Assembly (NCBI RefSeq): GCF_902506435.1
Contig: NZ_LR733215.1
Span: forward strand, 812,355-876,354
Length of the DNA stretch: 64,000 nucleotides
Source of the DNA: Nocardioides sp. AX2bis
GTDB lineage: Bacteria; Actinomycetota; Actinomycetes; Propionibacteriales; Nocardioidaceae
Reading direction: 5' to 3'
In this document: positions 1 to 64,000 of the stretch, piece after piece
How the letters are laid out: every line of letters starts with the position of its first letter
How positions within the stretch are numbered: the stretch's first letter is position 1
Program-made: the position numbers and the translations under genes
The notes under the pieces: generated by a model
Database searches by the model: none
What the model saw: the letters and a program-made list of their open reading frames with translations, nothing else
Told to the model about the DNA's origin: nothing

Positions 1-1560
1 GGTGTTGCGGGGTGGTGATTCGTCGGGTTGGTCGGGGTCGTCTGGGTTGTCTGCGGCCGGGGGTGACGGGTCCAGGTACGGGGTCGAGTCCGGTTCTTCG
101 GGCAGGGGTTCGGGTGGTGGCCCGGGCGGGAGCTGGTCGATGGGGTGGGTCCCGGCGTGGGAGCGGAGGTACCGCTCGCCTTGGGGACTGGTCCACAGGT
201 ACAGCCCGGGGCCGAGGACGTCGTAGTCCCAGCCCATGTGGGTCTTGGCGCGGTGGTGGGTGCGGCAGGCGGGGGCGACGTTCCCGGTCTCCGTGGGGCC
301 CTCGGGGTAGGGGATGACGTGTTCCATGTCGGTGAAGACCGCGGGGTTGGTGCACCACGGGAACACGCAGGTGGTGTCGCGCAGCTGGGTCTGTTCCTTG
401 AGGCGGTCGGAGCACTCGTAGGAGTCGCAGTGGATCGTCTCGGCCAGGTCGAGGACCGGCCGGATCGTGATGCTCGCCGCGGTCCGCGCCCACTCGCGGA
501 CCTGCGCGGTGGTGATCGGGCCCTTGGCGGGGTGCCGGTTGTCCAACCGCGACACCAGGGCGTCGTTGACGCCGCCGGCGCCCGCCTGGAAGAGCGGGTT
601 GAACACCCCGCCGGGGATGTGAGCGAACAACACCAGGGCCGGCCCCACCGGCCCCGCCGGCGCCGTGGGTGTCGTGTCGGTGTCGGTGTTGTCGGTGGGC
701 AGGGTCTGCTCGCCGAGGGCCAGGGAGCCGAGGGCCATCGAGCGGCGGACGTCGAGGGACTCCGTGGACCCGTCCTGGGCGTAGGCCTTCGCCCGGTCGC
801 GGACCGCTGCTTCGAGAGCGAGGGCGTCGGCGAGGTCGAGGCCGGCGTCGAGCTGGACGGTGCCGTCGGCGTGGTCGGCGAGTCCGATGCGGCAGTACCT
901 GCCGTCGGCGGCAGCCTTCCGCTTCTCCTCTGCCGCGGCGGGGTCCCACCGCAGGAGTGCTTCGTCGGTCAGGCGGGACAGCTGGGCGTAGGAGATGGAG
1001 TGCGCGAACGGAGCGACGAGCCGGTCGACCTCCGCGGCACCGTCCTCGCACAGGGCCATGGTCTTCTCTGCGACGAGTCGGGCCCGCCAGACCGGGCAGG
1101 CACCGGACACGACGCGTTCGTAGAGTCTGGGGAGGCGGTAGCGGAGCTCGAGGGTGATCGCGATCTGGTCGGCACCGGACCTGGTCGAGACGCCCAGGAC
1201 GGCGGAGATCTCGATGACCGCGGACTCGCGGACCAGGGGGCACCCGGCACCGCCGAGGGACAGGCCGTGGTCGCCGTAACCGGCGATCCACATCGCCTCG
1301 TCGTCGCGCAGTGCTTCGTTGATCACGCACCACTCCACGATCGACTGCAGGACCGCGACCTCGGCCGCTGCGCGGACTGCACGTGCGTTCTTCACGACTG
1401 CGAGTGCGTCGGCCCTGGTGGCTTCGCGGCGGTTGTCGAGCTCGTGGACCCAGTCGAGGAACGAGGGGTCCGGGGACATGACGGCCTCCACCTGCACGTC
1501 GACGTCGAGCATCGGGTCGGGCCCAGTGCAGTCGTCGTTGGTGTGGGCGGTGGTGGTCAT
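1..1560 (-). CDS. DUF222/HNH endonuclease family protein (13E12-like), C-terminus cut by window edge
   Basis: Reading the minus strand from ATG at 1560 gives 520 uninterrupted codons to the window edge with no stop, so the C-terminus is missing. The body is the helical DUF222 region (roughly residues 30-330) followed near residues 395-435 by an HNH nuclease motif: CVFPWC, then DMEHVIPYP, then NVAPACRTHHRAKT, with paired cysteines and histidines for metal binding. The last 60 codons are proline-rich. The family is the actinobacterial 13E12/DUF222 group of putative DNA endonucleases, often multicopy and linked to mobile DNA; their in vivo role is not settled. The start is firm: a promoter with an SOS box ends six bases before the ATG, implying a leaderless mRNA. 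A repeat array lies directly upstream. Confidence 0.9.
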   Translation of the reverse strand, partial: MTTTAHTNDDCTGPDPMLDVDVQVEAVMSPDPSFLDWVHELDNRREATRADALAVVKNARAVRAAAEVAVLQSIVEWCVINEALRDDEAMWIAGYGDHGLSLGGAGCPLVRESAVIEISAVLGVSTRSGADQIAITLELRYRLPRLYERVVSGACPVWRARLVAEKTMALCEDGAAEVDRLVAPFAHSISYAQLSRLTDEALLRWDPAAAEEKRKAAADGRYCRIGLADHADGTVQLDAGLDLADALALEAAVRDRAKAYAQDGSTESLDVRRSMALGSLALGEQTLPTDNTDTDTTPTAPAGPVGPALVLFAHIPGGVFNPLFQAGAGGVNDALVSRLDNRHPAKGPITTAQVREWARTAASITIRPVLDLAETIHCDSYECSDRLKEQTQLRDTTCVFPWCTNPAVFTDMEHVIPYPEGPTETGNVAPACRTHHRAKTHMGWDYDVLGPGLYLWTSPQGERYLRSHAGTHPIDQLPPGPPPEPLPEEPDSTPYLDPSPPAADNPDDPDQPDESPPRNT

Positions 1561-1566
1561 GGATCT

Positions 1567-1596
1567 AGTGTAGTCGAACATGCGTTCGATTGTCAG
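1567..1596 (-). promoter_or_regulatory. SOS-type promoter with LexA box for the HNH gene
   Basis: On the minus strand CTGACA (1596-1591) and TACACT (1572-1567) are separated by 18 bases and look like -35 and -10 elements. Between them lies TCGAACATGCGTTCGA (1574-1589), a perfect inverted repeat of the form CGAAC-N4-GTTCG, the LexA/SOS box used in mycobacteria and Gram-positive bacteria. The -10 ends six bases before the ATG, so transcription should start at or next to the start codon. A repressor there would block RNA polymerase, making the endonuclease DNA-damage inducible. Box and spacing are seen; regulation is inferred. Confidence 0.8.
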
Positions 1597-1620
1597 TGGA
1601 CCTATGTCCCTTGTGGAGGG

Positions 1621-2047
1621 GTCTCGTGACGCTCGCTGGCGCTCGCTCCTCGACCACCGACGCCTGGTCTCGTGACGCTCGCTGCGCTCGCTCCTCGACC
1701 ACCGACGCCTGGTCTCGTGACGCTCGCTGCGCTCGCTCCTCGACCACCGACGCCTGGTCTCGTGACGCTCGCTGCGCTCGCTCCTCGACCACCGGGCTTG
1801 GTCTCGTGACGCTCGCTGCGCTCGCTCCTCGACCACCGGGCTTGGTCTCGTGACGCTCGCTGCGCTCGCTCCTCGACCACCGGGGTGGTGGCGCGGGTCT
1901 CGTGACGCTCGCTGCGCTCGCTCCTCGACCACCGGGGTGGTGGCGCGGGTCTCGTGACGCTCGCTGCGCTCGCTCCTCGGCCACCGTCGGGGTGGTGGCG
2001 CGGGTCTCGTGACGCTCGCTGCGCTCGCTCCTCGACCGCCGGGGCTC
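1621..2047. repeat. Nine-copy tandem array of a 38-bp GC-rich core repeat
   Basis: Copies begin at 1621, 1667, 1712, 1757, 1801, 1845, 1897, 1949 and 2004. Each starts GTCTCGTGACGCTCGCTG and continues through CTCGCTCCTCGACCACC, so the core is about 38 bp. Periods are 44-55 bp because the linker differs: a CGACGCCTG type (copies 1-3), GGGCTTG (4-5) and GGGGTGGTGGCGCGG (6-8). The linker classes are clustered, which suggests stepwise local duplication. The first copy has one extra G (CTGGCGCTCG). It fills the gap between the HNH gene and the DUF2786 gene and has no credible gene; the 'ERAQRASRD' reading frames through it are by-products. Two related copies occur at 4293-4394. Confidence 0.95.
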
Positions 2048-2074
2048 CCTGGCGCACTTCCGCCCGGGCAGGGG

Positions 2075-2836
2075 CTACCTGGGCGGGAGGGTGCGGCGGG
2101 CGCCGCCCAGGCGGGTGCCGCCGAGGTCGGCGCGCTGACCCGCGGCGAAGCCCTGGCCGGCGCCGCTGCCCGAGAGCTGGCGGGAGCGGGCGGTGCGGGC
2201 GTTCGGGTAGGCCTGGCCGGCGGCGTCCAGCACCTCGAGGGTCCGGTCGGCCAGCACCAGGGCCGTCGAGCGGCCCGCGGTGCCGGCGCGCCCCTCGGAC
2301 TCGGCCTCGGCCTGCGCCGCCTCCTCGGCCTCGCGGAGGCGGCGGGACACCGCGGCGGTGAAGCCGGCCAGCCAGCTCCGACGGAACGCGGCCGGGTGGT
2401 CCCACGCCGGCACCGGGGTGGACAGCATCCTGGTGGAGGCCTGCAGGAGCAGGCTGGTGAAGAGCACCTCGGCCCGCTCGAGGTCGCTTCGGTGCCCGAA
2501 GACGTGGAGGGTCCAGCCGGAGCCGGAGCCGTCGGCGTCGCGGCTGCGGAGCCGGACGACCTGGCAGCGCAGCCGCATCGCCACGGTGCCGAGCAGGTCG
2601 GCCTTGTCGGCGGCGTACGGCGCGTCCAGCGGGATGCGGCGGTCCTCGACCGGGTCGGTGCCGGGGTCGGCGACGGCCAGCAGCGCCGCGTCGATGCCGT
2701 ACGACGCGACCAGCGCCGCGGCCTTCGCGGTGTAGGTCTCGGCCTCGGCCTCGGTGGCCGCCGGGTCCTCGGCCTTGGCCAGCAGCTTGCGGACCTTCGC
2801 CAGCATCGCGGCGTGCGCCGCGCCGGTCGCGCTCAT
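2075..2836 (-). CDS. DUF2786 domain-containing protein
   Basis: 253 residues from ATG at 2836 (MSATGAAHAAML). The N-terminal 40 residues, with KVRKLLAKAEDPAATEAEAETYTAKAAAL, match the DUF2786 domain, a short helical module found in actinobacterial and phage proteins. The remainder is alpha-helical and Ala/Arg-rich, with no recognised catalytic motif. An upstream in-frame extension exists, but the chosen ATG begins right before the conserved domain. The stop lies about 30 bp beyond the end of the repeat array, and the gene is separated from the GntR gene by 118 bp in which nothing else was seen. Function is unknown; association with DNA or nucleases has been suggested for the family but is not shown here. 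Confidence 0.8.
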   Translation of the reverse strand: MSATGAAHAAMLAKVRKLLAKAEDPAATEAEAETYTAKAAALVASYGIDAALLAVADPGTDPVEDRRIPLDAPYAADKADLLGTVAMRLRCQVVRLRSRDADGSGSGWTLHVFGHRSDLERAEVLFTSLLLQASTRMLSTPVPAWDHPAAFRRSWLAGFTAAVSRRLREAEEAAQAEAESEGRAGTAGRSTALVLADRTLEVLDAAGQAYPNARTARSRQLSGSGAGQGFAAGQRADLGGTRLGGARRTLPPR

Positions 2837-2954
2837 CGGTGCTCCTGACCTCGTCGGTGGTGCCGTCGTCCCCGCGGGCGCCAGCATGCGGCATCGGGCC
2901 GACACCCCGCGGGCTCCCTCCACAGGCACCGCGACGCCCCGAGGCGCGCCGGCC

Positions 2955-3329
2955 TCACCAGGCGTCGTCGAGCAGCCGGCCGGCCTCGGACCGGCTGAGC
3001 CCGGCACGGCGCGCGGCGGCGGCGTACCGCGCGGCCTCCTCCTGCACGTCGCCGCCCAGGCCCGCGCCGGCGGAGGCGGACGTCGAGGCCACGAAGGTGC
3101 CGCGCCGCCCCTCGGTGACGACCACGCCGTCGGCCTCGAGCTCGCGGTAGACCCGCGCCACGGTGTTCACGGCCAGCCCGACCTGGGCCGCCAGCGCGCG
3201 CACCGTGGGCAGCTTCTCGCCGGGCTCCAGCTCCCCGGAGGCCGCCCGGCCCGCGATCATGGCCCGGAGCTGGGCGAAGGGTGGCTCCGGCGAGGTCGGG
3301 TCGATGCTCAACGGGTCCACGACGACCAC
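2955..3329 (-). CDS. GntR-family transcriptional regulator (short, YtrA-like)
   Basis: 124 residues starting at GTG 3329, chosen because GGGGAG lies nine bases upstream; a second GTG at 3320 is possible. Residues 10-80 form the GntR winged helix: PPFAQLRAMIAGRAASGELEPG, then KLPTVRALAAQVGLAVNTVARVYRELEADGVV and a GRRGTFV wing. Only about 45 residues follow, typical of the YtrA subfamily with a small helical dimerisation tail and no large effector domain. It is divergent from the PfkB kinase with a 60-bp shared intergenic region, so control of that kinase or of itself is plausible. The ligand is not predictable. Confidence 0.85.
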   Translation of the reverse strand: MVVVDPLSIDPTSPEPPFAQLRAMIAGRAASGELEPGEKLPTVRALAAQVGLAVNTVARVYRELEADGVVVTEGRRGTFVASTSASAGAGLGGDVQEEAARYAAAARRAGLSRSEAGRLLDDAW

Positions 3330-3389
3330 CCTGGCACGCTCCCCGCGGTGCCACCCCCGCGGCACGGCCGGTGGTGGTAGACCCTCCCC

Positions 3390-4280
3390 ATGGCACCCGC
3401 GCAGCCCGTCAGCGACCAGCCCGTCCTCGTCCTCGGCGAGGCCCTCGTCGACGTCGTGCTCGACCCCGACGGAGGTCGCCGCGAGATGCCCGGCGGCAGC
3501 GCCGCGAACGTCGCGGTCGCCCTGGCCCGGCTGGGCCGCCCGGTGCGGTTCGCCACGTCGTACGCCCGGGACCGCCTCGGGGGCCTGATCGCCGACCACC
3601 TGGCGGCCTCCGGGGTCGAGCCGGCCGGGGACCACCGCGTCCTCGCCCGCACCTCCACCGCCGAGGCGACGCTGGCCCCCGACGGTTCCGCCTCCTACGT
3701 CTTCGACCTCGAGTGGCGCCTGGGGCCGCTGCCCGACCTGACCCCGCGCGCGGTGCACGTCTGCTCGATCGGGGCGGTGCTGGACCCCGGCTGCCGCGAC
3801 GTCCTCGCCGCCCTGGAGCGGTTCGGCGGCGACGCGCTGGTGACCTACGACGTCAACGTGCGCCCGTCCATCACCGGGACCGGTCCCGAGGTCCTCGAAC
3901 GGGTCGAGCGCGTCGCCGCCCTGGCCGACGTGGTCAAGGCCAGCGACGAGGACCTCGAGGCGCTCTGGCCCGGCCTCGACGAGGCCGGCGCCGCGCAGCA
4001 CCTGCTCGGCCTCGGCGCCGGCGGCGTGGCCGTGACCCGCGGCGCGGCGGGCGCGGCGTGGTACGACCGGGCCGGTGCCACCGAGGTCGGGGCGGTGCTC
4101 CTCGGGGTGGCCGACACCATCGGCGCCGGCGACACGTTCTCCGCGGGGATCCTGGACGCGCTCTGGGACGACCCGGGCCGCGACCGTGCGGAGGTGCTGG
4201 CCCACGCGGCCCGGCTGGCGGCCGTCACCGTCTCCCGGCCGGGCGCCGACCCGCCGTGGCGGCACGAGGTGGCGGGCTAG
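3390..4280 (+). CDS. PfkB-family carbohydrate kinase (fructokinase/ribokinase type)
   Basis: 296 residues, normal for the ribokinase/PfkB fold. It shows PfkB signature 1 near residues 33-49 (MPGGSAANVAVALARLG) and signature 2 near 243-253 (DTIGAGDTFSAG), which holds the anion hole and the catalytic Asp. The family transfers phosphate from ATP to a sugar hydroxyl in the cytosol; fructose is the common annotation for this type, but substrate cannot be fixed from sequence. It stands alone on the plus strand, divergent from the GntR gene, with no sugar transporter adjacent. It ends ten bases before the first 4293 repeat copy. Confidence 0.88.
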   Translation: MAPAQPVSDQPVLVLGEALVDVVLDPDGGRREMPGGSAANVAVALARLGRPVRFATSYARDRLGGLIADHLAASGVEPAGDHRVLARTSTAEATLAPDGSASYVFDLEWRLGPLPDLTPRAVHVCSIGAVLDPGCRDVLAALERFGGDALVTYDVNVRPSITGTGPEVLERVERVAALADVVKASDEDLEALWPGLDEAGAAQHLLGLGAGGVAVTRGAAGAAWYDRAGATEVGAVLLGVADTIGAGDTFSAGILDALWDDPGRDRAEVLAHAARLAAVTVSRPGADPPWRHEVAG

Positions 4281-4292
4281 GGGAGGTCCGGG

Positions 4293-4394
4293 GTCTCGAG
4301 ACGCTCGCTGGCGCTCGCTCCTCGACCTCCGGGGCGCGCTAGGTGCGGTCCGGGGTCCCGAGACGCTCGCTGGCGCTCGCACCTCGACCTCCGG
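4293..4394. repeat. Two dispersed copies of the GC-rich core repeat
   Basis: Copies at 4293-4332 and 4355-4394 (period 62) share CGCTCGCTGGCGCTCGC with the first unit of the 1621 array but begin GTCTCGAGACG or GTCCCGAGACG and end CTCGACCTCCGG. Both are preceded by GGTCCGGG. They sit at the convergent junction between the PfkB kinase and the thioredoxin-reductase-like gene, and the second copy is translated as the C-terminus of that protein. Confidence 0.9.
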
Positions 4395-6054
4395 GCGCCG
4401 GGTCCGCCAGCCAGGCGTGGACCAGCGGCACCACCGAGGCGCCCTCGCCGGTCGCCGCGGCCACCCGCTTCATGGACCCCGCGCGGATGTCCCCGGCGGC
4501 GAAGATGCCGGGCACGGTGGTGGCCAGCTCCGGCGGGGGCAGCCCGTCGACCCAGCCCTCGCGCGGGACCTCGCGCCCGGTCAGCACGAACCCGCGCTCG
4601 TCCCGCCCGACCTCCGGCGGCAGCCACTCGCAGTGCGGCTCGGCGCCCAGCAGCAGGAACAGCCCGCCGGCGGCGACGGTCTCGCGGGTGCCGTCGCGGA
4701 CGTCCTCCAGGACCAGCTGCTGGAGCCGCGCCTCCCCGCCACCGTCCACGACGCGGGTGTGCGGCCGCACGGCGATCCGCGGGTTGTAGCCGATCTCGTC
4801 CACCAGGTAGGACGACATCGTCGAGGCCAGCCCGTCGCGCCGCACGAGCACGGTGACCGACCGCGCGAAGCGCGCGAGGTGCACGGCGGCCTGGCCCGCG
4901 GAGTTGCCGCCGCCGACCACGAAGACGTCCTGGTCGGTCATCTCCCGTGCGGCGGTCATCGCCGCGCCGTAGTTCACCCCCGCGCCGACCAGCGCCTCCA
5001 GCGGCTCGACGCGCAGCTTGCGGTAGGCCACCCCGGTGGCGACCAGCACCGAGCGGGCGCGGACCTCGCCCTGGTCGGTGCAGAGCACGTGCGGCTCGTC
5101 GCCCTGCCCGACCCGCACCCGGTCGACCTGCCACCCGGTGAGGAAGCGGGTGCCGAAGCGCAACGCCTGGTTGCGGGCGCGCTGGGCCAGCCGCATGCCC
5201 GAGACCCCGCGCGGGAAGCCGAGGTAGTTGCGGATCATCGAGGAGGTGCCGGCCTGGCCGCCGACGGCCTCGGCCTCCAGCACCACCGTCGACAACCCCT
5301 CGGAGGCGGCGTAGACCGCGGCGGCGAGCCCGGCGGGGCCGGCACCCACGACCGCGAGGTCGACGACCTGCTCGAGGTCCTCGGCGGTGGCCCGGCCGTA
5401 GACCGCCAGCGCGACGTCGCGCACCGAGCGGGGTGCCAGGGGGACACCGCTCATCGGCACGACCCAGGGGTACGGCGCGTCGTGCGGCAGGGCCTCGCGG
5501 GCCGCGCGGGCGACGTCGCCGTCGGGGGCGTGGACGCGGTGCGGCAGGCCCATCCGGTCCAGGAAGTCCCGGATCTGCAGGGTCAGGCCGTCGACGTGCG
5601 GCGTCACGATCCGGACGGACTCCACCTCCGGCGCCGCCACGGTCGAGCCCCAGTCCGAGAGCAGCTCGCTGACGGCGTGGTGGAACTCCTCGTCCCGCGG
5701 GCCCTGCGGCATCAGCAGGTACGCGTCGTACTTGCCGGTCGCCATCCCGGCGCGCAGGCGCGGCGCGTCCTCGAGGAACCAGTCGACGTGCGCCGCGATC
5801 ATCCGCCGTGCGGTCGGCACGACGGTGCGCCAGGCGTGGAAGGCGGTGAGCACCGCGCTGTCCGGCAGCCGGGAGTCGCTCACGAACAGCGCCACCTGGC
5901 CGCCGGACGCGCGTACCCGCTCGGCCACGTCGAGCGCCTCGGCGCACGAGGTGGCCGTCAGCACCTCGTAGTCCTGCTCGTAGCGGGCCAGGCCGGCGCG
6001 CAGCTGGTCGAGGTGCTCGCCCGAGACCAGGACGAGGGACGGGGTGGCGGCCAC
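4339..6054 (-). CDS. Receiver-like/thioredoxin-reductase-like FAD oxidoreductase fusion
   Basis: 571 residues from GTG at 6054 (VAATPSLVLVSGEH). Residues 1-130 resemble a response-regulator receiver, about 145-225 a glutaredoxin-like stretch (RIVTPHVDGLTLQIRDFL), and 240-560 a two-dinucleotide-binding reductase: VVGAGPAGLAAAVYAASEG for FAD, VVGGGNSAGQAA for NAD(P), and GIFAAGDIRAGSMKRVAAATGEGA closing the FAD site. Where classic thioredoxin reductase has CATCDG, this protein reads GVNYGAAM, so the redox disulfide is absent. Databases call such proteins fused response regulator/thioredoxin-disulfide reductase, but a disulfide-reductase activity is doubtful. The last ~17 codons (GGRGASASERLG) are read from the 4355-4394 repeat. 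It is divergent from truA, with 39 bp between starts. Confidence 0.85.
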   Translation of the reverse strand: MAATPSLVLVSGEHLDQLRAGLARYEQDYEVLTATSCAEALDVAERVRASGGQVALFVSDSRLPDSAVLTAFHAWRTVVPTARRMIAAHVDWFLEDAPRLRAGMATGKYDAYLLMPQGPRDEEFHHAVSELLSDWGSTVAAPEVESVRIVTPHVDGLTLQIRDFLDRMGLPHRVHAPDGDVARAAREALPHDAPYPWVVPMSGVPLAPRSVRDVALAVYGRATAEDLEQVVDLAVVGAGPAGLAAAVYAASEGLSTVVLEAEAVGGQAGTSSMIRNYLGFPRGVSGMRLAQRARNQALRFGTRFLTGWQVDRVRVGQGDEPHVLCTDQGEVRARSVLVATGVAYRKLRVEPLEALVGAGVNYGAAMTAAREMTDQDVFVVGGGNSAGQAAVHLARFARSVTVLVRRDGLASTMSSYLVDEIGYNPRIAVRPHTRVVDGGGEARLQQLVLEDVRDGTRETVAAGGLFLLLGAEPHCEWLPPEVGRDERGFVLTGREVPREGWVDGLPPPELATTVPGIFAAGDIRAGSMKRVAAATGEGASVVPLVHAWLADPAPGGRGASASERLGTPDRT

Positions 6055-6093
6055 CCCACGACTGTACGACCGCTGCCTCCTAAGGTGGGGCCC

Positions 6094-6957
6094 GTGCGCC
6101 TCCGGATCGACCTCGCCTACGACGGCGGCGACTTCCACGGGTGGGCCGTCCAGCCGGGCCTGCGCACGGTCCAGGCCGAGCTGACGGCCGCGATCGCGAC
6201 GGCGCTGCGGATCCCGCCCGACGACCCCGCGGAGCGGGTCGAGGTCGTGGTCGCGGGGCGCACCGACGCCGGCGTCCACGCGCGCGGCCAGGTCTGCCAC
6301 GTCGACGTCGACGACGCCCGGATGGCCCGCTCGGCCGCCGACGGCCCCGCGCGGCTCGTGCGCCGGTTGAACGGGCTGCTGCCCCCCGACGTGCGGGTAC
6401 GCACGGTGGCCGAGGCAGCCCCCGGCTTCGACGCCCGCTACGCCGCCCTCTGGCGCCGCTACACCTACCGCGTCTCCGACCGGACCACGACCTCCGACCC
6501 GCTGCGACGCGGCTGGGTCCTGGCCTGGCCGCGCGAGCTCGACGACGCCCTCATGCACCAGACCGCGCAGACCCTGGTCGGCCGGCACGACTTCGCCTCG
6601 TTCTGCAAGCGACGTGTCGGCGCGACGACCATCCGCACGCTGCTGGACCTGGACGTGGCGCGTGACGCCGAGGGCCTGCTGGAGGTGCAGGTGCGCGCGG
6701 ACGCGTTCTGCCACTCCATGGTCCGCTCGCTCGTCGGCTGCCTGATCGCGGTGGGGGAGGGCCGCCAGGTGGCGTCGTGGGCGACCGGCCAGCTGGCCAC
6801 CCGACGCCGCGACCCCGCGCTCACCGTCGCCCGGGCCCGCGGGCTGACGCTGGAGGAGGTCGCCTACCCCGCCGACGCCGACCTGGCGAGCCGGACGGCG
6901 GTCACCCGGGCCACCCGTCAGGAGCACGAGGCGACGGGGGAGAGGGTGGAGCCGTGA
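6094..6957 (+). CDS. truA: tRNA pseudouridine(38-40) synthase TruA
   Basis: 287 residues from GTG at 6094, preceded by AAGGTGG. The N-terminus RIDLAYDGGDFHGWAVQPGLRTVQ and the motif AGRTDAGVHA (catalytic Asp58) are TruA hallmarks; RRYTYRV and HDFASFCKR follow in the expected order, and FCHSMVRSLVG near the C-terminus completes the family pattern. The enzyme isomerises uridines 38-40 in the tRNA anticodon stem. The stop overlaps the next gene by four bases (GTGA), indicating translational coupling with the methyltransferase. Many actinobacteria carry truA near the ribosomal protein cluster; here it is about 33 kb from rplM-rpsI. Confidence 0.95.
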   Translation: MRLRIDLAYDGGDFHGWAVQPGLRTVQAELTAAIATALRIPPDDPAERVEVVVAGRTDAGVHARGQVCHVDVDDARMARSAADGPARLVRRLNGLLPPDVRVRTVAEAAPGFDARYAALWRRYTYRVSDRTTTSDPLRRGWVLAWPRELDDALMHQTAQTLVGRHDFASFCKRRVGATTIRTLLDLDVARDAEGLLEVQVRADAFCHSMVRSLVGCLIAVGEGRQVASWATGQLATRRRDPALTVARARGLTLEEVAYPADADLASRTAVTRATRQEHEATGERVEP

Positions 6958-7577
6958 GCGAGGACCACTACTTCACCGCCGACCCCTCGGTGCCCTTCAC
7001 CCGGGAGCCGGTCCAGGCCTCGGTCTGGGGCCACGACCTGGCGCTGACCTCGGGGTCCGGCGTCTTCGCCCGCGGCCGCGTCGACGTCGGCACCGCGGTG
7101 CTCCTGCGCGAGACCGAACCGCCCGTCGGCGTGCGCCGGCTGCTCGACCTCGGCTGCGGGTACGGCGTGCTCGCCGTCGCGCTGGCCGTCGCCGTGCCCG
7201 GGGCCCGGGTGACGGCGGTCGACGTCAACGAGCGCGCCCTGGCCCTGACCCGGGAGAACGCGACCGCCCTGGGCGTCGACGACCGGGTCACGGCCCTGAC
7301 GCCGGACGAGGCGCTGGCCGGCGCCGGTGCCGGTGACGAGGACGGGACGTACGACGAGATCTGGTCCAACCCGCCGATCCGGATCGGCAAGGAGGCGCTG
7401 CACGCGCTGCTGCTGACCTGGCTGCCGCGGCTCGCGCCGGGCGGTCGCGCGGTGCTGGTGGTCGGCAAGAACCTGGGCGCCGACTCGCTGCAGCGCTGGC
7501 TCGGCGAGCAGGGCTGGCCCACCACCAGGACGGCCAGCGCCAAGGGGTTCCGCGTGCTCGAGGTCCGGCGGGCCTAG
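6954..7577 (+). CDS. Class I SAM-dependent methyltransferase (RsmC/MTS-like)
   Basis: 207 residues, GTG start overlapping the truA stop. It has SAM motif I LLDLGCGYGVLAVALA, an acidic loop VTAVDVNERAL, and the N6/N2-methyltransferase catalytic motif NPPIRIG near residue 140. This 'MTS' arrangement is that of RsmC/RlmG-type 16S/23S rRNA guanine-N2 methyltransferases, and the C-terminal VVGKNLGADSLQRWL fits RsmC-like proteins. The N-terminal duplicated domain of enterobacterial RsmC is absent, as usual for the short actinobacterial form. Coupling to truA supports an RNA substrate. Its stop codon shares the tetranucleotide CTAG with the stop of the convergent gene. Confidence 0.85.
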   Translation: MSEDHYFTADPSVPFTREPVQASVWGHDLALTSGSGVFARGRVDVGTAVLLRETEPPVGVRRLLDLGCGYGVLAVALAVAVPGARVTAVDVNERALALTRENATALGVDDRVTALTPDEALAGAGAGDEDGTYDEIWSNPPIRIGKEALHALLLTWLPRLAPGGRAVLVVGKNLGADSLQRWLGEQGWPTTRTASAKGFRVLEVRRA

Positions 7578-8365
7578 GGCACCAGGGGCCGGTCGAGCAG
7601 GTCGGCGGCCACGGCGGGGTCGCCCTCGACGTGCAGCCGCTCGTCGTCGAGGCCGAGCCGGTGCCACAGTACGAGCAGCAGCGCGTCGGCCGGACCGTGC
7701 AGCACGACGTCGGCCGGTGCCGCCGCGTCGCGCGGGTCGAGGGTGCCGTCGCCGCGCAGCAGCCACCCCGGGCCGTCCGGCTCGTCGGTCGGGCTGAGGC
7801 GGATCGCTGCCGGGAGCGGCGCGCACCGCTGGCTGCGGACCTGGCGGGGGAGGAACACCGAGGTCACCTCGTCGATCCCGTCCAGCGCCAGGACGGGGTC
7901 GTCGGACACCGTCCAGGGCGGGCCCGAGCGCTGGGCGGCGCGCACGTCCCAGGTGTGGAGCGTCGTCTCGTGCACCATCCGCCGCCACCAGAAGGCCGAC
8001 GTGCGCGGCGGGGGACCGAACCCCCAGGCCGGAGCGTCCGGTCCGGCCTCGTCCAGCGCGTCCTGGAGGTCGTCGGCCTGGCGCGCGCTCCAGGCCAGCA
8101 GGGCCTGGCGCTCGCGGGCGTCGGTGGGTGCCGGGTCGGGCGCCGGGTCCGGCGGGCCGGCGGCGGGATCGGCCGCCCTGAGAGCGGCCGCGGCCCACCG
8201 GTGGACGTCGCCGAGGTGGCCGGCCAGGTCGACGACCCGCCAGCCGGGGCAGCCGGCGACCGGGGCCCCGAGGTCGGCGGAGTCCAGCGCCGCGACCGCG
8301 TCGCCGAGCACGGCGGGCAGCAGCCGCTCCAGCGAGGCCTGGGGCACGGGGGTCGTGGTGCTCAC
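7574..8365 (-). CDS. Maleylpyruvate isomerase family mycothiol-dependent enzyme
   Basis: 263 residues. The N-terminal DinB-like four-helix domain shows the family pattern CPGWRVVDLAGHLGDVHRWAA (residues ~40-60), with the metal-ligand histidines in the GHLGDVH stretch, and a second histidine motif MVHETTLHTWDVRAA near residue 130; the C-terminal part with LHGPADALLLVLW is the MDMPI_C domain. Family members use mycothiol as cofactor, for example in isomerising maleylpyruvate, but most genomic copies have no assigned substrate. It follows the short-chain fatty acid transporter gene by four bases, so the two are probably cotranscribed. Confidence 0.85.
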   Translation of the reverse strand: MSTTTPVPQASLERLLPAVLGDAVAALDSADLGAPVAGCPGWRVVDLAGHLGDVHRWAAAALRAADPAAGPPDPAPDPAPTDARERQALLAWSARQADDLQDALDEAGPDAPAWGFGPPPRTSAFWWRRMVHETTLHTWDVRAAQRSGPPWTVSDDPVLALDGIDEVTSVFLPRQVRSQRCAPLPAAIRLSPTDEPDGPGWLLRGDGTLDPRDAAAPADVVLHGPADALLLVLWHRLGLDDERLHVEGDPAVAADLLDRPLVP

Positions 8366-8369
8366 CGGG

Positions 8370-9725
8370 TCAGCCCGCCCCGACGATCAGCAGCGTGCCG
8401 CCGAACACGATGCCGGTCAGCACGAGCACCACCGAGGTGTAGCCCAGGATGTCGCGCACCCGCAGCCCGGCGACGGCCAGCAGCGGCACGGCCCAGAACG
8501 GCTGGATCATGTTGGTCCACTGGTCGCCGTAGGCGATGGCCATGATGACGACCGGCTGCGCGACGCCGAGCTGCTCGGCGGCGCCCGCGAAGATCGGCGC
8601 CTGGAGCGCGAACTGCCCCCCGCCGGACGGCACGAACACGTTCAGCAGGCCCGCGGCCAGGAACGCGAACAGGCCCAGCGTGCCCGGCGTGGCGGCGCCG
8701 ACGATGGCGTCGCTGATCATCTCGGCCAGGCCGCTGGCGCCCATCATGGCCGCGATCCCGGCGTAGAGCGGGTACTGCAGCAGGACCTCCACGACCGTGC
8801 GCCCGCCGCGGGCGACCGTCGCGGCGAGCTGACGGGCGTTGCCGACCAGCAGCAGGACCAGGCACAGGAAGGTCCAGTTGACGATGTCCAGGGTCAGTGC
8901 GAAGCCGTTCGCCTCGAAGTAGAACACCAGGTAGAGCCCCAGCAGCACGCCCATCGTCAGCGTGACGAGGCGGGAGGTCTCCATCCGGTCCGCGGGTGAG
9001 TCCTTCTCCTGCGCCGAGGCGTCCTCCTGGTCGTCGGCGACCGCGAGCGCGGCCTCGGGGGCCTCGCGGACCTCCTCGCCCGGGCCCGGAGCCATCAGCG
9101 GCATCGCGACGGCGAGGACGACCAGGGTGACCACGATCGCGGCCAGGTTCCACGGCGCGAAGGTGGTCTCGGAGACCGGCACCACGTCCATGCCCAGCGT
9201 GGTGGCGTAGACGCCGGACTCGGTCGCCGCGTTCAGCGGCCCCGAGCCGGAGTAGCCCATGTGCCAGATCACGAAGCCGGCGTAGGCGGAGGCGACGAGC
9301 AGCGGGTAGTGCAGCGGGGTGCCACGGTCGCGGAACCGGCGGGCCACCTCGACCGCGACGACACCACCGACGATCAGGCCGAGCCCGAAGCTGAGCAGAG
9401 AGGCGAGCCCGGCCACCACGGTGACGAACGCGTACGCCGTCCGGGGCGTGCGCGGCACGCCGGCGACGCGGGCGAGCAGCCGGCGTACCGGCGGGAGGTT
9501 GGCCAGGGTGTAGCCGAGCAGCAGGACCAGCGCGACCTGGGTCATGAAGGCCAGCAGGCCGATCAGGCCGTCGCCCCACGCCAGGGTCAGCTCGCGCGGC
9601 CCGGTGTCGGTCAGCAGCAGCGCGAGCGCGGCCACCACGACGGTGAGCACCACCGCGAAGACGAACGCGCCGGGGAGCCAGCGCTCCACGGCTCGGCTGG
9701 CGGGGGTCGCGATCTTTCTCAGCAT
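8370..9725 (-). CDS. Short-chain fatty acid transporter family membrane protein (AtoE-like)
   Basis: 451 residues with about ten to twelve hydrophobic segments. Motifs YAFVTVVAGLASLLSFGLGLIVGG, VFVPSGGGQFALQAPI and YGDQWTNMIQPFWA are characteristic of the AtoE/short-chain fatty acid uptake family, with a charged cytoplasmic loop around residues 215-245. ATG at 9725 is preferred over GTG at 9731 because GAGG is seven bases upstream. Proposed role: import of butyrate-like acids across the membrane. It lies between the liv operon terminator and a mycothiol-dependent enzyme, in a region rich in acyl-CoA genes, which fits short-chain acid use. Confidence 0.88.
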   Translation of the reverse strand: MLRKIATPASRAVERWLPGAFVFAVVLTVVVAALALLLTDTGPRELTLAWGDGLIGLLAFMTQVALVLLLGYTLANLPPVRRLLARVAGVPRTPRTAYAFVTVVAGLASLLSFGLGLIVGGVVAVEVARRFRDRGTPLHYPLLVASAYAGFVIWHMGYSGSGPLNAATESGVYATTLGMDVVPVSETTFAPWNLAAIVVTLVVLAVAMPLMAPGPGEEVREAPEAALAVADDQEDASAQEKDSPADRMETSRLVTLTMGVLLGLYLVFYFEANGFALTLDIVNWTFLCLVLLLVGNARQLAATVARGGRTVVEVLLQYPLYAGIAAMMGASGLAEMISDAIVGAATPGTLGLFAFLAAGLLNVFVPSGGGQFALQAPIFAGAAEQLGVAQPVVIMAIAYGDQWTNMIQPFWAVPLLAVAGLRVRDILGYTSVVLVLTGIVFGGTLLIVGAG

Positions 9726-9790
9726 CGGCACACCTCATCGGTCGGCGGGGGGAAGGTCAAGGTCCGGCGCCCCCGGAGGAGGCGGGGACG

Positions 9791-9828
9791 GCGACGGCCG
9801 GGGACCTGGTGGGGTCCCCGGCCGTCGC
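9791..9828 (-). terminator. Perfect 16-bp stem-loop ending the liv operon
   Basis: Arms at 9791-9806 (GCGACGGCCGGGGACC) and 9813-9828 are perfectly complementary with a six-base loop. It lies in the 132-bp gap between the stop of the substrate-binding protein gene and the start of the AtoE-like gene. There is no T-run, as is common in high-GC actinobacteria. It most likely ends or attenuates liv transcription. Confidence 0.8.
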
Positions 9829-9857
9829 GGGGTGGTGCGGGCATGCGAGCGAGGGGG

Positions 9858-11222
9858 TCAGCCCTCCTCGGGGATCCCGCTCTCCGGCGGGGCGTCGTCG
9901 GCGGAGCCCGAGGACTCCTCCTCGATCGGGGCGTCCCCGATGTCGGTGACCAGCACCGGCGTCAGCTCCTCGGTGTCGTTGCCCTGGAGCTCGACGATCC
10001 GGACGCCGGAGATGCCCATGTGGCTGTCCGCGCTGAAGCGGAACGGGGCCAGCGGGGGACCACCGAGGTCGGCGCCGATCTCCTCGACCGTCTCCACGAG
10101 GCCGTCCCGCGTGAGGTCCGGGCCGGTGGCCATCAGGGCCTGCGTGAAGGCGTAGGCCTGGCTCATGCCGTAGATGCGGTAGTTGGTCAGCTCGCCCTCC
10201 TCGCCGCTGGCGTCCCAGACCTCCTGCCACAGCTGCACCCAGGGGTCGTCGGGCTGGTCGGTCCCGGGGATGTACTCGGAGGTCATGACGCCGTCGAGCG
10301 CGCCGCCGCCGTCGACCGCACCCTCCGAGAACTGCTCGAGCAGCGATCCCACCAGCGCCGGGTCGGAGCCGACGTTGGAGTAGTACCAGTCGGGCTCGTA
10401 GCCCAGCTGCTGGGCGGTGAGCTGGCTCAGGGCGGTGTAGGAGGGCACGTTGAAGCCGAGCACCAGGTCCGCGCCCGAGGCCTGCAGCGCGGCGATCTGC
10501 GGGCCGACGTCGGTGTTGCCGGAGGTGTAGCGGACGGACTCCACGATCTGGTCGTCGATGTACTGGCGGACCCCGGCCTCGCCGTCGTCACCGAAGTCGT
10601 CGTCCTGCAGGAAGAGGCCGACCTTGGCGTCGGGCATGTTCTCGGCGATGTACTGGCCGATGATCTTGCCCTCGATCTCGTAGTCGGGCTGCCACGAGAA
10701 CGTGTACGGGTTGGTCTCCGGGTCCTCGCCCCAGGCCAGGGCGCCGGAGGAGACGAACATGTCCGGGACCTGCTCCTGGTTCAGGAAGTCGATCACCGCG
10801 GAGTGGGTGGGCGTGCCGAGGCCGCCGACCATCGCGAAGATCTCGTCCTCGAGCACCAGCTGGTCGGTGACGCGGCTGGTGTTGGAGGGGTTGTAGCCGT
10901 CGTCCTCGACGAGGTACTCGATCTGGCGGTCGTAGACGCCGCCGTTCTCGTTGACGTAGTCGAAGTAGGCCTTCGCGCCGGTGGGGATCTCGCTGTAGCC
11001 CGGCGCGGCGACCCCCGTGAGCGGGAAGTGCGCGCCGATCTTGATGGAGTCCTCGGTGACGCCGGTCTCCGTGGCGCCGCCGCTCTCCTCGGTCGAGGAC
11101 TCGCGGTCGGCGCCGGCGCCGCACGCGGCCAGGCCGAGGGTCAGGGCGGTGGCGGCCGCGGTGAGGCTGCCCAGGCGTACCGCCCGGGCCCCCCGCCGTC
11201 GCCGTGGGTCGAGGTGGGTCAT
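9858..11222 (-). CDS. livK: Branched-chain amino acid ABC transporter substrate-binding lipoprotein
   Basis: 454 residues with a lipoprotein signal: arginine-rich n-region, hydrophobic stretch and lipobox LGLAAC with Cys34. The mature part is a type I periplasmic-binding (Leu/Ile/Val) fold: SIKIGAHFPLTGVAAPG, GGVYDRQIEYLVEDDGYNPS, FAMVGGLGTPTH and NYRIYGMSQAYAF. It captures a solute outside the membrane and delivers it to the LivH/LivM permease. The family also binds amides, urea or aromatic and short acyl acids, so the amino acid name is nominal. It is the last gene of the operon; its ATG overlaps the livM stop (ATGA), unusual since the binding-protein gene is often first. Confidence 0.9.
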   Translation of the reverse strand: MTHLDPRRRRGARAVRLGSLTAAATALTLGLAACGAGADRESSTEESGGATETGVTEDSIKIGAHFPLTGVAAPGYSEIPTGAKAYFDYVNENGGVYDRQIEYLVEDDGYNPSNTSRVTDQLVLEDEIFAMVGGLGTPTHSAVIDFLNQEQVPDMFVSSGALAWGEDPETNPYTFSWQPDYEIEGKIIGQYIAENMPDAKVGLFLQDDDFGDDGEAGVRQYIDDQIVESVRYTSGNTDVGPQIAALQASGADLVLGFNVPSYTALSQLTAQQLGYEPDWYYSNVGSDPALVGSLLEQFSEGAVDGGGALDGVMTSEYIPGTDQPDDPWVQLWQEVWDASGEEGELTNYRIYGMSQAYAFTQALMATGPDLTRDGLVETVEEIGADLGGPPLAPFRFSADSHMGISGVRIVELQGNDTEELTPVLVTDIGDAPIEEESSGSADDAPPESGIPEEG

Positions 11223-12370
11223 GGCTGATCTCCCTTCGTGGTGGCGACGGGCCGGCGCTGCTGGTCGGCGGGGCCGTCGGGGTGGTGCGGGTCGGTGGGA
11301 CGGGCGGCGGGGGGAGTCGTACGACGGTCCGCGCCGCGGGCGGCACGGGCGGCGCGCCACCGCAGGAGGGACCCGACCAGGCCTGCGGGGGCCAGCAGGA
11401 TGACCAGGATCATCACGGTGCCGTAGACCAGCGGCGCCAGCTCGGCGGCGGCGATGCTGTCCAGGCCCTGCGCGGTCCCCACGTCGGTGGCGATCCGGGC
11501 GGTGTAGACGAGCACGACCGAGCCGATGATGGCGCCGGACAGCGTGCCCAGCCCGCCGAGGACGATCGCGGTGAGCAGGGTCAGGGACAGCGTCAGCTCG
11601 AAGGCCGTCGGTGCGGCGAGGCGGATCTGGATGGCCATCAGGGCGCCGGCGAGCCCGGCGACGGCCGCGCTGACGGTGAAGGCCGAGACACGGGCACGGG
11701 CGAGGTTGATCCCGGCCAGCTCCGCGGCGACCTCGTCGTCGCGCACGGCGGCCCAGCGCCGTCCGACCCGGCCCCGGATCAGGTTGGCCAGCAGGAAGAA
11801 CACCACCACGAGCAGGGTCCAGCCGAGGATCGCGTAGTACTGGCTGTTCGAGGGCTCGGTGCCGGTGAGGAAGAACAGCGCGTCCAGGAACCACGCCGGC
11901 GGCTCGGGGCTGGTCACGCGCAGGCCCTGCTCGCCGCCGAGGGTGGTGGAGAAGTAGCGGGCGATGCCGGGCACGGCGATGGCCAGCGTCAACGTGGCAC
12001 CGGCGAGGTACGGCCCGTGGAGGCGGGCCGCGGCCACGCCGACCAGGACGCCGACGACGAGCGCGACGAGCAGCGAGGCCAGCAGGACCAGCGGCAGCGG
12101 CAGCGCCGTCTCGGGGTCCTGCAGCAGCAGCGCGGTGGTGTAGGCGCCGATCGCCATGAACGCGCCGTGGCCCAGGGAGATCTGCCCGTTGATGCCGGTC
12201 AGCAGCGTCAGGCCGCCGGCGGCGAGGGCCATGTAGGCCAGCTCGGTGAGCTGGCGGTTGCGGAAGTCGTCGACCGACATCAGCACGACCACGGCGACCA
12301 GCAGCCCGAGGACGGCCAGGGTGGCGTGGCGGACCAGGGTGTGGCGCCAGGCGCGGGAGAGCATCTGCAC
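11219..12370 (-). CDS. livM: Branched-chain amino acid ABC transporter permease LivM
   Basis: 383 residues with roughly eight to ten hydrophobic segments. LTLLTGINGQISLGHGAFMAIGAYTTA is the LivM/LivH signature, and GRRWAAVRDDEVAAELAGINLARARVSAFTVSA is the cytoplasmic coupling loop that contacts the ATPase; VLGGLGTLSGAIIGS follows. The start is ambiguous: GTG at 12370 has GGAGGA four bases upstream, ATG at 12364 has it ten bases upstream. The C-terminal 45 residues are hydrophilic and low in complexity. It forms the membrane channel with LivH. Confidence 0.9.
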   Translation of the reverse strand: MQMLSRAWRHTLVRHATLAVLGLLVAVVVLMSVDDFRNRQLTELAYMALAAGGLTLLTGINGQISLGHGAFMAIGAYTTALLLQDPETALPLPLVLLASLLVALVVGVLVGVAAARLHGPYLAGATLTLAIAVPGIARYFSTTLGGEQGLRVTSPEPPAWFLDALFFLTGTEPSNSQYYAILGWTLLVVVFFLLANLIRGRVGRRWAAVRDDEVAAELAGINLARARVSAFTVSAAVAGLAGALMAIQIRLAAPTAFELTLSLTLLTAIVLGGLGTLSGAIIGSVVLVYTARIATDVGTAQGLDSIAAAELAPLVYGTVMILVILLAPAGLVGSLLRWRAARAARGADRRTTPPAARPTDPHHPDGPADQQRRPVATTKGDQP

Positions 12371-12380
12371 GGTGTCCTCC

Positions 12381-13256
12381 TCAGACCCGTCGGGCCTGGG
12401 CCTGCGAGAACAGGCCGGCCGGTTTGAGGGTCAGGAGCAGCATCAGGATCACCAGCGCTGCCAGCGGCACCAGCTGGGAGCCGACGTACCCGCTGACCAG
12501 CGACAGCGAGAGGCCGAGGACCAGGCCGCCGACGACGGCGCCGACGGGGCTGTCGAGGCCGCCGAGGACGGCCGCGACGAACCCGTAGACCACGACGGGG
12601 TCCATGTAGCCGGGGTGGACCAGGCCGCCCCCGGCGATCAGCAGGCCGGAGAGCGAGCCCACCACGGCGGCCAGCGCCCAGCCGAGGGTCAGCATCGAGC
12701 CGACCCGGACGCCGAGCAGCTTGGCGACCTCCTGGTTGAAGGCCGAGGCCCGCATCTTCAGGCCGACGTCGGTGAAGCGGAAGAGCAGGACCAGCAGGCC
12801 CATGGTGACCACGACCGCGCCGATCGCGAACAGGTCGGCGGGGCCGATGCCGAAGGTGGTGCCGCCGACCTCGAGCCCCCGGATGCTGAAGGGGGCCGGG
12901 AAGGAGCGGAACTGGCTGGAGAAGATGATCGCGGCGGCGGCGTGCAGGGCCACGAACAGGCCGAGGGTGAGGATCACCGGGTTGATCTCGGAGCTCTGGT
13001 CGACCCGCCGGATCAGCAGGAACTCGACCGCCGCGCCGAGGACGAGCCCGGCGAACAGGGCCACCGCCCCGGCCACCCAGTAGGAGTAGCCGGCGTCGAT
13101 CAGCTCGAGCGCGAGCAGGGTGGTCACCATGGCCATCGGGGCCTGGGCGAAGTTCACGATCCGGGTCGAGCGCCAGATCAGCACGAGCGCCAGCGCGAAC
13201 GCGGCGTAGACCGCGCCGAGCGTGAGGCCGCTGAGGAGGGTGTTGAGCAGCTGCAT
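12381..13256 (-). CDS. livH: Branched-chain amino acid ABC transporter permease LivH
   Basis: 291 residues, the usual LivH length. N-terminal MQLLNTLLSGLTLGAVYAAFALALVL and RSTRIVNFAQAPMAM are typical, with MRASAFNQEVAKLLGVRVG as the coupling helix region and AAVLGGLDSPVGAVVGGLVLG near the end. It is the second permease of the five-gene transporter. The intergenic gaps are 10 bp (to livM) and 14 bp (from livF), supporting one transcript read from livG to livK. Confidence 0.92.
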   Translation of the reverse strand: MQLLNTLLSGLTLGAVYAAFALALVLIWRSTRIVNFAQAPMAMVTTLLALELIDAGYSYWVAGAVALFAGLVLGAAVEFLLIRRVDQSSEINPVILTLGLFVALHAAAAIIFSSQFRSFPAPFSIRGLEVGGTTFGIGPADLFAIGAVVVTMGLLVLLFRFTDVGLKMRASAFNQEVAKLLGVRVGSMLTLGWALAAVVGSLSGLLIAGGGLVHPGYMDPVVVYGFVAAVLGGLDSPVGAVVGGLVLGLSLSLVSGYVGSQLVPLAALVILMLLLTLKPAGLFSQAQARRV

Positions 13257-13270
13257 CGGTCAGTCCTCCC

Positions 13271-13975
<705 letters not shown>

Positions 13976-13976
13976 G

Positions 13977-14861
13977 TCAGGCCTCCGTCGGGGTGGCGGG
14001 GTCGGTGGCGGGGCCGGTGTCGGCGTCGAGGTCGGCGACGTCGTCGCCGAGGTAGGCCGCGACCACCGCGGGGTCCTGCTGGACCTCGGCCGGGCTGCCG
14101 TCGGCGATGACCTTGCCGAAGTCGAGGACGGTGATCCGGTCGCAGACCTTCATCACGAGGTCCATGTGGTGCTCGACCAGCATCACGGCCATCTCACCGG
14201 ACAGGCCGCCGATCAGCGCGGCGAGCTCGTCCATCTCCTCGCTCGACAGGCCGCTGGCCGGCTCGTCGAGCAGCAGCAGGGTGGGCTCGGCGACCAGGGC
14301 GCGGGCGAGGGCGACGCGCTTGCGCAGGGCGTACGGCAGGCTCGGCGGGTACCGGCGTGCGTGCTCGGCGATGCGGAGACGCTCCAGCGCCTCCATCGCC
14401 CGCTCGCGCAGCCGGTCCTCGTCGCGGGTGGCGCCGGGCAGGGCGAGCATCGTGCCGAGGAACCCCGACCGGCCGTGGCGGTCCGCGCCGACCATGACGT
14501 TGTCGAGCACGCTGAGCCGGTCGAAGAGGCCGAGTCCCTGCAGGGTGCGGGACATGCCGTACGAGGCCAGGCGGTGCGGCCGGAGCCGCGCCAGGGTCTC
14601 GCCCCGGCGCACGACCTGGCCCTCGTCGGGGCGGAGGAAGCCGCAGGCGACGTTGAACAGCGTGGTCTTGCCAGCACCGTTGGGCCCGATCACGCCGTGC
14701 ACGGTGTGCTCGGCGACCCGCAGCCCGGCGGCGCTGAGGGCGGTGACGCCGCCGAAGCGGACGGTGACGTCGCGCAGCTCGAGGGCGGGCGTGGCGGTCG
14801 CCGAGGGCGTGGCGGACGTCGGGTCGGGCGTGGCGTGGGCGACCTGGTCGGATGCCGGCAT
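13977..14861 (-). CDS. livG: Branched-chain amino acid ABC transporter ATPase LivG
   Basis: 294 residues from ATG at 14861, with GGAGGA five bases upstream. The first ~35 residues are a low-complexity Ala/Thr/Pro leader before the ATPase domain. Walker A GPNGAGKTTLFNVACGFL, SRTLQGLGLFDRLSVLDNVMVG (a LivG-specific region), the degenerate signature YALRKRVALARAL, Walker B LLLLDEPASGL and the switch VEHHMDLV are seen. The C-terminus DPAVVAAYLGDD is the LivG tail. It is the first gene of the operon and divergent from the PucR-type regulator, so regulator and transporter probably form one unit. Confidence 0.92.
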   Translation of the reverse strand: MPASDQVAHATPDPTSATPSATATPALELRDVTVRFGGVTALSAAGLRVAEHTVHGVIGPNGAGKTTLFNVACGFLRPDEGQVVRRGETLARLRPHRLASYGMSRTLQGLGLFDRLSVLDNVMVGADRHGRSGFLGTMLALPGATRDEDRLRERAMEALERLRIAEHARRYPPSLPYALRKRVALARALVAEPTLLLLDEPASGLSSEEMDELAALIGGLSGEMAVMLVEHHMDLVMKVCDRITVLDFGKVIADGSPAEVQQDPAVVAAYLGDDVADLDADTGPATDPATPTEA

Positions 14862-14951
14862 CCGCGTCCTCCGCTCGGTCGGGGGGTGGGCAGGGTGGTG
14901 GGGCTCCTGGCGGGGCCGTGTGACCGGCACCACTCTGGTGACTCCGTCCAA

Positions 14952-14974
14952 GGAACGCACTAGGCGGAACGCAC
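14952..14974. promoter_or_regulatory. Direct repeat GGAACGCAC in the liv/PucR intergenic region
   Basis: GGAACGCAC occurs at 14952-14960 and again at 14966-14974, start-to-start 14 bp, in the 137-bp divergent region between livG and the PucR-type gene. Repeats spaced a little over one helical turn in a divergent promoter suggest an operator for the adjacent regulator. No clear -35/-10 pair was identified, so the role is inferred from position. Confidence 0.4.
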
Positions 14975-14998
14975 AATGTTGCCTGTCTGACGGGGCGA

Positions 14999-16270
14999 AT
15001 GTGCGCCCTGCTCTGGTCATCGTTGTGCGCGGAGTGCGAACGTGCCTTCGTGCGCACCGACCAGCCCGTCCCACCGCCTGAGCCGCGGGTACGCGTCGAG
15101 AACGCCTGGTCCCTGCTGGCCGACCAGTCCGACGCGATCGCCGACGACATCACGCTGACGTTGTTCGAGCGCGACACCGACATCTACGAGAGGTTCGGTC
15201 CCGAGCTGCGCGTGGACGTGCGGCAGAGCACCCGGATGCACATCCGCCGCGGCCTGGACGTGCTCAGCGGGGACCGCTCGCAGCTGGACTCGGCCCGGGA
15301 GACCTGGCGCGAGACCGGTCGACGGCGGGCACGGCAGGGCGTACCGCTGGAGCTCGTCATCAACGCCTACATCACCGGTGCCCGCAAGCTGTGGGAGGCG
15401 CTGGTCGAGCGCTCGCGCACCGACCTGGTGGACGTCATCGACGCCGAGATGCTGATCCGGGCCGGCAAGGCGGTGTGGGCCAACCTGGACGTGCAGAACG
15501 GCGTCCTGATCGAGGCCTACCACCGTGAGTCGGGCCGTCTGCAGCGGCAGGACCTCCAGCGCCAGCAGGCCGTGATCGACGGGCTGCTGGAGGGCCGGGG
15601 GGCCGACCCCGACTTCGCCCGGGACGCCCACCAGGCCCTCGGCGTCGGTCCGGAGGACCCCGTCGCCTGTGTCGTGGTGCTCTCCGAGGACTCGCCGGCC
15701 GACGCGCTCGCGCCCGCCGAGGACCGCCTCGACCGGGCCGGCGTGCACGCCTTCTGGCACCTGCGCGGCGGGGTCTACCTCGGTCTGCTCGCCGGGCCGC
15801 TGCCGGCCGAGGAGGAGCTGGTCGAGATCTTCGCCGCCGCCGGTGCGGGCCGGGTGGGGCTGGGTCGGTGCGCCGGGGGCGTCGCTGGGTTCGCCACCGC
15901 CTTCCAGCTCGCGACCCGGGCCGCCGAGACGCTGCCGCGCCAGGCCCGCGGGGTGGTCCCGGTCAGCGGCGCGCTGCCCGAGGTGCTGCTGGCCGGCAGC
16001 CCGCAGATGGTGCCGCTGCTGCTCGCCGAGGCCCTCGGCCCGTTGCTGGCCCAGCCCGACCCGCAGGGCCGCACCCTGCTCGACACCCTGGCCGCGCTGC
16101 TGCGCCACGACGGCTCACCCACGCACGCCGCCGAGGAGCTCTACTGCCACCGCAACACCGTGATCTACCGGCTGCGCCAGATCGAGGACCTCACCGGCCG
16201 TACCCTCGCCGACCCCCGCGACAAGCTGCTGCTGACGCTGGCGATGATCGCCCGGGGCGCGGGGGAGTAG
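14999..16270 (+). CDS. PucR/CdaR-family transcriptional regulator
   Basis: 423 residues. The N-terminal region is a RsbT-like/PucR sensor segment, the middle about 215-330 a degenerate GGDEF-like domain, and residues 355-415 the PucR C-terminal helix-turn-helix (LLDTLAALLRHDGSPTHAAEELYCHRNTVIYRLRQIEDLTGR). This family activates catabolic and transport operons in response to small molecules. ATG 14999 gives the longest protein; GTG at 15050 (VRTDQPVPPPEP) is a reasonable alternative since the first 17 residues are poorly conserved in character. It is divergent from livG, the natural candidate target. Confidence 0.88.
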   Translation: MCALLWSSLCAECERAFVRTDQPVPPPEPRVRVENAWSLLADQSDAIADDITLTLFERDTDIYERFGPELRVDVRQSTRMHIRRGLDVLSGDRSQLDSARETWRETGRRRARQGVPLELVINAYITGARKLWEALVERSRTDLVDVIDAEMLIRAGKAVWANLDVQNGVLIEAYHRESGRLQRQDLQRQQAVIDGLLEGRGADPDFARDAHQALGVGPEDPVACVVVLSEDSPADALAPAEDRLDRAGVHAFWHLRGGVYLGLLAGPLPAEEELVEIFAAAGAGRVGLGRCAGGVAGFATAFQLATRAAETLPRQARGVVPVSGALPEVLLAGSPQMVPLLLAEALGPLLAQPDPQGRTLLDTLAALLRHDGSPTHAAEELYCHRNTVIYRLRQIEDLTGRTLADPRDKLLLTLAMIARGAGE

Positions 16271-16320
16271 CGGGCTGGCGGGGTCGGCGCCCCTCAGCCC
16301 CGCCCGCCTCATCCGCCCCA

Positions 16321-16407
16321 GGATCCCCGCTCGAGCGGGGGTTCCCCGGGTTGTCGTCCCTTGCAAGGCGCGCGAACCCCGGGAACCCCCGCCTGAGCGG
16401 GGATTCC
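16321..16407. repeat. Large inverted repeat (cruciform/bidirectional terminator)
   Basis: Arms at 16321-16352 and 16375-16407 are inverted copies with a few mismatches. Each carries a nested palindrome (CCCCGCTCGAGCGGGG in the left arm), and the 22-base loop contains the perfect palindrome CCTTGCAAGG (16359-16368). It lies in the 179-bp convergent gap between the PucR-type gene and an acyl-CoA dehydrogenase gene. It can end transcription from both sides, but it is far longer and more structured than a normal terminator. Confidence 0.85.
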
Positions 16408-16449
16408 CGGGGCTCCTAGGGCTCCTGGTGCTGACGGTGCCGGCCCTGC

Positions 16450-17601
16450 TCAGACGAACGCGCTGATCCCCGTCTCGGCCCGCCCGATCAGCAGCTTCTG
16501 GATCTGGCTGGTGCCTTCGTACAGCGTCATCACACGGGCGTCGCGCAGGTACTTCGACGGGGGGTACTCGTCGACGTACCCGGCGCCGCCGTGCACCTGG
16601 ATGGCCAGGTTGGCGGCGCGGACGGCGGCCTCGGAGGCGTACAGCTTGGCCTTGGAGGCGGCCACGCCGAACGACTCGCCCCGGTCGATGAGGTCCGCGC
16701 AGCGCCACACCAGCAGACGCGCGGCGTCGGCGTCGAGCGAGATGTCGGCGATCATGTCCTGCACCATCTGGAAGCCGGCGATCTTGCGGCCGAACTGGGT
16801 GCGGGTGGTGGCGTAGTCGACCGCGGACTCCAGGCAGCCCTGGACGATCCCGACGCAGCCGGAGGCGACCGCGAGGCGGCCCTTGTCGAGGGTGCTCATC
16901 GCGATCTTGAAGCCCTGACCCTCCTCGCCGAGCATCGCCGAGTGCGGCACGCGCACGTCGGAGAGGAACAGCTCGGCGGTGGCCTGGCCCCGCAGCCCGA
17001 GCTTGCCCTTGATCTCGCGGGCCTCGAAGCCGGGGGCGTCGGTCGGGACGAGGAAGGCGGTGACGCCCCTCGGCCCCTCGCCGCCGGTGCGCGCGAAGAC
17101 CAGCGCGACGTCGGCCCAGGTGCCGTTGGTGATGTAGAGCTTCTGGCCGTTGATGACCCAGTCGTCGCCGTCCCGCTTCGCCCGCGAGGTCAGGTTGCCG
17201 GCGTCGGAGCCGGTGTCGGGCTCGGTGAGGCCGAAGCAGCCGAGCTTCGAGGCGGTCGCCAGCTGCGGCAGCCACTCCTGCTTCTGCTCCTCGGTGCCAT
17301 GGAAGAGGATCGACTTGCCGACCAGGCCGGAGGAGACCGAGACGATGCCGCGCAGGGCGGAGTCGGCGCGGCCGAGCTCCTCCATCCCGATCGCGTACGT
17401 CACGTAGTCGCCGCCGAGGCCGCCGTACTCCTCGGGGATGGTCAGGCCGAAGAAGCCGATCTCGGCCATCTTGGGCACGATGTCGAGGTCGACGGCCTCG
17501 CGGCGGTCCCACTCGATGCGGTGCGGGACGGCTTCCTTGTCGAGGAACTCGCGGGCGAGGTCTCGGAAGCTCTGTTGCTCGTCGCTGAGGCTCAGGTCCA
17601 T
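16450..17601 (-). CDS. Acyl-CoA dehydrogenase (short/medium-chain type)
   Basis: 383 residues from ATG at 17601 with GGAGG upstream. N-terminal helical domain, FAD-binding beta domain with CFGLTEPDTGSDAGNLTSRAKRDGDDWVINGQKLYITNG, and C-terminal four-helix domain with TRTQFGRKIAGFQMVQDMIADI. The catalytic base is present as Glu in TLYEGTSQIQKLLIGR. The enzyme oxidises acyl-CoA to trans-2-enoyl-CoA, passing electrons to ETF. It is the last gene of a five-gene minus-strand set beginning at 21606 and ends before the 16321 cruciform. Confidence 0.92.
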   Translation of the reverse strand: MDLSLSDEQQSFRDLAREFLDKEAVPHRIEWDRREAVDLDIVPKMAEIGFFGLTIPEEYGGLGGDYVTYAIGMEELGRADSALRGIVSVSSGLVGKSILFHGTEEQKQEWLPQLATASKLGCFGLTEPDTGSDAGNLTSRAKRDGDDWVINGQKLYITNGTWADVALVFARTGGEGPRGVTAFLVPTDAPGFEAREIKGKLGLRGQATAELFLSDVRVPHSAMLGEEGQGFKIAMSTLDKGRLAVASGCVGIVQGCLESAVDYATTRTQFGRKIAGFQMVQDMIADISLDADAARLLVWRCADLIDRGESFGVAASKAKLYASEAAVRAANLAIQVHGGAGYVDEYPPSKYLRDARVMTLYEGTSQIQKLLIGRAETGISAFV

Positions 17602-17674
17602 GAGGGGGATCCTCCCTGGTCGGGGTGGGGTGGCGGTAGGTCCTGGTGGGGTGTCCGGCGTGGGCCGGGCGGGG

Positions 17675-18910
17675 TCACGACAGCGTCGCGACCTGGCGCG
17701 CGATCTCGGCCTTGGCCAGGGAGTTGCGGTGCACCTCGTCGGGCCCGTCGGCGAAGCGGAGCGTACGGATCCCGGCCATCTGCTCGGCCAGCGGGAAGTC
17801 CTGCGACAGGCCCCCCGCACCGTGCGCCTGGATGGCCTTGTCCAGGATCCACTCCACGGTGGCCGGGGTGGCGATCTTGATGGCCTGGATCTCGGAGTGC
17901 GCCCCGCGGTTGCCGACGGTGTCCATCAGCCACGCGGTCTTGAGCACCAGCAGGCGCAGCTGCTCGATGCGTACCCGCGACTCGGCGATCCACTCGCGGA
18001 TCACGCCCTGCTGGGACAGCGTCCGACCGAAGGCGACCCGGCTGTCGACGCGCTGGCACATCAGCGTGATCGCCCGCTCGGCCACACCGATCGAGCGCAT
18101 GCAGTGGTGGATCCGGCCGGGGCCGAGGCGGGCCTGGGCGATCGCGAAGCCCTCGCCCTCGCCGCCGATCAGGTTCGAGACCGGGACGCGTACGTCGTCG
18201 AAGCGCAGCTCGGCGTGCCCGCCGTGCTCGTGGTCGTCGTAGCCGAGCACGTGCATCGGGCGGACCACGGTCAGCCCGGGGGTGTCGCGGGGGACCAGGA
18301 CCTGGCTCTGCTGGCGGTGCCGCGCGGCGTCGGGGTCGGTCTTGCCCATCACGATCATGATCTCGGCGTCGGGGTTCATCGCCCCGGTGATCCACCACTT
18401 GCGACCGTTGATGACGTACTCGTCGCCGTCGCGCACGATCGAGGTGGAGATGTTGGTGGCGTCCGAGGACGCCACGTCGGGCTCGGTCATCGCGAACGAC
18501 GACCGGATCTCGCCGTCGAGCAGGGGGCGGAGCCAGCGCTCCTGCTGCTCGGGGGTGCCGAACATCGCCAGCACCTCCATGTTGCCGGTGTCCGGCGCCG
18601 CGCAGTTCAGCGCGGCCGGGGCGAGGGTGCCGTGGTGGCCGGTGATCTCGGCCAGCGGGGCGTACTGCAGGTTGGTCAGGCCGGCACCGAGCTCGCCGTG
18701 CTCCTTCGGCAGGAACAGGTTCCACAGCCCGCGCGAGCGGGCCTCGGCGCGCAGCTCGGCCACCACCGGCGTGCGGGACCAGGCCCAGCGCTCCTCGCCG
18801 GTGCCGAGCTGCTCGTGGAAGACCTGCTCGGCGGGGACGACGTGCGTGGTCACGAAGTCCCAGAGCCGCTCCTGCAGGTCCTGGGTGGTGGAGTCGAGCT
18901 CGAAGTCCAT
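17675..18910 (-). CDS. Acyl-CoA dehydrogenase, ACAD10/11-like
   Basis: 411 residues. FAD-domain motif SFAMTEPDVASSDATNISTSIVRDG and the C-terminal RIHHCMRSIGVAERA and FADGPDEVHRNSLAK identify the ACAD10/11 subgroup, in which Asp of the ADGPDEVH motif occupies the catalytic-base region. In animals and some bacteria the same dehydrogenase is fused or paired with an aminoglycoside-phosphotransferase-like kinase that phosphorylates 4-hydroxyacyl-CoA. Here that kinase is the adjacent upstream gene, 43 bp away, supporting a role in 4-hydroxy acid or related acyl-CoA breakdown. Confidence 0.9.
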   Translation of the reverse strand: MDFELDSTTQDLQERLWDFVTTHVVPAEQVFHEQLGTGEERWAWSRTPVVAELRAEARSRGLWNLFLPKEHGELGAGLTNLQYAPLAEITGHHGTLAPAALNCAAPDTGNMEVLAMFGTPEQQERWLRPLLDGEIRSSFAMTEPDVASSDATNISTSIVRDGDEYVINGRKWWITGAMNPDAEIMIVMGKTDPDAARHRQQSQVLVPRDTPGLTVVRPMHVLGYDDHEHGGHAELRFDDVRVPVSNLIGGEGEGFAIAQARLGPGRIHHCMRSIGVAERAITLMCQRVDSRVAFGRTLSQQGVIREWIAESRVRIEQLRLLVLKTAWLMDTVGNRGAHSEIQAIKIATPATVEWILDKAIQAHGAGGLSQDFPLAEQMAGIRTLRFADGPDEVHRNSLAKAEIARQVATLS

Positions 18911-18953
18911 GGGTCTCCCTCGTCGGGGTGCGGGTGCGGGTGGGGGCGCGGGG

Positions 18954-20024
18954 TCAGACCAGCGAGCGAGTGGCGTCGAGGCCGGCCGCGAGCAGCGTCG
19001 GGACGGCCTCGCCGACGCCGTCGAAGCCCGCGCCGACCGTCTGGCCCTGCTGGTGGCGGAAGTGGATGCCCTCGAGGATCGCGGCGAGCTTGAAGTAGGC
19101 CAGCCCGAGGTGGAAGTCGAGGGTGTCGAGCGCGAGGCCCCCGCCGGCGGCGTACCGCTCGAGGATCGCGTCGGGCCCGGGGTAGCCCGGGGCGCGCGAG
19201 GCGTCGGCGACCGCGGCGCCGCCGGTGATCGTCGAGAGCCGGTCGTAGACCAACAGCAGGGCGACGTCGGTCAGCGGGTCGCCGAGGGTGGCCATCTCCC
19301 AGTCGACGACGGCCAGCACCTCCGAGCCGACCCGGGCGGGGTCGGCGAGCAGGTTGTCGAGGCGGTAGTCGCCGTGCACGATCCCCGCCCGGACGGCCTC
19401 GGCGTCACCGGCCGGGACGTGCTCGCGCAGGCGGGTCACGAGGGTCTCGGCGTCGGGCAGCTCCCGGCTGGAGGAGCCCTCGAGCTGACGCGCCCAGCGG
19501 CGCACCTGGCGCTCGAGGAACCCCTGCGGGCGTCCGAGCTCCTCGAGCCCGACGGAGGCCGGGTCGACCTGGTGGAGCGCCGCGAGCACGTCGACCATCG
19601 CGCCGGCCAGGCGGCCGGTGGCCTCGGGGCCGATCTCGGCCAGCTGGTCGGCGGTGCGGTACGGCGTGCCGCGCACCAGCTCCATCACGTAGAACTCGGC
19701 GCCGAGCACGTCGGTGTCGCGGCACATCGCGTAGGTCTGCGGGACCGGGACGGCGGTGCCGGCCAGGGCGCTCATCACGGTGTGCTCGCGGCCCATGTCG
19801 TGCGCGGTGGCCTGGACGTGACCGAGCGGCGGGCGACGCACGACGCGGGTGGTCGTGCCGTCGGTGACCTCGTAGGTCAGGTTGGACTTGCCGCCGGCCA
19901 GGAAGCGCCCGCGCAGGTCGGCGCCGAGGTCGCCGGGGCGCTCGCCGTCGTACCAGCGGTGGAAGGCGGCGAGGTCGAGCCCGCGGAGGTCGGTGGTGAG
20001 CTGGTCGGTCGTGTCGTCGGTCAT
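18954..20024 (-). CDS. APH-fold phosphotransferase (ACAD10/11 kinase partner)
   Basis: 356 residues from ATG at 20024. An aminoglycoside-phosphotransferase/choline-kinase fold: nucleotide-loop region FLAGGKSNLTYEV, hinge FYVMELVRGTPYR, catalytic Brenner motif IVHGDYRLDNLL (His218, Asp220) and metal-binding VVDWEMATLGDP (Asp241). Its genomic pairing with an ACAD10/11-like dehydrogenase mirrors the animal two-domain proteins and suggests acyl-CoA hydroxyl phosphorylation rather than drug resistance. The ATG overlaps the stop of the preceding SDR gene (ATGA), so the two are coupled. Confidence 0.9.
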   Translation of the reverse strand: MTDDTTDQLTTDLRGLDLAAFHRWYDGERPGDLGADLRGRFLAGGKSNLTYEVTDGTTTRVVRRPPLGHVQATAHDMGREHTVMSALAGTAVPVPQTYAMCRDTDVLGAEFYVMELVRGTPYRTADQLAEIGPEATGRLAGAMVDVLAALHQVDPASVGLEELGRPQGFLERQVRRWARQLEGSSSRELPDAETLVTRLREHVPAGDAEAVRAGIVHGDYRLDNLLADPARVGSEVLAVVDWEMATLGDPLTDVALLLVYDRLSTITGGAAVADASRAPGYPGPDAILERYAAGGGLALDTLDFHLGLAYFKLAAILEGIHFRHQQGQTVGAGFDGVGEAVPTLLAAGLDATRSLV

Positions 20025-20845
20025 CGTTCTCCCAGGGCGCGGGCCTGCAGGCGGCGCATGCCCGCCAGCCAGCGGTCGGTGTCGGTGGCGCGGGCGACGT
20101 AGTAGTCGGCCACCTGCGGGTGGGGCAGGACCAGGAAGCGGTCGTCGGCCAGGGAGTCGACCCAGGCCTGCGCGACGTCGTCGGGCTCGAGCGCGGCGTC
20201 GCGCGAGAGCAGGGCCTGCAGCGGCCCGGACTCCTCGAGCATCCGGGTGGCCACGCCCTGCGGGCAGATCGCCTGGACGGCCACGCCGCGGTCGCCGTAG
20301 GTGATCGAGAGCCACTCCGCGAACGCCACGGCGGCGTGCTTGGTCACCGAGTACGGCGCGCTGCCGATCATGGTGAGCAGGCCCGCGGCGGAGGCGGTGA
20401 CGACGAGCCGGCCGCCCGCGCCGTCCCCGGTGTCCTCGAGCCAGCGGGGGACCAGGGCACGGGCGGTGCGGACGTGGGCCATCACGTTGACGTCGTGGAC
20501 CTGCGCCCAGACCTCCTCGCTGGTGTCCAGGCTCGACCCCGAGCCGGCGGCCGCCCCGAGGGCGCCGTCGATGCCGGCGTTGGCGAACCAGACGTCGACC
20601 CGGCCGAGCTCGGCCGTGGCCGCCTCGACCAGTGCGTCGACGCCCTCGACCGAGGCGCAGTCGCCGGGCAGCGCGGTGGCGCCCAGGGCCTCGGCGGTCT
20701 CGCGGCACGCGTCGGCGTCGAGGTCGTTCACCACGACGCGGGCGCCCTCGCGCACGGCCCGGGCGGCCAGGGCGCGCCCGATCCCGCGGCCGGCGCCGGT
20801 CACGACGACGCCGCGGCCCTCGAGGACCTCGGGGGCGGTGGCCAT
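20021..20845 (-). CDS. SDR family oxidoreductase
   Basis: 274 residues from ATG at 20845. Classical short-chain dehydrogenase: cofactor motif VTGAGRGIGRALAARA, adenine-ribose loop VNDLDADA favouring NAD(H), the structural motif WFANAGIDGAL, and an active site with VVTASAAG and YSVTKHAAVAFAEW (Tyr-x-x-x-Lys). C-terminal about 60 residues are family-specific. Substrate unknown; as part of the TetR-facing operon it is likely an acyl-CoA or hydroxyacyl dehydrogenase. Stop and start overlap with both neighbours. Confidence 0.88.
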   Translation of the reverse strand: MATAPEVLEGRGVVVTGAGRGIGRALAARAVREGARVVVNDLDADACRETAEALGATALPGDCASVEGVDALVEAATAELGRVDVWFANAGIDGALGAAAGSGSSLDTSEEVWAQVHDVNVMAHVRTARALVPRWLEDTGDGAGGRLVVTASAAGLLTMIGSAPYSVTKHAAVAFAEWLSITYGDRGVAVQAICPQGVATRMLEESGPLQALLSRDAALEPDDVAQAWVDSLADDRFLVLPHPQVADYYVARATDTDRWLAGMRRLQARALGER

Positions 20846-21606
20846 CACACGCCGCCGGTCTGGCTGACGCCGCCGTCGAGGGTCAGGCACTGGCCGGTCA
20901 CCCAGGAGGCCTCGTCGGAGAGCAGGAACGCCACGGCGCTGGCCACGTCGGTGGTCTCGCCGAGCCGCTTCAGCGGGTACGCCGCGGAGACCTGCTCCTC
21001 GCGGCCCTCGTAGAGCGCCTCGGCGAAGCGGGTCTTGACGACCGCGGGCGCGACCGCGTTGACCCGGATGCCCGGGCCGAGCTCGACGGCGAGGTCGCGG
21101 GTCAGGTGGATGAGCAGCGCCTTCGTCGCGCCGTACCAGGAGATGCCCGGGGCGGGCTTCACGCCGGCGAGGGAGGCCACGTTGACCACGGCCCCGCCGT
21201 GCTCGCCCATCCACGCCCGGTGGCACTCCTGGACCCAGGCCAGCGCGGCGACGCCGTTGACGTCGACGGTCTTGCGGGCGGCGTCGAGGTCGAGGTCCAT
21301 CAGCGGGCCGTAGGTCGGGTTGATGCCGGTGTTGTTGACCAGCAGGTCGACGCTGCCGAACGCCTCGAGGGTGGCGGCCACGGCCTCGCGGCGGTGGTCG
21401 GCGTCGCCGGCGTTGCCGGCCACGGCGATCGCGCGGCCCTCGCCGTGCTCGGCGGTGATCTGCTCGACCGCGGCGGTGAGCGCCTCGGGCTTGCGGGCGG
21501 TCAGCGTCACCCGGGAGCCCTCGGCGACCAGGCGCTGCGCGATGGCCAGCCCGATCCCGCGGCTGGCTCCGGTGACGATCGCGGCGGTGCCGTCCAGGCC
21601 CTGCAT
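20845..21606 (-). CDS. SDR family oxidoreductase (3-oxoacyl-ACP/CoA reductase-like)
   Basis: 253 residues. TGASRGIGLAIAQRL, LLVNNTGINPTYGP, NVASLAGVKP, SWYGATKALLIHL and a C-terminal VTGQCLTLDGGVSQTGGV ending typical of FabG-like enzymes. Probably NADP-linked (TARKPEAL loop). It is the first gene of the minus-strand operon; its stop TGA overlaps the next ATG by one base (TGATG). Promoter and operator are expected in the 71 bp before the divergent TetR gene. Confidence 0.9.
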   Translation of the reverse strand: MQGLDGTAAIVTGASRGIGLAIAQRLVAEGSRVTLTARKPEALTAAVEQITAEHGEGRAIAVAGNAGDADHRREAVAATLEAFGSVDLLVNNTGINPTYGPLMDLDLDAARKTVDVNGVAALAWVQECHRAWMGEHGGAVVNVASLAGVKPAPGISWYGATKALLIHLTRDLAVELGPGIRVNAVAPAVVKTRFAEALYEGREEQVSAAYPLKRLGETTDVASAVAFLLSDEASWVTGQCLTLDGGVSQTGGV

Positions 21607-21652
21607 GGGCGCCTCCCAGGTGGTGGATGGTGGTGGGTCGTTGCCGAGTGAC

Positions 21653-21666
21653 TAAGCGCTTGCTTA
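21653..21666. promoter_or_regulatory. Candidate TetR operator TAAGC-N4-GCTTA
   Basis: TAAGCGCTTGCTTA lies in the 71-bp divergent region between the SDR operon and the TetR gene, 12 bases before the GTG of the latter. The TAAGC/GCTTA arms form an inverted repeat of the type bound by TetR-family regulators of actinobacterial acyl-CoA catabolism. Binding would repress both directions. No experimental support in the sequence itself. Confidence 0.6.
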
Positions 21667-21677
21667 CTCTGGATCGC

Positions 21678-22295
21678 GTGACCACGTCCCGTCAACCCGC
21701 CCCGACGGGCTCCTCGCGCGCCGCGGACGCCCGGGCGCGGCTGCTCGACGCGGCGGTGACGGCGTTCGCCGAGCGAGGCTTCCACGGCACGACGACCCGC
21801 GACATCGCCGCCGCGGCCGGGATGTCGCCGGCGGCGCTCTACGTGCACCACCGCTCCAAGGAGGAGCTGCTCTACGAGATCTCGCGCGCCGGCCACCAGC
21901 GCACGCTGGACCTGGTCACGCAGGCGGCCGAGGGCACCGACGACCACCGGGAGCGGCTCGGGCGGGTGGCCGCCGACTTCGTGCGCCACCACGCCCGCGC
22001 GCACACCACCGCGCGGATCCTCAACTACGAGCTCGAGGCGCTCGAGCCCGCGCACCGCGCGGAGGTGGAGGAGCTGCGCCGTGCGATCAGCGCCCAGGTC
22101 GTGTCCGTCCTCGAGGACGGTGCGAGAGCCGGCGTGTTCGCCGCGGGCGACGCCCGGATGACCGCGGCCGCCCTGCTGTCGCTGGGCATCGACCTGGCCC
22201 GGTGGTTCGACGACGCCCGCGGCTGGGACCCCGACGCCCTCGCCGCGCACTACCGGGAGCTGGTGCTGCGGATGGTCGGGTCTGCGCCGACCTGA
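21678..22295 (+). CDS. TetR/AcrR-family transcriptional regulator
   Basis: 205 residues from GTG at 21678 (VTTSRQPAPTGSS); an upstream ATG at 21627 would run through the candidate operator and is rejected. The N-terminal helix-turn-helix RLLDAAVTAFAERGFHGTTTRDIAAAAGMSPAALYVHHRSKEELL is canonical, and the C-terminal helical domain (about residues 80-200) resembles TetR_C regulators of fatty-acid genes, with ARILNYELEAL. Divergent from the SDR-SDR-APH-ACAD-ACAD operon, it is probably its repressor, relieved by an acyl-CoA. Confidence 0.88.
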   Translation: MTTSRQPAPTGSSRAADARARLLDAAVTAFAERGFHGTTTRDIAAAAGMSPAALYVHHRSKEELLYEISRAGHQRTLDLVTQAAEGTDDHRERLGRVAADFVRHHARAHTTARILNYELEALEPAHRAEVEELRRAISAQVVSVLEDGARAGVFAAGDARMTAAALLSLGIDLARWFDDARGWDPDALAAHYRELVLRMVGSAPT

Positions 22296-22305
22296 GCGTC
22301 CGGGG

Positions 22306-22345
22306 CGACCTGGGACGCGGGAGGGTGGTCCACGACCTGGGACGC
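22306..22345. repeat. 13-bp direct repeat upstream of the WS/DGAT gene
   Basis: CGACCTGGGACGC occurs exactly at 22306-22318 and 22333-22345, 27 bp apart start to start, in the 56-bp gap between the TetR gene and the WS/DGAT start; the second copy ends seven bases before the GTG. It may be a regulator site or just a local duplication. Confidence 0.6.
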
Positions 22346-22351
22346 TGTGGT

Positions 22352-23704
22352 GTGACCGCCTTCCCGCTCAACCCCGTCGACTCGATCTGGTGGCGCACCG
22401 ACCGCCCCGAGAACCTGATGGTGATCGAGTGCCTGGTCCGGCTCGAGGGCCACCTGGACCGTGCGCGCCTGGCCCTGGTCCTGCAGGAGCGCGTCGTCGA
22501 CCGGTTCCCGGTCTTCCGGCGCCGACCGGCCCGGTCCCGCGTCCCCGGTGGCCTGCCGCGGTGGACCGCGATCGACGACTTCCGCCTCGACGACCACCTG
22601 GTCGAGGTCCGGCTGCCCCCGGGCGCCGGTGACGAGGAGGTCCAGGAGCACGTCGGTCGTCACCTCGGGCAGCCGCTGGACCCGGGCCGCTCGCCGTGGG
22701 AGGTGCAGGTCCTCGAGGGGCACCCCGACGGCACGATCCTCTACGCGCGCCTCCACCACGTCCTGGCCGACGGGATCGCGCTGACGCGCGTCCTGCTCTC
22801 GCTGACCGACGCCGGTCCCGACGCACCCGTGGACGCCGGCCCCGCCGCGACCTCGGTGGCCGCCGCTCCCCGCCCCAGCCGGCCGACGTCCGGTCGGTCG
22901 GTCAGGGCCCGTGCGGCGGCCGCGGCCACCGTGCGTACGCCGGCGGTGCTGGCCAAGCTGCTGCTGAGCCGCACCCCGCCGACCCGGCTCACCGGGCAGG
23001 TCACCCCCGGCAAGGCCGTGGTGTGGTGCGAGCCGGTGCCGCTGGACCGCGTCAAGGCCCTCGCCCGCCGCACGGGCGCGACGGTCAACGACGTGCTCGC
23101 CGCGGCGCTCGCCGGTGCCCTGCACCGCTACCAGACCCATCACCACGCGGTGCCGAGGGACATGACCACGATGATCCCGGTCAACCTCCGCCCGCTCGAC
23201 AAGCCGCTGCCGCGGCGGCTGGGCAACCGCTTCGCGCTGGTGCTGCTGCGGCTGCCGTCGGGGACCCCGGAGGCCGGGGCGCGGCTGCAGGAGGTGCAGC
23301 GACGGATGGGGGCGATCAAGAGGTCGCCCGAGCCGGTGCTGACCTTCGCGCTGCTGCACGTGATCGGGCTGCTGGGGGAGTCCGTGGGCCGGGGGCTGGT
23401 CCGCTTCTTCGCGGCCAAGGCCGTCGGCGTGACCACGAACGTGCCCGGCCCGCCGGAGCACCGCTACCTCGCGGGCACCCGGATCGGCGGTCTGCTGGGG
23501 TGGGTGCCGGGCTCGGGCGAGCAGGCCGTGGGCACCTGCATCTTCACCTACGCCGGGTCCGTCCACGTCGGCTTCAAGACCGACGCGGCGGTCGTGCCCG
23601 ACCCCCGACGGCTGCTGGCCTGCTTCGAGGACGAGCTGGCCGCGATGCTCGACCCGGCCCCGTCGACCGCGACCAGCGGGGCCTCGGCCGCCGCCCTCGT
23701 CTGA
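22352..23704 (+). CDS. Wax ester synthase/diacylglycerol acyltransferase (WS/DGAT) family protein
   Basis: 450 residues from GTG at 22352. The acyltransferase motif HHVLADG (residues 135-141) supplies the catalytic His and structural Asp of WS/DGAT enzymes; TVNDVLAAALAGAL and VTTNVPGPPEHRYLAG are the other two signatures, and the C-terminal GWVPGSGEQAVGTCIFTYAG completes the fold. The family makes wax esters or triacylglycerol from acyl-CoA at the membrane/lipid droplet. The N-terminal PLNPVDSIWWRTD replaces the usual PLSPLDAxFL, so it is a divergent member. Two copies of CGACCTGGGACGC lie just upstream (22306-22318, 22333-22345). Confidence 0.88.
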   Translation: MTAFPLNPVDSIWWRTDRPENLMVIECLVRLEGHLDRARLALVLQERVVDRFPVFRRRPARSRVPGGLPRWTAIDDFRLDDHLVEVRLPPGAGDEEVQEHVGRHLGQPLDPGRSPWEVQVLEGHPDGTILYARLHHVLADGIALTRVLLSLTDAGPDAPVDAGPAATSVAAAPRPSRPTSGRSVRARAAAAATVRTPAVLAKLLLSRTPPTRLTGQVTPGKAVVWCEPVPLDRVKALARRTGATVNDVLAAALAGALHRYQTHHHAVPRDMTTMIPVNLRPLDKPLPRRLGNRFALVLLRLPSGTPEAGARLQEVQRRMGAIKRSPEPVLTFALLHVIGLLGESVGRGLVRFFAAKAVGVTTNVPGPPEHRYLAGTRIGGLLGWVPGSGEQAVGTCIFTYAGSVHVGFKTDAAVVPDPRRLLACFEDELAAMLDPAPSTATSGASAAALV

Positions 23705-23720
23705 CCCGCGGGCCCCCGGG

Positions 23721-23766
23721 GTCGTGTGCCTGAGAGCGGTCCGGGGACCGTCCTCAGGCACACGAC
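23721..23766. repeat. 46-bp palindromic element, copy A
   Basis: Architecture: 14-bp outer arm GTCGTGTGCCTGAG, 2-base mismatch, 6-bp inner arm CGGTCC, 2-base loop, then the complements. Both outer (14/14) and inner (6/6) arms are perfect here. It sits 17 bp after the WS/DGAT stop and 14 bp before the convergent acyl-CoA dehydrogenase stop, so it can also serve as a bidirectional terminator. Three further copies of identical length and layout flank the DUF559 gene at 45515-46699. Confidence 0.95.
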
Positions 23767-23779
23767 CTGGTCGCGCGGG

Positions 23780-24922
23780 TCAGTGCAGCGGGTCGACGCC
23801 CTCGTGGTCGCCGATCCGGCCGACCAGCTCGCCGAGGTGGTGCGTGCCGTCGCCGAGCAGGTGGTCCAGCGCGGTGAGCCGGGCGACGTGGTTGCCCACG
23901 GCGTACTCGGCGGTGACGCCGATGCCGCCGTGCAGCTGGATGGCCTCCTGGCCGACGTGGCGCGCGGCCCGCGAGACCTGCAGGGAGGTACGGCGGGCGG
24001 CGTCGGAGGCCGCCTGCGCGTCGCCGCTCATCAGCACCATCGTCGCCCACTGCACCATCGAGCTGGCCAGCTCGAGCGAGACGTACATGTCCGCGGCGCG
24101 GAACGTGAGCGCCTGGAAGGTGTTCAGCGTGACGCCGAACTGCTTGCGGCTCTTGAGGTAGTCGGTGGTGAGCCGCAGCGCGGTCTCCATCGACCCCAGC
24201 GCCTCGTTGGCGGCGGTGATGCGGCCGACGTCGAGGATGGTGGCCACGGTGGACTCGCGGTCGGCGACCTCGCCCAAGGGCGTGGCCGACGTGCCGGAGA
24301 AGGTGACCTTCGCCGCGCGGCCGCCGTCGTAGGTCCGGTAGGAGCTGCGCTGCAGGTCGGCGGCGTCGCCGTCGACCAGGAAGAGGCCGGTGCCGCCGTC
24401 GGGCAGCGCCGCGGTCACCACGAGGGTGTCCGCGCGGGCACCCTGCACGACCGGCTCCTTGACGCCCTCGAGCGTCCAGGCCCCGCCCTGCTCGGTGGCC
24501 GTGACCGCCGAGGCGGTCGGGACCCAGCCGCGGCCGGGCTCGTCGTGGGCCAGGGCGAGCACGCGCTCGCCCTCGGCGACCGCGCCGAGGATCTCCTCGC
24601 GCTGCTCGGCCGACCCGGCCGCGGAGACCAGGCCGCCGGCCAGGACCACGCAGGCCAGGAACGGCTCGGGCGCGATGACGCGTCCCAGCTCCTGGGCCAC
24701 GATGCCGATCTCGACCGGTCCGGCGCCGACGCCGCCGTCGGACTCGGCGAACGGCAGCCCGAGGATGCCCATCTCGGCCATCCGCGCCCACTGCTTCTCG
24801 TCGAAGCCGGGGTCCTCGTTGACCGTCTGGCGGCGGTGCTCGTGGTCGGAGTACGTCTTGCCGACCAGGCCGCGCACCGCGTCGCGCAGGGCGACCTGCT
24901 CGTCGTCGTAGGTGAAGTCCAT
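23780..24922 (-). CDS. Acyl-CoA dehydrogenase, non-catalytic-type partner subunit
   Basis: 380 residues. N-terminal MDFTYDDEQVALRDAVRGLV and C-terminal SRKQFGVTLNTFQALTFRAADM and EAIQLHGGIGVTAEYAVGNHVARL identify it as acyl-CoA dehydrogenase-like. The central region lacks the usual TEP-GSD FAD motif and reads ALAHDEPGRGW. Such degenerate subunits form alpha2-beta2 heterotetramers with a neighbouring dehydrogenase, known from mycobacterial steroid side-chain FadE pairs. The gene follows its likely partner by 16 bp. Pairing is inferred from context and motif loss. Confidence 0.85.
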   Translation of the reverse strand: MDFTYDDEQVALRDAVRGLVGKTYSDHEHRRQTVNEDPGFDEKQWARMAEMGILGLPFAESDGGVGAGPVEIGIVAQELGRVIAPEPFLACVVLAGGLVSAAGSAEQREEILGAVAEGERVLALAHDEPGRGWVPTASAVTATEQGGAWTLEGVKEPVVQGARADTLVVTAALPDGGTGLFLVDGDAADLQRSSYRTYDGGRAAKVTFSGTSATPLGEVADRESTVATILDVGRITAANEALGSMETALRLTTDYLKSRKQFGVTLNTFQALTFRAADMYVSLELASSMVQWATMVLMSGDAQAASDAARRTSLQVSRAARHVGQEAIQLHGGIGVTAEYAVGNHVARLTALDHLLGDGTHHLGELVGRIGDHEGVDPLH

Positions 24923-24938
24923 GTCTGTCCCGTCCCCC

Positions 24939-26093
24939 TCAGAGCCCGAGGATCGTCTTGCTGATGATCTGACGCTGGACCTCGTTGGAGCCGCCGTAGA
25001 TGGAGGCCTTGCGCAGGTTCAGGTAGGTCGGCGTCGCCCGGCGGGCGAAGCCGGGGAGCGCGGACCCCTCGTCCGCGCCGGAGGCCAGGGAGGCCGGGCC
25101 GGCGAGGTCGACGGCGAGCTCGCTGACGGCCTGCTGCAGCTCGGTGCCCTTGAGCTTCAGCACCGAGCTGGCCGGGTGCGGCTCGCCGCCCTCGGAGTGG
25201 GCAACCACGCGCAGCGCGGTCAGCTCGAGGGCGAGCAGCTCGTTCTCGAGCTCGGCCACGCGGGCGGCGAGCAGCGGGTCGGCGGTGATCCGGTCGGCGT
25301 ACCGCTCCTTGGCCAGGGCCAGGTTCCGCTTCGTCGCCGCCACCGGGGCCACGCCGACGCGCTCGTTGCCGAGCAGGAACTTCGCGATCGTCCAGCCGCC
25401 GTCGACCTCGCCGACGAGGTTGGCGCCGGGGACGCGGACGTCGGAGAACCAGACCTCGTTGACCTCGTGGCCGCCGTCGATCAGCTCGATCGGGCGCACC
25501 TCGAGGCCCGGCGAGGTCATGTCGATGAGCAGCATCGAGATGCCGGCCTGCTTCTTGACGTCCGGGTTGGTGCGCACCAGGGTGAAGATCCAGTCGCCGT
25601 ACTGGCCGAGCGTGGTCCAGGTCTTCTGGCCGTTGACGACCCAGTCGTCGCCGTCGCGGACCGCGGTCGTGCGCAGGCTGGCCAGGTCGGAGCCGGCGTC
25701 TGGCTCGGAGAAGCCCTGGCTCCACCAGACGTCGAGGTTCGCGGTGGGCGCCATGAAGCGCTCCTTGAGCTCCTCGCTGCCGAACTGCGCGAGCACCGGG
25801 CCGATCATCGAGGTGTTGAACGCCAGCGGCGCCGGCACGAAGGCGCGCTGCATCTCCTCGTTCCACAGGTGGCGACGCAGGTCGGACCAGCCGCGGCCGC
25901 CGTACTGCTCGGGCCAGTGGGGGACGGCGAGGCCGGCGGCGTTCAGCGCCTGCTGGCTCGCGACGATCTGGTCCTTGGAGAGCTCGCGGCCCTCCTTGAC
26001 GGCGTCGCGGATCTCCTCGGGCACCTTGGTGGTGAAGAAGTCGCGCATCTCCTCGCGGAACGCGCGGTCCTCCTCGGACAGCTCGAGCTGCAT
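24939..26093 (-). CDS. Acyl-CoA dehydrogenase (heteromeric FadE-type)
   Basis: 384 residues from ATG at 26093. N-terminal MQLELSEEDRAFREEMRDFF and GLAVPHWPEQYGGRGWS; the FAD motif WWSQGFSEPDAGSDLASLRTTAVRDGDDWVVNGQKTWTT is intact, and the C-terminus has YGGSNEVQRQIISKTILGL. At the position of the medium-chain catalytic Glu (YEGT) it has Gly (YGGS), as in heteromeric and isovaleryl-type enzymes in which the base is elsewhere. With the downstream partner it probably forms one alpha2-beta2 enzyme acting on branched or cyclic acyl-CoA. Confidence 0.88.
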   Translation of the reverse strand: MQLELSEEDRAFREEMRDFFTTKVPEEIRDAVKEGRELSKDQIVASQQALNAAGLAVPHWPEQYGGRGWSDLRRHLWNEEMQRAFVPAPLAFNTSMIGPVLAQFGSEELKERFMAPTANLDVWWSQGFSEPDAGSDLASLRTTAVRDGDDWVVNGQKTWTTLGQYGDWIFTLVRTNPDVKKQAGISMLLIDMTSPGLEVRPIELIDGGHEVNEVWFSDVRVPGANLVGEVDGGWTIAKFLLGNERVGVAPVAATKRNLALAKERYADRITADPLLAARVAELENELLALELTALRVVAHSEGGEPHPASSVLKLKGTELQQAVSELAVDLAGPASLASGADEGSALPGFARRATPTYLNLRKASIYGGSNEVQRQIISKTILGL

Positions 26094-26182
26094 CGCTCGC
26101 CTCCTGCTCGCGTCGGTGGGCGGCCGCCTGCGGCCGCCGGTCGGGCGTCGTACCCGACGTCCGAGTCCATCATGACGCGCGA

Positions 26183-26196
26183 ACCTACGCGTCGGT
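26183..26196. promoter_or_regulatory. Candidate operator upstream of the heteromeric ACAD pair
   Basis: ACCTACGCGTCGGT is palindromic at 12 of 14 positions around ACGCGT and lies 90 bp before the start of the 26093 gene, in the 146-bp gap after the Nramp-like gene. Such elements are typical TetR-family targets. No regulator is adjacent, so the assignment rests on symmetry and position only. Confidence 0.3.
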
Positions 26197-26239
26197 AACC
26201 CCGCCCAGTCCTTGTCGGGCGCCGCGCCCGTCCGACCCG

Positions 26240-27541
26240 TCAGAACACCCCGGCGACGGCGTCGTAGACCTGGGTGACGGCCAACCAGGCGAAGACGACC
26301 GTGCACACCACGAGGGCGACGTTGGAGGGCGGCTTGTTGCGCCACTGGCGCGGCACCCGGTCGGTGTTGAGCAGCCACAGCAGCGTCACCGAGAGGAACG
26401 GCATGAAGAACGCGCCGAGCACGCCGTAGGCCAGGATCAGGTAGACCGGCTCGCCGAGGAACAGCATCGGGACCGGCGGCAGCGTCAGCCACAGGACGTA
26501 CGCGGTGTACCACCGCCCGCCGAGGCGGTAGCGCGGCTCGTCCGGGTCGCCGCCCGAGACGTGACCGACGAAGTCGGCGAACATCAGGCTGACGCCGTTC
26601 CAGACCCCGACCAGCGACGACATCGCCGCGGCCCAGAAGCCGACCAGGAAGACGGTGCCGGCCGCGGTGCCGTAGCGGTCGGCCAGCACGTCGGACAGGT
26701 CGAGCAGGCCCTGGTCGCCGGAGCTGACCGCGATCCCGGCGGAGTAGAGCAGCTCGGCCCCGACGATCAGGGTGGAGACCACGAAGACGCCGGTGATCGC
26801 GTACGCCATGGCGTTGTCGATCCGCATGACCCGCATGTGGCGCGGGCTGTCCCAGCCCTTCTCGCGCAGCCAGTAGCCGTAGGCGGCGAGCGTGATCGTG
26901 CCGCCCACGCCGCCGGCCACGCCCAGGACGTAGACCAGGCCGCCGTCGGGCACGACCGGGACGAGGCCGCCGGCCATGTCGGGCAGGTTCGGGACCGTGA
27001 GCGCGGCGGCGCCGACCATCGAGACGAACATCAGCAGCACCAGGACGCTGCAGACCTTCTCGAAGACCGAGTAGCGCCCGAGCAGCACCAGCCCCGCGCC
27101 GAGCAGGCCCGACACGACGCCCCACCACGCCACGGACAGGCCGCCGAGCAGCGAGTAGAGGGCCAGGCCGGTGCCGGCCATCGCGGCGGCGCCGTAGACG
27201 AAGCCCCAGATGACGATGTAGGGCCCGAAGTACCAGTGGGTCCAGCGGCCCAGGCTCGACCAGCCCTCGTAGATCGTGCTGCGGGTGGCCAGGGACCAGC
27301 GGCCGGCGCCCTCGACGAGGACGACCTTGAGTACGCAGCCGAGGACCGCGGTCCACAGCAGGGCGTAGCCGTACCTGCTCCCCGCCAACAGGGTGGCGAC
27401 GAGGTCGGCGCCGCCGACCCCGGTGGCGGCGACGACGAGGCCGGGGCCCACGAGGTGCCAGCGGGGTGCGGGGCGGTCGTCGGTGGTGGTGCCGGACGGG
27501 CCGGAGCCGTGGGGGTCGGAGGGTGTGGACGAGGACGGCAC
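26240..27541 (-). CDS. Nramp-like transporter lacking canonical metal ligands
   Basis: 433 residues from GTG at 27541, GGAGG four bases upstream. Eleven or so membrane segments with the Nramp order: GPGLVVAATGVGGADLVATLLAGSRYGYALLW (TM1), ...LAAYGYWLREKGW (TM6), and FWAAAMSSLVGVWNGVSLMFADF later. In classical Nramp proteins TM1 has DPGN and TM6 MPH, which bind divalent metal; here the TM1 site reads TGVGGAD and TM6 has AAYGYW. It therefore belongs to the divergent Nramp-related group whose substrate may not be Mn or Fe. Neighbours do not indicate a substrate. Confidence 0.82.
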   Translation of the reverse strand: MPSSSTPSDPHGSGPSGTTTDDRPAPRWHLVGPGLVVAATGVGGADLVATLLAGSRYGYALLWTAVLGCVLKVVLVEGAGRWSLATRSTIYEGWSSLGRWTHWYFGPYIVIWGFVYGAAAMAGTGLALYSLLGGLSVAWWGVVSGLLGAGLVLLGRYSVFEKVCSVLVLLMFVSMVGAAALTVPNLPDMAGGLVPVVPDGGLVYVLGVAGGVGGTITLAAYGYWLREKGWDSPRHMRVMRIDNAMAYAITGVFVVSTLIVGAELLYSAGIAVSSGDQGLLDLSDVLADRYGTAAGTVFLVGFWAAAMSSLVGVWNGVSLMFADFVGHVSGGDPDEPRYRLGGRWYTAYVLWLTLPPVPMLFLGEPVYLILAYGVLGAFFMPFLSVTLLWLLNTDRVPRQWRNKPPSNVALVVCTVVFAWLAVTQVYDAVAGVF

Positions 27542-27665
27542 GGGGCCTCCCGAGGGCCTGGGGCGTGTCAGTCGGTCAGGGGCCCGGACCCTACAAGAGG
27601 CCCGCGTCCGCCGCGAGGGCGAAACCGACCTGCGCCGGTGGCGGGTGGCAGGGGAGGATGCTCCC

Positions 27666-29384
27666 GTGGGACACGTCGAGGTCAGTGGAGTGCGCTACGA
27701 GCTGCCCGACGGGAGGGTGCTGCTCGACGACGTCTCGTTCCGGGTCGGCGACGGGGCGAAGGTGGCCCTGGTCGGCGCGAACGGGGCCGGCAAGACGACG
27801 CTGCTGCGCATCGTCACCGGCGAGCTGGAGCCGCACGGCGGCGCGGTGACCCGCACCGGCGGCCTCGGCGTGATGCGCCAGATGGTGGCGGCCGGCCTCG
27901 GCCGCCCGGGCACGCCCGACGGCGAGCCGACCGTGGCCGACCTGCTGCTGTCGGTGGCGCCGCCGCGGGTGCGGGCGGCCGCCGCGGCCGTCGACACCTG
28001 CGAGCGGGCGCTGATGGACACCGACGACGAGCCCACGCAGCTGCGCTACGCCGCCGCGCTGGGCGACTACGCCGACGCCGGCGGCTACGACGTCGAGGTC
28101 ACGTGGGACGTCTGCACCGTGCGGGCGCTCGGGGTGCCCTACGACCGGGTGCGTCACCGCGAGCTGCGGACACTGTCGGGCGGGGAGCAGAAGCGCCTGG
28201 TGCTGGAGTACCTCCTGGCCGGGCCCGACGAGGTGCTCCTGCTCGACGAGCCGGACAACTTCCTCGACGTGCCGGGCAAGACCTGGCTCGAGGGGCGGAT
28301 CCGCGACTCGGCCAAGACGATCCTGTTCGTCAGCCACGACCGTGAGCTGCTGGCCAACACCGCCACCCGCGTGGTCACCGTCGAGCTGGGCGCGGCGGGC
28401 AACACCGTGTGGACCCACCCGGGCGGCTTCGGGTCGTACCACGACGCGCGCCGCGACCGGTTCGCGCGCTTCGAGGAGCTGCGCCGGCGCTGGGACGAGG
28501 AGCACGCCAAGCTGGTCGCCCTGGTCCTGCGCTACCGGGTGAAGTCGGAGTTCAACGACGGCCTGGCCGCGCAGTACAAGGCCGCGCAGACCCGGCTGCG
28601 CAAGTTCGAGGAGGCCGGCCCGCCGACCGAGCAGCCGCGCGAGCAGCAGGTGACCATGCGGCTGACCGGCGGGCGTACCGGCAAGCGCGCGGTCGTCTGC
28701 GAGCAGCTCGGGCTGACCGGGCTGATGAAGCCCTTCGACCTCGAGGTCTGGTACGGCGAGCGGGTCGCCGTGCTGGGCTCCAACGGCTCCGGCAAGTCGC
28801 ACTTCCTGCGGCTGCTGGCGGCCGGGGGCAGCGACCCCGACGTGGAGCACCGCCCGGTCGAGGAGAAGCCGGTGGAACCGGTCCCGCACACCGGTCGCGT
28901 CCGGCTCGGCGCGCGGGTGCGCCCCGGGTGTTTCGTGCAGACCCACGAGCACCCCGAGCTGCGGGGCCGCACCCTGCTCGAGGTGCTGCACCGCGGCGAG
29001 CGCGGTCCCGACGGCGGTGGCCGGGCGGGGATGGGCCGCGAGCAGGCCGCCCGCGTGCTGGACCGCTACGAGCTCGCCCACGCCGGGGAGCAGCGCTTCG
29101 AGCAGCTCTCGGGCGGGCAGCAGGCCCGCTTCCAGATCCTGCTGCTGGAGCTGTCCGGCGCGACGCTGCTGCTGCTCGACGAGCCCACCGACAACCTCGA
29201 CGTCCAGTCGGCCGAGGCGCTGGAGACGGGCCTGCGGGCCTTCGAGGGCACGGTGCTGGCGGTCACGCACGACCGCTGGTTCGCCCGTGGCTTCGACCGG
29301 TTCCTGGTCTACGGCTCGGACGGCGAGGTCTACGAGCCCGACGGCCCGGTGTGGGACGAGGCGCGGGTGGTCCGCGCCCGCTGA
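27666..29384 (+). CDS. ABC-F family ATP-binding protein (two ATPase domains)
   Basis: 572 residues from GTG at 27666 with GGGGAGG upstream. Two nucleotide-binding domains without membrane segments: Walker A GANGAGKTTLLR (~37) and GSNGSGKSHFLRL (~372), signatures LSGGEQKRL and LSGGQQARF, and Walker B LLLDEPDNFLD and LLLDEPTDNLD. Between them is a charged linker with RRDRFARFEELRRRWDEEHAKL, as in ABC-F proteins that act on the ribosome. The ABC-F class includes translation factors (EttA) and antibiotic-protection proteins; the type is not assigned. An insert with repeated PVE around 28855-28890 separates Walker A2 from its Q-loop. Confidence 0.85.
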   Translation: MGHVEVSGVRYELPDGRVLLDDVSFRVGDGAKVALVGANGAGKTTLLRIVTGELEPHGGAVTRTGGLGVMRQMVAAGLGRPGTPDGEPTVADLLLSVAPPRVRAAAAAVDTCERALMDTDDEPTQLRYAAALGDYADAGGYDVEVTWDVCTVRALGVPYDRVRHRELRTLSGGEQKRLVLEYLLAGPDEVLLLDEPDNFLDVPGKTWLEGRIRDSAKTILFVSHDRELLANTATRVVTVELGAAGNTVWTHPGGFGSYHDARRDRFARFEELRRRWDEEHAKLVALVLRYRVKSEFNDGLAAQYKAAQTRLRKFEEAGPPTEQPREQQVTMRLTGGRTGKRAVVCEQLGLTGLMKPFDLEVWYGERVAVLGSNGSGKSHFLRLLAAGGSDPDVEHRPVEEKPVEPVPHTGRVRLGARVRPGCFVQTHEHPELRGRTLLEVLHRGERGPDGGGRAGMGREQAARVLDRYELAHAGEQRFEQLSGGQQARFQILLLELSGATLLLLDEPTDNLDVQSAEALETGLRAFEGTVLAVTHDRWFARGFDRFLVYGSDGEVYEPDGPVWDEARVVRAR

Positions 29385-29409
29385 CCCGCACCGGGCGTCG
29401 ACCCCGGCC

Positions 29410-30744
29410 TCAGTCCGCCGCCACCTCGCCGTCCGAGCCGAGGGTCAGCGTGGTGGTCTCCTCGTCGCCGCCGCGGACGTAGGTCACCTCGACCTCGTCG
29501 CCCGGGCGGTAGCTGCGCACGGTGGTGATCAGCGAGTCCGGGTCGGAGATGCGGGTGTCGTCGATGCCGGTGACGACGTCCTCGGCCTCGAGCCCGGCCT
29601 CCTGGGCCGCCGAGCCGTCGTTGACCTCGGCCACCTGGGCGCCGGCCTCGACGGGCGCGCCGCCCTCGGTCGTGGACTGCACCGGCTGCACCGAGATCCC
29701 GAGCAGCGCGTGCGTGGGCTCCTCGCCGGCGATGATCTGGTCGACGATCGGCCGCACGTCGTCGATCGGGATGGCGAAGCCGAGACCGATCGAGCCGGAG
29801 GACTCGCCGGTCACCGAGCTGCCGCTGGTGCGGATGGAGGAGTTGATGCCGACCACGCGGCCCTGCGAGTCGACCAGCGGGCCACCGGAGTTGCCCGGGT
29901 TGATCGCGGCGTCGGTCTGCACTGCCGGGTAGGCGGTGACGTTGCCCTCGTCGTCCTGGCCGACGTCGACCGGCCGACCGAGGGCGCTGACGATGCCCGA
30001 GGTCACGGTGGCGTCCAGGCCGTAGGGCGAGCCGATCGCCACGACGTCCTCACCCACGTTGAGGTCGGCCGAGCTGCCGATCGTCGCCGGGGTCAGCCCG
30101 GAGACGCCCTGGGCCTGCACGACCGCCACGTCGGTGATCGGGTCGGTGCCGACGATCTCGGCCGGGGCCGTGCTGCCGTCGCTGAAGGAGATCGTGATCG
30201 ACCCGCCGCCCTCGGCGACCTCGGCCACGTGGTTGTTGGTCAGGATCCGCCCGTCGGAGGAGATGATCACGCCCGAGCCGGAGCCCGAGCCCTCCTGGCC
30301 GGCCACGTCGAGCTTGACCACCGACGGCAGCACGGCCGCGGCGACCTGCTCGACGTCGGTCTCGCTGCCGTCCGCCTCGCCGGTGTCGACCACCGGCGAG
30401 GTGGTCACCGCGCTGCTGCTGCCGCCGCCGCTGCTCAGCGTGCCGTCGTCGTCGAACCAGGTCGAGTACGCCGCAGCGCCGCCGAGGCCGGCGCCGCCGC
30501 CGACCACGAGGGCGGCGGTGAGGACACCGGCCGCGAAGCGCTTGCGACCGCGCGAGCGCTCCCGCGGCGCCGGGGCGGGGGAGCCGAACGGCGGGCCGTA
30601 CGGGTCGCCGTACGGCGGCTGTCCGCCCGCACCCGCGGGCGTGCCGCCGAGCTCGGTGGTCGGCTCGTGGTCCCCGGCCCAGGAGGGGCGGCTCGACGGC
30701 TGGTCGGCGGAGGGGCGGTCGGGGGTGGGGGTCTGGTCGGACAT
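29410..30744 (-). CDS. HtrA/PepD-like membrane-anchored trypsin-like protease with PDZ domain
   Basis: 444 residues from ATG at 30744. Residues 1-68 are a Pro/Gly-rich cytoplasmic tail, 70-92 a single transmembrane helix (signal anchor), then a linker and a trypsin fold with catalytic triad His172 (TNNHV), Asp205 (DPITDVAVV) and Ser286 (INPGNSGGPL), followed by one PDZ domain (about 345-435). This is the DegP/HtrA-type extracytoplasmic quality-control protease of actinobacteria. It is convergent with the ABC-F gene and divergent from yihY. Confidence 0.93.
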   Translation of the reverse strand: MSDQTPTPDRPSADQPSSRPSWAGDHEPTTELGGTPAGAGGQPPYGDPYGPPFGSPAPAPRERSRGRKRFAAGVLTAALVVGGGAGLGGAAAYSTWFDDDGTLSSGGGSSSAVTTSPVVDTGEADGSETDVEQVAAAVLPSVVKLDVAGQEGSGSGSGVIISSDGRILTNNHVAEVAEGGGSITISFSDGSTAPAEIVGTDPITDVAVVQAQGVSGLTPATIGSSADLNVGEDVVAIGSPYGLDATVTSGIVSALGRPVDVGQDDEGNVTAYPAVQTDAAINPGNSGGPLVDSQGRVVGINSSIRTSGSSVTGESSGSIGLGFAIPIDDVRPIVDQIIAGEEPTHALLGISVQPVQSTTEGGAPVEAGAQVAEVNDGSAAQEAGLEAEDVVTGIDDTRISDPDSLITTVRSYRPGDEVEVTYVRGGDEETTTLTLGSDGEVAAD

Positions 30745-30882
30745 GGCTCCACTCTCGGGCGTCGGCCTGTGAGCAGGCTGAGACGCACCTGACGGTCGGC
30801 CAAGAGTCGGGGCCGGAACCCGGACCGGAACCTGGGCCCGCGCCCTGCTCGAGCCACCCCGGGGGTGTGCCAGAGTTCCGCC

Positions 30883-31862
30883 GTGACCACCGCCCGCACC
30901 GTCCCGGTGACCACCGAGATGGGCGGCGACGAGCTCGACGCCGAGGACGCCTGGCACCTCGCCCGGCGCCACGGTCTGCGCCGCATCCTGGTCGACTCGT
31001 TCGTCCGGTTCCGCTACGGCGACGGGTTCACCAACAGCCGGGCGCTGGCGCTCCAGGCCTGCCTGGCCGTGGTGCCCTTCCTGCTCGCCGTCACCGGCCT
31101 GGCCGCCGACATCGACGACGAGAAGCCGGCCCGGGTGGTCGCGCAGACCATCGAGGCCGTCTCGCCCGGCCACGGGGGCGAGGCCGGCGACGCGCTCGCT
31201 CGGGCCGCGACCTCGCCCGAGACCTCCGGGGAGGTCGCGCTGGTGCTGGGGCTGCTCGTCGCGCTGGTCTCGATGACCACCGCGATGGCCCAGGTCGAGC
31301 GGGGGACGAACCGCATCTACGGCATCCGGCGGGACCGCCCCGCGAAGGCGAAGTACGGCCGCGCCGCCGTGCTGACCGCCCTGCTCGCCGTGCCGACCGG
31401 GGTCGGCTTCCTGCTCCTCGTCGCCGGCGGCGCGTTCGCCCAGGCGATGACGGAGGTCTACGGCTGGGGGGACGGGCTGCGGCTGTGGTGGAACGTGCTG
31501 CGCTGGCCCGCGGGCCTCGCGCTGCTCGTGCTGACCATCGCGGTGCTCCTCGACCACAGCCCGCGCCGTCGTCAGCCGGCCCTGTCGTGGCTGGCCCTGG
31601 GCGCCGGGGTCTCGGTGGTGCTGTGCATGGGGGCGACGGCCGCCCTCGGGATCTACGTCGAGGCCAGTGGCTCGTTCGGGACCACCTACGGGCCCCTGGC
31701 CGGCATCGTGGCGCTGCTGCTGTGGAGCCTGATGGCCTCGGTCGCGTTCTTCTACGGCGCCGCCGTCTGCGCCCAGCTCGAGGCGATGCGGACCCGCCTC
31801 ACCGACCCCGCCGAGGACGACCCCGGGCGCCCCCACCACGAGGTCACCACGAGGTCGTCTGA
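30883..31862 (+). CDS. YihY/BrkB-family membrane protein, stop codon lost by an 11-bp tandem duplication
   Basis: From GTG 30883 the frame encodes a YihY/UPF0761 protein with about six membrane segments: TNSRALALQACLAVVPFLLAVTGL, VALVLGLLVALVSMTTAMAQVERGTNRIYG, VLTALLAVPTGVGFLLLVAGG, and GIVALLLWSLMASVAFFYGAAVCAQLEAM. Near the 3' end CACCACGAGGT is present twice in direct tandem (31834-31844, 31845-31855). Read with one copy, the frame ends HHEVV followed by TGA at 31860-31862, giving 322 residues. With both copies the frame shifts and stays open to 33162 in the wrong frame of the AMP-ligase gene. The protein is best taken as ending here, with a recent frameshift or an assembly error. Function of the family is unsettled. 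Confidence 0.8.
31834..31855. repeat. 11-bp perfect tandem duplication in yihY
   Basis: CACCACGAGGT at 31834-31844 is repeated exactly at 31845-31855. Eleven is not a multiple of three, so the copy number sets whether the yihY frame meets its TGA. Confidence 0.95.
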
Positions 31863-31960
31863 CCCCCTCCGACCCCCGCGGTGCGCCGGAACCGTCATCT
31901 CGAGGCGCCGCGAGCGTCATCTCGGCTTGTGGGGGCGTGTGGGCTCGGTCACAATCGACC

Positions 31961-33541
<1,581 letters not shown>

Positions 33542-33578
33542 CCCGGGTGTGACCCGCGGCCCCCTAGGCTCGGGACCG

Positions 33579-35696
33579 ATGACCTCAGCTGCGCCGCACC
33601 CCTCCGTCCCGACGACCGGCGCCGAGCGCCCTGCGAGCAGCTTCCGCTACCGCCCCGAACTGGACGGGCTGCGGACCTTCGCGGTCGTGGTCATCGTGTT
33701 CTTCCACGCCCGGGTGGCCGGGGCGTCGAGCAGCTTCATCGTGCTGGACCTCTTCTTCGTCCTGTCGGGGTTCCTGGTCACCAACGTGGTGCTCCGCGAG
33801 ATGGACACCACGGGGGGCCTGCGGCTGGGGCTCTACTACGCCCGCCGCGTGCGACGGCTGCTGCCGGCGGCCGTCGTGGCGATCGTGGTGACCTCCGGGG
33901 TCTTCCTGCTCGTCGCCTCCCAGCCCGAGCGGCTGGCCCTGGTCCGGCAGGCGCAGGCGGCCCTGCTCTACCTGGCCAACTGGCAGTTCGTGGCCGACGG
34001 CGCCGACTACTTCGCCGGGGACGTGCGCAGCTCGCCGTTCCTGCACTACTGGTCGCTGTCGATCGAGGAGCAGTTCTACATCGTCTTCCCGCTGCTGCTC
34101 CTGCTGTGGTGGAAGGTCGCCCCGCGCCGCCCGCGGGTGCTGCTGGTGTGGTTCGGCGTCCTGATCGCCGCCTCCGTCGCCTCCCAGCTCTACTGGGCGC
34201 AGGTCGACCCGACGCGGGCCTACTTCGGCACCGACGCCCGGCTCTTCCAGCTGCTCGCGGGCGCCGTCCTCGCGGTGGCCCTGCGCGAGTTCGCGACGCC
34301 GGCCGCCGCGGGCGGCGTGGAGTGGCGGCGGGCCGGTCGCGTGCTGGCCCTGGCCGGCCTGGGCGGCTACCTCGTCCTGGGCAGCGAGCTGGTCGACATG
34401 ACCGTCTCGCACCGCAACCTGCTCGCCACCCTCCTGGCCGGGGCGCTGGTGGTGGGCACCTACACCGCACCCGGCTCCCTGGTGGCCCGCGGCTTCGCCC
34501 TGCCGTGGATGACCTACCTCGGCAAGATCTCCTACGGCATCTACCTGTGGCACTACCCGGTGCTGCTGGTGCTGGCCCGGGTGCTCGACGTGCGCCCTGT
34601 GGTGGTCGCGGTGCTGGGGCTGGGCCTGGCCGTGGCCCTGGCCTCGGCGTCCTACCAGCTGATCGAGACCCCGATCCGGCGCGGTCGGCTGCTCGACCCG
34701 TTCCCGTGGACCGCCGTCGGCGCCGGGCTGGCCGTCAGCGTGGTCACCGCGCTCGTGGTGGTCGGGCCGGTCCTGGGCAGCGACCGGCGGCCGTCGCTGG
34801 TGGCCGGCACCGGTGGTGCCGGGACCGCGATCGCCGCGGCCGACCCCGCGGTGGACCGCCAGCTGGAGAGCAGGGTGCCCGACCTGGACCTGCGCCGGGT
34901 GAGCAACGACCGGGGCCCGGCCGACGTGTCGTGCACGCCGGACGCCCCCGAGGACTGCACCGTCGTCGAGGGCGACGGCCCGCACGTCGTCGTGGTCGGC
35001 GACAGCCACGCCCGGATGCTCGCCGAGGCGTTCACGGACCTGGCCGAGGAGCAGGGCTTCCGCCTCTCGCTCAGTGTCGTGACGGCCTGTCCCTGGCAGG
35101 ACGGCCTGCTGAACACGGCCGCGGCGCCCGACGTGCAGCAGCAGTGCCTCGACGCCCGGCGCGGCTTCTACGACCGGACCCTGCCGGCGCTCGAGGCCGA
35201 CGTGGTGGTGCTGGCGAACCTGAACCGCAGCGACCCCGACGAGTGGGAGGGCAAGGTCCGCGACTACGACGGCCGGCGCACCGGCCCGCTCGGCGAGGTC
35301 CAGCGCGACGCGGTGCAGACGACGGTGGACAAGGTCAACGCCGCCGGCGCCAAGGCCGTGATGCTGCGCAGCATCCTGGGCACCGGCGGGTGGGACGGCG
35401 AGGGCTTCGACCCCCTGGACTGCCTCGCGCGGGCCGACCGGCAGCGCGAGTGCGTGGTCGACCCGCCCCTGGACCGGCCGCTGGTCGACTCCTCCTACGA
35501 CATGGCGGCGCTGGGCAACGAGGACGCGGCGACGGTCGACCTCAACCCGGTGTTCTGCCCCGACGTCCCGGCGTGCCGACCGATCCTGGACGGTGCCGTG
35601 GTGTGGCGCGACGCCCGGCACGTCACCGCCGAGGTGGCCCGCGACCGGCGCGGCCAGATCCTCGAGGCGCTGGAGGCCACCGGCTTCCTCTCCTGA
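33579..35696 (+). CDS. Acyltransferase-3/SGNH-fused O-acyltransferase (OafA/OafB-like)
   Basis: 705 residues from ATG at 33579; GTG at 33549 is also open. Residues ~25-385 are an acyltransferase-3 membrane domain of ten or so segments: RPELDGLRTFAVVVIVFFHARV (catalytic His of the first helix), LYYARRVRRLLPAA, HYWSLSIEEQFYIVFPLLLLLW, WMTYLGKISYGIYLWHYPVLLV. About residues 470-700 are an SGNH hydrolase-like domain with VVVVGDSHARML (Ser476) outside the membrane. Such fusions acetylate cell-surface polysaccharides, peptidoglycan or secondary products. No polymer genes lie nearby, so the acceptor is unknown. Confidence 0.9.
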   Translation: MTSAAPHPSVPTTGAERPASSFRYRPELDGLRTFAVVVIVFFHARVAGASSSFIVLDLFFVLSGFLVTNVVLREMDTTGGLRLGLYYARRVRRLLPAAVVAIVVTSGVFLLVASQPERLALVRQAQAALLYLANWQFVADGADYFAGDVRSSPFLHYWSLSIEEQFYIVFPLLLLLWWKVAPRRPRVLLVWFGVLIAASVASQLYWAQVDPTRAYFGTDARLFQLLAGAVLAVALREFATPAAAGGVEWRRAGRVLALAGLGGYLVLGSELVDMTVSHRNLLATLLAGALVVGTYTAPGSLVARGFALPWMTYLGKISYGIYLWHYPVLLVLARVLDVRPVVVAVLGLGLAVALASASYQLIETPIRRGRLLDPFPWTAVGAGLAVSVVTALVVVGPVLGSDRRPSLVAGTGGAGTAIAAADPAVDRQLESRVPDLDLRRVSNDRGPADVSCTPDAPEDCTVVEGDGPHVVVVGDSHARMLAEAFTDLAEEQGFRLSLSVVTACPWQDGLLNTAAAPDVQQQCLDARRGFYDRTLPALEADVVVLANLNRSDPDEWEGKVRDYDGRRTGPLGEVQRDAVQTTVDKVNAAGAKAVMLRSILGTGGWDGEGFDPLDCLARADRQRECVVDPPLDRPLVDSSYDMAALGNEDAATVDLNPVFCPDVPACRPILDGAVVWRDARHVTAEVARDRRGQILEALEATGFLS

Positions 35697-35736
35697 GCAC
35701 CCCGGTGGGGGGTCGGGGCGCTGGCAGGGTGAGGGG

Positions 35737-36666
35737 ATGAGCGACTCCACGAGCACCACCTCGGCCACCGCACCCTCCGCCCCGATCGTCGTCGTCACCG
35801 GCGCGAACGGCCTGGTCGGCAGGCAGACCTGCGCCGCGCTCCTCGAGCGGGGCGCGACCGTGCGGGCCGTGGTCCGGCGGGCCGGGACCGCCCCGGAGGG
35901 CACCGAGGAGCACGTCGGGGAGTTCGGGGACGCGGACCTCGCCGACGAGGTCGTGCTCGGCGCGGACGCCGTGGTCACCACCGTGCACCCGATGGGCAGC
36001 GACCTGGCCACGCAGCGACGGATCGCCGTCGAGGGCACCCCGCTGCTGGCCCGCGCGGCCGCCGACGCCGGTGTCGCCCGGCTGGTCCACATCTCGACCG
36101 CCGCCGTCTACGACCGGGCGCCCGGCGGGGTGGACGTCGACGAGTCCTCGGCCCTGGTGGGTCAGGACGGCGGCGACTACCCGGTCACGAAGCGCGAGAC
36201 CGACGAGGCGCTCGCGGCCGTCACCGGCCTGACCCGTGTCCTGCTGCGGCCCCCGGCGATCCTGGGCGCCGGCGAGAGCTCGGTGTGGAACTCGCTGCGT
36301 CCGGCCGCGGTCCGCGACGACGAGGCCGCCCGGCACGTGGACCCGCGCAAGAGCTTCCCCTGGGTGCACGTCGACGACCTGGCGGCGCTGGCCGCCGACG
36401 TCGCCACCGCGCGGGTCCCGGAGTCCGACGACGCGACCCGTGGACCGGTGGCGGGGGAGTGCACGGTCGTCAACGTCGCGGCGGAGCCCGCGACCTGGCG
36501 CGACTACCTCGGCGCGGTGACCGAGGCGCTCGGCGTCGAGCCGGTGTGGGTCGAGGGCGACGAGTGGACCCGGCAGGTGCTGGCCGACCGGGCCCGGGGC
36601 TGGGGCTGGGAGCCGCAGGTCACCCTCGCCGCGGCGCTGGACGAGGTGCGCGCCGGGCTCAGGTAG
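35737..36666 (+). CDS. NAD-dependent epimerase/dehydratase family protein
   Basis: 309 residues from ATG at 35737, preceded by GAGGGG. Extended SDR with VVVTGANGLVGRQTCAALLERG at the N-terminus, acidic/charged RAVVRR, HISTAAVYDRAPGG, and Tyr-x-x-x-Lys in DYPVTKRETDEALA. RPPAILGAGESSVWNSL and FPWVHVDDLAALAAD are typical of atypical/extended epimerases. Cofactor NAD(P); substrate unidentified. It is the last plus-strand gene before a minus-strand block and convergent with the HAD gene by overlap of 8 bp. Confidence 0.86.
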   Translation: MSDSTSTTSATAPSAPIVVVTGANGLVGRQTCAALLERGATVRAVVRRAGTAPEGTEEHVGEFGDADLADEVVLGADAVVTTVHPMGSDLATQRRIAVEGTPLLARAAADAGVARLVHISTAAVYDRAPGGVDVDESSALVGQDGGDYPVTKRETDEALAAVTGLTRVLLRPPAILGAGESSVWNSLRPAAVRDDEAARHVDPRKSFPWVHVDDLAALAADVATARVPESDDATRGPVAGECTVVNVAAEPATWRDYLGAVTEALGVEPVWVEGDEWTRQVLADRARGWGWEPQVTLAAALDEVRAGLR

Positions 36667-37282
36667 GGCCGAGCAGGCCGCGCTCGCCGAGGTCCCGGCG
36701 CAGCCGGGCGGCGTCGGTGAAGAGCACGCCGTCGAGCCCGGCCGCCGCCCCGGCCGCGACGTTCTCGGCACGGTCGTCGACGAAGACGAGCCGGTCGAGG
36801 GTCACGCCCACCCGCTCGCGCAGGACGGCGAAGATCCGCGGGTCGGGCTTCGCGACCCCCTCGGTCCCCGAGACGACGACGTCCTCGAGCAGCGAGAGCA
36901 CCTCGAAGCGGGCGGGGGCGTGCGGCCACAGCTCGTGGCTCCAGTTGGTCAGCCCCCACAGGCGTACGCCGCCGCGGTGCAGCTCGCGGACCACGTCACC
37001 GGTGCCGGGCACCTCACCGCGCAGCGAGGCACCGAAGTGCTGACGGTAGGCGCGCACGTGCGGCAGCCAGCGGGGGTGCTCACGGGCCACGTCGGCCAGC
37101 ACGTCGTCCCAGTCGCGACCGGCGTCCGCCTGGTGGTTCACGGCCCGGAAGTCGATCTCGGCGCTGGCCAGGAAAGCCCGGGCCTCCTGCGCGCCGACAC
37201 CGGCGGCGACGGCGTGGAAGGGGTCCCAGTCGACGACGACGTTGCCGAGGTCGAGCACGACGCCCGACGGCGCCGCGGTCAC
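36659..37282 (-). CDS. HAD-family hydrolase (YihX-like)
   Basis: 207 residues from GTG at 37282, overlapping the stop of the NYN gene by four bases (GTGA). HAD motif I is VVLDLGNVVVDWDP (Asp nucleophile, with Gly instead of the second Asp, as in YihX sugar phosphatases), motif II WGLTNWSH, motif III VAKPDPRIFAVLRE and motif IV LVFVDDRAENVAAG. A phosphatase for a small phosphoester is likely. Coupling with the NYN and citrate synthase genes gives a compact three-gene run. Confidence 0.87.
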   Translation of the reverse strand: MTAAPSGVVLDLGNVVVDWDPFHAVAAGVGAQEARAFLASAEIDFRAVNHQADAGRDWDDVLADVAREHPRWLPHVRAYRQHFGASLRGEVPGTGDVVRELHRGGVRLWGLTNWSHELWPHAPARFEVLSLLEDVVVSGTEGVAKPDPRIFAVLRERVGVTLDRLVFVDDRAENVAAGAAAGLDGVLFTDAARLRRDLGERGLLGPT

Positions 37283-37836
37283 AGGAACAGGCGCGGGTCG
37301 AAGTCGTCGATCGGGATGACGCGCATCCGGGGCAGCCGGGTGGTGAAGGCGGCCACGTCGTCCTCGAGGTCGAAGACCTCCAGCCCGCGCGGCACCAGCG
37401 AGGAGAACTGGTGGTTGCGGAACTCGGTGAAGCCGATCAGGCCGACCCGTCGGGCGGAGCCGTCCAGCAGGGCACCGACGTGCTCGAAGAAGTCGCCGTC
37501 GTTGCTGACCAGGACCACGTCGGCCTCGCGGAGCGCGATCTCCTCCAGCGTGCGCAGGATCGCGATGTCCACGACCTTCTGGCCCGGCGCGCCCTGCAGC
37601 GGGATCGGCCGGTAGTGCAGCGCGGTCAGCGCCTGGACGAAGGACATCGGCAGCTCGCCGTTGACGGCGAGGTAGAACAGCCCGCTCGGCTCGCACTCCC
37701 ACTCCGTGGCGACGAAGTCGAGCAGGCGCTCCCAGCGCGGCCGTTCGGCCGGCTGGGGGCGCCTGCCCAGGATCGAGTTGCCGAGGGTGGCGTCGATGTT
37801 CTCCCCGTCGACGAGGACGTACGTCGGGGAGGTCAT
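37279..37836 (-). CDS. NYN-domain (PIN-like) nuclease family protein
   Basis: 185 residues from ATG at 37836, two bases after the gltA stop. The NYN fold is shown by YVLVDGENIDATLG at the N-terminus and by VVDIAILRTLEEIALREADVVLVSNDGDFFEHV, with conserved acidic residues for metal-dependent RNA cleavage, plus GLIGFTEFRNHQFSS. The family is thought to act in RNA processing; no target is known. Short size is normal. Confidence 0.85.
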   Translation of the reverse strand: MTSPTYVLVDGENIDATLGNSILGRRPQPAERPRWERLLDFVATEWECEPSGLFYLAVNGELPMSFVQALTALHYRPIPLQGAPGQKVVDIAILRTLEEIALREADVVLVSNDGDFFEHVGALLDGSARRVGLIGFTEFRNHQFSSLVPRGLEVFDLEDDVAAFTTRLPRMRVIPIDDFDPRLFL

Positions 37837-37838
37837 GC

Positions 37839-39128
<1,290 letters not shown>

Positions 39129-39223
39129 GCCCCACAACCTAGTCCGCGCGCCGCGAGCGGCGCCAACGGGTGGTTTGCGAGGCGAGACGGACACGGGGCA
39201 CGGGCCTCGCAGCACGGGCCGTT

Positions 39224-39253
39224 TTGACCTGTGCGCAGGCCCCGCCGTAACAT
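39224..39253 (+). promoter_or_regulatory. Probable sigma-A promoter of rplM-rpsI
   Basis: TTGACC (39224-39229) and TAACAT (39248-39253) are separated by 18 bases. Transcription from about 39260 would give a 115-base 5' leader before rplM. The rest of the 246-bp gltA/rplM gap holds no gene. Confidence 0.65.
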
Positions 39254-39374
39254 CGACGGTCGCGGCCAGCCGCGCAACGACTGCAGGTGCGCCACCGCAC
39301 CGATCCGGGCCCGGACGGGCGAGATGCCCACCGGACGCCCCGCTCCACCGACACCGACGAGAAGGCCTATCACC

Positions 39375-39818
39375 GTGCGTACGTACAGCCCCAAGCCCGC
39401 TGACATCCAGCGTGAGTGGCACGTCATCGACGCCGAGGACGTGGTCCTCGGTCGTCTCGCCGTCGAGACCGCCACCCTGCTGCGCGGCAAGCACAAGCCG
39501 ATGTACGCCCCGCACATGGACGTCGGCGACTTCGTCGTCGTCATCAACGCGGAGAAGGTGTCGATCAGCGGCGACAAGGCCACCAAGAAGATGGTCTACC
39601 GCCACTCCGGCTACCCGGGCGGTCTGTCCGCGACGCCCATCGGCGAGCTGCTGGCCAAGGACGCCCGCAAGGCCGTCGAGAACGCCGTCTGGGGCATGCT
39701 CCCCAAGAACAAGCTCGGCCGCGCCATGCTCGGCAAGCTCAAGGTCTACTCGGGCCCCGCGCACCCGCACGAGGCGCAGCAGGTCAAGCCGTTCGAGATC
39801 CGCCAGGTCACCCAGTGA
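39375..39818 (+). CDS. rplM: 50S ribosomal protein L13
   Basis: 147 residues from GTG at 39375, with GAGAAGG nine bases upstream. Standard L13: [91 protein letters not shown]. It binds 23S rRNA in the large subunit. It forms an operon with rpsI, 66 bp downstream. Confidence 0.98.
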
Positions 39819-39884
39819 CCCTGCTCTCCTGAGCAGCAGCACCACCCACACGTACGCACCAGATGAGCACCAGTGAGGAATGAC

Positions 39885-40382
39885 GTGGCTGACACCACCG
39901 AGGTCGAGGAGACCTACCAGGCCGACGAGCAGGGCGTCGCCTACAGCTCCGAGACCGTGCCCAGCGCCGAGTCCACGGACCGCCCGGCCACCATCGCCCC
40001 CGCCGCGGCCACCGGCCGTCGCAAGGAGGCCGTGGCCCGCGTCCGCATCGTCCCGGGCACCGGCCAGTGGCGCGTCAACGGCCGCACGCTGGACTCGTAC
40101 TTCCCGAACAAGCTGCACCAGCAGGTCGTCAACGAGCCCTTCGCCGCGACCCAGCTCGAGGGCCGCTTCGACGTCGTCGCCCGCATCCACGGTGGCGGCA
40201 TCACCGGCCAGGCCGGCGCGCTGCGCCTCGGCGTGGCCCGTGCGCTGAACGACGTCGACCTCGACGCCAACCGCGCCACCCTGAAGGCCGCCGGCCTGCT
40301 GACCCGCGACTCGCGCGCCATCGAGCGCAAGAAGGCCGGTCTCAAGAAGGCCCGCAAGGCGCCCCAGTTCAGCAAGCGCTGA
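39885..40382 (+). CDS. rpsI: 30S ribosomal protein S9
   Basis: 165 residues from GTG at 39885 ([10 protein letters not shown]), seven bases after GAGGAA; the ATG at 39873-type extension is not needed. Residues 1-38 are an acidic actinobacterial extension; the S9 core starts [18 protein letters not shown], with [19 protein letters not shown] and the conserved basic C-terminus [12 protein letters not shown], whose last Arg contacts P-site tRNA. The glmM gene begins 20 bp later. Confidence 0.97.
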
Positions 40383-40402
40383 TCCCCGCCGCGGAGCCCG
40401 TC

Positions 40403-41746
40403 ATGGACCGACTCTTCGGCACCGACGGCGTCCGCGGCCTGGCCAACGGCACGCTGACCGCCGAGCTCGCCATGGAGCTCGGCGTCGCGGCCGCGCGCGT
40501 CCTCGTCGAGGACGGGTCGTACGCCGGGCCGCGCCCGCTGGCCGTCGTCGGCCGCGACACCCGCGTCTCGGGGCAGTTCCTCGAGCACGCCGTCGTCGCG
40601 GGGCTGGCCTCGGCCGGCATGGACGTGCTGCGGCTGCGGGTCCTGCCCACCCCGGGCGTGGCGTTCCTCACCGGCACCCTCGGTGCCGACCTGGGCGTGG
40701 TCATCAGCGCCTCGCACAACCCGATGCCCGACAACGGCATCAAGCTGCTCGCCCGCGGCGGTCGCAAGCTCGACGACGCCGTGGAGCGCGAGATCGAGGC
40801 GCACGTCGGCCGGCCCTGGGACCGCCCGACCGGTGCCGACATCGGCCGCGTCACGCCGTACGGCCCGACCGTCGAGGACTACGCCGCCCACCTGGTGCGG
40901 ACCGTCGAGCGCCCGCTGGCCGGCCTGAAGGTCGTCCTCGACTGCGCCCACGGCGCCGCCTCCGAGGTGGGCCCGCGTGCGCTGATCGACTCCGGGGCGA
41001 CCGTGGTCGCGATCGGTGACCAGCCCGACGGCACGAACATCAACGACGGCTACGGCTCGACCTACCTCGACCGGCTCTCGGCCGCGGTGCTCGAGCACGG
41101 CGCCGACGCGGGCTTCGCCGTCGACGGCGACGCGGACCGCTGCCTGGCCGTCGACCACACCGGCACCGTCGTCGACGGAGACCAGATCATGGCCGTCCTG
41201 GCCCTGGGCATGCACGAGCAGGGCCGGCTCGTGCGCGACACCGTCGTGGCCACCGTGATGAGCAACCTCGGTTTCGTCCAGGCCCTCGAGCGGGCCGGGA
41301 TCACCGTGCTGCGGACCGCGGTCGGCGACCGGTACGTCCTCGAGGCGATGAACGCCGGCGGCTACAACCTCGGCGGCGAGCAGTCCGGCCACGTGATCAT
41401 GAGCGACCACGCCACGACCGGCGACGGCCTGCTGACCGCGCTGCAGGTGCTGGCCCGGATGGCCGGCACCGGCCGTACCCTCGCCGACCTCGCCGGCGTG
41501 ATGACGCGACTCCCGCAGGTGCTGCTGAACGTGGGCGGCGTCGACCGCGCCCGCACCGACGACGAGGGTGTCCTGGCCGCCGTGGCGGCCGAGGAGGCCG
41601 CGCTGGCCGGCGAGGGGCGCGTGCTGCTGCGCCCGTCGGGCACCGAGCCGATCGTGCGGGTGATGGTCGAGGCGCCGACGCAGGACCGCGCGACTGCCGT
41701 CGCCGAGCGGCTCGCGGCCGTCGTGCGGCAACGACTCGCGCTGTAG
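40403..41746 (+). CDS. glmM: Phosphoglucosamine mutase GlmM
   Basis: 447 residues from ATG at 40403. [12 protein letters not shown] at the N-terminus, the phosphoserine loop [16 protein letters not shown], Mg site [12 protein letters not shown], substrate loop GGEQSGHVI, and C-terminal phosphate loop [15 protein letters not shown]. It converts glucosamine-6-phosphate to glucosamine-1-phosphate for UDP-GlcNAc and cell-wall synthesis; its supply enzyme glmS is about 1.6 kb downstream. The rplM-rpsI-glmM order is conserved in actinobacteria. Confidence 0.97.
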
Positions 41747-41783
41747 CGGAATGGACCGCCGCCCGGTCGGTGTTGGGCCGAGC

Positions 41784-42215
41784 ATGACCAACACCCCGGA
41801 GAAGATCGTCTACACCGCCCGCGCCACCGTCACCGGCGGCCGTGCCGGACACGCGCGCAGCGAGGACGGCGTCCTCGACCTGGCGCTGACCGCGCCCAAG
41901 GAGACCGGCGGGCCCGGCACCGGCACCAACCCCGAGCAGCTCTTCGCCGTCGGCTACGGCGCCTGCTTCCAGGGTGCCCTGGGCATGGTGGCCAAGAAGG
42001 AGGGCGTCGACGCCTCGGCCTCCACCGTCGACATCGCGGTCGGCTTCGGTCCCGAGGGCGACTCGTTCGCCATCACCGCCGACATCACCGCCACCATCCC
42101 GGGCGTCGACGACGAGACCGCCCAGCGCCTCGTCGAGACCGCCCACCAGGTCTGCCCCTACTCCAAGGCCACCCGCGGCAACGTCCCCGTCACGGTGACC
42201 GGCAAGGGCGCCTGA
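41784..42215 (+). CDS. OsmC-family organic hydroperoxide resistance protein (Ohr-type)
   Basis: 143 residues from ATG at 41784, the usual Ohr length; ATG 41751 would add 11 residues. The two catalytic cysteines are Cys61 (VGYGACFQGAL) and Cys124 (HQVCPYSKAT), spaced as in Ohr/OsmC peroxidases that reduce organic hydroperoxides with dihydrolipoyl or other thiols. No OhrR regulator is adjacent. Convergent with coaA across a terminator. Confidence 0.9.
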   Translation: MTNTPEKIVYTARATVTGGRAGHARSEDGVLDLALTAPKETGGPGTGTNPEQLFAVGYGACFQGALGMVAKKEGVDASASTVDIAVGFGPEGDSFAITADITATIPGVDDETAQRLVETAHQVCPYSKATRGNVPVTVTGKGA

Positions 42216-42237
42216 GCCACCCCGCCCTGCCCCGGTC

Positions 42238-42275
42238 GGTACGTCCGCCTCACACCTTGCGGAGGCGGACGTACC
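42238..42275. terminator. 14-bp perfect inverted repeat between the Ohr and coaA genes
   Basis: GGTACGTCCGCCTC (42238-42251) pairs perfectly with 42262-42275 around a ten-base loop. The left arm is intergenic; the right arm and loop lie in the last codons of coaA, whose stop is at 42252-42250. It can terminate the plus-strand transcript; for coaA the hairpin straddles the stop. Confidence 0.75.
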
Positions 42276-43230
42276 GCACCGAGTGGTCGCGGTCCTTGCG
42301 CAGCACCAGGGTCGCGCGCGACCGGGTCGGCAGGATGTTGTCGACCAGGTTGGGACCGTTGATGGTGTCCCAGATCCGCTCCGCCTCCCGGACGGCCTCG
42401 CCCTGGGAGAACGCGGCGTACTTGGCGAAGTACGAGCCCGGGTCCTGGAACGCGGTCTCGCGCAGCCGCAGGAAGCGGGAGACGTACCAGTCGCGGATCT
42501 TGTCGCGGCCGGCGTCGACGTAGATGGAGAAGTCGAAGAAGTCGCTCAGCGTCAGCCCGGCGCTGCCGTCCTCGCGCACGCGCGCCGGCTGCAGGACGTT
42601 GAGGCCCTCGATGATCACGATGTCGGGCCGCTTGACCACGACCCGCTCGTCGGGGACGACGTCGTAGACCAGGTGGGAGTACGTCGGGGCGACGACCTCG
42701 TCGCGGCCGGACTTGATGTCCACCACGAAGCGCAGCAGCGCGCGCCGGTCGTAGGACTCCGGGAACCCCTTGCGCTGGAGCAGCCCGCGCCGCTCGAGCT
42801 CGGCGTTGGGGTAGAGGAAGCCGTCGGTGGTGACCAGGGCCACGTTCGGGTGCTCGGGCCAGTGGGCGAGCATCTGCTGCAGCACGCGGGCGGTGGTGGA
42901 CTTGCCCACCGCCACCGAGCCGGCCAGCCCGATCACGAACGGGGTGCGCGGCGGGGTCCGCTGGTGCAGGAACGCCTCGGTGTCGTGGTGCAGCTTGCCC
43001 GCGGACTCGACGTACATGCTCAGCAGCCGCGACAGCGGCAGGTAGACCTCCTGCACCTCGCGCAGGTCCAGGCTGTCGCCCAGGCCGCGGAGGCGGGCGA
43101 TCTCCTCGTCGGTCAGCGGCGCCTCCATCTGGGGCGTCAGTGCGGCCCAGGTGTCACGGTCGAGCTCGAGGTAGGGCGACGACTCGTGGCCGGCGTGCTC
43201 CTCGACCGGGGGGCTCCCGCCAGCGGACAT
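42250..43230 (-). CDS. coaA: Pantothenate kinase, type I (CoaA)
   Basis: 326 residues. [35 protein letters not shown], Walker [19 protein letters not shown] (about residues 100-115), [39 protein letters not shown] and [12 protein letters not shown] are those of CoaA. It phosphorylates pantothenate in the first, feedback-regulated step of CoA synthesis. It is divergent from glmS with 74 bp in between. Confidence 0.96.
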
Positions 43231-43304
43231 GCGGGGGAGTCTTGCAGCACTCCTGCCGCGTGGGTCGTCGGGGCCGGGCCCCGGGCTCGGTAGAGTCGTG
43301 CCCC

Positions 43305-45149
43305 ATGTGCGGGATCGTGGGCTACGTCGGGCCGAAGTCAGCCCAGGAGGTCGTCGTCGAGGGACTGCGCCGCCTGGAGTACCGGGGATACGACTCCGCG
43401 GGGGTGGCGCTCGTCGTGGACGGTGCGCTGGTCGTCGACAAGAAGGCCGGGAAGCTGGCCAACCTGGAGAAGGCGATCGCGGAGACGCCGCTGCCGGCGG
43501 CGACGACCGGCATCGGGCACACCCGGTGGGCCACGCACGGTCCCCCGACCGACGCCAACGCCCACCCGCACCTCGGGGAGTCGCGCCGGGTCGCGCTGGT
43601 GCACAACGGGATCATCGAGAACTTCGACGCGCTGCGCACCCAGCTCGAGGCCGACGGCCACCAGCTAGTCTCTGACACCGACACCGAGATCGTGGCCCAC
43701 CTCGTCGAGCTGCAGGTGCGCTCCGGGGTCGACCTGACCGAGGCGATGCAGCGGGTCTGCCAGGTCCTCGAGGGCGCGTTCACGCTCGTCGCCGTGGACG
43801 CCGAGGACCCCGACCGGGTCGTCGCGGCCCGCCGCAACTCCCCGCTGGTCGTCGGGCTGGGGGAGGGCGAGAACTTCCTCGGCTCCGACGTCGCCGCCTT
43901 CATCGAGCACACCCGCGAGGCCCTCGAGCTCGGCCAGGACACCGTGGTCACCATCACCGCCGCCGGCGTCGAGGTCACCGACTTCCACGGCGTGCCGCAG
44001 GAGGGCGTGCGCTACCACGTCGACTGGGACCTCTCGGCCGCCGAGAAGGACGGCCACGACTGGTTCATGCGCAAGGAGATCTTCGAGCAGCCGCGGGCCG
44101 TCGCGGACTCCCTGCTCGGTCGCCGCACGCGTACCGGAGCCCTGCAGCTGGACGAGATGCGGCTCTCGGACCAGGAGATCCGCGACATCGACAAGATCAT
44201 CATCATCGCGGCCGGCACGTCGTTCTACGCCGGCATGGTGGCCAAGTACGCCATCGAGCACTGGTGCCGCGTCCCGGTCGAGGTCGAGCTGTCCAGCGAG
44301 TTCCGCTACCGCGACCCGATCCTGGACTTCTCGACCCTCGTGGTCGCGATCAGCCAGTCCGGCGAGACCGCGGACACGCTCCAGGCGATCCGGCACGCGC
44401 GCACCCAGCGCTCGAAGGTGCTGGCGATCTGCAACACCAACGGCTCGACGATCCCGCGCGAGTCCGACGCGGTGATCTACACCCACGCCGGCCCCGAGAT
44501 CGGCGTCGCCTCGACCAAGGGGTTCCTGACCCAGCTGGTCGCGACCTACCTGCTCGCGCTCTACATCGCGCAGGTCAAGGGCACCCGGTACGGCGACGAG
44601 ATCGCCGAGGTGATGCACCAGCTCGAGGCGATCCCGGCCCAGATCGAGGAGCTGCTGGGGCGCAGCGAGGAGGTGTACGAGCTGGCCCGCGCGCACGTGA
44701 AGGCCACCTCGGTGCTCTTCCTCGGCCGGCACGCCGGCTACCCCGTGGCGCTCGAGGGGGCGCTGAAGCTCAAGGAGATCGCCTACCTGCACGCCGAGGG
44801 GTTCGCCGCCGGCGAGCTCAAGCACGGTCCGATCGCGCTGATCACCGACGGCCTGCCGGTGCTGTGCGTGGTGCCGCCGCAGGGCCGCGACCAGCTCCAC
44901 TCCAAGATGCTGTCGGGCATCCAGGAGGTCCGGGCCCGCGGCGCCCTGACGATCTGCCTGGCCGAGGAGGGCGACGAGGCGATCCCGCGCTACGCCGACC
45001 ACCTGATCCGCCTGCCCAAGGTGCCGGTGCTGCTCCAGCCGCTGGTGGCCACGGTGCCGCTGCAGCTGTTCGCCTGCGAGCTGGCCACCGGGCTCGGCCA
45101 CGACGTCGACCAGCCGCGCAACCTGGCCAAGTCCGTCACCGTCGAGTGA
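43305..45149 (+). CDS. glmS: Glutamine-fructose-6-phosphate aminotransferase GlmS
   Basis: 614 residues from ATG at 43305. N-terminal glutaminase with nucleophile Cys2 (MCGIVGYVG), [24 protein letters not shown]; then two SIS sugar-isomerase domains with [81 protein letters not shown] and the C-terminal NLAKSVTVE. It makes glucosamine-6-phosphate. The stop overlaps the acpS GTG (GTGA). No glmS ribozyme is expected or seen. Confidence 0.97.
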
Positions 45150-45499
45150 GCGTGCTCGGCGTCGGCATCGACGTCTGCGACATCGCGCGCTTCGGGCTCT
45201 CGCTCGAACGCACCCCCGGGCTGCGCGAGCGGCTGTTCACCCCCGCGGAGGCCGGCCGCTCGCTGGCCTCGCTGGCCGCCCGGTTCGCCGCGAAGGAGGC
45301 CCTGGCCAAGTCGCTGGGCGCCCCCGGCGGCCTGGCCTGGCACGACGCCGAGGTGGTCTCGGAGGACACCGGCCGGCCCCGCCTGGAGATGCGGGGGTCG
45401 GTCCTCGCCCGGGCGGCCGAGCTCGGCGCCACCTCGGTCCACGTCTCGCTCTCCCACGACGCCGGCATCGCCTCGGCCGTGGTGGTGCTGGAGGGCTGA
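45146..45499 (+). CDS. acpS: Holo-ACP synthase AcpS
   Basis: 117 residues from GTG at 45146, overlapping glmS. Phosphopantetheinyl transferase motifs: [18 protein letters not shown] and [13 protein letters not shown] (Mg-binding), then [20 protein letters not shown]. It transfers 4'-phosphopantetheine from CoA to acyl carrier protein. The length is normal. The next conserved gene, nnrE/D, lies 1.27 kb away because of the intervening palindrome-bracketed gene. Confidence 0.95.
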
Positions 45500-45514
45500 C
45501 CCAGGGCCGGGGCA

Positions 45515-45560
45515 GTCGTGTGCCTGAGCACGGTCCCTGGGCCGTTGTCAGGCACACGAC
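45515..45560. repeat. 46-bp palindromic element, copy B
   Basis: Same 14-2-6-2-6-2-14 layout as copy A: outer arms GTCGTGTGCCTGAG and GTCAGGCACACGAC (one mismatch), inner CGGTCC/GGGCCG (one wobble). It starts 16 bp after the acpS stop, and its right arm contains the stop codon of the convergent DUF559 gene (TGA at 45550-45548). Confidence 0.95.
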
Positions 45561-46501
45561 CCTCCCGGCCCGAGGCGCAGCAGGACCCGGAGGTCCCGGA
45601 CCAGCTCCTCCGGCTCGTGCCGCAGCTCGTGGGCGGTGCAGCCGACGACGGTCCGACCCGGCCCGGAGAGTCGTCGGTGGCGCTGCTTGTCGTTGCTCCA
45701 CGACCGGATCTCGGTGTGGAACGCGCCGTCCACCTCGAGCACGACGACGTGGCCGTCGGGCAGGTCCCACTCGGCGTCGGTCCACCGCGCTCGACCGGCA
45801 GGGTCACGGCGCGGCCGCTGCCGGTCCGGGAGCGGGAGCCCGTGGTCGCGGCACAGGTCGACGAGGTCGAGCTCGGCGCGCGAGTGCGACCCGCGGGCGA
45901 CGTCCTCCAGCACGGAGCGGAAGGACGCGGCGCGCCGGAGCGGTCGGAGGACGGGGATCCAGGACTGCAACCGCTCGGCGGTGGTCAGTCGTTGCTGGAC
46001 CACCGCCGCCAGGACGCCGTGGGCGGAGCGCAGGTCCGCGTCGTACGCCGCCCAGAGCAGCACCGCCGGCTCGAGCTGCGCGAGCGGCAGACCGTGCGCG
46101 TGGCGCAGGAGCAGGTCGTGGGGCCGGCGGGTCCGGAAGAACCGGACGCCCGGGACCGGGTCGAAGCTGAGCTCGTCGTCCACCCAGACGGTGAGCGTGT
46201 CGCGTCCCCACCCGGCCAGTCCGTGCGCAGCCGCGGCGGACAGGCTGCCGAGCATGCTGCGCGGGCCGGCGTGCAGGACGGCGAGCCACCGACGCTGCTG
46301 GAGGTCGAGCGGGCCGGTCGTGGTGCTGACGACGCGGGGCGTACGGGCGACCCAGCGGCTGGCGCGCACGGCGGCGTCGACGTGGTCCCAGTCCACCCCG
46401 TGGGCCGTCAGCTGGCGGCGGGCGACCATCCCGGCCTGGTCGGTGATGAGGGCCCGCAGGTCGCGGTGCTGCTCGCCGTGCGGTCGGGGGTCGGGATCCA
46501 C
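45548..46501 (-). CDS. DUF559 nuclease-like protein with AbiEi-type N-terminal domain
   Basis: 317 residues from GTG at 46501 (VDPDPRPHGEQH). N-terminal 60 residues resemble the AbiEi antitoxin winged helix (RALITDQAGMVARRQLTAHGV, AVRASRWVARTPRVV). The C-terminal 100 residues are DUF559, a Vsr-like PD-(D/E)XK fold: SRAELDLVDLCRDHGLPLP, EWDLPDGHVVVLEVDGAFH, NDKQRHRRL and VVGCTAHELRHEPEELVRDL, with the acidic EVDG core. Upstream the frame is open through palindromes D and C, so the start is uncertain. The last codons, ...SCA-stop, are read from palindrome B. It interrupts the conserved acpS-nnrD neighbourhood and is bracketed by the 46-bp palindromes. Function is unproven. Confidence 0.82.
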   Translation of the reverse strand: MDPDPRPHGEQHRDLRALITDQAGMVARRQLTAHGVDWDHVDAAVRASRWVARTPRVVSTTTGPLDLQQRRWLAVLHAGPRSMLGSLSAAAAHGLAGWGRDTLTVWVDDELSFDPVPGVRFFRTRRPHDLLLRHAHGLPLAQLEPAVLLWAAYDADLRSAHGVLAAVVQQRLTTAERLQSWIPVLRPLRRAASFRSVLEDVARGSHSRAELDLVDLCRDHGLPLPDRQRPRRDPAGRARWTDAEWDLPDGHVVVLEVDGAFHTEIRSWSNDKQRHRRLSGPGRTVVGCTAHELRHEPEELVRDLRVLLRLGPGGSCA

Positions 46502-46570
46502 CGGTCCACTGTCGGCGCGCCGTGGTGCGGCCGGCTGGCGAGAGCAGGCGCCCTGGGGACGACGGCACGA

Positions 46571-46616
46571 GTCGTGTGCCTGTGCACGGTCCATGGCCCG
46601 TGCTCGGGCACACGAC
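46571..46616. repeat. 46-bp palindromic element, copy C
   Basis: Outer arms GTCGTGTGCCTGTG and CTCGGGCACACGAC, inner CGGTCC and GGCCCG: same lengths as A, B and D but more mismatches. It lies 70 bp beyond the DUF559 start in the divergent region, where a terminator is not expected. Confidence 0.9.
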
Positions 46617-46653
46617 CGCGGGCGGGGTGGGTGTCCGTCCCCGCTCCCGGGCA

Positions 46654-46699
46654 GTCGTGTGCCCCACGACGGTCCCGGGGCCGGTCTGAGGCACACGAC
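46654..46699. repeat. 46-bp palindromic element, copy D
   Basis: Outer arms GTCGTGTGCCCCAC and CTGAGGCACACGAC, inner CGGTCC and GGGCCG. It is 83 bp from copy C start to start and 68 bp before the nnrE/D ATG. The terminal GTCGTGTGCC / GGCACACGAC ends are invariant among copies. Confidence 0.9.
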
Positions 46700-46766
46700 T
46701 CCTCCGCCCCGCCCCGGCTCGCCCCGGCTCGGCCCGGGCCCGGTCGCGCCGGGCTAGCGTGGCGGG

Positions 46767-48194
46767 ATGAGGCGCGCGCACACGGTGGAGCAGGTCCGGG
46801 CGGCGGAGGGGGCGCTGATAGCACGGCTGTCCCCGGGGGCGCTGATGCAGCGGGCCGCGACCGGGCTGGCGCACGCGGTGCTGGACCTGCTGGCCGGGCC
46901 GGCGGGGGACCAGCCGGCGTACGGGCGTCGCGTGCTGCTGCTCGTCGGCGGCGGCGACAACGGCGGGGACGCCCTGTGGGCGGGGGCGCGGCTGGCGGCG
47001 CGCGGGTGCGCGGTCGAGGCCGTGCTGCTCTCCGACCACGCCCGCGCCGACGGCCTGGCCGCGCTGCGCGCCGCCGGCGGCCGCGTGGTCGCCGCGGGCA
47101 CCGCCCACCGGCCCGACGTCGTCCTCGACGGCATCGTCGGCATCGGCGGTCGGCCCGGGCTGCGGCAGGACGCGGCCGAGGAGCTCGGGCGGTACGCCGG
47201 GGTGCCGGTCGTCGCGGTCGACACCCCGTCCGGCGTGGACGTCGACACCGGCGAGGTCGACGGGTCCCACGTGCGGGCCACGCTGACCGTCACCTTCGGC
47301 ACCCACAAGCCCTGCCACCTGCTCGACCCCGCCGCGCTGGCGTGCGGCCCGGTGCACCTGGTCGACCTCGGCCTCGACCTTCCCGCCCCGGAGCTCGAGG
47401 CGCTGCAGCCCGACGACGTGGCCGCGCTGCTGCCCGTGCCCGGCGCGGCGGACCACAAGTACTCCCGCGGCGTGGTCGGCGTCCGCGCCGGCTCCGCCAC
47501 CTACCCCGGGGCCGGCCTGCTCAGCGTCATGGGCGCCGCGACCGGGCTGGTCGGGATGGTGCGCTACGTCGGTGACGACCTGGTGGGCGACCGGGTCCGC
47601 ACGGCCCACCCCGAGGTGGTCGGCGCCGGCCGGGTCCAGGCGTGGGTGGTCGGCAGCGGCAGCGGCGACGGCTCCGCCGGCACCTTGGCCGAGGCGCTGG
47701 CCGACGACGTGCCGCTGGTCGTCGACGCCGACGCCCTGGTGCACCTCGCCGCGCCGGCCCCCGCCCACGCCGTCCTGACGCCGCACGCCGGCGAGCTGTC
47801 CCGGATGCTCGACGTGGCCCGCGAGGACGTCGAGGCCCGCCCGCTCCACCACGTCCGGGCCGCGGTCGAGCGGTACGGCTGCACCGTGCTGCTCAAGGGC
47901 CGGCACACCCTGGTCGCCGCCCCGGGGCGCCCGGTCCGGGTCACCACCACCGGGACGCCCTGGCTGGCCACGGCCGGCGCCGGCGACGTCCTCGGCGGGC
48001 TCGTCGGGGCCCTGCTCGCCGCGGGCCTGGAGCCGTACGACGCGGCGTCGGCCGGCAGCTGGCTGCACGGGGCCGCGGCCACGACCGCCGCGGCCGGCGG
48101 TCCCCTCACGGCGAGCGCCGTCGCCGGCGCGCTGCCCGGCGTCGTGCGCGACCTGCTCCGCGCCGCTCCGCGGGGTGGGAGGTCCACACCCTGA
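46767..48194 (+). CDS. nnrD: Bifunctional NAD(P)H-hydrate epimerase / ADP-dependent dehydratase (NnrE-NnrD)
   Basis: 475 residues. Residues 1-215 are the YjeF_N epimerase (MRRAHTVEQVRAAEGALIA, GGGDNGGDALWAGARLAARG, VDTPSGVDVDTGEV), and 220-475 the ribokinase-like dehydratase (HKYSRGVVGVRAGSATYPGAG, VVDADAL, VLTPHAGELSRML, LLKGRHTLV, ATAGAGDVLGGLVGAL). Together they repair hydrated NADH/NADPH. This actinobacterial position (between acpS and alr) is typical. The alr gene follows after 23 bp. Confidence 0.95.
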   Translation: MRRAHTVEQVRAAEGALIARLSPGALMQRAATGLAHAVLDLLAGPAGDQPAYGRRVLLLVGGGDNGGDALWAGARLAARGCAVEAVLLSDHARADGLAALRAAGGRVVAAGTAHRPDVVLDGIVGIGGRPGLRQDAAEELGRYAGVPVVAVDTPSGVDVDTGEVDGSHVRATLTVTFGTHKPCHLLDPAALACGPVHLVDLGLDLPAPELEALQPDDVAALLPVPGAADHKYSRGVVGVRAGSATYPGAGLLSVMGAATGLVGMVRYVGDDLVGDRVRTAHPEVVGAGRVQAWVVGSGSGDGSAGTLAEALADDVPLVVDADALVHLAAPAPAHAVLTPHAGELSRMLDVAREDVEARPLHHVRAAVERYGCTVLLKGRHTLVAAPGRPVRVTTTGTPWLATAGAGDVLGGLVGALLAAGLEPYDAASAGSWLHGAAATTAAAGGPLTASAVAGALPGVVRDLLRAAPRGGRSTP

Positions 48195-48217
48195 CGACGG
48201 TGGAAGGATGGTCGGTC

Positions 48218-49411
48218 ATGAGCAGGTCCACCACCGAGCGGCCCCCACCGCGCGCGGAGATCGTGGTCGACCTCGCCGCGGTGCGGCACAACGTCCGCGT
48301 GCTGCGGGAGACCGCCGGCGTGCCGCTGATCGCGGTGGTCAAGGCCGACGGCTACGGCCACGGGATGGCGCCCGTGGCCCGCGCCGCCCGGGCCGCCGGG
48401 GCCGAGTGGCTCGCGACCGCCACGCCCGACGAGGCCCTGGCCCTGCGGGCCGCCGGCGACACCGGCCCCCTGCTCTGCTGGCTCGGCGCCCCCGGCGAGG
48501 ATCTCGCGCCGGCGCTGGTCGCCGGCATCGACGTCAGCGCCTACTCCGTCGAGGCCCTCGACGAGCTGGCCGACGCGGTACGGCGCGCCGGTGCCGACGC
48601 GCCGCCGGCCCGGGTCCACCTGAAGGTCGACACCGGGTTGTCCCGCGGCGGCGCCGCCGAGGCCGACTGGGCGCCGTTCCTGGCCCGGGCCCGTGCCGGC
48701 GAGCAGGACGGGACCTGGCGCGTGGTCGGGCTGTGGTCGCACCTGGCCTGCGCCGACGAGCCCGACCACCCCGCCAACGACGCCCAGCAGGCCGCCTTCG
48801 AGCGGGCGCTCGCCCTGGCCACCGCCGCCGGCCTGAGCCCCGAGCTGCGGCACCTGGCCAACTCCGCGGCCACCCTGACCCGCCCGCAGGCGCGCTACGA
48901 CGCGGTCCGCTGCGGGCTCGCGGTCTACGGGCTCGACCCCGCCCCGGGCGTGCCGCACGGTGCCGACCTGCGACCGGCGATGACGGTGCGGGCCCGGGTC
49001 GCCCTGCTCAAGCGGGTCGGACCCGGCGACGGCGTCTCCTACGGCCACACCTGGGTCGCCCCGGCGCCCACCACGCTGGCGCTCGTCCCGGCCGGGTACG
49101 CCGAGGGCGTCCCGCGCCACGCCGCGACCGGGCCCACGGGGCCGGCGGCCGAGGTCGCGGTCGGCGGACGACGCCGCCCGATCCGCGGTCGCGTCTGCAT
49201 GGACCAGGTCATGGTCGACCTCGGCGACGACGACGTCCGCGCGGGCGACGAGGTCGTCCTGTTCGGACCGCCCGGCGAGGGCCGCCCCACCGCCCAGGAG
49301 TGGGCCGAGGCGTGCGGCACCATCAGCTACGAGATCGTCACCCGGGTCGGCGGCCGGATGCCGCGCCGCCACACCGACAGCGACACCGACCCCCAGGAGG
49401 TCCGGCCATGA
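48218..49411 (+). CDS. alr: Alanine racemase
   Basis: 397 residues from ATG at 48218. PLP-lysine motif PLIAVVKADGYGHGM (Lys42), the second active-site loop with VHLKVDTGLSRGG, RHLANSAATL, and catalytic Tyr in GDGVSYGHTW near residue 275, plus GRVCMDQVMVDLG. It converts L- to D-alanine for peptidoglycan. Its stop overlaps the next ATG by four bases. Confidence 0.96.
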   Translation: MSRSTTERPPPRAEIVVDLAAVRHNVRVLRETAGVPLIAVVKADGYGHGMAPVARAARAAGAEWLATATPDEALALRAAGDTGPLLCWLGAPGEDLAPALVAGIDVSAYSVEALDELADAVRRAGADAPPARVHLKVDTGLSRGGAAEADWAPFLARARAGEQDGTWRVVGLWSHLACADEPDHPANDAQQAAFERALALATAAGLSPELRHLANSAATLTRPQARYDAVRCGLAVYGLDPAPGVPHGADLRPAMTVRARVALLKRVGPGDGVSYGHTWVAPAPTTLALVPAGYAEGVPRHAATGPTGPAAEVAVGGRRRPIRGRVCMDQVMVDLGDDDVRAGDEVVLFGPPGEGRPTAQEWAEACGTISYEIVTRVGGRMPRRHTDSDTDPQEVRP

Positions 49412-50523
49412 GCCGCGGACGTGTGATCGGCGCCGTCGCCGGCGGGCTCGGGCTGGCCGCGGCCGGCACCGCCTTCGGCGTGGTCCACCAGGCCCGCTCG
49501 ATCGGCCGACGCCGACCCAGCGCCGAGGACGAGGAGCACCGCGACGACGAGCAGGCGGCGTACGGCCCGGACGGCACGCCCACCTTCGGCCGGCTCCGCT
49601 CGCGCCCGCTCACCGTGGTCGCCGACGACGGGGTGCCGCTGCACGTCGAGGTCGACGAGGTCGACGGGGTCGCCGCACGGGCGGGCGCCGGCCCGGCGCC
49701 GACGGTGGTGCTGGTCCACGGCTACTGCCTCCAGCTCGACTGCTGGCACTTCCAGCGGGCGGCCTACCGCGGCCGGCTGCGCACGGTGCTCTACGACCAG
49801 CGCAGCCACGGCCGCTCCGGCCGGTCCGCCCGGGAGCACGCCACGATCGCCCAGCTCGGCCGCGACCTGCTGCGCGTGCTGGAGGAGGTCGTGCCCGACG
49901 GTCCCGTCGTCCTGGTCGGCCACTCCATGGGCGGGATGAGCGTGATCTCCCTGCTGGTCACCTACCCCGAGCTGCTCGAGGAGCGGGTGGTCGGTGTCGC
50001 CCTGGTGGCCACCACCGCCGGCGGTCTCGACCCCGGCCGCATCCTGCTGCCGCTGCTGCCGGCGCGGCTGTCCGGCGAGCTGACCGGCACCGCGGTCAGC
50101 ACCCTGCGCCTGGGTCACCGCGCGGTCGACTCGGTGCGGCGGCTCGGGAAGATCGTGGCCCGCGTCGGCACCGACGTGCTCGCCTTCGGTGACCCGGTGC
50201 CGGCCTCGTACGTCGACTTCGTCGACCGGATGCTGGCCTCGACCCCGTTCGAGGTGGTCAGCGACTTCTTCCCCAGCTTCCGAGGCTTCGACGAGTTCGG
50301 CACGGTGGGCGTGCTGGCCCGGGTGCCGACGGTCGTGGTCTGCGGCACCGCGGACCGCCTGACCTCGATCGGGCACAGCCGCAAGCTGCACCAGCGCATC
50401 CCCGGCTCGCGCCTGGTCGAGCTCGAGGGCGCCGGGCACCTCGTGCTGCTGGAGCGCCACGCCGAGGTCACCGCGGCGATCGACGACCTGCTGGACCGGG
50501 CCCAGGAACGGCTCGCCTCGTGA
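49408..50523 (+). CDS. Alpha/beta hydrolase
   Basis: 371 residues from ATG at 49408, AGGAGG nine bases upstream. A short N-terminal hydrophobic segment (IGAVAGGLGLAAAGTAFGVV) suggests membrane anchoring; then an alpha/beta-hydrolase fold with oxyanion region VVLVHGYCLQLDCWHF, nucleophile elbow LVGHSMGGMSVI, Asp in VVCGTADRLTSI and His in LEGAGHLVLLERH. It sits between alr and tsaE in the same coupled operon. Substrate unknown. Confidence 0.9.
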   Translation: MSRGRVIGAVAGGLGLAAAGTAFGVVHQARSIGRRRPSAEDEEHRDDEQAAYGPDGTPTFGRLRSRPLTVVADDGVPLHVEVDEVDGVAARAGAGPAPTVVLVHGYCLQLDCWHFQRAAYRGRLRTVLYDQRSHGRSGRSAREHATIAQLGRDLLRVLEEVVPDGPVVLVGHSMGGMSVISLLVTYPELLEERVVGVALVATTAGGLDPGRILLPLLPARLSGELTGTAVSTLRLGHRAVDSVRRLGKIVARVGTDVLAFGDPVPASYVDFVDRMLASTPFEVVSDFFPSFRGFDEFGTVGVLARVPTVVVCGTADRLTSIGHSRKLHQRIPGSRLVELEGAGHLVLLERHAEVTAAIDDLLDRAQERLAS

Positions 50524-51572
50524 GCGGTGACCCCGACACCGGTGACGCCCCGGGCGTGGTGACCACCGAGACGGTCGGCCCGGAGTGGGCCTCGGTGGTG
50601 CTCGGGGTCGTCCGGGCCGCGTTCGCCGACCGTCCCGTGCTCGACCCGCCGGCCGACGCGCTGGTCGAGACCCTCGACACCATCGAGGCCCGCCTGCGCG
50701 CCCACGGCGGCATCGTGGCCCGCCTGGACGGCGAGGCGGTGGGCGCCCTGATCCTGGACCCCGACCACGAGGGCATCGTCTGGCTGCGCCGGTTCGGGGT
50801 CGTCCCCGGCGTCCAGGGCCGCGGCGTCGCCGGCGCGCTGATCGCCGCGGCCGCCGAGGCCGCCGCGGGTCGGCGCGGGCTCGGCGTCTTCGCGCGCCAG
50901 GAGCTGCCGCGGACCGTCGGCTTCTGGGCCCGCCAGGGGTTCGCGGAGATCGACCGGCACCCGCCGTACGTCGAGATGGTCCGCTCGCTGCCGCAGGCCT
51001 ACGACGCGGCCACCGCGGCGGAGATGCGCACCATCGGCCGGGTGCTGGCCGAGCGGCTCGAGCCGGGCGACCTCGTCGTCCTCTCCGGCGGGCTCGGCGC
51101 CGGCAAGACCACCTTCACCCAGGGCCTGGGGGAGGGGCTCGGGGTGCGGGGCGCCGTCACGTCGCCCACCTTCGTGATCTCCCGCGTGCACCCGCCGACC
51201 ACCGGCGGACCCCCGCTGGTGCACGTCGACGCCTACCGCCTCGACGGCCTCGACGAGCTGGACGACCTGGACCTCGACACCGCGGTGGAGGAGGCCGTCA
51301 CCGTCGTCGAGTGGGGGACCGGCGTGGTCGAGCAGCTCGCGGAGTCCCGCCTCGAGGTCCGCATCGAGCGCGCCGACACCGCCCCCGGCGCCAGTCCGGG
51401 CGACCGCCCGGACCCCGGGGAGGGGATCGGTGCCGGCCCCGACGACGACGACGAGGACGAGCCGCTGGACCCCCGGGTGGTCCGCATCCAGGGGTACGGC
51501 CCCCGCTGGACGTTCCTGGCCCGGCTGCCGCTCCACCCGACGGCCCCCGACCAGCCCGGCACGGCCCGGTGA
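50520..51572 (+). CDS. tsaE: GNAT acetyltransferase fused to TsaE (t6A complex ATPase subunit)
   Basis: 350 residues from GTG at 50520, overlapping the hydrolase stop. Residues 1-155 are a GNAT domain: WASVVLGVVRAAF, IVWLRRFGVVPGVQGRGVAGALI (acetyl-CoA loop) and FWARQGFAEID. Residues 165-285 are TsaE: P-loop VVLSGGLGAGKTTFTQGLG (190-198), VTSPTFVISRVH, LVHVDAYRLDGLDEL, VTVVEWGTG. An acidic disordered linker (PDDDDEDEP) and a beta strand VVRIQGYGPRWTF follow. TsaE drives the TsaB/TsaD complex in making threonylcarbamoyl-A37 on tRNA. The fusion with a GNAT domain is distinctive; the GNAT target is unknown. Confidence 0.92.
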   Translation: MSGDPDTGDAPGVVTTETVGPEWASVVLGVVRAAFADRPVLDPPADALVETLDTIEARLRAHGGIVARLDGEAVGALILDPDHEGIVWLRRFGVVPGVQGRGVAGALIAAAAEAAAGRRGLGVFARQELPRTVGFWARQGFAEIDRHPPYVEMVRSLPQAYDAATAAEMRTIGRVLAERLEPGDLVVLSGGLGAGKTTFTQGLGEGLGVRGAVTSPTFVISRVHPPTTGGPPLVHVDAYRLDGLDELDDLDLDTAVEEAVTVVEWGTGVVEQLAESRLEVRIERADTAPGASPGDRPDPGEGIGAGPDDDDEDEPLDPRVVRIQGYGPRWTFLARLPLHPTAPDQPGTAR

Positions 51573-51591
51573 CGCTCGGTAGCCTGCGCGG

Positions 51592-52230
51592 GTGCTCCTC
51601 GCTCTCGACACCGCCACCGGCCTGGTCACCGTCGCCCTGCACGACGGGGCCGACGTCGTCGTCGAGCTCTCCTCGACCGAGCGCCTCCGTCACGGCGAGC
51701 AGCTCGCACCGCTGGTCGCCGAGACCCTCGACCGCGCCGGCATCGAGCGCTTCGACCTGACGGCGATCGCCGTGGGGGTCGGTCCGGGCCCCTTCACCGG
51801 CCTGCGGGTCGGCCTGGTCACCGCCCGCACGCTCGCCTGGGCGCTCGAGCTGCCCGTCTACGGCGTGTGCACGCTCGACGTGCTGGCCGTCGAGGCGGTC
51901 GCCACCGGCGCTGTCCAGGACGCGTTCGTCGTGGCCACCGACGCCCGGCGCAAGGAGGTCTACCTGGCCTCCTACGACGCCGACGGGACCCGGCTGGCCG
52001 GGCCGGTCGTGGACCGACCGGCCGAGGTCGCCACCGACGTCCCGGTCGTGGGCGAGGGCTCCCGGCTCCACCCCGAGCACTTCCCGCAGGCGGTCGGCCC
52101 CGAGCGTCCCTCCGCCGGCTGGCTGGCCGTCGCGGTCGCCGAGGAGCGCGCAGAGCTGCTCGACCCCGAGCCGCTCTACCTGCGCCGCCCCGACGCGGTC
52201 GCCCCGGGCCCGCGCAAGCCCGCCTCGTGA
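51592..52230 (+). CDS. tsaB: TsaB, t6A tRNA modification scaffold subunit
   Basis: 212 residues from GTG at 51592. ASKHA-fold N-terminus [64 protein letters not shown], which pairs with TsaD. The C-terminus [10 protein letters not shown] is the usual TsaB ending. Its stop overlaps the rimI GTG by four bases. Confidence 0.94.
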
Positions 52231-52709
52231 CGGCCCGGTCGTCACCGCCCGCGGACGCGGCCCGCGTACGCCGGGCGACGGCGCGGGACGCGGCCGCGGT
52301 CGCGGCCCTCGAGGAGGCCGGGCTCGGGGACGACGCGTGGTCCTACGGGCTGCTCTCGGAGGTCGTCGGCGGCACCCTGCCCACCGTGCACGCGCTGGTC
52401 GCCGAGGCCGATGGCGAGGTCCTGGGGTACGCCGCCGGCAGCCTGGTCGTCGACGTGGCCGAGCTCCAGCGGCTGGTCGTGGCCGGACCCGCCCGCCGCC
52501 GCGGGATCGCCCGGGCCCTGCTCGACGCGCTGCTCGGGCTGGCCCGCGACGCCGGGGCGGAGCGGGTGCTGCTCGAGGTCCGCGCCGACAACGAGGGTGC
52601 CCGTGCGTTCTACGCCGCCGCCGGCTTCGCCGAGGTCGGCACCCGGCCGCGCTACTACCGCGACGGCGAGTCGGCGCTGGTGCTCGAACGGTCGGTCCCG
52701 GCCCGCTGA
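52227..52709 (+). CDS. rimI: Ribosomal-protein-S18-alanine N-acetyltransferase RimI
   Basis: 160 residues from GTG at 52227. GNAT fold with [56 protein letters not shown] (acetyl-CoA loop) and [23 protein letters not shown]. In actinobacteria rimI lies between tsaB and tsaD, as here. The stop is inside the first of two tandem copies of CGGCCCGCTGAC. Overlaps the convergent GNAT gene by 55 bp. Confidence 0.92.
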
Positions 52710-53545
52710 CCGGCCCGCTGACCGGTCCGACCACGGGGCCGGGAGGTCAGGCCCGAGGCGAACGTGTGCCGGGTGGCGTAGCCGAGGTCGCGGTAGATCC
52801 GCAGCGCCGGCGCGTTGTCGAGGTAGACCCCGAGACTGACCACGGGCGCCATCGCGAGGCCGGCGCGGGTCAGGCCGACCGACAGGGCGCGACCGAGCCC
52901 GCGGCCGGCGTGGTCGGGGTGCACCGTGACCGCGCGCAGGTGCCCGCTGCCGTCGGCCTGGCGGACCAGCGCCCCGACGGCCCGCAGCTCCCCGTCCTCG
53001 CGCAGGCCGAGCCAGCGCGCGACGCCCGGGGTGGTGCCGGGCCGGGCGAAGGAGCCGGGGTTGCCGGCGTCGAGGACGCCCCGGACCTCCGCAGCCGCTC
53101 CGTCCGTCCCTTCCTGCGCAGCTCCTGCGGGGCCGTCGAGCGGGCCGAGGTCGACCAGCCGCGGGTCCACCGGCCCGGACGGGACGGTGTCGGTGAGCAT
53201 CCAGTGCCAGCGGTTGGTCGAGACCTGCGCCCAGCCCGGCGGCAGCGAGGTCTCGGCGCCGTCGCTCACGCTGACCCGGTCGACCGGCCCGGCGGCCTCC
53301 GCGGCCGGCGCGAGCATCGTCGCCAGCAGCCCGGCCGGACCGACGCCGTGCCCGACCCGCATCCTGCCGCCGTCGTGCCACACGACCTCCGCCACCCACA
53401 GCGCGGCCCGCTCGACCCCGTGGACGCCCTCCCGCTCGGTGACCCACGCCCGGCGCACGGTGCCCGGGTCGAGCTGGTGCCGCACGAACGGCTCCGGGGC
53501 GACGTCGCGCGGCGCGGTCAGCCCCACCACGTCGACCTCGCGCAC
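52655..53545 (-). CDS. GNAT-family N-acetyltransferase (two-domain, actinobacterial)
   Basis: 296 residues from GTG at 53545 ([17 protein letters not shown]). The N-terminal half has no recognised motif; the C-terminal half is a GNAT domain: [48 protein letters not shown] and [27 protein letters not shown]. The tail ([16 protein letters not shown]) is read through the end of rimI on the opposite strand, an overlap of 55 bp. It is inserted on the opposite strand between rimI and tsaD. Substrate unknown. Confidence 0.85.
52699..52722. repeat. 12-bp tandem duplication at the rimI 3' end
   Basis: CGGCCCGCTGAC at 52699-52710 and 52711-52722. The rimI TGA is in the first copy and the opposite-strand GNAT protein shows QRAG repeated twice. 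Confidence 0.9.
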
Positions 53546-53587
53546 GTCGCCCAGTCTGCGCGGCGGCCGGGCTGGCACGATGGGCGG

Positions 53588-54667
53588 GTGCCCGACCGAC
53601 CCGCCCCCGACGGCCCCCTCGTCCTCGGCATCGAGACGTCCTGCGACGAGACCGGGGTGGGGGTCGTCCGCGGGCACACCCTGCTCGCCGACACCGTGGC
53701 CAGCAGCGTCGACCAGCATGCGCGCTTCGGCGGGGTCGTGCCGGAGGTGGCCAGCCGGGCGCACCTGGAGGCGATGGTCCCGACGCTCGAGCGTGCCTGC
53801 GAGACCGCCGGCATCCGTCCGGGCGACGTCGACGCGATCGCGGTCACCAGCGGCCCCGGGCTGGCCGGCGCGCTGCTGGTCGGGGTGGCCTCGGCCAAGG
53901 CGCTGGCGCTCGCCCTCGGCAAGCCGCTCTACGGCGTCAACCACCTCTCCGCCCACGTCGCGGTCGACCAGCTCGAGCACGGCTCCCTGCCCGAGCCGTG
54001 CCTGGCGCTGCTCGTCAGCGGCGGGCACTCCAGCCTGCTGCGGGTCACCGACGTCACCGGCGGCGGTGCCGACGGCGGCGGGGTCGACCCGATGGGCGCG
54101 ACCATCGACGACGCCGCGGGGGAGGCCTTCGACAAGGTCGCCCGCGTGCTCGGGCTGCCGTTCCCCGGAGGGCCCCACATCGACCGGGCCGCCCGCGAGG
54201 GCGGGACCGTCACCATCGACTTCCCCCGGGGCCTGACCGGGCGCCGCGACCTCGAGCGGCACCGCTTCGACTTCTCCTTCTCGGGCCTCAAGACCGCCGT
54301 CGCCCGGTGGGTCGAGGCCCGCGAGCGCAGCGGCGAGCCGGTCCCGGTCGCCGACGTCGCCGCGTCGTTCCAGGAGGCCGTCTGCGACGTGCTGGTGCGC
54401 AAGGCGCTCGACGCGGCGACCTCCGACGGGATCGAGGACCTCCTGATCGGGGGCGGCGTGGCCGCCAACTCCCGGCTGCGTGCGATGGCCGTCGAGCGGG
54501 CCGCCGCCGCGGGCGTACGCGTCCGCGTGCCGCGACCCGGTCTGTGCACCGACAACGGGGCGATGGTCGCCGCGCTCGGTGCCGAGATGGTGGCCCGCGG
54601 GCGTACCCCCTCCGCGCTGGACCTGCCGGCCGACAGCAGCCAGCCGGTCACCACCGTGCTGGTCTGA
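53588..54667 (+). CDS. tsaD: tRNA N6-adenosine threonylcarbamoyltransferase TsaD
   Basis: 359 residues from GTG at 53588. [55 protein letters not shown], metal-binding HxxxH His119/His123 in [35 protein letters not shown] and [16 protein letters not shown] are complete. It transfers the threonylcarbamoyl group to A37 of ANN-decoding tRNAs with TsaB and TsaE. 42 bp separate it from the divergent GNAT gene. Confidence 0.97.
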
Positions 54668-54739
54668 CCCGGTCCCGCCCGTAGGCTGCGCGGGCGACGT
54701 CCCGGACCGCCGGGGGGCGAGATGCGAGGAGAGCAGAGC

Positions 54740-55840
54740 ATGCACGAGGTGCAGGGCGTCATCGCCCGCGGCAAGGGCCAGCCGGTCGAGCTGACCACGA
54801 TCCACGTCCCCGACCCGGGCCCGGGCGAGGCCCTGGTGAAGGTCCAGGCTTGCGGTGTGTGCCACACCGACCTGCACTACCGCGAGGGCGGCATCAACGA
54901 CGACTTCCCGTTCCTGCTCGGCCACGAGGCCGCGGGCGTGGTCGAGGCCGTCGGCGACGACGTCACCGAGGTCGCCCCGGGCGACTTCGTGGTCCTCAAC
55001 TGGCGCGCGGTCTGCGGCGAGTGCCGGGCCTGCAAGCGCGGCGAGCCGCAGTACTGCTTCGCCACCCACAACGCCACGCAGAAGATGACGCTGCCCGACG
55101 GCACCGAGCTGTCCCCGGCGCTGGGGATCGGCGCCTTCGCCGAGAAGACCCTCGTGGCCGCCGGCCAGTGCACGAAGGTCGACGAGTCCGCCCGCCCGGC
55201 CGCCGTCGGCCTGCTCGGCTGCGGCGTGATGGCCGGCATCGGTGCCGCCATCAACACCGGTGCGGTCACCCGCGGGAAGTCCGTGGCGGTCATCGGCTGC
55301 GGCGGGGTCGGCGTGGCCGCCGTGGCCGGCTCGGTCCTGGCCGGCGCCAGCCCGGTCATCGCGGTCGACATCGACCCGAAGAAGCTCGAGACCGCGACCC
55401 GGATGGGCGCGACCCACACCGTCGATTCCTCGAAGGTCGACCCGGTCGAGGAGATCAAGCGGATCTGCGCCGAGACCTACGAGGGCGCCGAGGGCGCTGA
55501 CGTGGTCGTCGAGGCCGTGGGGCGCCCCGAGACCTGGAAGCAGGCGTTCTACGCCCGCGACCTCGCCGGCACCGTCGTCCTGGTCGGCGTCCCCACGCCC
55601 GACATGACCGTCCCCGAGATCCCGCTGATCGACGTCTTCGGCCGCGGCGGGGCGCTCAAGTCCAGCTGGTACGGCGACTGCCTGCCCAGCCGCGACTTCC
55701 CGATGCTGGTCGACCTCTACCAGCAGGGCCGCCTGGACCTCGACGCGTTCGTGACCGAGGAGATCGGCATCGGCGACGTCGAGGCCGCGTTCGACAAGAT
55801 GCACGGCGGCGACGTCCTGCGCTCGGTCGTGATCCTCTGA
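54740..55840 (+). CDS. mscR: S-(hydroxymethyl)mycothiol dehydrogenase (mycothiol-dependent formaldehyde dehydrogenase)
   Basis: 366 residues from ATG at 54740, with GAGGAGAG seven bases upstream; ATG 54722 overlaps that site and is rejected. Class III-type zinc alcohol dehydrogenase: catalytic zinc Cys41 ([18 protein letters not shown]) and His62-Glu63 (GHEA), structural zinc Cys92, 95, 98 and 106, and NAD motif [21 protein letters not shown]. The conserved [17 protein letters not shown] and [23 protein letters not shown] are those of mycothiol formaldehyde dehydrogenase/nitrosothiol reductase. Detoxifies formaldehyde. Overlaps the next gene by one base (TGATG). Confidence 0.93.
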
Positions 55841-56475
55841 TGGCCGGCGCCGTGCGCGTCGACCACGCCGTCTCCAGCGGCACCTTCAGCCTCGACGGGG
55901 AGACCCACCAGGTCGACAACAACCTGTGGGTCGTCGGCGACGACACCGAGTGCGTCGTGATCGACGCCCCGCACTCGGTCGACGACGTGATGGCCCTGGT
56001 GGGCGACCGCACGGTGAAGGCGATCGTGCTGACCCACGCCCACGACGACCACTGCCGCGTCGCCCCTGCCCTGCGCGAGCGGGTCGCCGCGCCGATCATG
56101 CTGCACCCGGCCGAGCGCCCCCTGTGGGAGCTGACCCACGGCGGGCCGGACGACGCCGACGGCTACCTGTGGGACCTCGACCTCGCCGACGGCACCGTCG
56201 TCGAGGTCGCCGGGACCCGCCTCGAGGTGCTGCACACGCCGGGCCACTCGCCCGGCGCGGTGTGCCTGCACGCCCCCGACCTGGGCTGCGTCTTCAGCGG
56301 GGACACCCTCTTCCAGGGCGGTCCCGGGGCGACGGGGCGCTCCTACAGCGACGCGGACGTCATCGTGGAGTCGATCCGGACCCGCCTGCTCGTCCTCCCC
56401 GACGACACCGTGGTCCACACCGGCCACGGACCCGACACGTCGGTCGGGGCGGAGCGGGCCGGGCTCGAGGGCTGA
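55840..56475 (+). CDS. MBL-fold metallohydrolase, partner of the mycothiol dehydrogenase
   Basis: 211 residues. Metallo-beta-lactamase fold: AIVLTHAHDDHCRVAP (His66, His68, Asp70, His71), LEVLHTPGHSPGAVCLHAPDLGCVFSGDTLF and HTGHGPDTSVGAE. The same pair, dehydrogenase then MBL protein, occurs in mycobacteria. A role in hydrolysing S-formylmycothiol is plausible from glyoxalase-II-like chemistry but not shown. Cotranscribed with mscR. Confidence 0.9.
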   Translation: MAGAVRVDHAVSSGTFSLDGETHQVDNNLWVVGDDTECVVIDAPHSVDDVMALVGDRTVKAIVLTHAHDDHCRVAPALRERVAAPIMLHPAERPLWELTHGGPDDADGYLWDLDLADGTVVEVAGTRLEVLHTPGHSPGAVCLHAPDLGCVFSGDTLFQGGPGATGRSYSDADVIVESIRTRLLVLPDDTVVHTGHGPDTSVGAERAGLEG

Positions 56476-56495
56476 GCCCGTCCCCGGGCCGCCAG

Positions 56496-57653
56496 TCAGG
56501 CGCGGCCCGGGGGCAGCGGCTCGACCAGGAGCGCCGTGCCGCGGCCCGCGACCCGGGTCAGCACCACGGTGGCGGCGAGGTCCCCGGTGAGCTTGAGCCG
56601 CTTGCGCAGGTCCTCGGGCACGACGTCCACCCCGCGCTTCTTGATGGTCAGCGCGCCGACGTCGCGCTCGCGCAGCGCCGCGCGCAGCTGCTTCTCGCGG
56701 TAGGGCAGCTCCTCGAGCACGCGGTAGCCCCGGGCGAACGGGGTGCGGACGTCCTCGTCGGAGGTGACGTAGGCCAGGTGCGGGTCGACCCGCCCGCCGG
56801 CGACCGTCGCGGCGACCGCGGTGACCAGCCCGGCCCGGATGACCGCGCCGTCCGGCTCGTAGAGGTAGCCGCCGACGCCGCGCACCTCGTCCGAGACCGG
56901 GTCCCCGTCGGTCAGCGTGGCCAGGCCGGCCCCGGCGACCACGGTGGCGCGCCACCGGACCGTGGCCAGGTGCCCGCCCCACAGCGCGACCTCCTTGACC
57001 TCGCCGTCCTCGCTGACCCACTCCGCCTCGACCCCGTCCGGGACCCGCTCGTGCGGCAGGCCCGGGGCGGCCTTCACGCAGGAGTCGCGGCCCAGCAGGG
57101 ACTCGACGAAGTCCCACGAGGGGGTCCAGTCCTCGACCCGGAAGCTGCGCCCGCGCCCGCTGCGGCGCGCAGGGTCGGCGAAGGCGACGTCGAAGGGGGC
57201 GAGGTCCAGCTCGGTGGCGTCGGCCACCGCGACCGCGCCGGGCAGCCCGAGCGCGGCCAGGTTGGCCTCGGCCGCCGCGACCCGCACGGGGTCCAGGTCG
57301 ACCCCGACGCAGGTCAGACCGGCCCGGGCCGCGGCGACGAGGTCACCGCCGACCCCGCAGCCGAGGTCGACGAGGGTGCGGGCGCCGGAGGCCGCCATCC
57401 GGGCGGCGCGGTGGGTCGCGACACGCGTACGGGTGGCCTGCTCGAGGCCGTCACGGGTGAACCACATGACGCCGGCGTCGTCGCCGAGCTTGGCCCGGGC
57501 GTGGCGGCGCAGGTCCACCTGGGTCAGGGCCGCCGCGACCCGGTCGGGGTCCGCGCCGGGCAGCGCGCGCAGGTCCGTACGCCCGTCGGCGGCGGCCGCC
57601 ATCAGGGCGCCGCCCTCGTCGCCGGTCAGCCACCGGAAGGTCTCGAGGTCCAC
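56496..57653 (-). CDS. Class I SAM-dependent methyltransferase with THUMP-like C-terminus
   Basis: 385 residues. SAM motif [20 protein letters not shown], acidic loop [21 protein letters not shown], catalytic-region [15 protein letters not shown]-terminal [23 protein letters not shown] is a THUMP-like segment that suggests an RNA substrate. N-terminal 80 residues are helical. Convergent with the MBL gene and divergent from groES, with 227 bp of regulatory region. Specific target unknown. Confidence 0.88.
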
Positions 57654-57690
57654 GCCGCCATCCTCGCAGGGACCGCGGGCCGGGTGCTCC

Positions 57691-57715
57691 TGGCACTCGG
57701 TCGGGGCGAGTGCTA
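57691..57715. promoter_or_regulatory. CIRCE operator 1 (HrcA site)
   Basis: TGGCACTC-N9-GAGTGCTA, close to the CIRCE consensus TTAGCACTC-N9-GAGTGCTAA. It lies 166 bp before groES. HrcA bound here represses groES-groEL except after heat shock. The hrcA gene itself is not in the window. Confidence 0.88.
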
Positions 57716-57723
57716 GTTTTGCC

Positions 57724-57750
57724 CTGGCACTCTCGAGGTGAGGGTGCCAG
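57724..57750. promoter_or_regulatory. CIRCE-like operator 2
   Basis: CTGGCACTC-N9-GGGTGCCAG, 33 bp after site 1; the GCACTC/GAGTGC arms have one change. Tandem CIRCE sites upstream of groES are known in streptomycetes. Weaker than site 1. Confidence 0.75.
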
Positions 57751-57880
57751 TGCAGGCGATGGGCCCGACCCCCGCGACGGCGAGCCCCGAGCCTGCCCCA
57801 GCGTGCACCACCCCCGTCCGGACAACCCGTCCGGGCACCTCTGTCCGTGCAACACAGTGGAGAAAGTGGAGGTCGACATC

Positions 57881-58174
57881 GTGTCGGTCAACATCAAGCC
57901 CCTCGAGGACCGCATCGTGGTCAAGCCGCTCGACGCCGAGCAGACCACCGCCTCCGGCCTCGTCATCCCCGACACCGCCAAGGAGAAGCCCCAGGAGGGC
58001 GAGGTCCTGGCGCTCGGCCCCGGCCGCGTCGACGACAACGGCAACCGCGTCCCGATCGACGTCGCCGTGGGCGACAAGGTCGTCTACAGCAAGTACGGCG
58101 GCACCGAGGTCAAGTACGCCGGCGAGGAGTACCTCATCCTCTCCGCGCGCGACGTCCTCGCGGTCGTCAGCTGA
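57881..58174 (+). CDS. groES: Co-chaperonin GroES
   Basis: 97 residues from GTG at 57881 ([26 protein letters not shown]), with GGAGGT eight bases upstream. [14 protein letters not shown] (mobile loop) and [33 protein letters not shown] are standard. It caps the GroEL ring. It is under CIRCE control. Confidence 0.97.
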
Positions 58175-58181
58175 ACACCCC

Positions 58182-59907
<1,726 letters not shown>

Positions 59908-59930
59908 GCCAGCACGGCTGATCCACCACC

Positions 59931-59971
59931 CGGCCCGTCGTCACCTGCCTCGCGCAGGTGGCGGCGGGCCG
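59931..59971 (+). terminator. Terminator after groEL
   Basis: Arms 59931-59948 (CGGCCCGTCGTCACCTGC) and 59954-59971 pair at 16 of 18 positions around CTCGC, starting 24 bp after the groEL stop. No T-run, as usual here. It separates groEL from the S66 gene. Confidence 0.8.
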
Positions 59972-60009
59972 TCGCCGTCCCCGGGCAGGCGGGGCGCGAG
60001 GATGACCCC

Positions 60010-61020
60010 ATGATCCGCTTCCCCGCCCCGCTCCGACCCGGTGACCGCATCGGGGTGACGTCGCCGTCCGCCGGTGTCGACGGTCCGGGTGCCGACCGCA
60101 TCGACTTCTGCGTCGGCTGGTTGCGCGAGGCCGGGTACGACGTGGTCGTCGGGGAGATGATGGACGGCTCGGGGATCACCTCCGGCCCGGTCGCGGCCCG
60201 TGCGGCCGAGATGACCGCCATGCTGTGCGACCCGTCGATCCGCTGCGTGGTCCCACCCTGGGGCGGCGAGACCGCGGTCGACCTCGTGGACCTGCTCGAC
60301 TGGGAGGCGCTGGCCGCGGCCGAGCCGACCTGGCTGGTCGGCTTCTCGGACGTCTCGACCCTCCTGGTGCCGCTGACCACGCGGCTGGGCTGGGCCACGC
60401 TGCACGGCGACAACCTCGCCGACACGCCGTACGCCCCGCCCGACGGGCTGCTGGGCTGGCTCGACGTGCTCGCCGGACCGGGCCCGCACCGCCAGCGGGA
60501 CTCCGGCGTGGTCGCCGGCTGGTGGCGCTTCGCGGAGGATCCGCACGCGACCTCGTGGAAGGTCGTCGGCGACGGCGGCTGGTCCCTCCACGGGGCCGAC
60601 TCGCTGGACGTCACCGGGCGGCTGGTCGGCGGGTGCGTCGAGACGATGGTGAACCTGGCCGGGACGCCGTACGGCGACGTCGCCGCCTTCGGTCGTGAGT
60701 ACGCCGCCGACGGCCTGGTGGTCTACCTCGAGGCCTCCGGCGACGACGCGGCGACCATCTGCAGGCACCTGCACGGCCTCCGGCTCGCCGGGTGGTTCGA
60801 CCACGCACGGGCGGTCCTGGTGGGGCGTACCAGCGCGCCCGACCACCCGCAGATGACGCAGCGGGAGGCGGTCGTCGACGCCCTCGGGAGGCTCGGGCTG
60901 CCGATCGTCTGGGACATGGAGATCGGCCACGTCCCGCCGCACCTGCCGTTGGTGAACGGCGCGCTCGCGACCGTGACCGTCGACGGGGGCGTCCGCGAGA
61001 TCGTCCAGCACCTCGTCTGA
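60010..61020 (+). CDS. S66-family peptidase (LD-carboxypeptidase-like)
   Basis: 336 residues from ATG at 60010. N-terminal RPGDRIGVTSPSAGVDG; nucleophile Ser113 in LVGFSDVSTLLV; catalytic Glu and His in the C-terminal half (for example VTGRLVGGCVETM and GHVPPHLPLVNG). Family members cleave L,D- or microcin-type amide bonds, with roles in peptidoglycan recycling or MccF-like immunity. The C-terminal LPIVWDMEIGHVPPHLPL is MccF/LdcA-like. It stands alone after the groEL terminator. Confidence 0.88.
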   Translation: MIRFPAPLRPGDRIGVTSPSAGVDGPGADRIDFCVGWLREAGYDVVVGEMMDGSGITSGPVAARAAEMTAMLCDPSIRCVVPPWGGETAVDLVDLLDWEALAAAEPTWLVGFSDVSTLLVPLTTRLGWATLHGDNLADTPYAPPDGLLGWLDVLAGPGPHRQRDSGVVAGWWRFAEDPHATSWKVVGDGGWSLHGADSLDVTGRLVGGCVETMVNLAGTPYGDVAAFGREYAADGLVVYLEASGDDAATICRHLHGLRLAGWFDHARAVLVGRTSAPDHPQMTQREAVVDALGRLGLPIVWDMEIGHVPPHLPLVNGALATVTVDGGVREIVQHLV

Positions 61021-61028
61021 CGTCGTCC

Positions 61029-61121
61029 TCCACAGGCGACCGCCCCGCGTTGACACCGCACGCAGGTCAGGAGGGGGCCGGAGCCTGCGGGTGGTGTCAA
61101 CGCGACGGGAACCCCTGTGGA
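61029..61121. repeat. 93-bp symmetrical imperfect palindrome
   Basis: Three paired blocks: TCCACAGG (61029-61036)/CCTGTGGA (61114-61121), CGCGTTGACACC (61046-61057)/(61093-61104), and CGCAGG (61061-61066)/CCTGCG (61084-61089), with internal loops of equal length on both sides (9 and 3 bases) and a 17-base end loop. It lies after the S66 gene in a 194-bp convergent gap. Confidence 0.85.
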
Positions 61122-61140
61122 CGACCGCCGCCCCGGGGTT

Positions 61141-61193
61141 CGTGTCACGAGAAGCAGGTCTGGAGGGCCTGACGACCTGCTTCTCATGACACG
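61141..61193. repeat. 53-bp palindrome (20-bp arms)
   Basis: CGTGTCACGAGAAGCAGGTC (61141-61160) and 61174-61193 pair at 19 of 20 positions, loop of 13 bases. It lies between the 93-bp element and the aminotransferase stop; the two may act together as a convergent terminator. Confidence 0.88.
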
Positions 61194-61214
61194 AGCACCC
61201 GGGCGAGGGTGGCC

Positions 61215-62114
61215 TCAGACGACGAGGGTGCCCTCCACCGCGGTGCGGGCGGCGTACGCCTCGGCGATCGCGGTGCCGACCGGGCCGCGGGCGCCGGTGC
61301 CGATGCGGCGCCCGTCGAGGCAGACCACGGGGGTGACCCCGCCCATCGTGCCGGTCACGAACACCTCGTCGGCGTTGACCAGGTCGACCAGGGAGTAGTC
61401 GCCGACCCGGGCCTCGCGGCCGGTCGCCGCGCAGATCTCGAGCACGGTCTCGCGGGTGATGCCCTCGGGGCAGGCGCGGGTGGTGCTGGTGTGCACGACG
61501 CCGTCGGTGACGTGGAAGACGTGGGTCGCGTTGGTCTCGGCCACGAAGCCCGCGTCGTCGAGCATGAGGGCGTCGTCGGCGCCGGCGACGTTGGCCTCGA
61601 TCTTGGCCATGATCGAGGTGAGCAGGTTGTTGTGGTGGATCTTGGGGTCCAGGGAGTCGGCGCGGTGGCGGCGCACCGAGCTGGTGACCAGGGTGATCCC
61701 GGTGTCGTCGTAGACCGGCGACTTGAACTCCGCCAGCACGATCAGCGTCGGGCCCGACGTGTTCAGCCGCGGGTCCATCCCGCTGGTGAGCTTGACCCCC
61801 CGGGTCAGCGTCAGCCGCACGTGGACGTCGTCGGTCATCGCGTTGGCCGCCAGGACCGCGCGCAGCCGCTCCTCGAGCAGCTCTGCGGCGGGGATCTCGG
61901 CGAAGGCCAGCGCGTGCGCGGAGCGGCGCAGCCGGGCGAGGTGCTCGGTGAGCTTGAAGATCCGCCCGTGGTGCAGCCGCAGTCCCTCCCACACCGCGTC
62001 CCCGCCCTGGACGACGGAGTCGAAGGGGCTGATCCCGGCCCGGTCGCGGTGCACCAGGGTGTCGTCGATGCCGACCACCAGGTCGCGGTTGCGCTCGTCG
62101 TACTGCTGCAGCAT
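61215..62114 (-). CDS. Class IV aminotransferase (branched-chain/aminodeoxychorismate lyase-like)
   Basis: 299 residues from ATG at 62114. VYDDTGITLVTSSVRRHRADSLDPKIHHNNLL with the PLP Lys in DPKIHH, FVAETNATHVFHV, and DEVFVTGTMGGVTPVV near the C-terminus are typical of fold-type IV PLP enzymes. The N-terminus FDSVVQGGDAVWEGLRLHHGRIFKLTEHLARL resembles branched-chain and D-amino acid transaminases. Substrate unclear. It follows the sulfotransferase gene by 11 bp. Confidence 0.88.
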   Translation of the reverse strand: MLQQYDERNRDLVVGIDDTLVHRDRAGISPFDSVVQGGDAVWEGLRLHHGRIFKLTEHLARLRRSAHALAFAEIPAAELLEERLRAVLAANAMTDDVHVRLTLTRGVKLTSGMDPRLNTSGPTLIVLAEFKSPVYDDTGITLVTSSVRRHRADSLDPKIHHNNLLTSIMAKIEANVAGADDALMLDDAGFVAETNATHVFHVTDGVVHTSTTRACPEGITRETVLEICAATGREARVGDYSLVDLVNADEVFVTGTMGGVTPVVCLDGRRIGTGARGPVGTAIAEAYAARTAVEGTLVV

Positions 62115-62125
62115 CAGGGTCGTCC

Positions 62126-62902
62126 TCAGGGGGTCGGGGGCGTGTCGGGCGAGAGGCGGTACGGCGCCAGCGCGTCGTAGTAGGGCCGGCAGCGCTCCAG
62201 GAGCGGGCGGAGCCGGTCGGGCAGCGGGTCGGCTGCGCCGGGGGAGTCGGTGGCGAAGCCGGTCGAGGCCTCCACGCCGGCGTACCAGTGCGGGGCCCAG
62301 ACGCCGTCGGAGCCGCGCGGGCCGGCCGGCCACGCGAGCATCGCCTCGTCGAAGGCGAGGCCGAGGGCGGCGCAGAGCAGGCCGAGCGTGCCGCGCGGGT
62401 CGCGCAGGACGTCGGCGGCGTCGACGACGGGCCCGCCGTGGGTCTCGAACAGCTCGACCTGCTGGGGCAGCCCGAGGTCCTCGAGGGTCGGCTCGTCGCG
62501 GACCTTGGCGTAGGAGGTGAGCACCCGCTCGGGGTCGCGGACCAGGAAGGCGTGCCGCAGCGCGCCCAGCGGCCCGCCCCGGCCGCCGGGACCACCGGGC
62601 ACGAACCCCGGGAGCAGGTGGTGCGTCATGTGCTTCTGGTACTGCAACGGCGTCGCGAGCGGACCCTCGACGAGCTCGGCCAGCACCACGGCCGGGTCGG
62701 TGGGCTGCGAGGCGACCACCTCGTCGCGGCCGGGGTGGTCGAGCCCCGTGGCGGCGAGGTACGCGGCGTACAGCGGCTCGTCGACGACGCTGCAGTCGGC
62801 GCGGTTCTCGAAGCTGCGCATCATCGCGGTGGACAGGTTGCGCGGTCCCGACCACATCGCGACCCGCACCGTGGCGGTCTCGGGGTGGCTCACCGGGCGC
62901 AT
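62126..62902 (-). CDS. Sulfotransferase-like family protein
   Basis: 258 residues. N-terminal [23 protein letters not shown] is a 5'-phosphosulfate-binding-loop-like motif (SGPRN-ST), and [18 protein letters not shown] the 3'-phosphate motif of sulfotransferases. Pairing of such a protein with a class IV aminotransferase recurs in bacteria; the reaction is unproven. Start at ATG 62902; a shorter internal start is possible. Confidence 0.8.
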
Positions 62903-62940
62903 TCTGCCCCCTGCTCCCGCAGGCCGTCCGGTGGCCTAGC

Positions 62941-63420
62941 GTGCTGCCCGTGGACGAGGTCGTGGTGGTGCACACCGACGGGGCGTGCGTGCCCAACCCC
63001 GGGCCCGGGGGCTGGGGCGCGCTGCTGCAGACCGGCCGGCACGAGCTGGAGCTCTGCGGCGGCGAGGCCGGGACGACCACCAACAACCGGATGGAGCTGA
63101 GGGCGCCGATCGCGGCGCTGGAGACGCTGACCCGCCGGGTGACGGTGCACCTGCACACCGACAGCACCTACGTCCGCAACGGGATCACGAAGTGGCTGGC
63201 CGGCTGGGAGCGCAACGGGTGGCTGACCTCGGCCAAGGAGCCGGTGAAGAACCGGGACCTGTGGCAGCGGCTGCGCGAGGCCGAGCTGCAGCACGACGTC
63301 ACCTGGTTCTGGGTCAAGGGCCACGCCGGCAACGCCGGCAACGAGCGCGCCGACCGGCTCGCCGCGAAGGGCCTCGCCGAGGCGGTGGCCGAGGGCCGCC
63401 GGGATGTGTCGTCGGCGTAA
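62941..63420 (+). CDS. rnhA: Ribonuclease HI
   Basis: 159 residues from GTG at 62941; GTG 62950 is also possible (the conserved fold starts [13 protein letters not shown]). Catalytic Asp13 (HTDGAC), Glu52 (TTNNRMEL), Asp74 (HTDSTYV) and Asp138 (GNERADRLA), plus WVKGHAG loop. It cleaves the RNA strand of RNA-DNA hybrids. Confidence 0.93.
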
Positions 63421-63466
63421 CACGACCGATCCTTCCCGGCAACGTCCCGCTGGCAGCATCGCTCCC

Positions 63467-64000
63467 ATGCTGTGGCGCGTGCGTACCAACCTCCCCGACC
63501 GGCCCGGGACCCTGGCCGGGCTCGCCCGCACCTGCGGCGAGGCCGGGGTCGACATCCGGCGGATCCAGGTCTTCCCCGGATCGACCGTGGGACCGGTGAC
63601 CGACGAGCTGGTGCTCGAGGCGTCGGACGGGCTCGACGAGGCCGCGATCACCGCGCTGGTGGTGGGGGCGGGCGGCGACCGCGTCCTGGCGCTGCCGTGC
63701 ACGGAGGCGGCGCTCGACGACCAGCCCACCCGGTACGTCGAGGCGGCGCGCGCCGTCATCGCGCAGCCGGCCTCCTTCCCCGACGTGGTGGCCCGCCTCT
63801 TCGACGCGGCCGCGGACGTCGACGGCGGTCCGGCCGACGTGATGGAGCTGCGGGTCGGCGACGTGCGCGTGCAGGTGCGCCGACCTGCCCCCTTCACCCC
63901 GACCGAGCGCGAGCGCGGGCTGGCGATGGCCGCCCTGGTCAGCGACGTGCTCGGGCGCGAGCGCAGCAACGGCGCGAGCCGCCGGATCGGTGCGGGCGCG
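63467..64000 (+). CDS. ACT-domain protein, cut by the right window edge
   Basis: From ATG 63467 the frame runs 178 codons to the window end without a stop. The N-terminal 70 residues are an ACT ligand-binding domain (WRVRTNLPDRPGTLAGLARTCGEAGVDIRRIQVFPGS). The rest (ARAVIAQPASFPDVVARLF..., MELRVGDVRVQVRRPAPFTPTERERGLAMAALVSDVLG) has no assigned motif; it might resemble GAF/amino-acid-sensing proteins. The N-terminus fits regulators of amino acid metabolism. Confidence 0.75.
   Translation, partial: MLWRVRTNLPDRPGTLAGLARTCGEAGVDIRRIQVFPGSTVGPVTDELVLEASDGLDEAAITALVVGAGGDRVLALPCTEAALDDQPTRYVEAARAVIAQPASFPDVVARLFDAAADVDGGPADVMELRVGDVRVQVRRPAPFTPTERERGLAMAALVSDVLGRERSNGASRRIGAGA

Follow-up and report, generated by a model that had tools for sequence, protein, structure and literature searches.

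The window, a stretch of 64,000 nt of DNA, contains a gene for an AbiEi/DUF559 protein (45548..46501, minus strand; 317 aa, GTG start) that sits between acpS (45146..45499, plus strand; Pfam ACPS, with its start taken from the sequence) and nnrD (46767..48194, plus strand; Pfam YjeF_N and Carb_kinase) and is flanked by three 46-bp palindromes. Palindrome B (45515..45560) lies 15 bp past the acpS stop and contains the stop codon of the AbiEi/DUF559 gene, while palindromes C (46571..46616) and D (46654..46699) are found upstream of that gene, the latter ahead of nnrD. A further 46-bp palindrome, copy A (23721..23766), is a lone dispersed copy with two convergent gene calls around it. These four copies were recovered when the window was searched with the full pattern at up to three mismatches, compared with an expectation of 0.00 from 100 shuffles. 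The initial annotation had described a gene bracketed by palindromes between acpS and nnrD, with copy B including its stop and copies C and D preceding its start, and the coordinates bear out each of these positions. The arm of palindrome B also encodes the final codons and stop of the gene (TCG TGT GCC TGA; window 45548-45560), and the AbiEi/DUF559 proteins of several relatives likewise have SCA as their C-terminal end.

The nearest named protein is from N. aquaticus (87% identical), and its equal length and similar N-terminus back the GTG start. Residues 11-180 of the window protein match the PADLOC AbiEi models (E 1.3e-5), and residues 253-305 match Pfam DUF559 with a score below the Pfam cut-off (16.9 versus 20.6 bits). 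A Pfam scan with E up to 1 returned DUF559 alone, and no Y1 (HUH) transposase; PHROGs and NCBIfam gave no match for the protein. Residues from about 10 to 199 are predicted to form an AbiEi-type DNA-binding half and residues from about 205 to 316 a Vsr/EDxHD-type nuclease half, and none of the folds in the predicted fold lists contradicts this assignment to AbiEi and a Vsr-like fold. Four residues (D242, E256, H262, and D271) are invariant in 45 aligned sequences (the window protein and 44 relatives), and their equivalents are present in 24 diverse family members. The protein has E-x-D...H...D residues, as predicted for catalysis of the EDxHD type, and the predicted fold of that type. No AbiEii (DUF1814) toxin gene adjoins the AbiEi/DUF559 gene in the window, where the neighbours are acpS and nnrD.

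Dispersed palindromes in the genome and their turnover

Across the 4.21 Mb of the window genome, that of a Nocardioides, there are 24 copies of the palindrome with exact 10-base arms, all of them 46 bp long although spacers of 18-34 were permitted. Allowing up to three mismatches yields 30 copies (reversed control, 0), amongst which the match at 1440431 is probably due to chance. A simple codon model was used to call the genes around the 27 copies that were read with their flanks. The neighbouring gene calls are convergent for 13 of these copies and tandem for 11; one copy falls within an ORF call, and the sole divergently placed copies are the two before the AbiEi/DUF559 gene. Thirteen of the 27 are no more than 30 bp from a stop codon. 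All 27 start with GTCG and end with CGAC (both part of the search pattern), and each of their 54 ends is bordered by a pyrimidine, as read on the outward strand; none of the 27 copies has GTAG at either outer edge.

Several individual copies show features of their own. Two degenerate copies (G000:C8:3254739-3254784 and 916266-916311) have an ACGCGC...GCGCGT core, as do copies in genomes G032 and G024, and may be remnants of a different lineage of this palindrome. Three palindromes form a 71-bp tandem array at L021 (G000:C8:2071657-2071844), where the nearest relative, N. aquaticus (G140), shows one; the clusters 1710690/1711020 and 3231683/3231861 also have common flanks, and all three clusters look like local duplications. 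An amidase gene (Pfam Amidase) occupies a 2152-bp stretch between two palindromes of the same family (L031 6963-9206; G000:C8:1881962-1884205), both of which follow a copy of one short direct repeat, and this whole stretch is missing at the orthologous site in G140.

The window genome also contains a second and a third dispersed family, both with no matches in the control. The GACGTCATNC palindrome occurs in 20 copies, including a pair beside the paralogue L017, and the GCAGCGGATC palindrome in 16 copies, including those beside the paralogues L018 and L020; by eye, the GCAGCGGATC copies fall into two core types resembling those beside these two genes. The GACGTCATNC palindromes comprise 11 copies of 46 bp (the L017 pair amongst them) and 9 copies of 48 bp; since the latter are without a known enzyme, another family member may own the 48-bp kind.

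Comparison with G140 demonstrates differences in both the number and the placement of the palindromes. At no more than two mismatches, there are 13 copies in G140 and 28 in the window genome. The sites of own copies at 2163908, 3248254, and 890961, and of the three-copy cluster at 3231683, correspond to orthologous G140 intergenes without GTCGTG arms, and the site of copy A (23721-23766; L276) to an orthologous convergent intergene without copy A; no half-decayed copies were seen at the absent sites in G140. In place of copy A, this G140 intergene has a palindrome that is longer and belongs to a different family (CTGTAACGCTGTGTTACT...AGTAACACAGCGTTACAG). For the nine palindromes common to both genomes, differences affect 4 of 180 arm positions, 567 of 4901 flank positions, and 64 of 234 core positions (arms versus flanks, p 1e-5; core versus flanks, p 1e-10), although location of the G140 partners by their arms (at most two mismatches) favours conserved arms. 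Arms that stay conserved around a core that changes faster than its surroundings are what would be left if the arms were recognised and the centre of the palindrome repeatedly broken or converted. A test for compensatory covariation in the core was negative, and the lack of compensatory pairing in individual cores speaks against selection on hairpin stability.

Matched pairs, arm families, and site states among relatives

A member of the AbiEi/DUF559 family is present in 86 of 98 genus genomes. Bracketing was scored as the agreement between the arms of the upstream and downstream palindromes (maximum 40, threshold 38). Amongst the close homologues, counting the window gene itself, 35 of 47 scored at least 38, as did 19 of 24 distant paralogues. 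None of 772 null pairs reached the threshold (0/300 cross-paired flanks, 0/188 window pseudo-genes, and 0/284 Markov flanks, with a maximum of 37 for the last). The distant DUF559 paralogues had been considered as an unbracketed negative control and were rejected as such because they are bracketed too, with other arms; the other nulls were therefore made. Amongst loci scoring below 38, visual inspection shows palindromes of shorter or greater length or with damage at several, and none at others; the window genome's own paralogue L019 has no pair (score 34). Fifty of 65 named loci, including those from Nocardioides, Marmoricola, Pimelobacter, Pseudactinotalea, and Kribbella, score at least 38, compared with 1 of 65 for a null of shifted pseudo-genes, and the single Geodermatophilaceae locus scores 32. 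A cross-paired null for the named loci was dropped (144 of 300 pairs at 38 or above), being invalid because the loci share arms. Within the phylum, the family occurs in 86 of 246 genomes, and 6 of the 29 loci fetched score at least 38 and two more 37 (nulls, 0/58 at 37 or above). The pairing is therefore dense near the window and patchy farther away.

The arms agree within a pair and differ by enzyme clade (e.g., GTCGTGTGCC, GTCGAGTGCG, GTCGTGCCCC, GTCGTCCGCC, GACGTCATAC, ACGTCATGGC, and GCAGCGGATC, with more observed), one large group has ACGTC within its arms, and the palindromes of the other arm families seen are 39-48 bp long. A broad pattern, GTCGTNNNNC-N26-GNNNNACGAC, was run on 98 genomes and proved too loose for arm variants; with this pattern, G016, G041, G043, and G050 stood at 12-22 versus 1-4 in the control. 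The protein tree was built from 71 proteins, less the fragments L070 and L096 (69 rows), and 18 of its 66 inner branches are weakly supported. Arm labels were read by hand prior to seeing the tree, and rows L019, L087, L088, and L113 have no readable pair and are excluded from the count. The 34 labels on the 65 labelled rows require 33 changes, the minimum possible, compared with 47-52 in 300 shuffles. Ten labels are common to two or more rows and 24 are single, so that the test rests on these 10.

The abundance of the palindromes is associated with the presence of the enzyme. Amongst 59 genus genomes probed for both, with the window clade taken as the 16-row branch of the tree, at least five exact GTCGTGTGCC palindromes (bracketing copies included) occur in 8 of 11 genomes with a window-clade enzyme and in 1 of 48 genomes without (Fisher p 6e-7); for any exact GTCGTGTGCC palindrome, the proportions are 9 of 11 and 6 of 48. 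The highest count is 81, in a genome with one clade enzyme (G020). Two genomes with a clade enzyme are exceptions (G013 and G037), and the own arms of those enzymes have changed. Of the genomes without a window-clade enzyme, G026, G029, G034, G038, and G047 have 1-4 copies, and G009 has 10 palindromes, no intact close enzyme, and, at acpS-nnrD, a piece of the gene with a palindrome on either side. None of 37 genomes from other genera in the order had a GTCGTGTGCC copy. Sixteen genomes contribute one member each to the 16-member window clade, so that the gene does not multiply while the palindromes do.

The acpS-nnrD site was inspected in 90 genus genomes and exists in empty, lone-palindrome, and filled states. 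In 46 genomes, less than 50 bp separates the two genes and no enzyme is present; in 12, the gene is in place (G013, G102, and G020 were read from the nnrD side only, and the gene-holding gap of G119 measures 4 kb); G009 has a decayed unit with its gene remnant; and the remaining 29 have other sequence or are not readable. A lone palindrome occupies the site in G038, where the gap is 74 bp (28 bp without the palindrome), and in G110, where it is 78 bp (32 bp without it); both fit 46 extra bp. A target-site duplication was looked for, at orthologous empty sites too, but the flanks are too short or diverged for one to be read. Of the 12 genes at the site, 8 score at least 38, three score 36-37, and that of G026 scores 34, with a degenerate palindrome pair seen by eye. 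Window-clade enzymes are located elsewhere in G056, G033, and G024, where the acpS-nnrD gaps are 7, -1, and -4 bp, and 42 neighbour combinations occur amongst the 71 loci (an upper bound, as unmatched neighbours count as different). The acpS-nnrD gap of G010 (L213) contains a 53-bp palindrome of unrelated sequence, whose 14 outermost pairs match without exception, an indication that the gap is used repeatedly as a landing site.

The initial annotation proposed a small mobile cassette, a view open to challenge had the gene occurred at this site without palindromes or had palindromes been equally frequent without the gene; neither is the case in the genomes compared. The idea of mobility is backed by the site states and the many neighbourhoods, while the frame of a single cassette is too narrow. 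Most homologues elsewhere are also bracketed, with arms differing by clade, and across much of the family AbiEi-DUF559 proteins are paired with palindromes of their own. The anatomy of the unit, the co-divergence of enzyme and arms, and the relocation of the gene are established by these sequence comparisons.

Proposed mechanism and alternative explanations

Since the related gene is bracketed by its own matched pair in most relatives, the enzyme probably recognises and spreads its own palindrome, as a RAYT-like pair with an unrelated enzyme. Binding, cutting, and spreading by the AbiEi/DUF559 protein are the parts of this proposal that we infer. The AbiEi-type half would bind the arms of its own palindrome, and the Vsr/EDxHD-type half would cut within the variable core or next to it, with the palindrome in duplex, cruciform, or hairpin form. 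A cut at the palindrome could then be followed by host end-joining or gap repair, through which the palindrome, or the palindrome together with the gene, would be copied to new sites. Cutting would in this manner drive both the turnover and spread of the palindromes and the relocation of the gene. The wider proposition is evenly balanced in our judgement: that dispersed-palindrome systems of this kind form an undescribed actinobacterial class, independent of REP/RAYT, with an AbiEi plus Vsr/EDxHD enzyme that spreads a palindrome and its own gene by cut-and-repair rather than transposase chemistry, and with several pairs in one genome, each having private arms or cores.

The main rival is homing, in which lone palindromes pre-exist and a cut followed by gap repair from a palindrome-gene-palindrome donor inserts the gene with a palindrome at either end, spreading the gene only. 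The gene has whole palindromes on both sides, G038 and G110 have lone-palindrome alleles, and homing into lone palindromes may be part of the same process. Homing alone leaves unexplained why palindrome copy number tracks the enzyme, why arms are clade-specific, and why copies are missing at orthologous sites of the nearest relative, and with 16 window-clade members in 16 genomes it is the palindromes and not the gene that have multiplied; we consider it unlikely as the full account. A role as operators for the AbiEi/DUF559 gene and other genes, with the nuclease half serving elsewhere, is less probable still. It draws on the binding of AbiEi and Rv2827c to inverted repeats in their own promoters (PMC7319586), and on the two copies upstream of the gene, which are the sole divergent ones. 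Against it, 24 of the 27 copies have convergent (13) or tandem (11) gene calls on their two sides, 13 are within 30 bp of a stop codon, one bracketing copy holds the stop of the gene, and copies come and go at orthologous sites like mobile repeats.

It is also conceivable that the palindromes owe their spread to another enzyme, the AbiEi-DUF559 protein being carried along as a passenger, acting as a defence nuclease, or trimming the palindromes as their keeper. We know of no transposition by an AbiEi-DUF559 protein, the AbiEi half is listed in a defence database, and one other gene, the amidase, is likewise bracketed by two copies. The arm families track the AbiEi-DUF559 tree with zero extra changes, however, and bracketing is found in most genus homologues; a passenger would not keep step over so many arm types, which makes this explanation very improbable. 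That the palindromes are ordinary transcription terminators is hardly credible, even with 13 of 27 copies close to a stop codon and with single-stranded DNA folds that, for three of the four window copies, are much more stable than those of shuffles (z -5.5 to -6.9, versus -2.2 for copy D): terminators would not be expected to have common 10-base arms, one fixed length, and families linked to an enzyme, and an Rfam search of 45400-46800 with E up to 1 gave no match.

Comparison with known systems

The pairing shares individual traits with several known systems. The window gene has the predicted catalytic fold and the E-x-D...H...D residues of EDxHD/Vsr-type homing endonucleases (I-Bth0305I), but it is free-standing, adds an AbiEi-type half, and has whole palindromes on both sides. 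The AbiEi-type protein recalls the AbiE type IV toxin-antitoxin systems (AbiEi/Rv2827c), which differ in that the window has no adjoining AbiEii toxin gene and that a C-terminal nuclease domain is added here. As short non-coding inverted repeats, the palindromes resemble MITEs, which are thought to be moved in trans; unlike MITEs, they are 46 bp long, have no readable target-site duplication, and are linked to a protein that is not a DDE transposase by Pfam and fold. PMC3733652 describes CGTC-tagged REPs, which are apparently without a dedicated transposase and for which five phyla are named, actinobacteria not included. These are likewise dispersed palindromes, and ACGTC occurs in one large arm group here; their CGTC tag is unpaired, whereas here it is within the paired arm (PMC3733652), and a link between the two is a matter of speculation. 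In the open PMC literature, no description of an AbiEi-DUF559/palindrome pairing was found, and none of the DUF559 papers there is about palindromes in the portions available.

The closest likeness is to REP/RAYT systems. PMC2817692 reports RAYT genes with two flanking REPs, co-evolution with REPs, and a link to REP abundance. Both arrangements place an enzyme gene between two copies of a dispersed extragenic palindrome (PMC2817692, PMC3733652), enzyme and palindrome co-diverge (33 changes for 34 labels here; PMC2817692), enzyme presence goes with palindrome number (8/11 versus 1/48 here; PMC2817692), and the copies lie mainly between convergent and tandem genes. The enzymes differ, being an AbiEi plus Vsr/EDxHD-type protein here and not an IS200/IS605-type tyrosine transposase, as do the palindromes, which here have no GTAG foot and measure 46 bp (39-48 bp in other arm families) versus 20-40 bp. 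With an unrelated enzyme and without the GTAG foot, the window system is therefore not a member of REP/RAYT, despite the three traits in common. If the proposed pairing is true, it would assign a role to a common domain of unknown function (86/98 genus and 86/246 phylum genomes), yield an extensive natural collection of protein-DNA specificity pairs (34 labels, 65 proteins) for decoding AbiEi-type recognition, and offer a testable case of palindrome spread without a transposase. The REP/RAYT arrangement, known from tyrosine transposases, would then have arisen again with a hydrolytic nuclease, and partnerships between an enzyme and a dispersed palindrome would represent a general mode of existence for short repeats in bacterial genomes.
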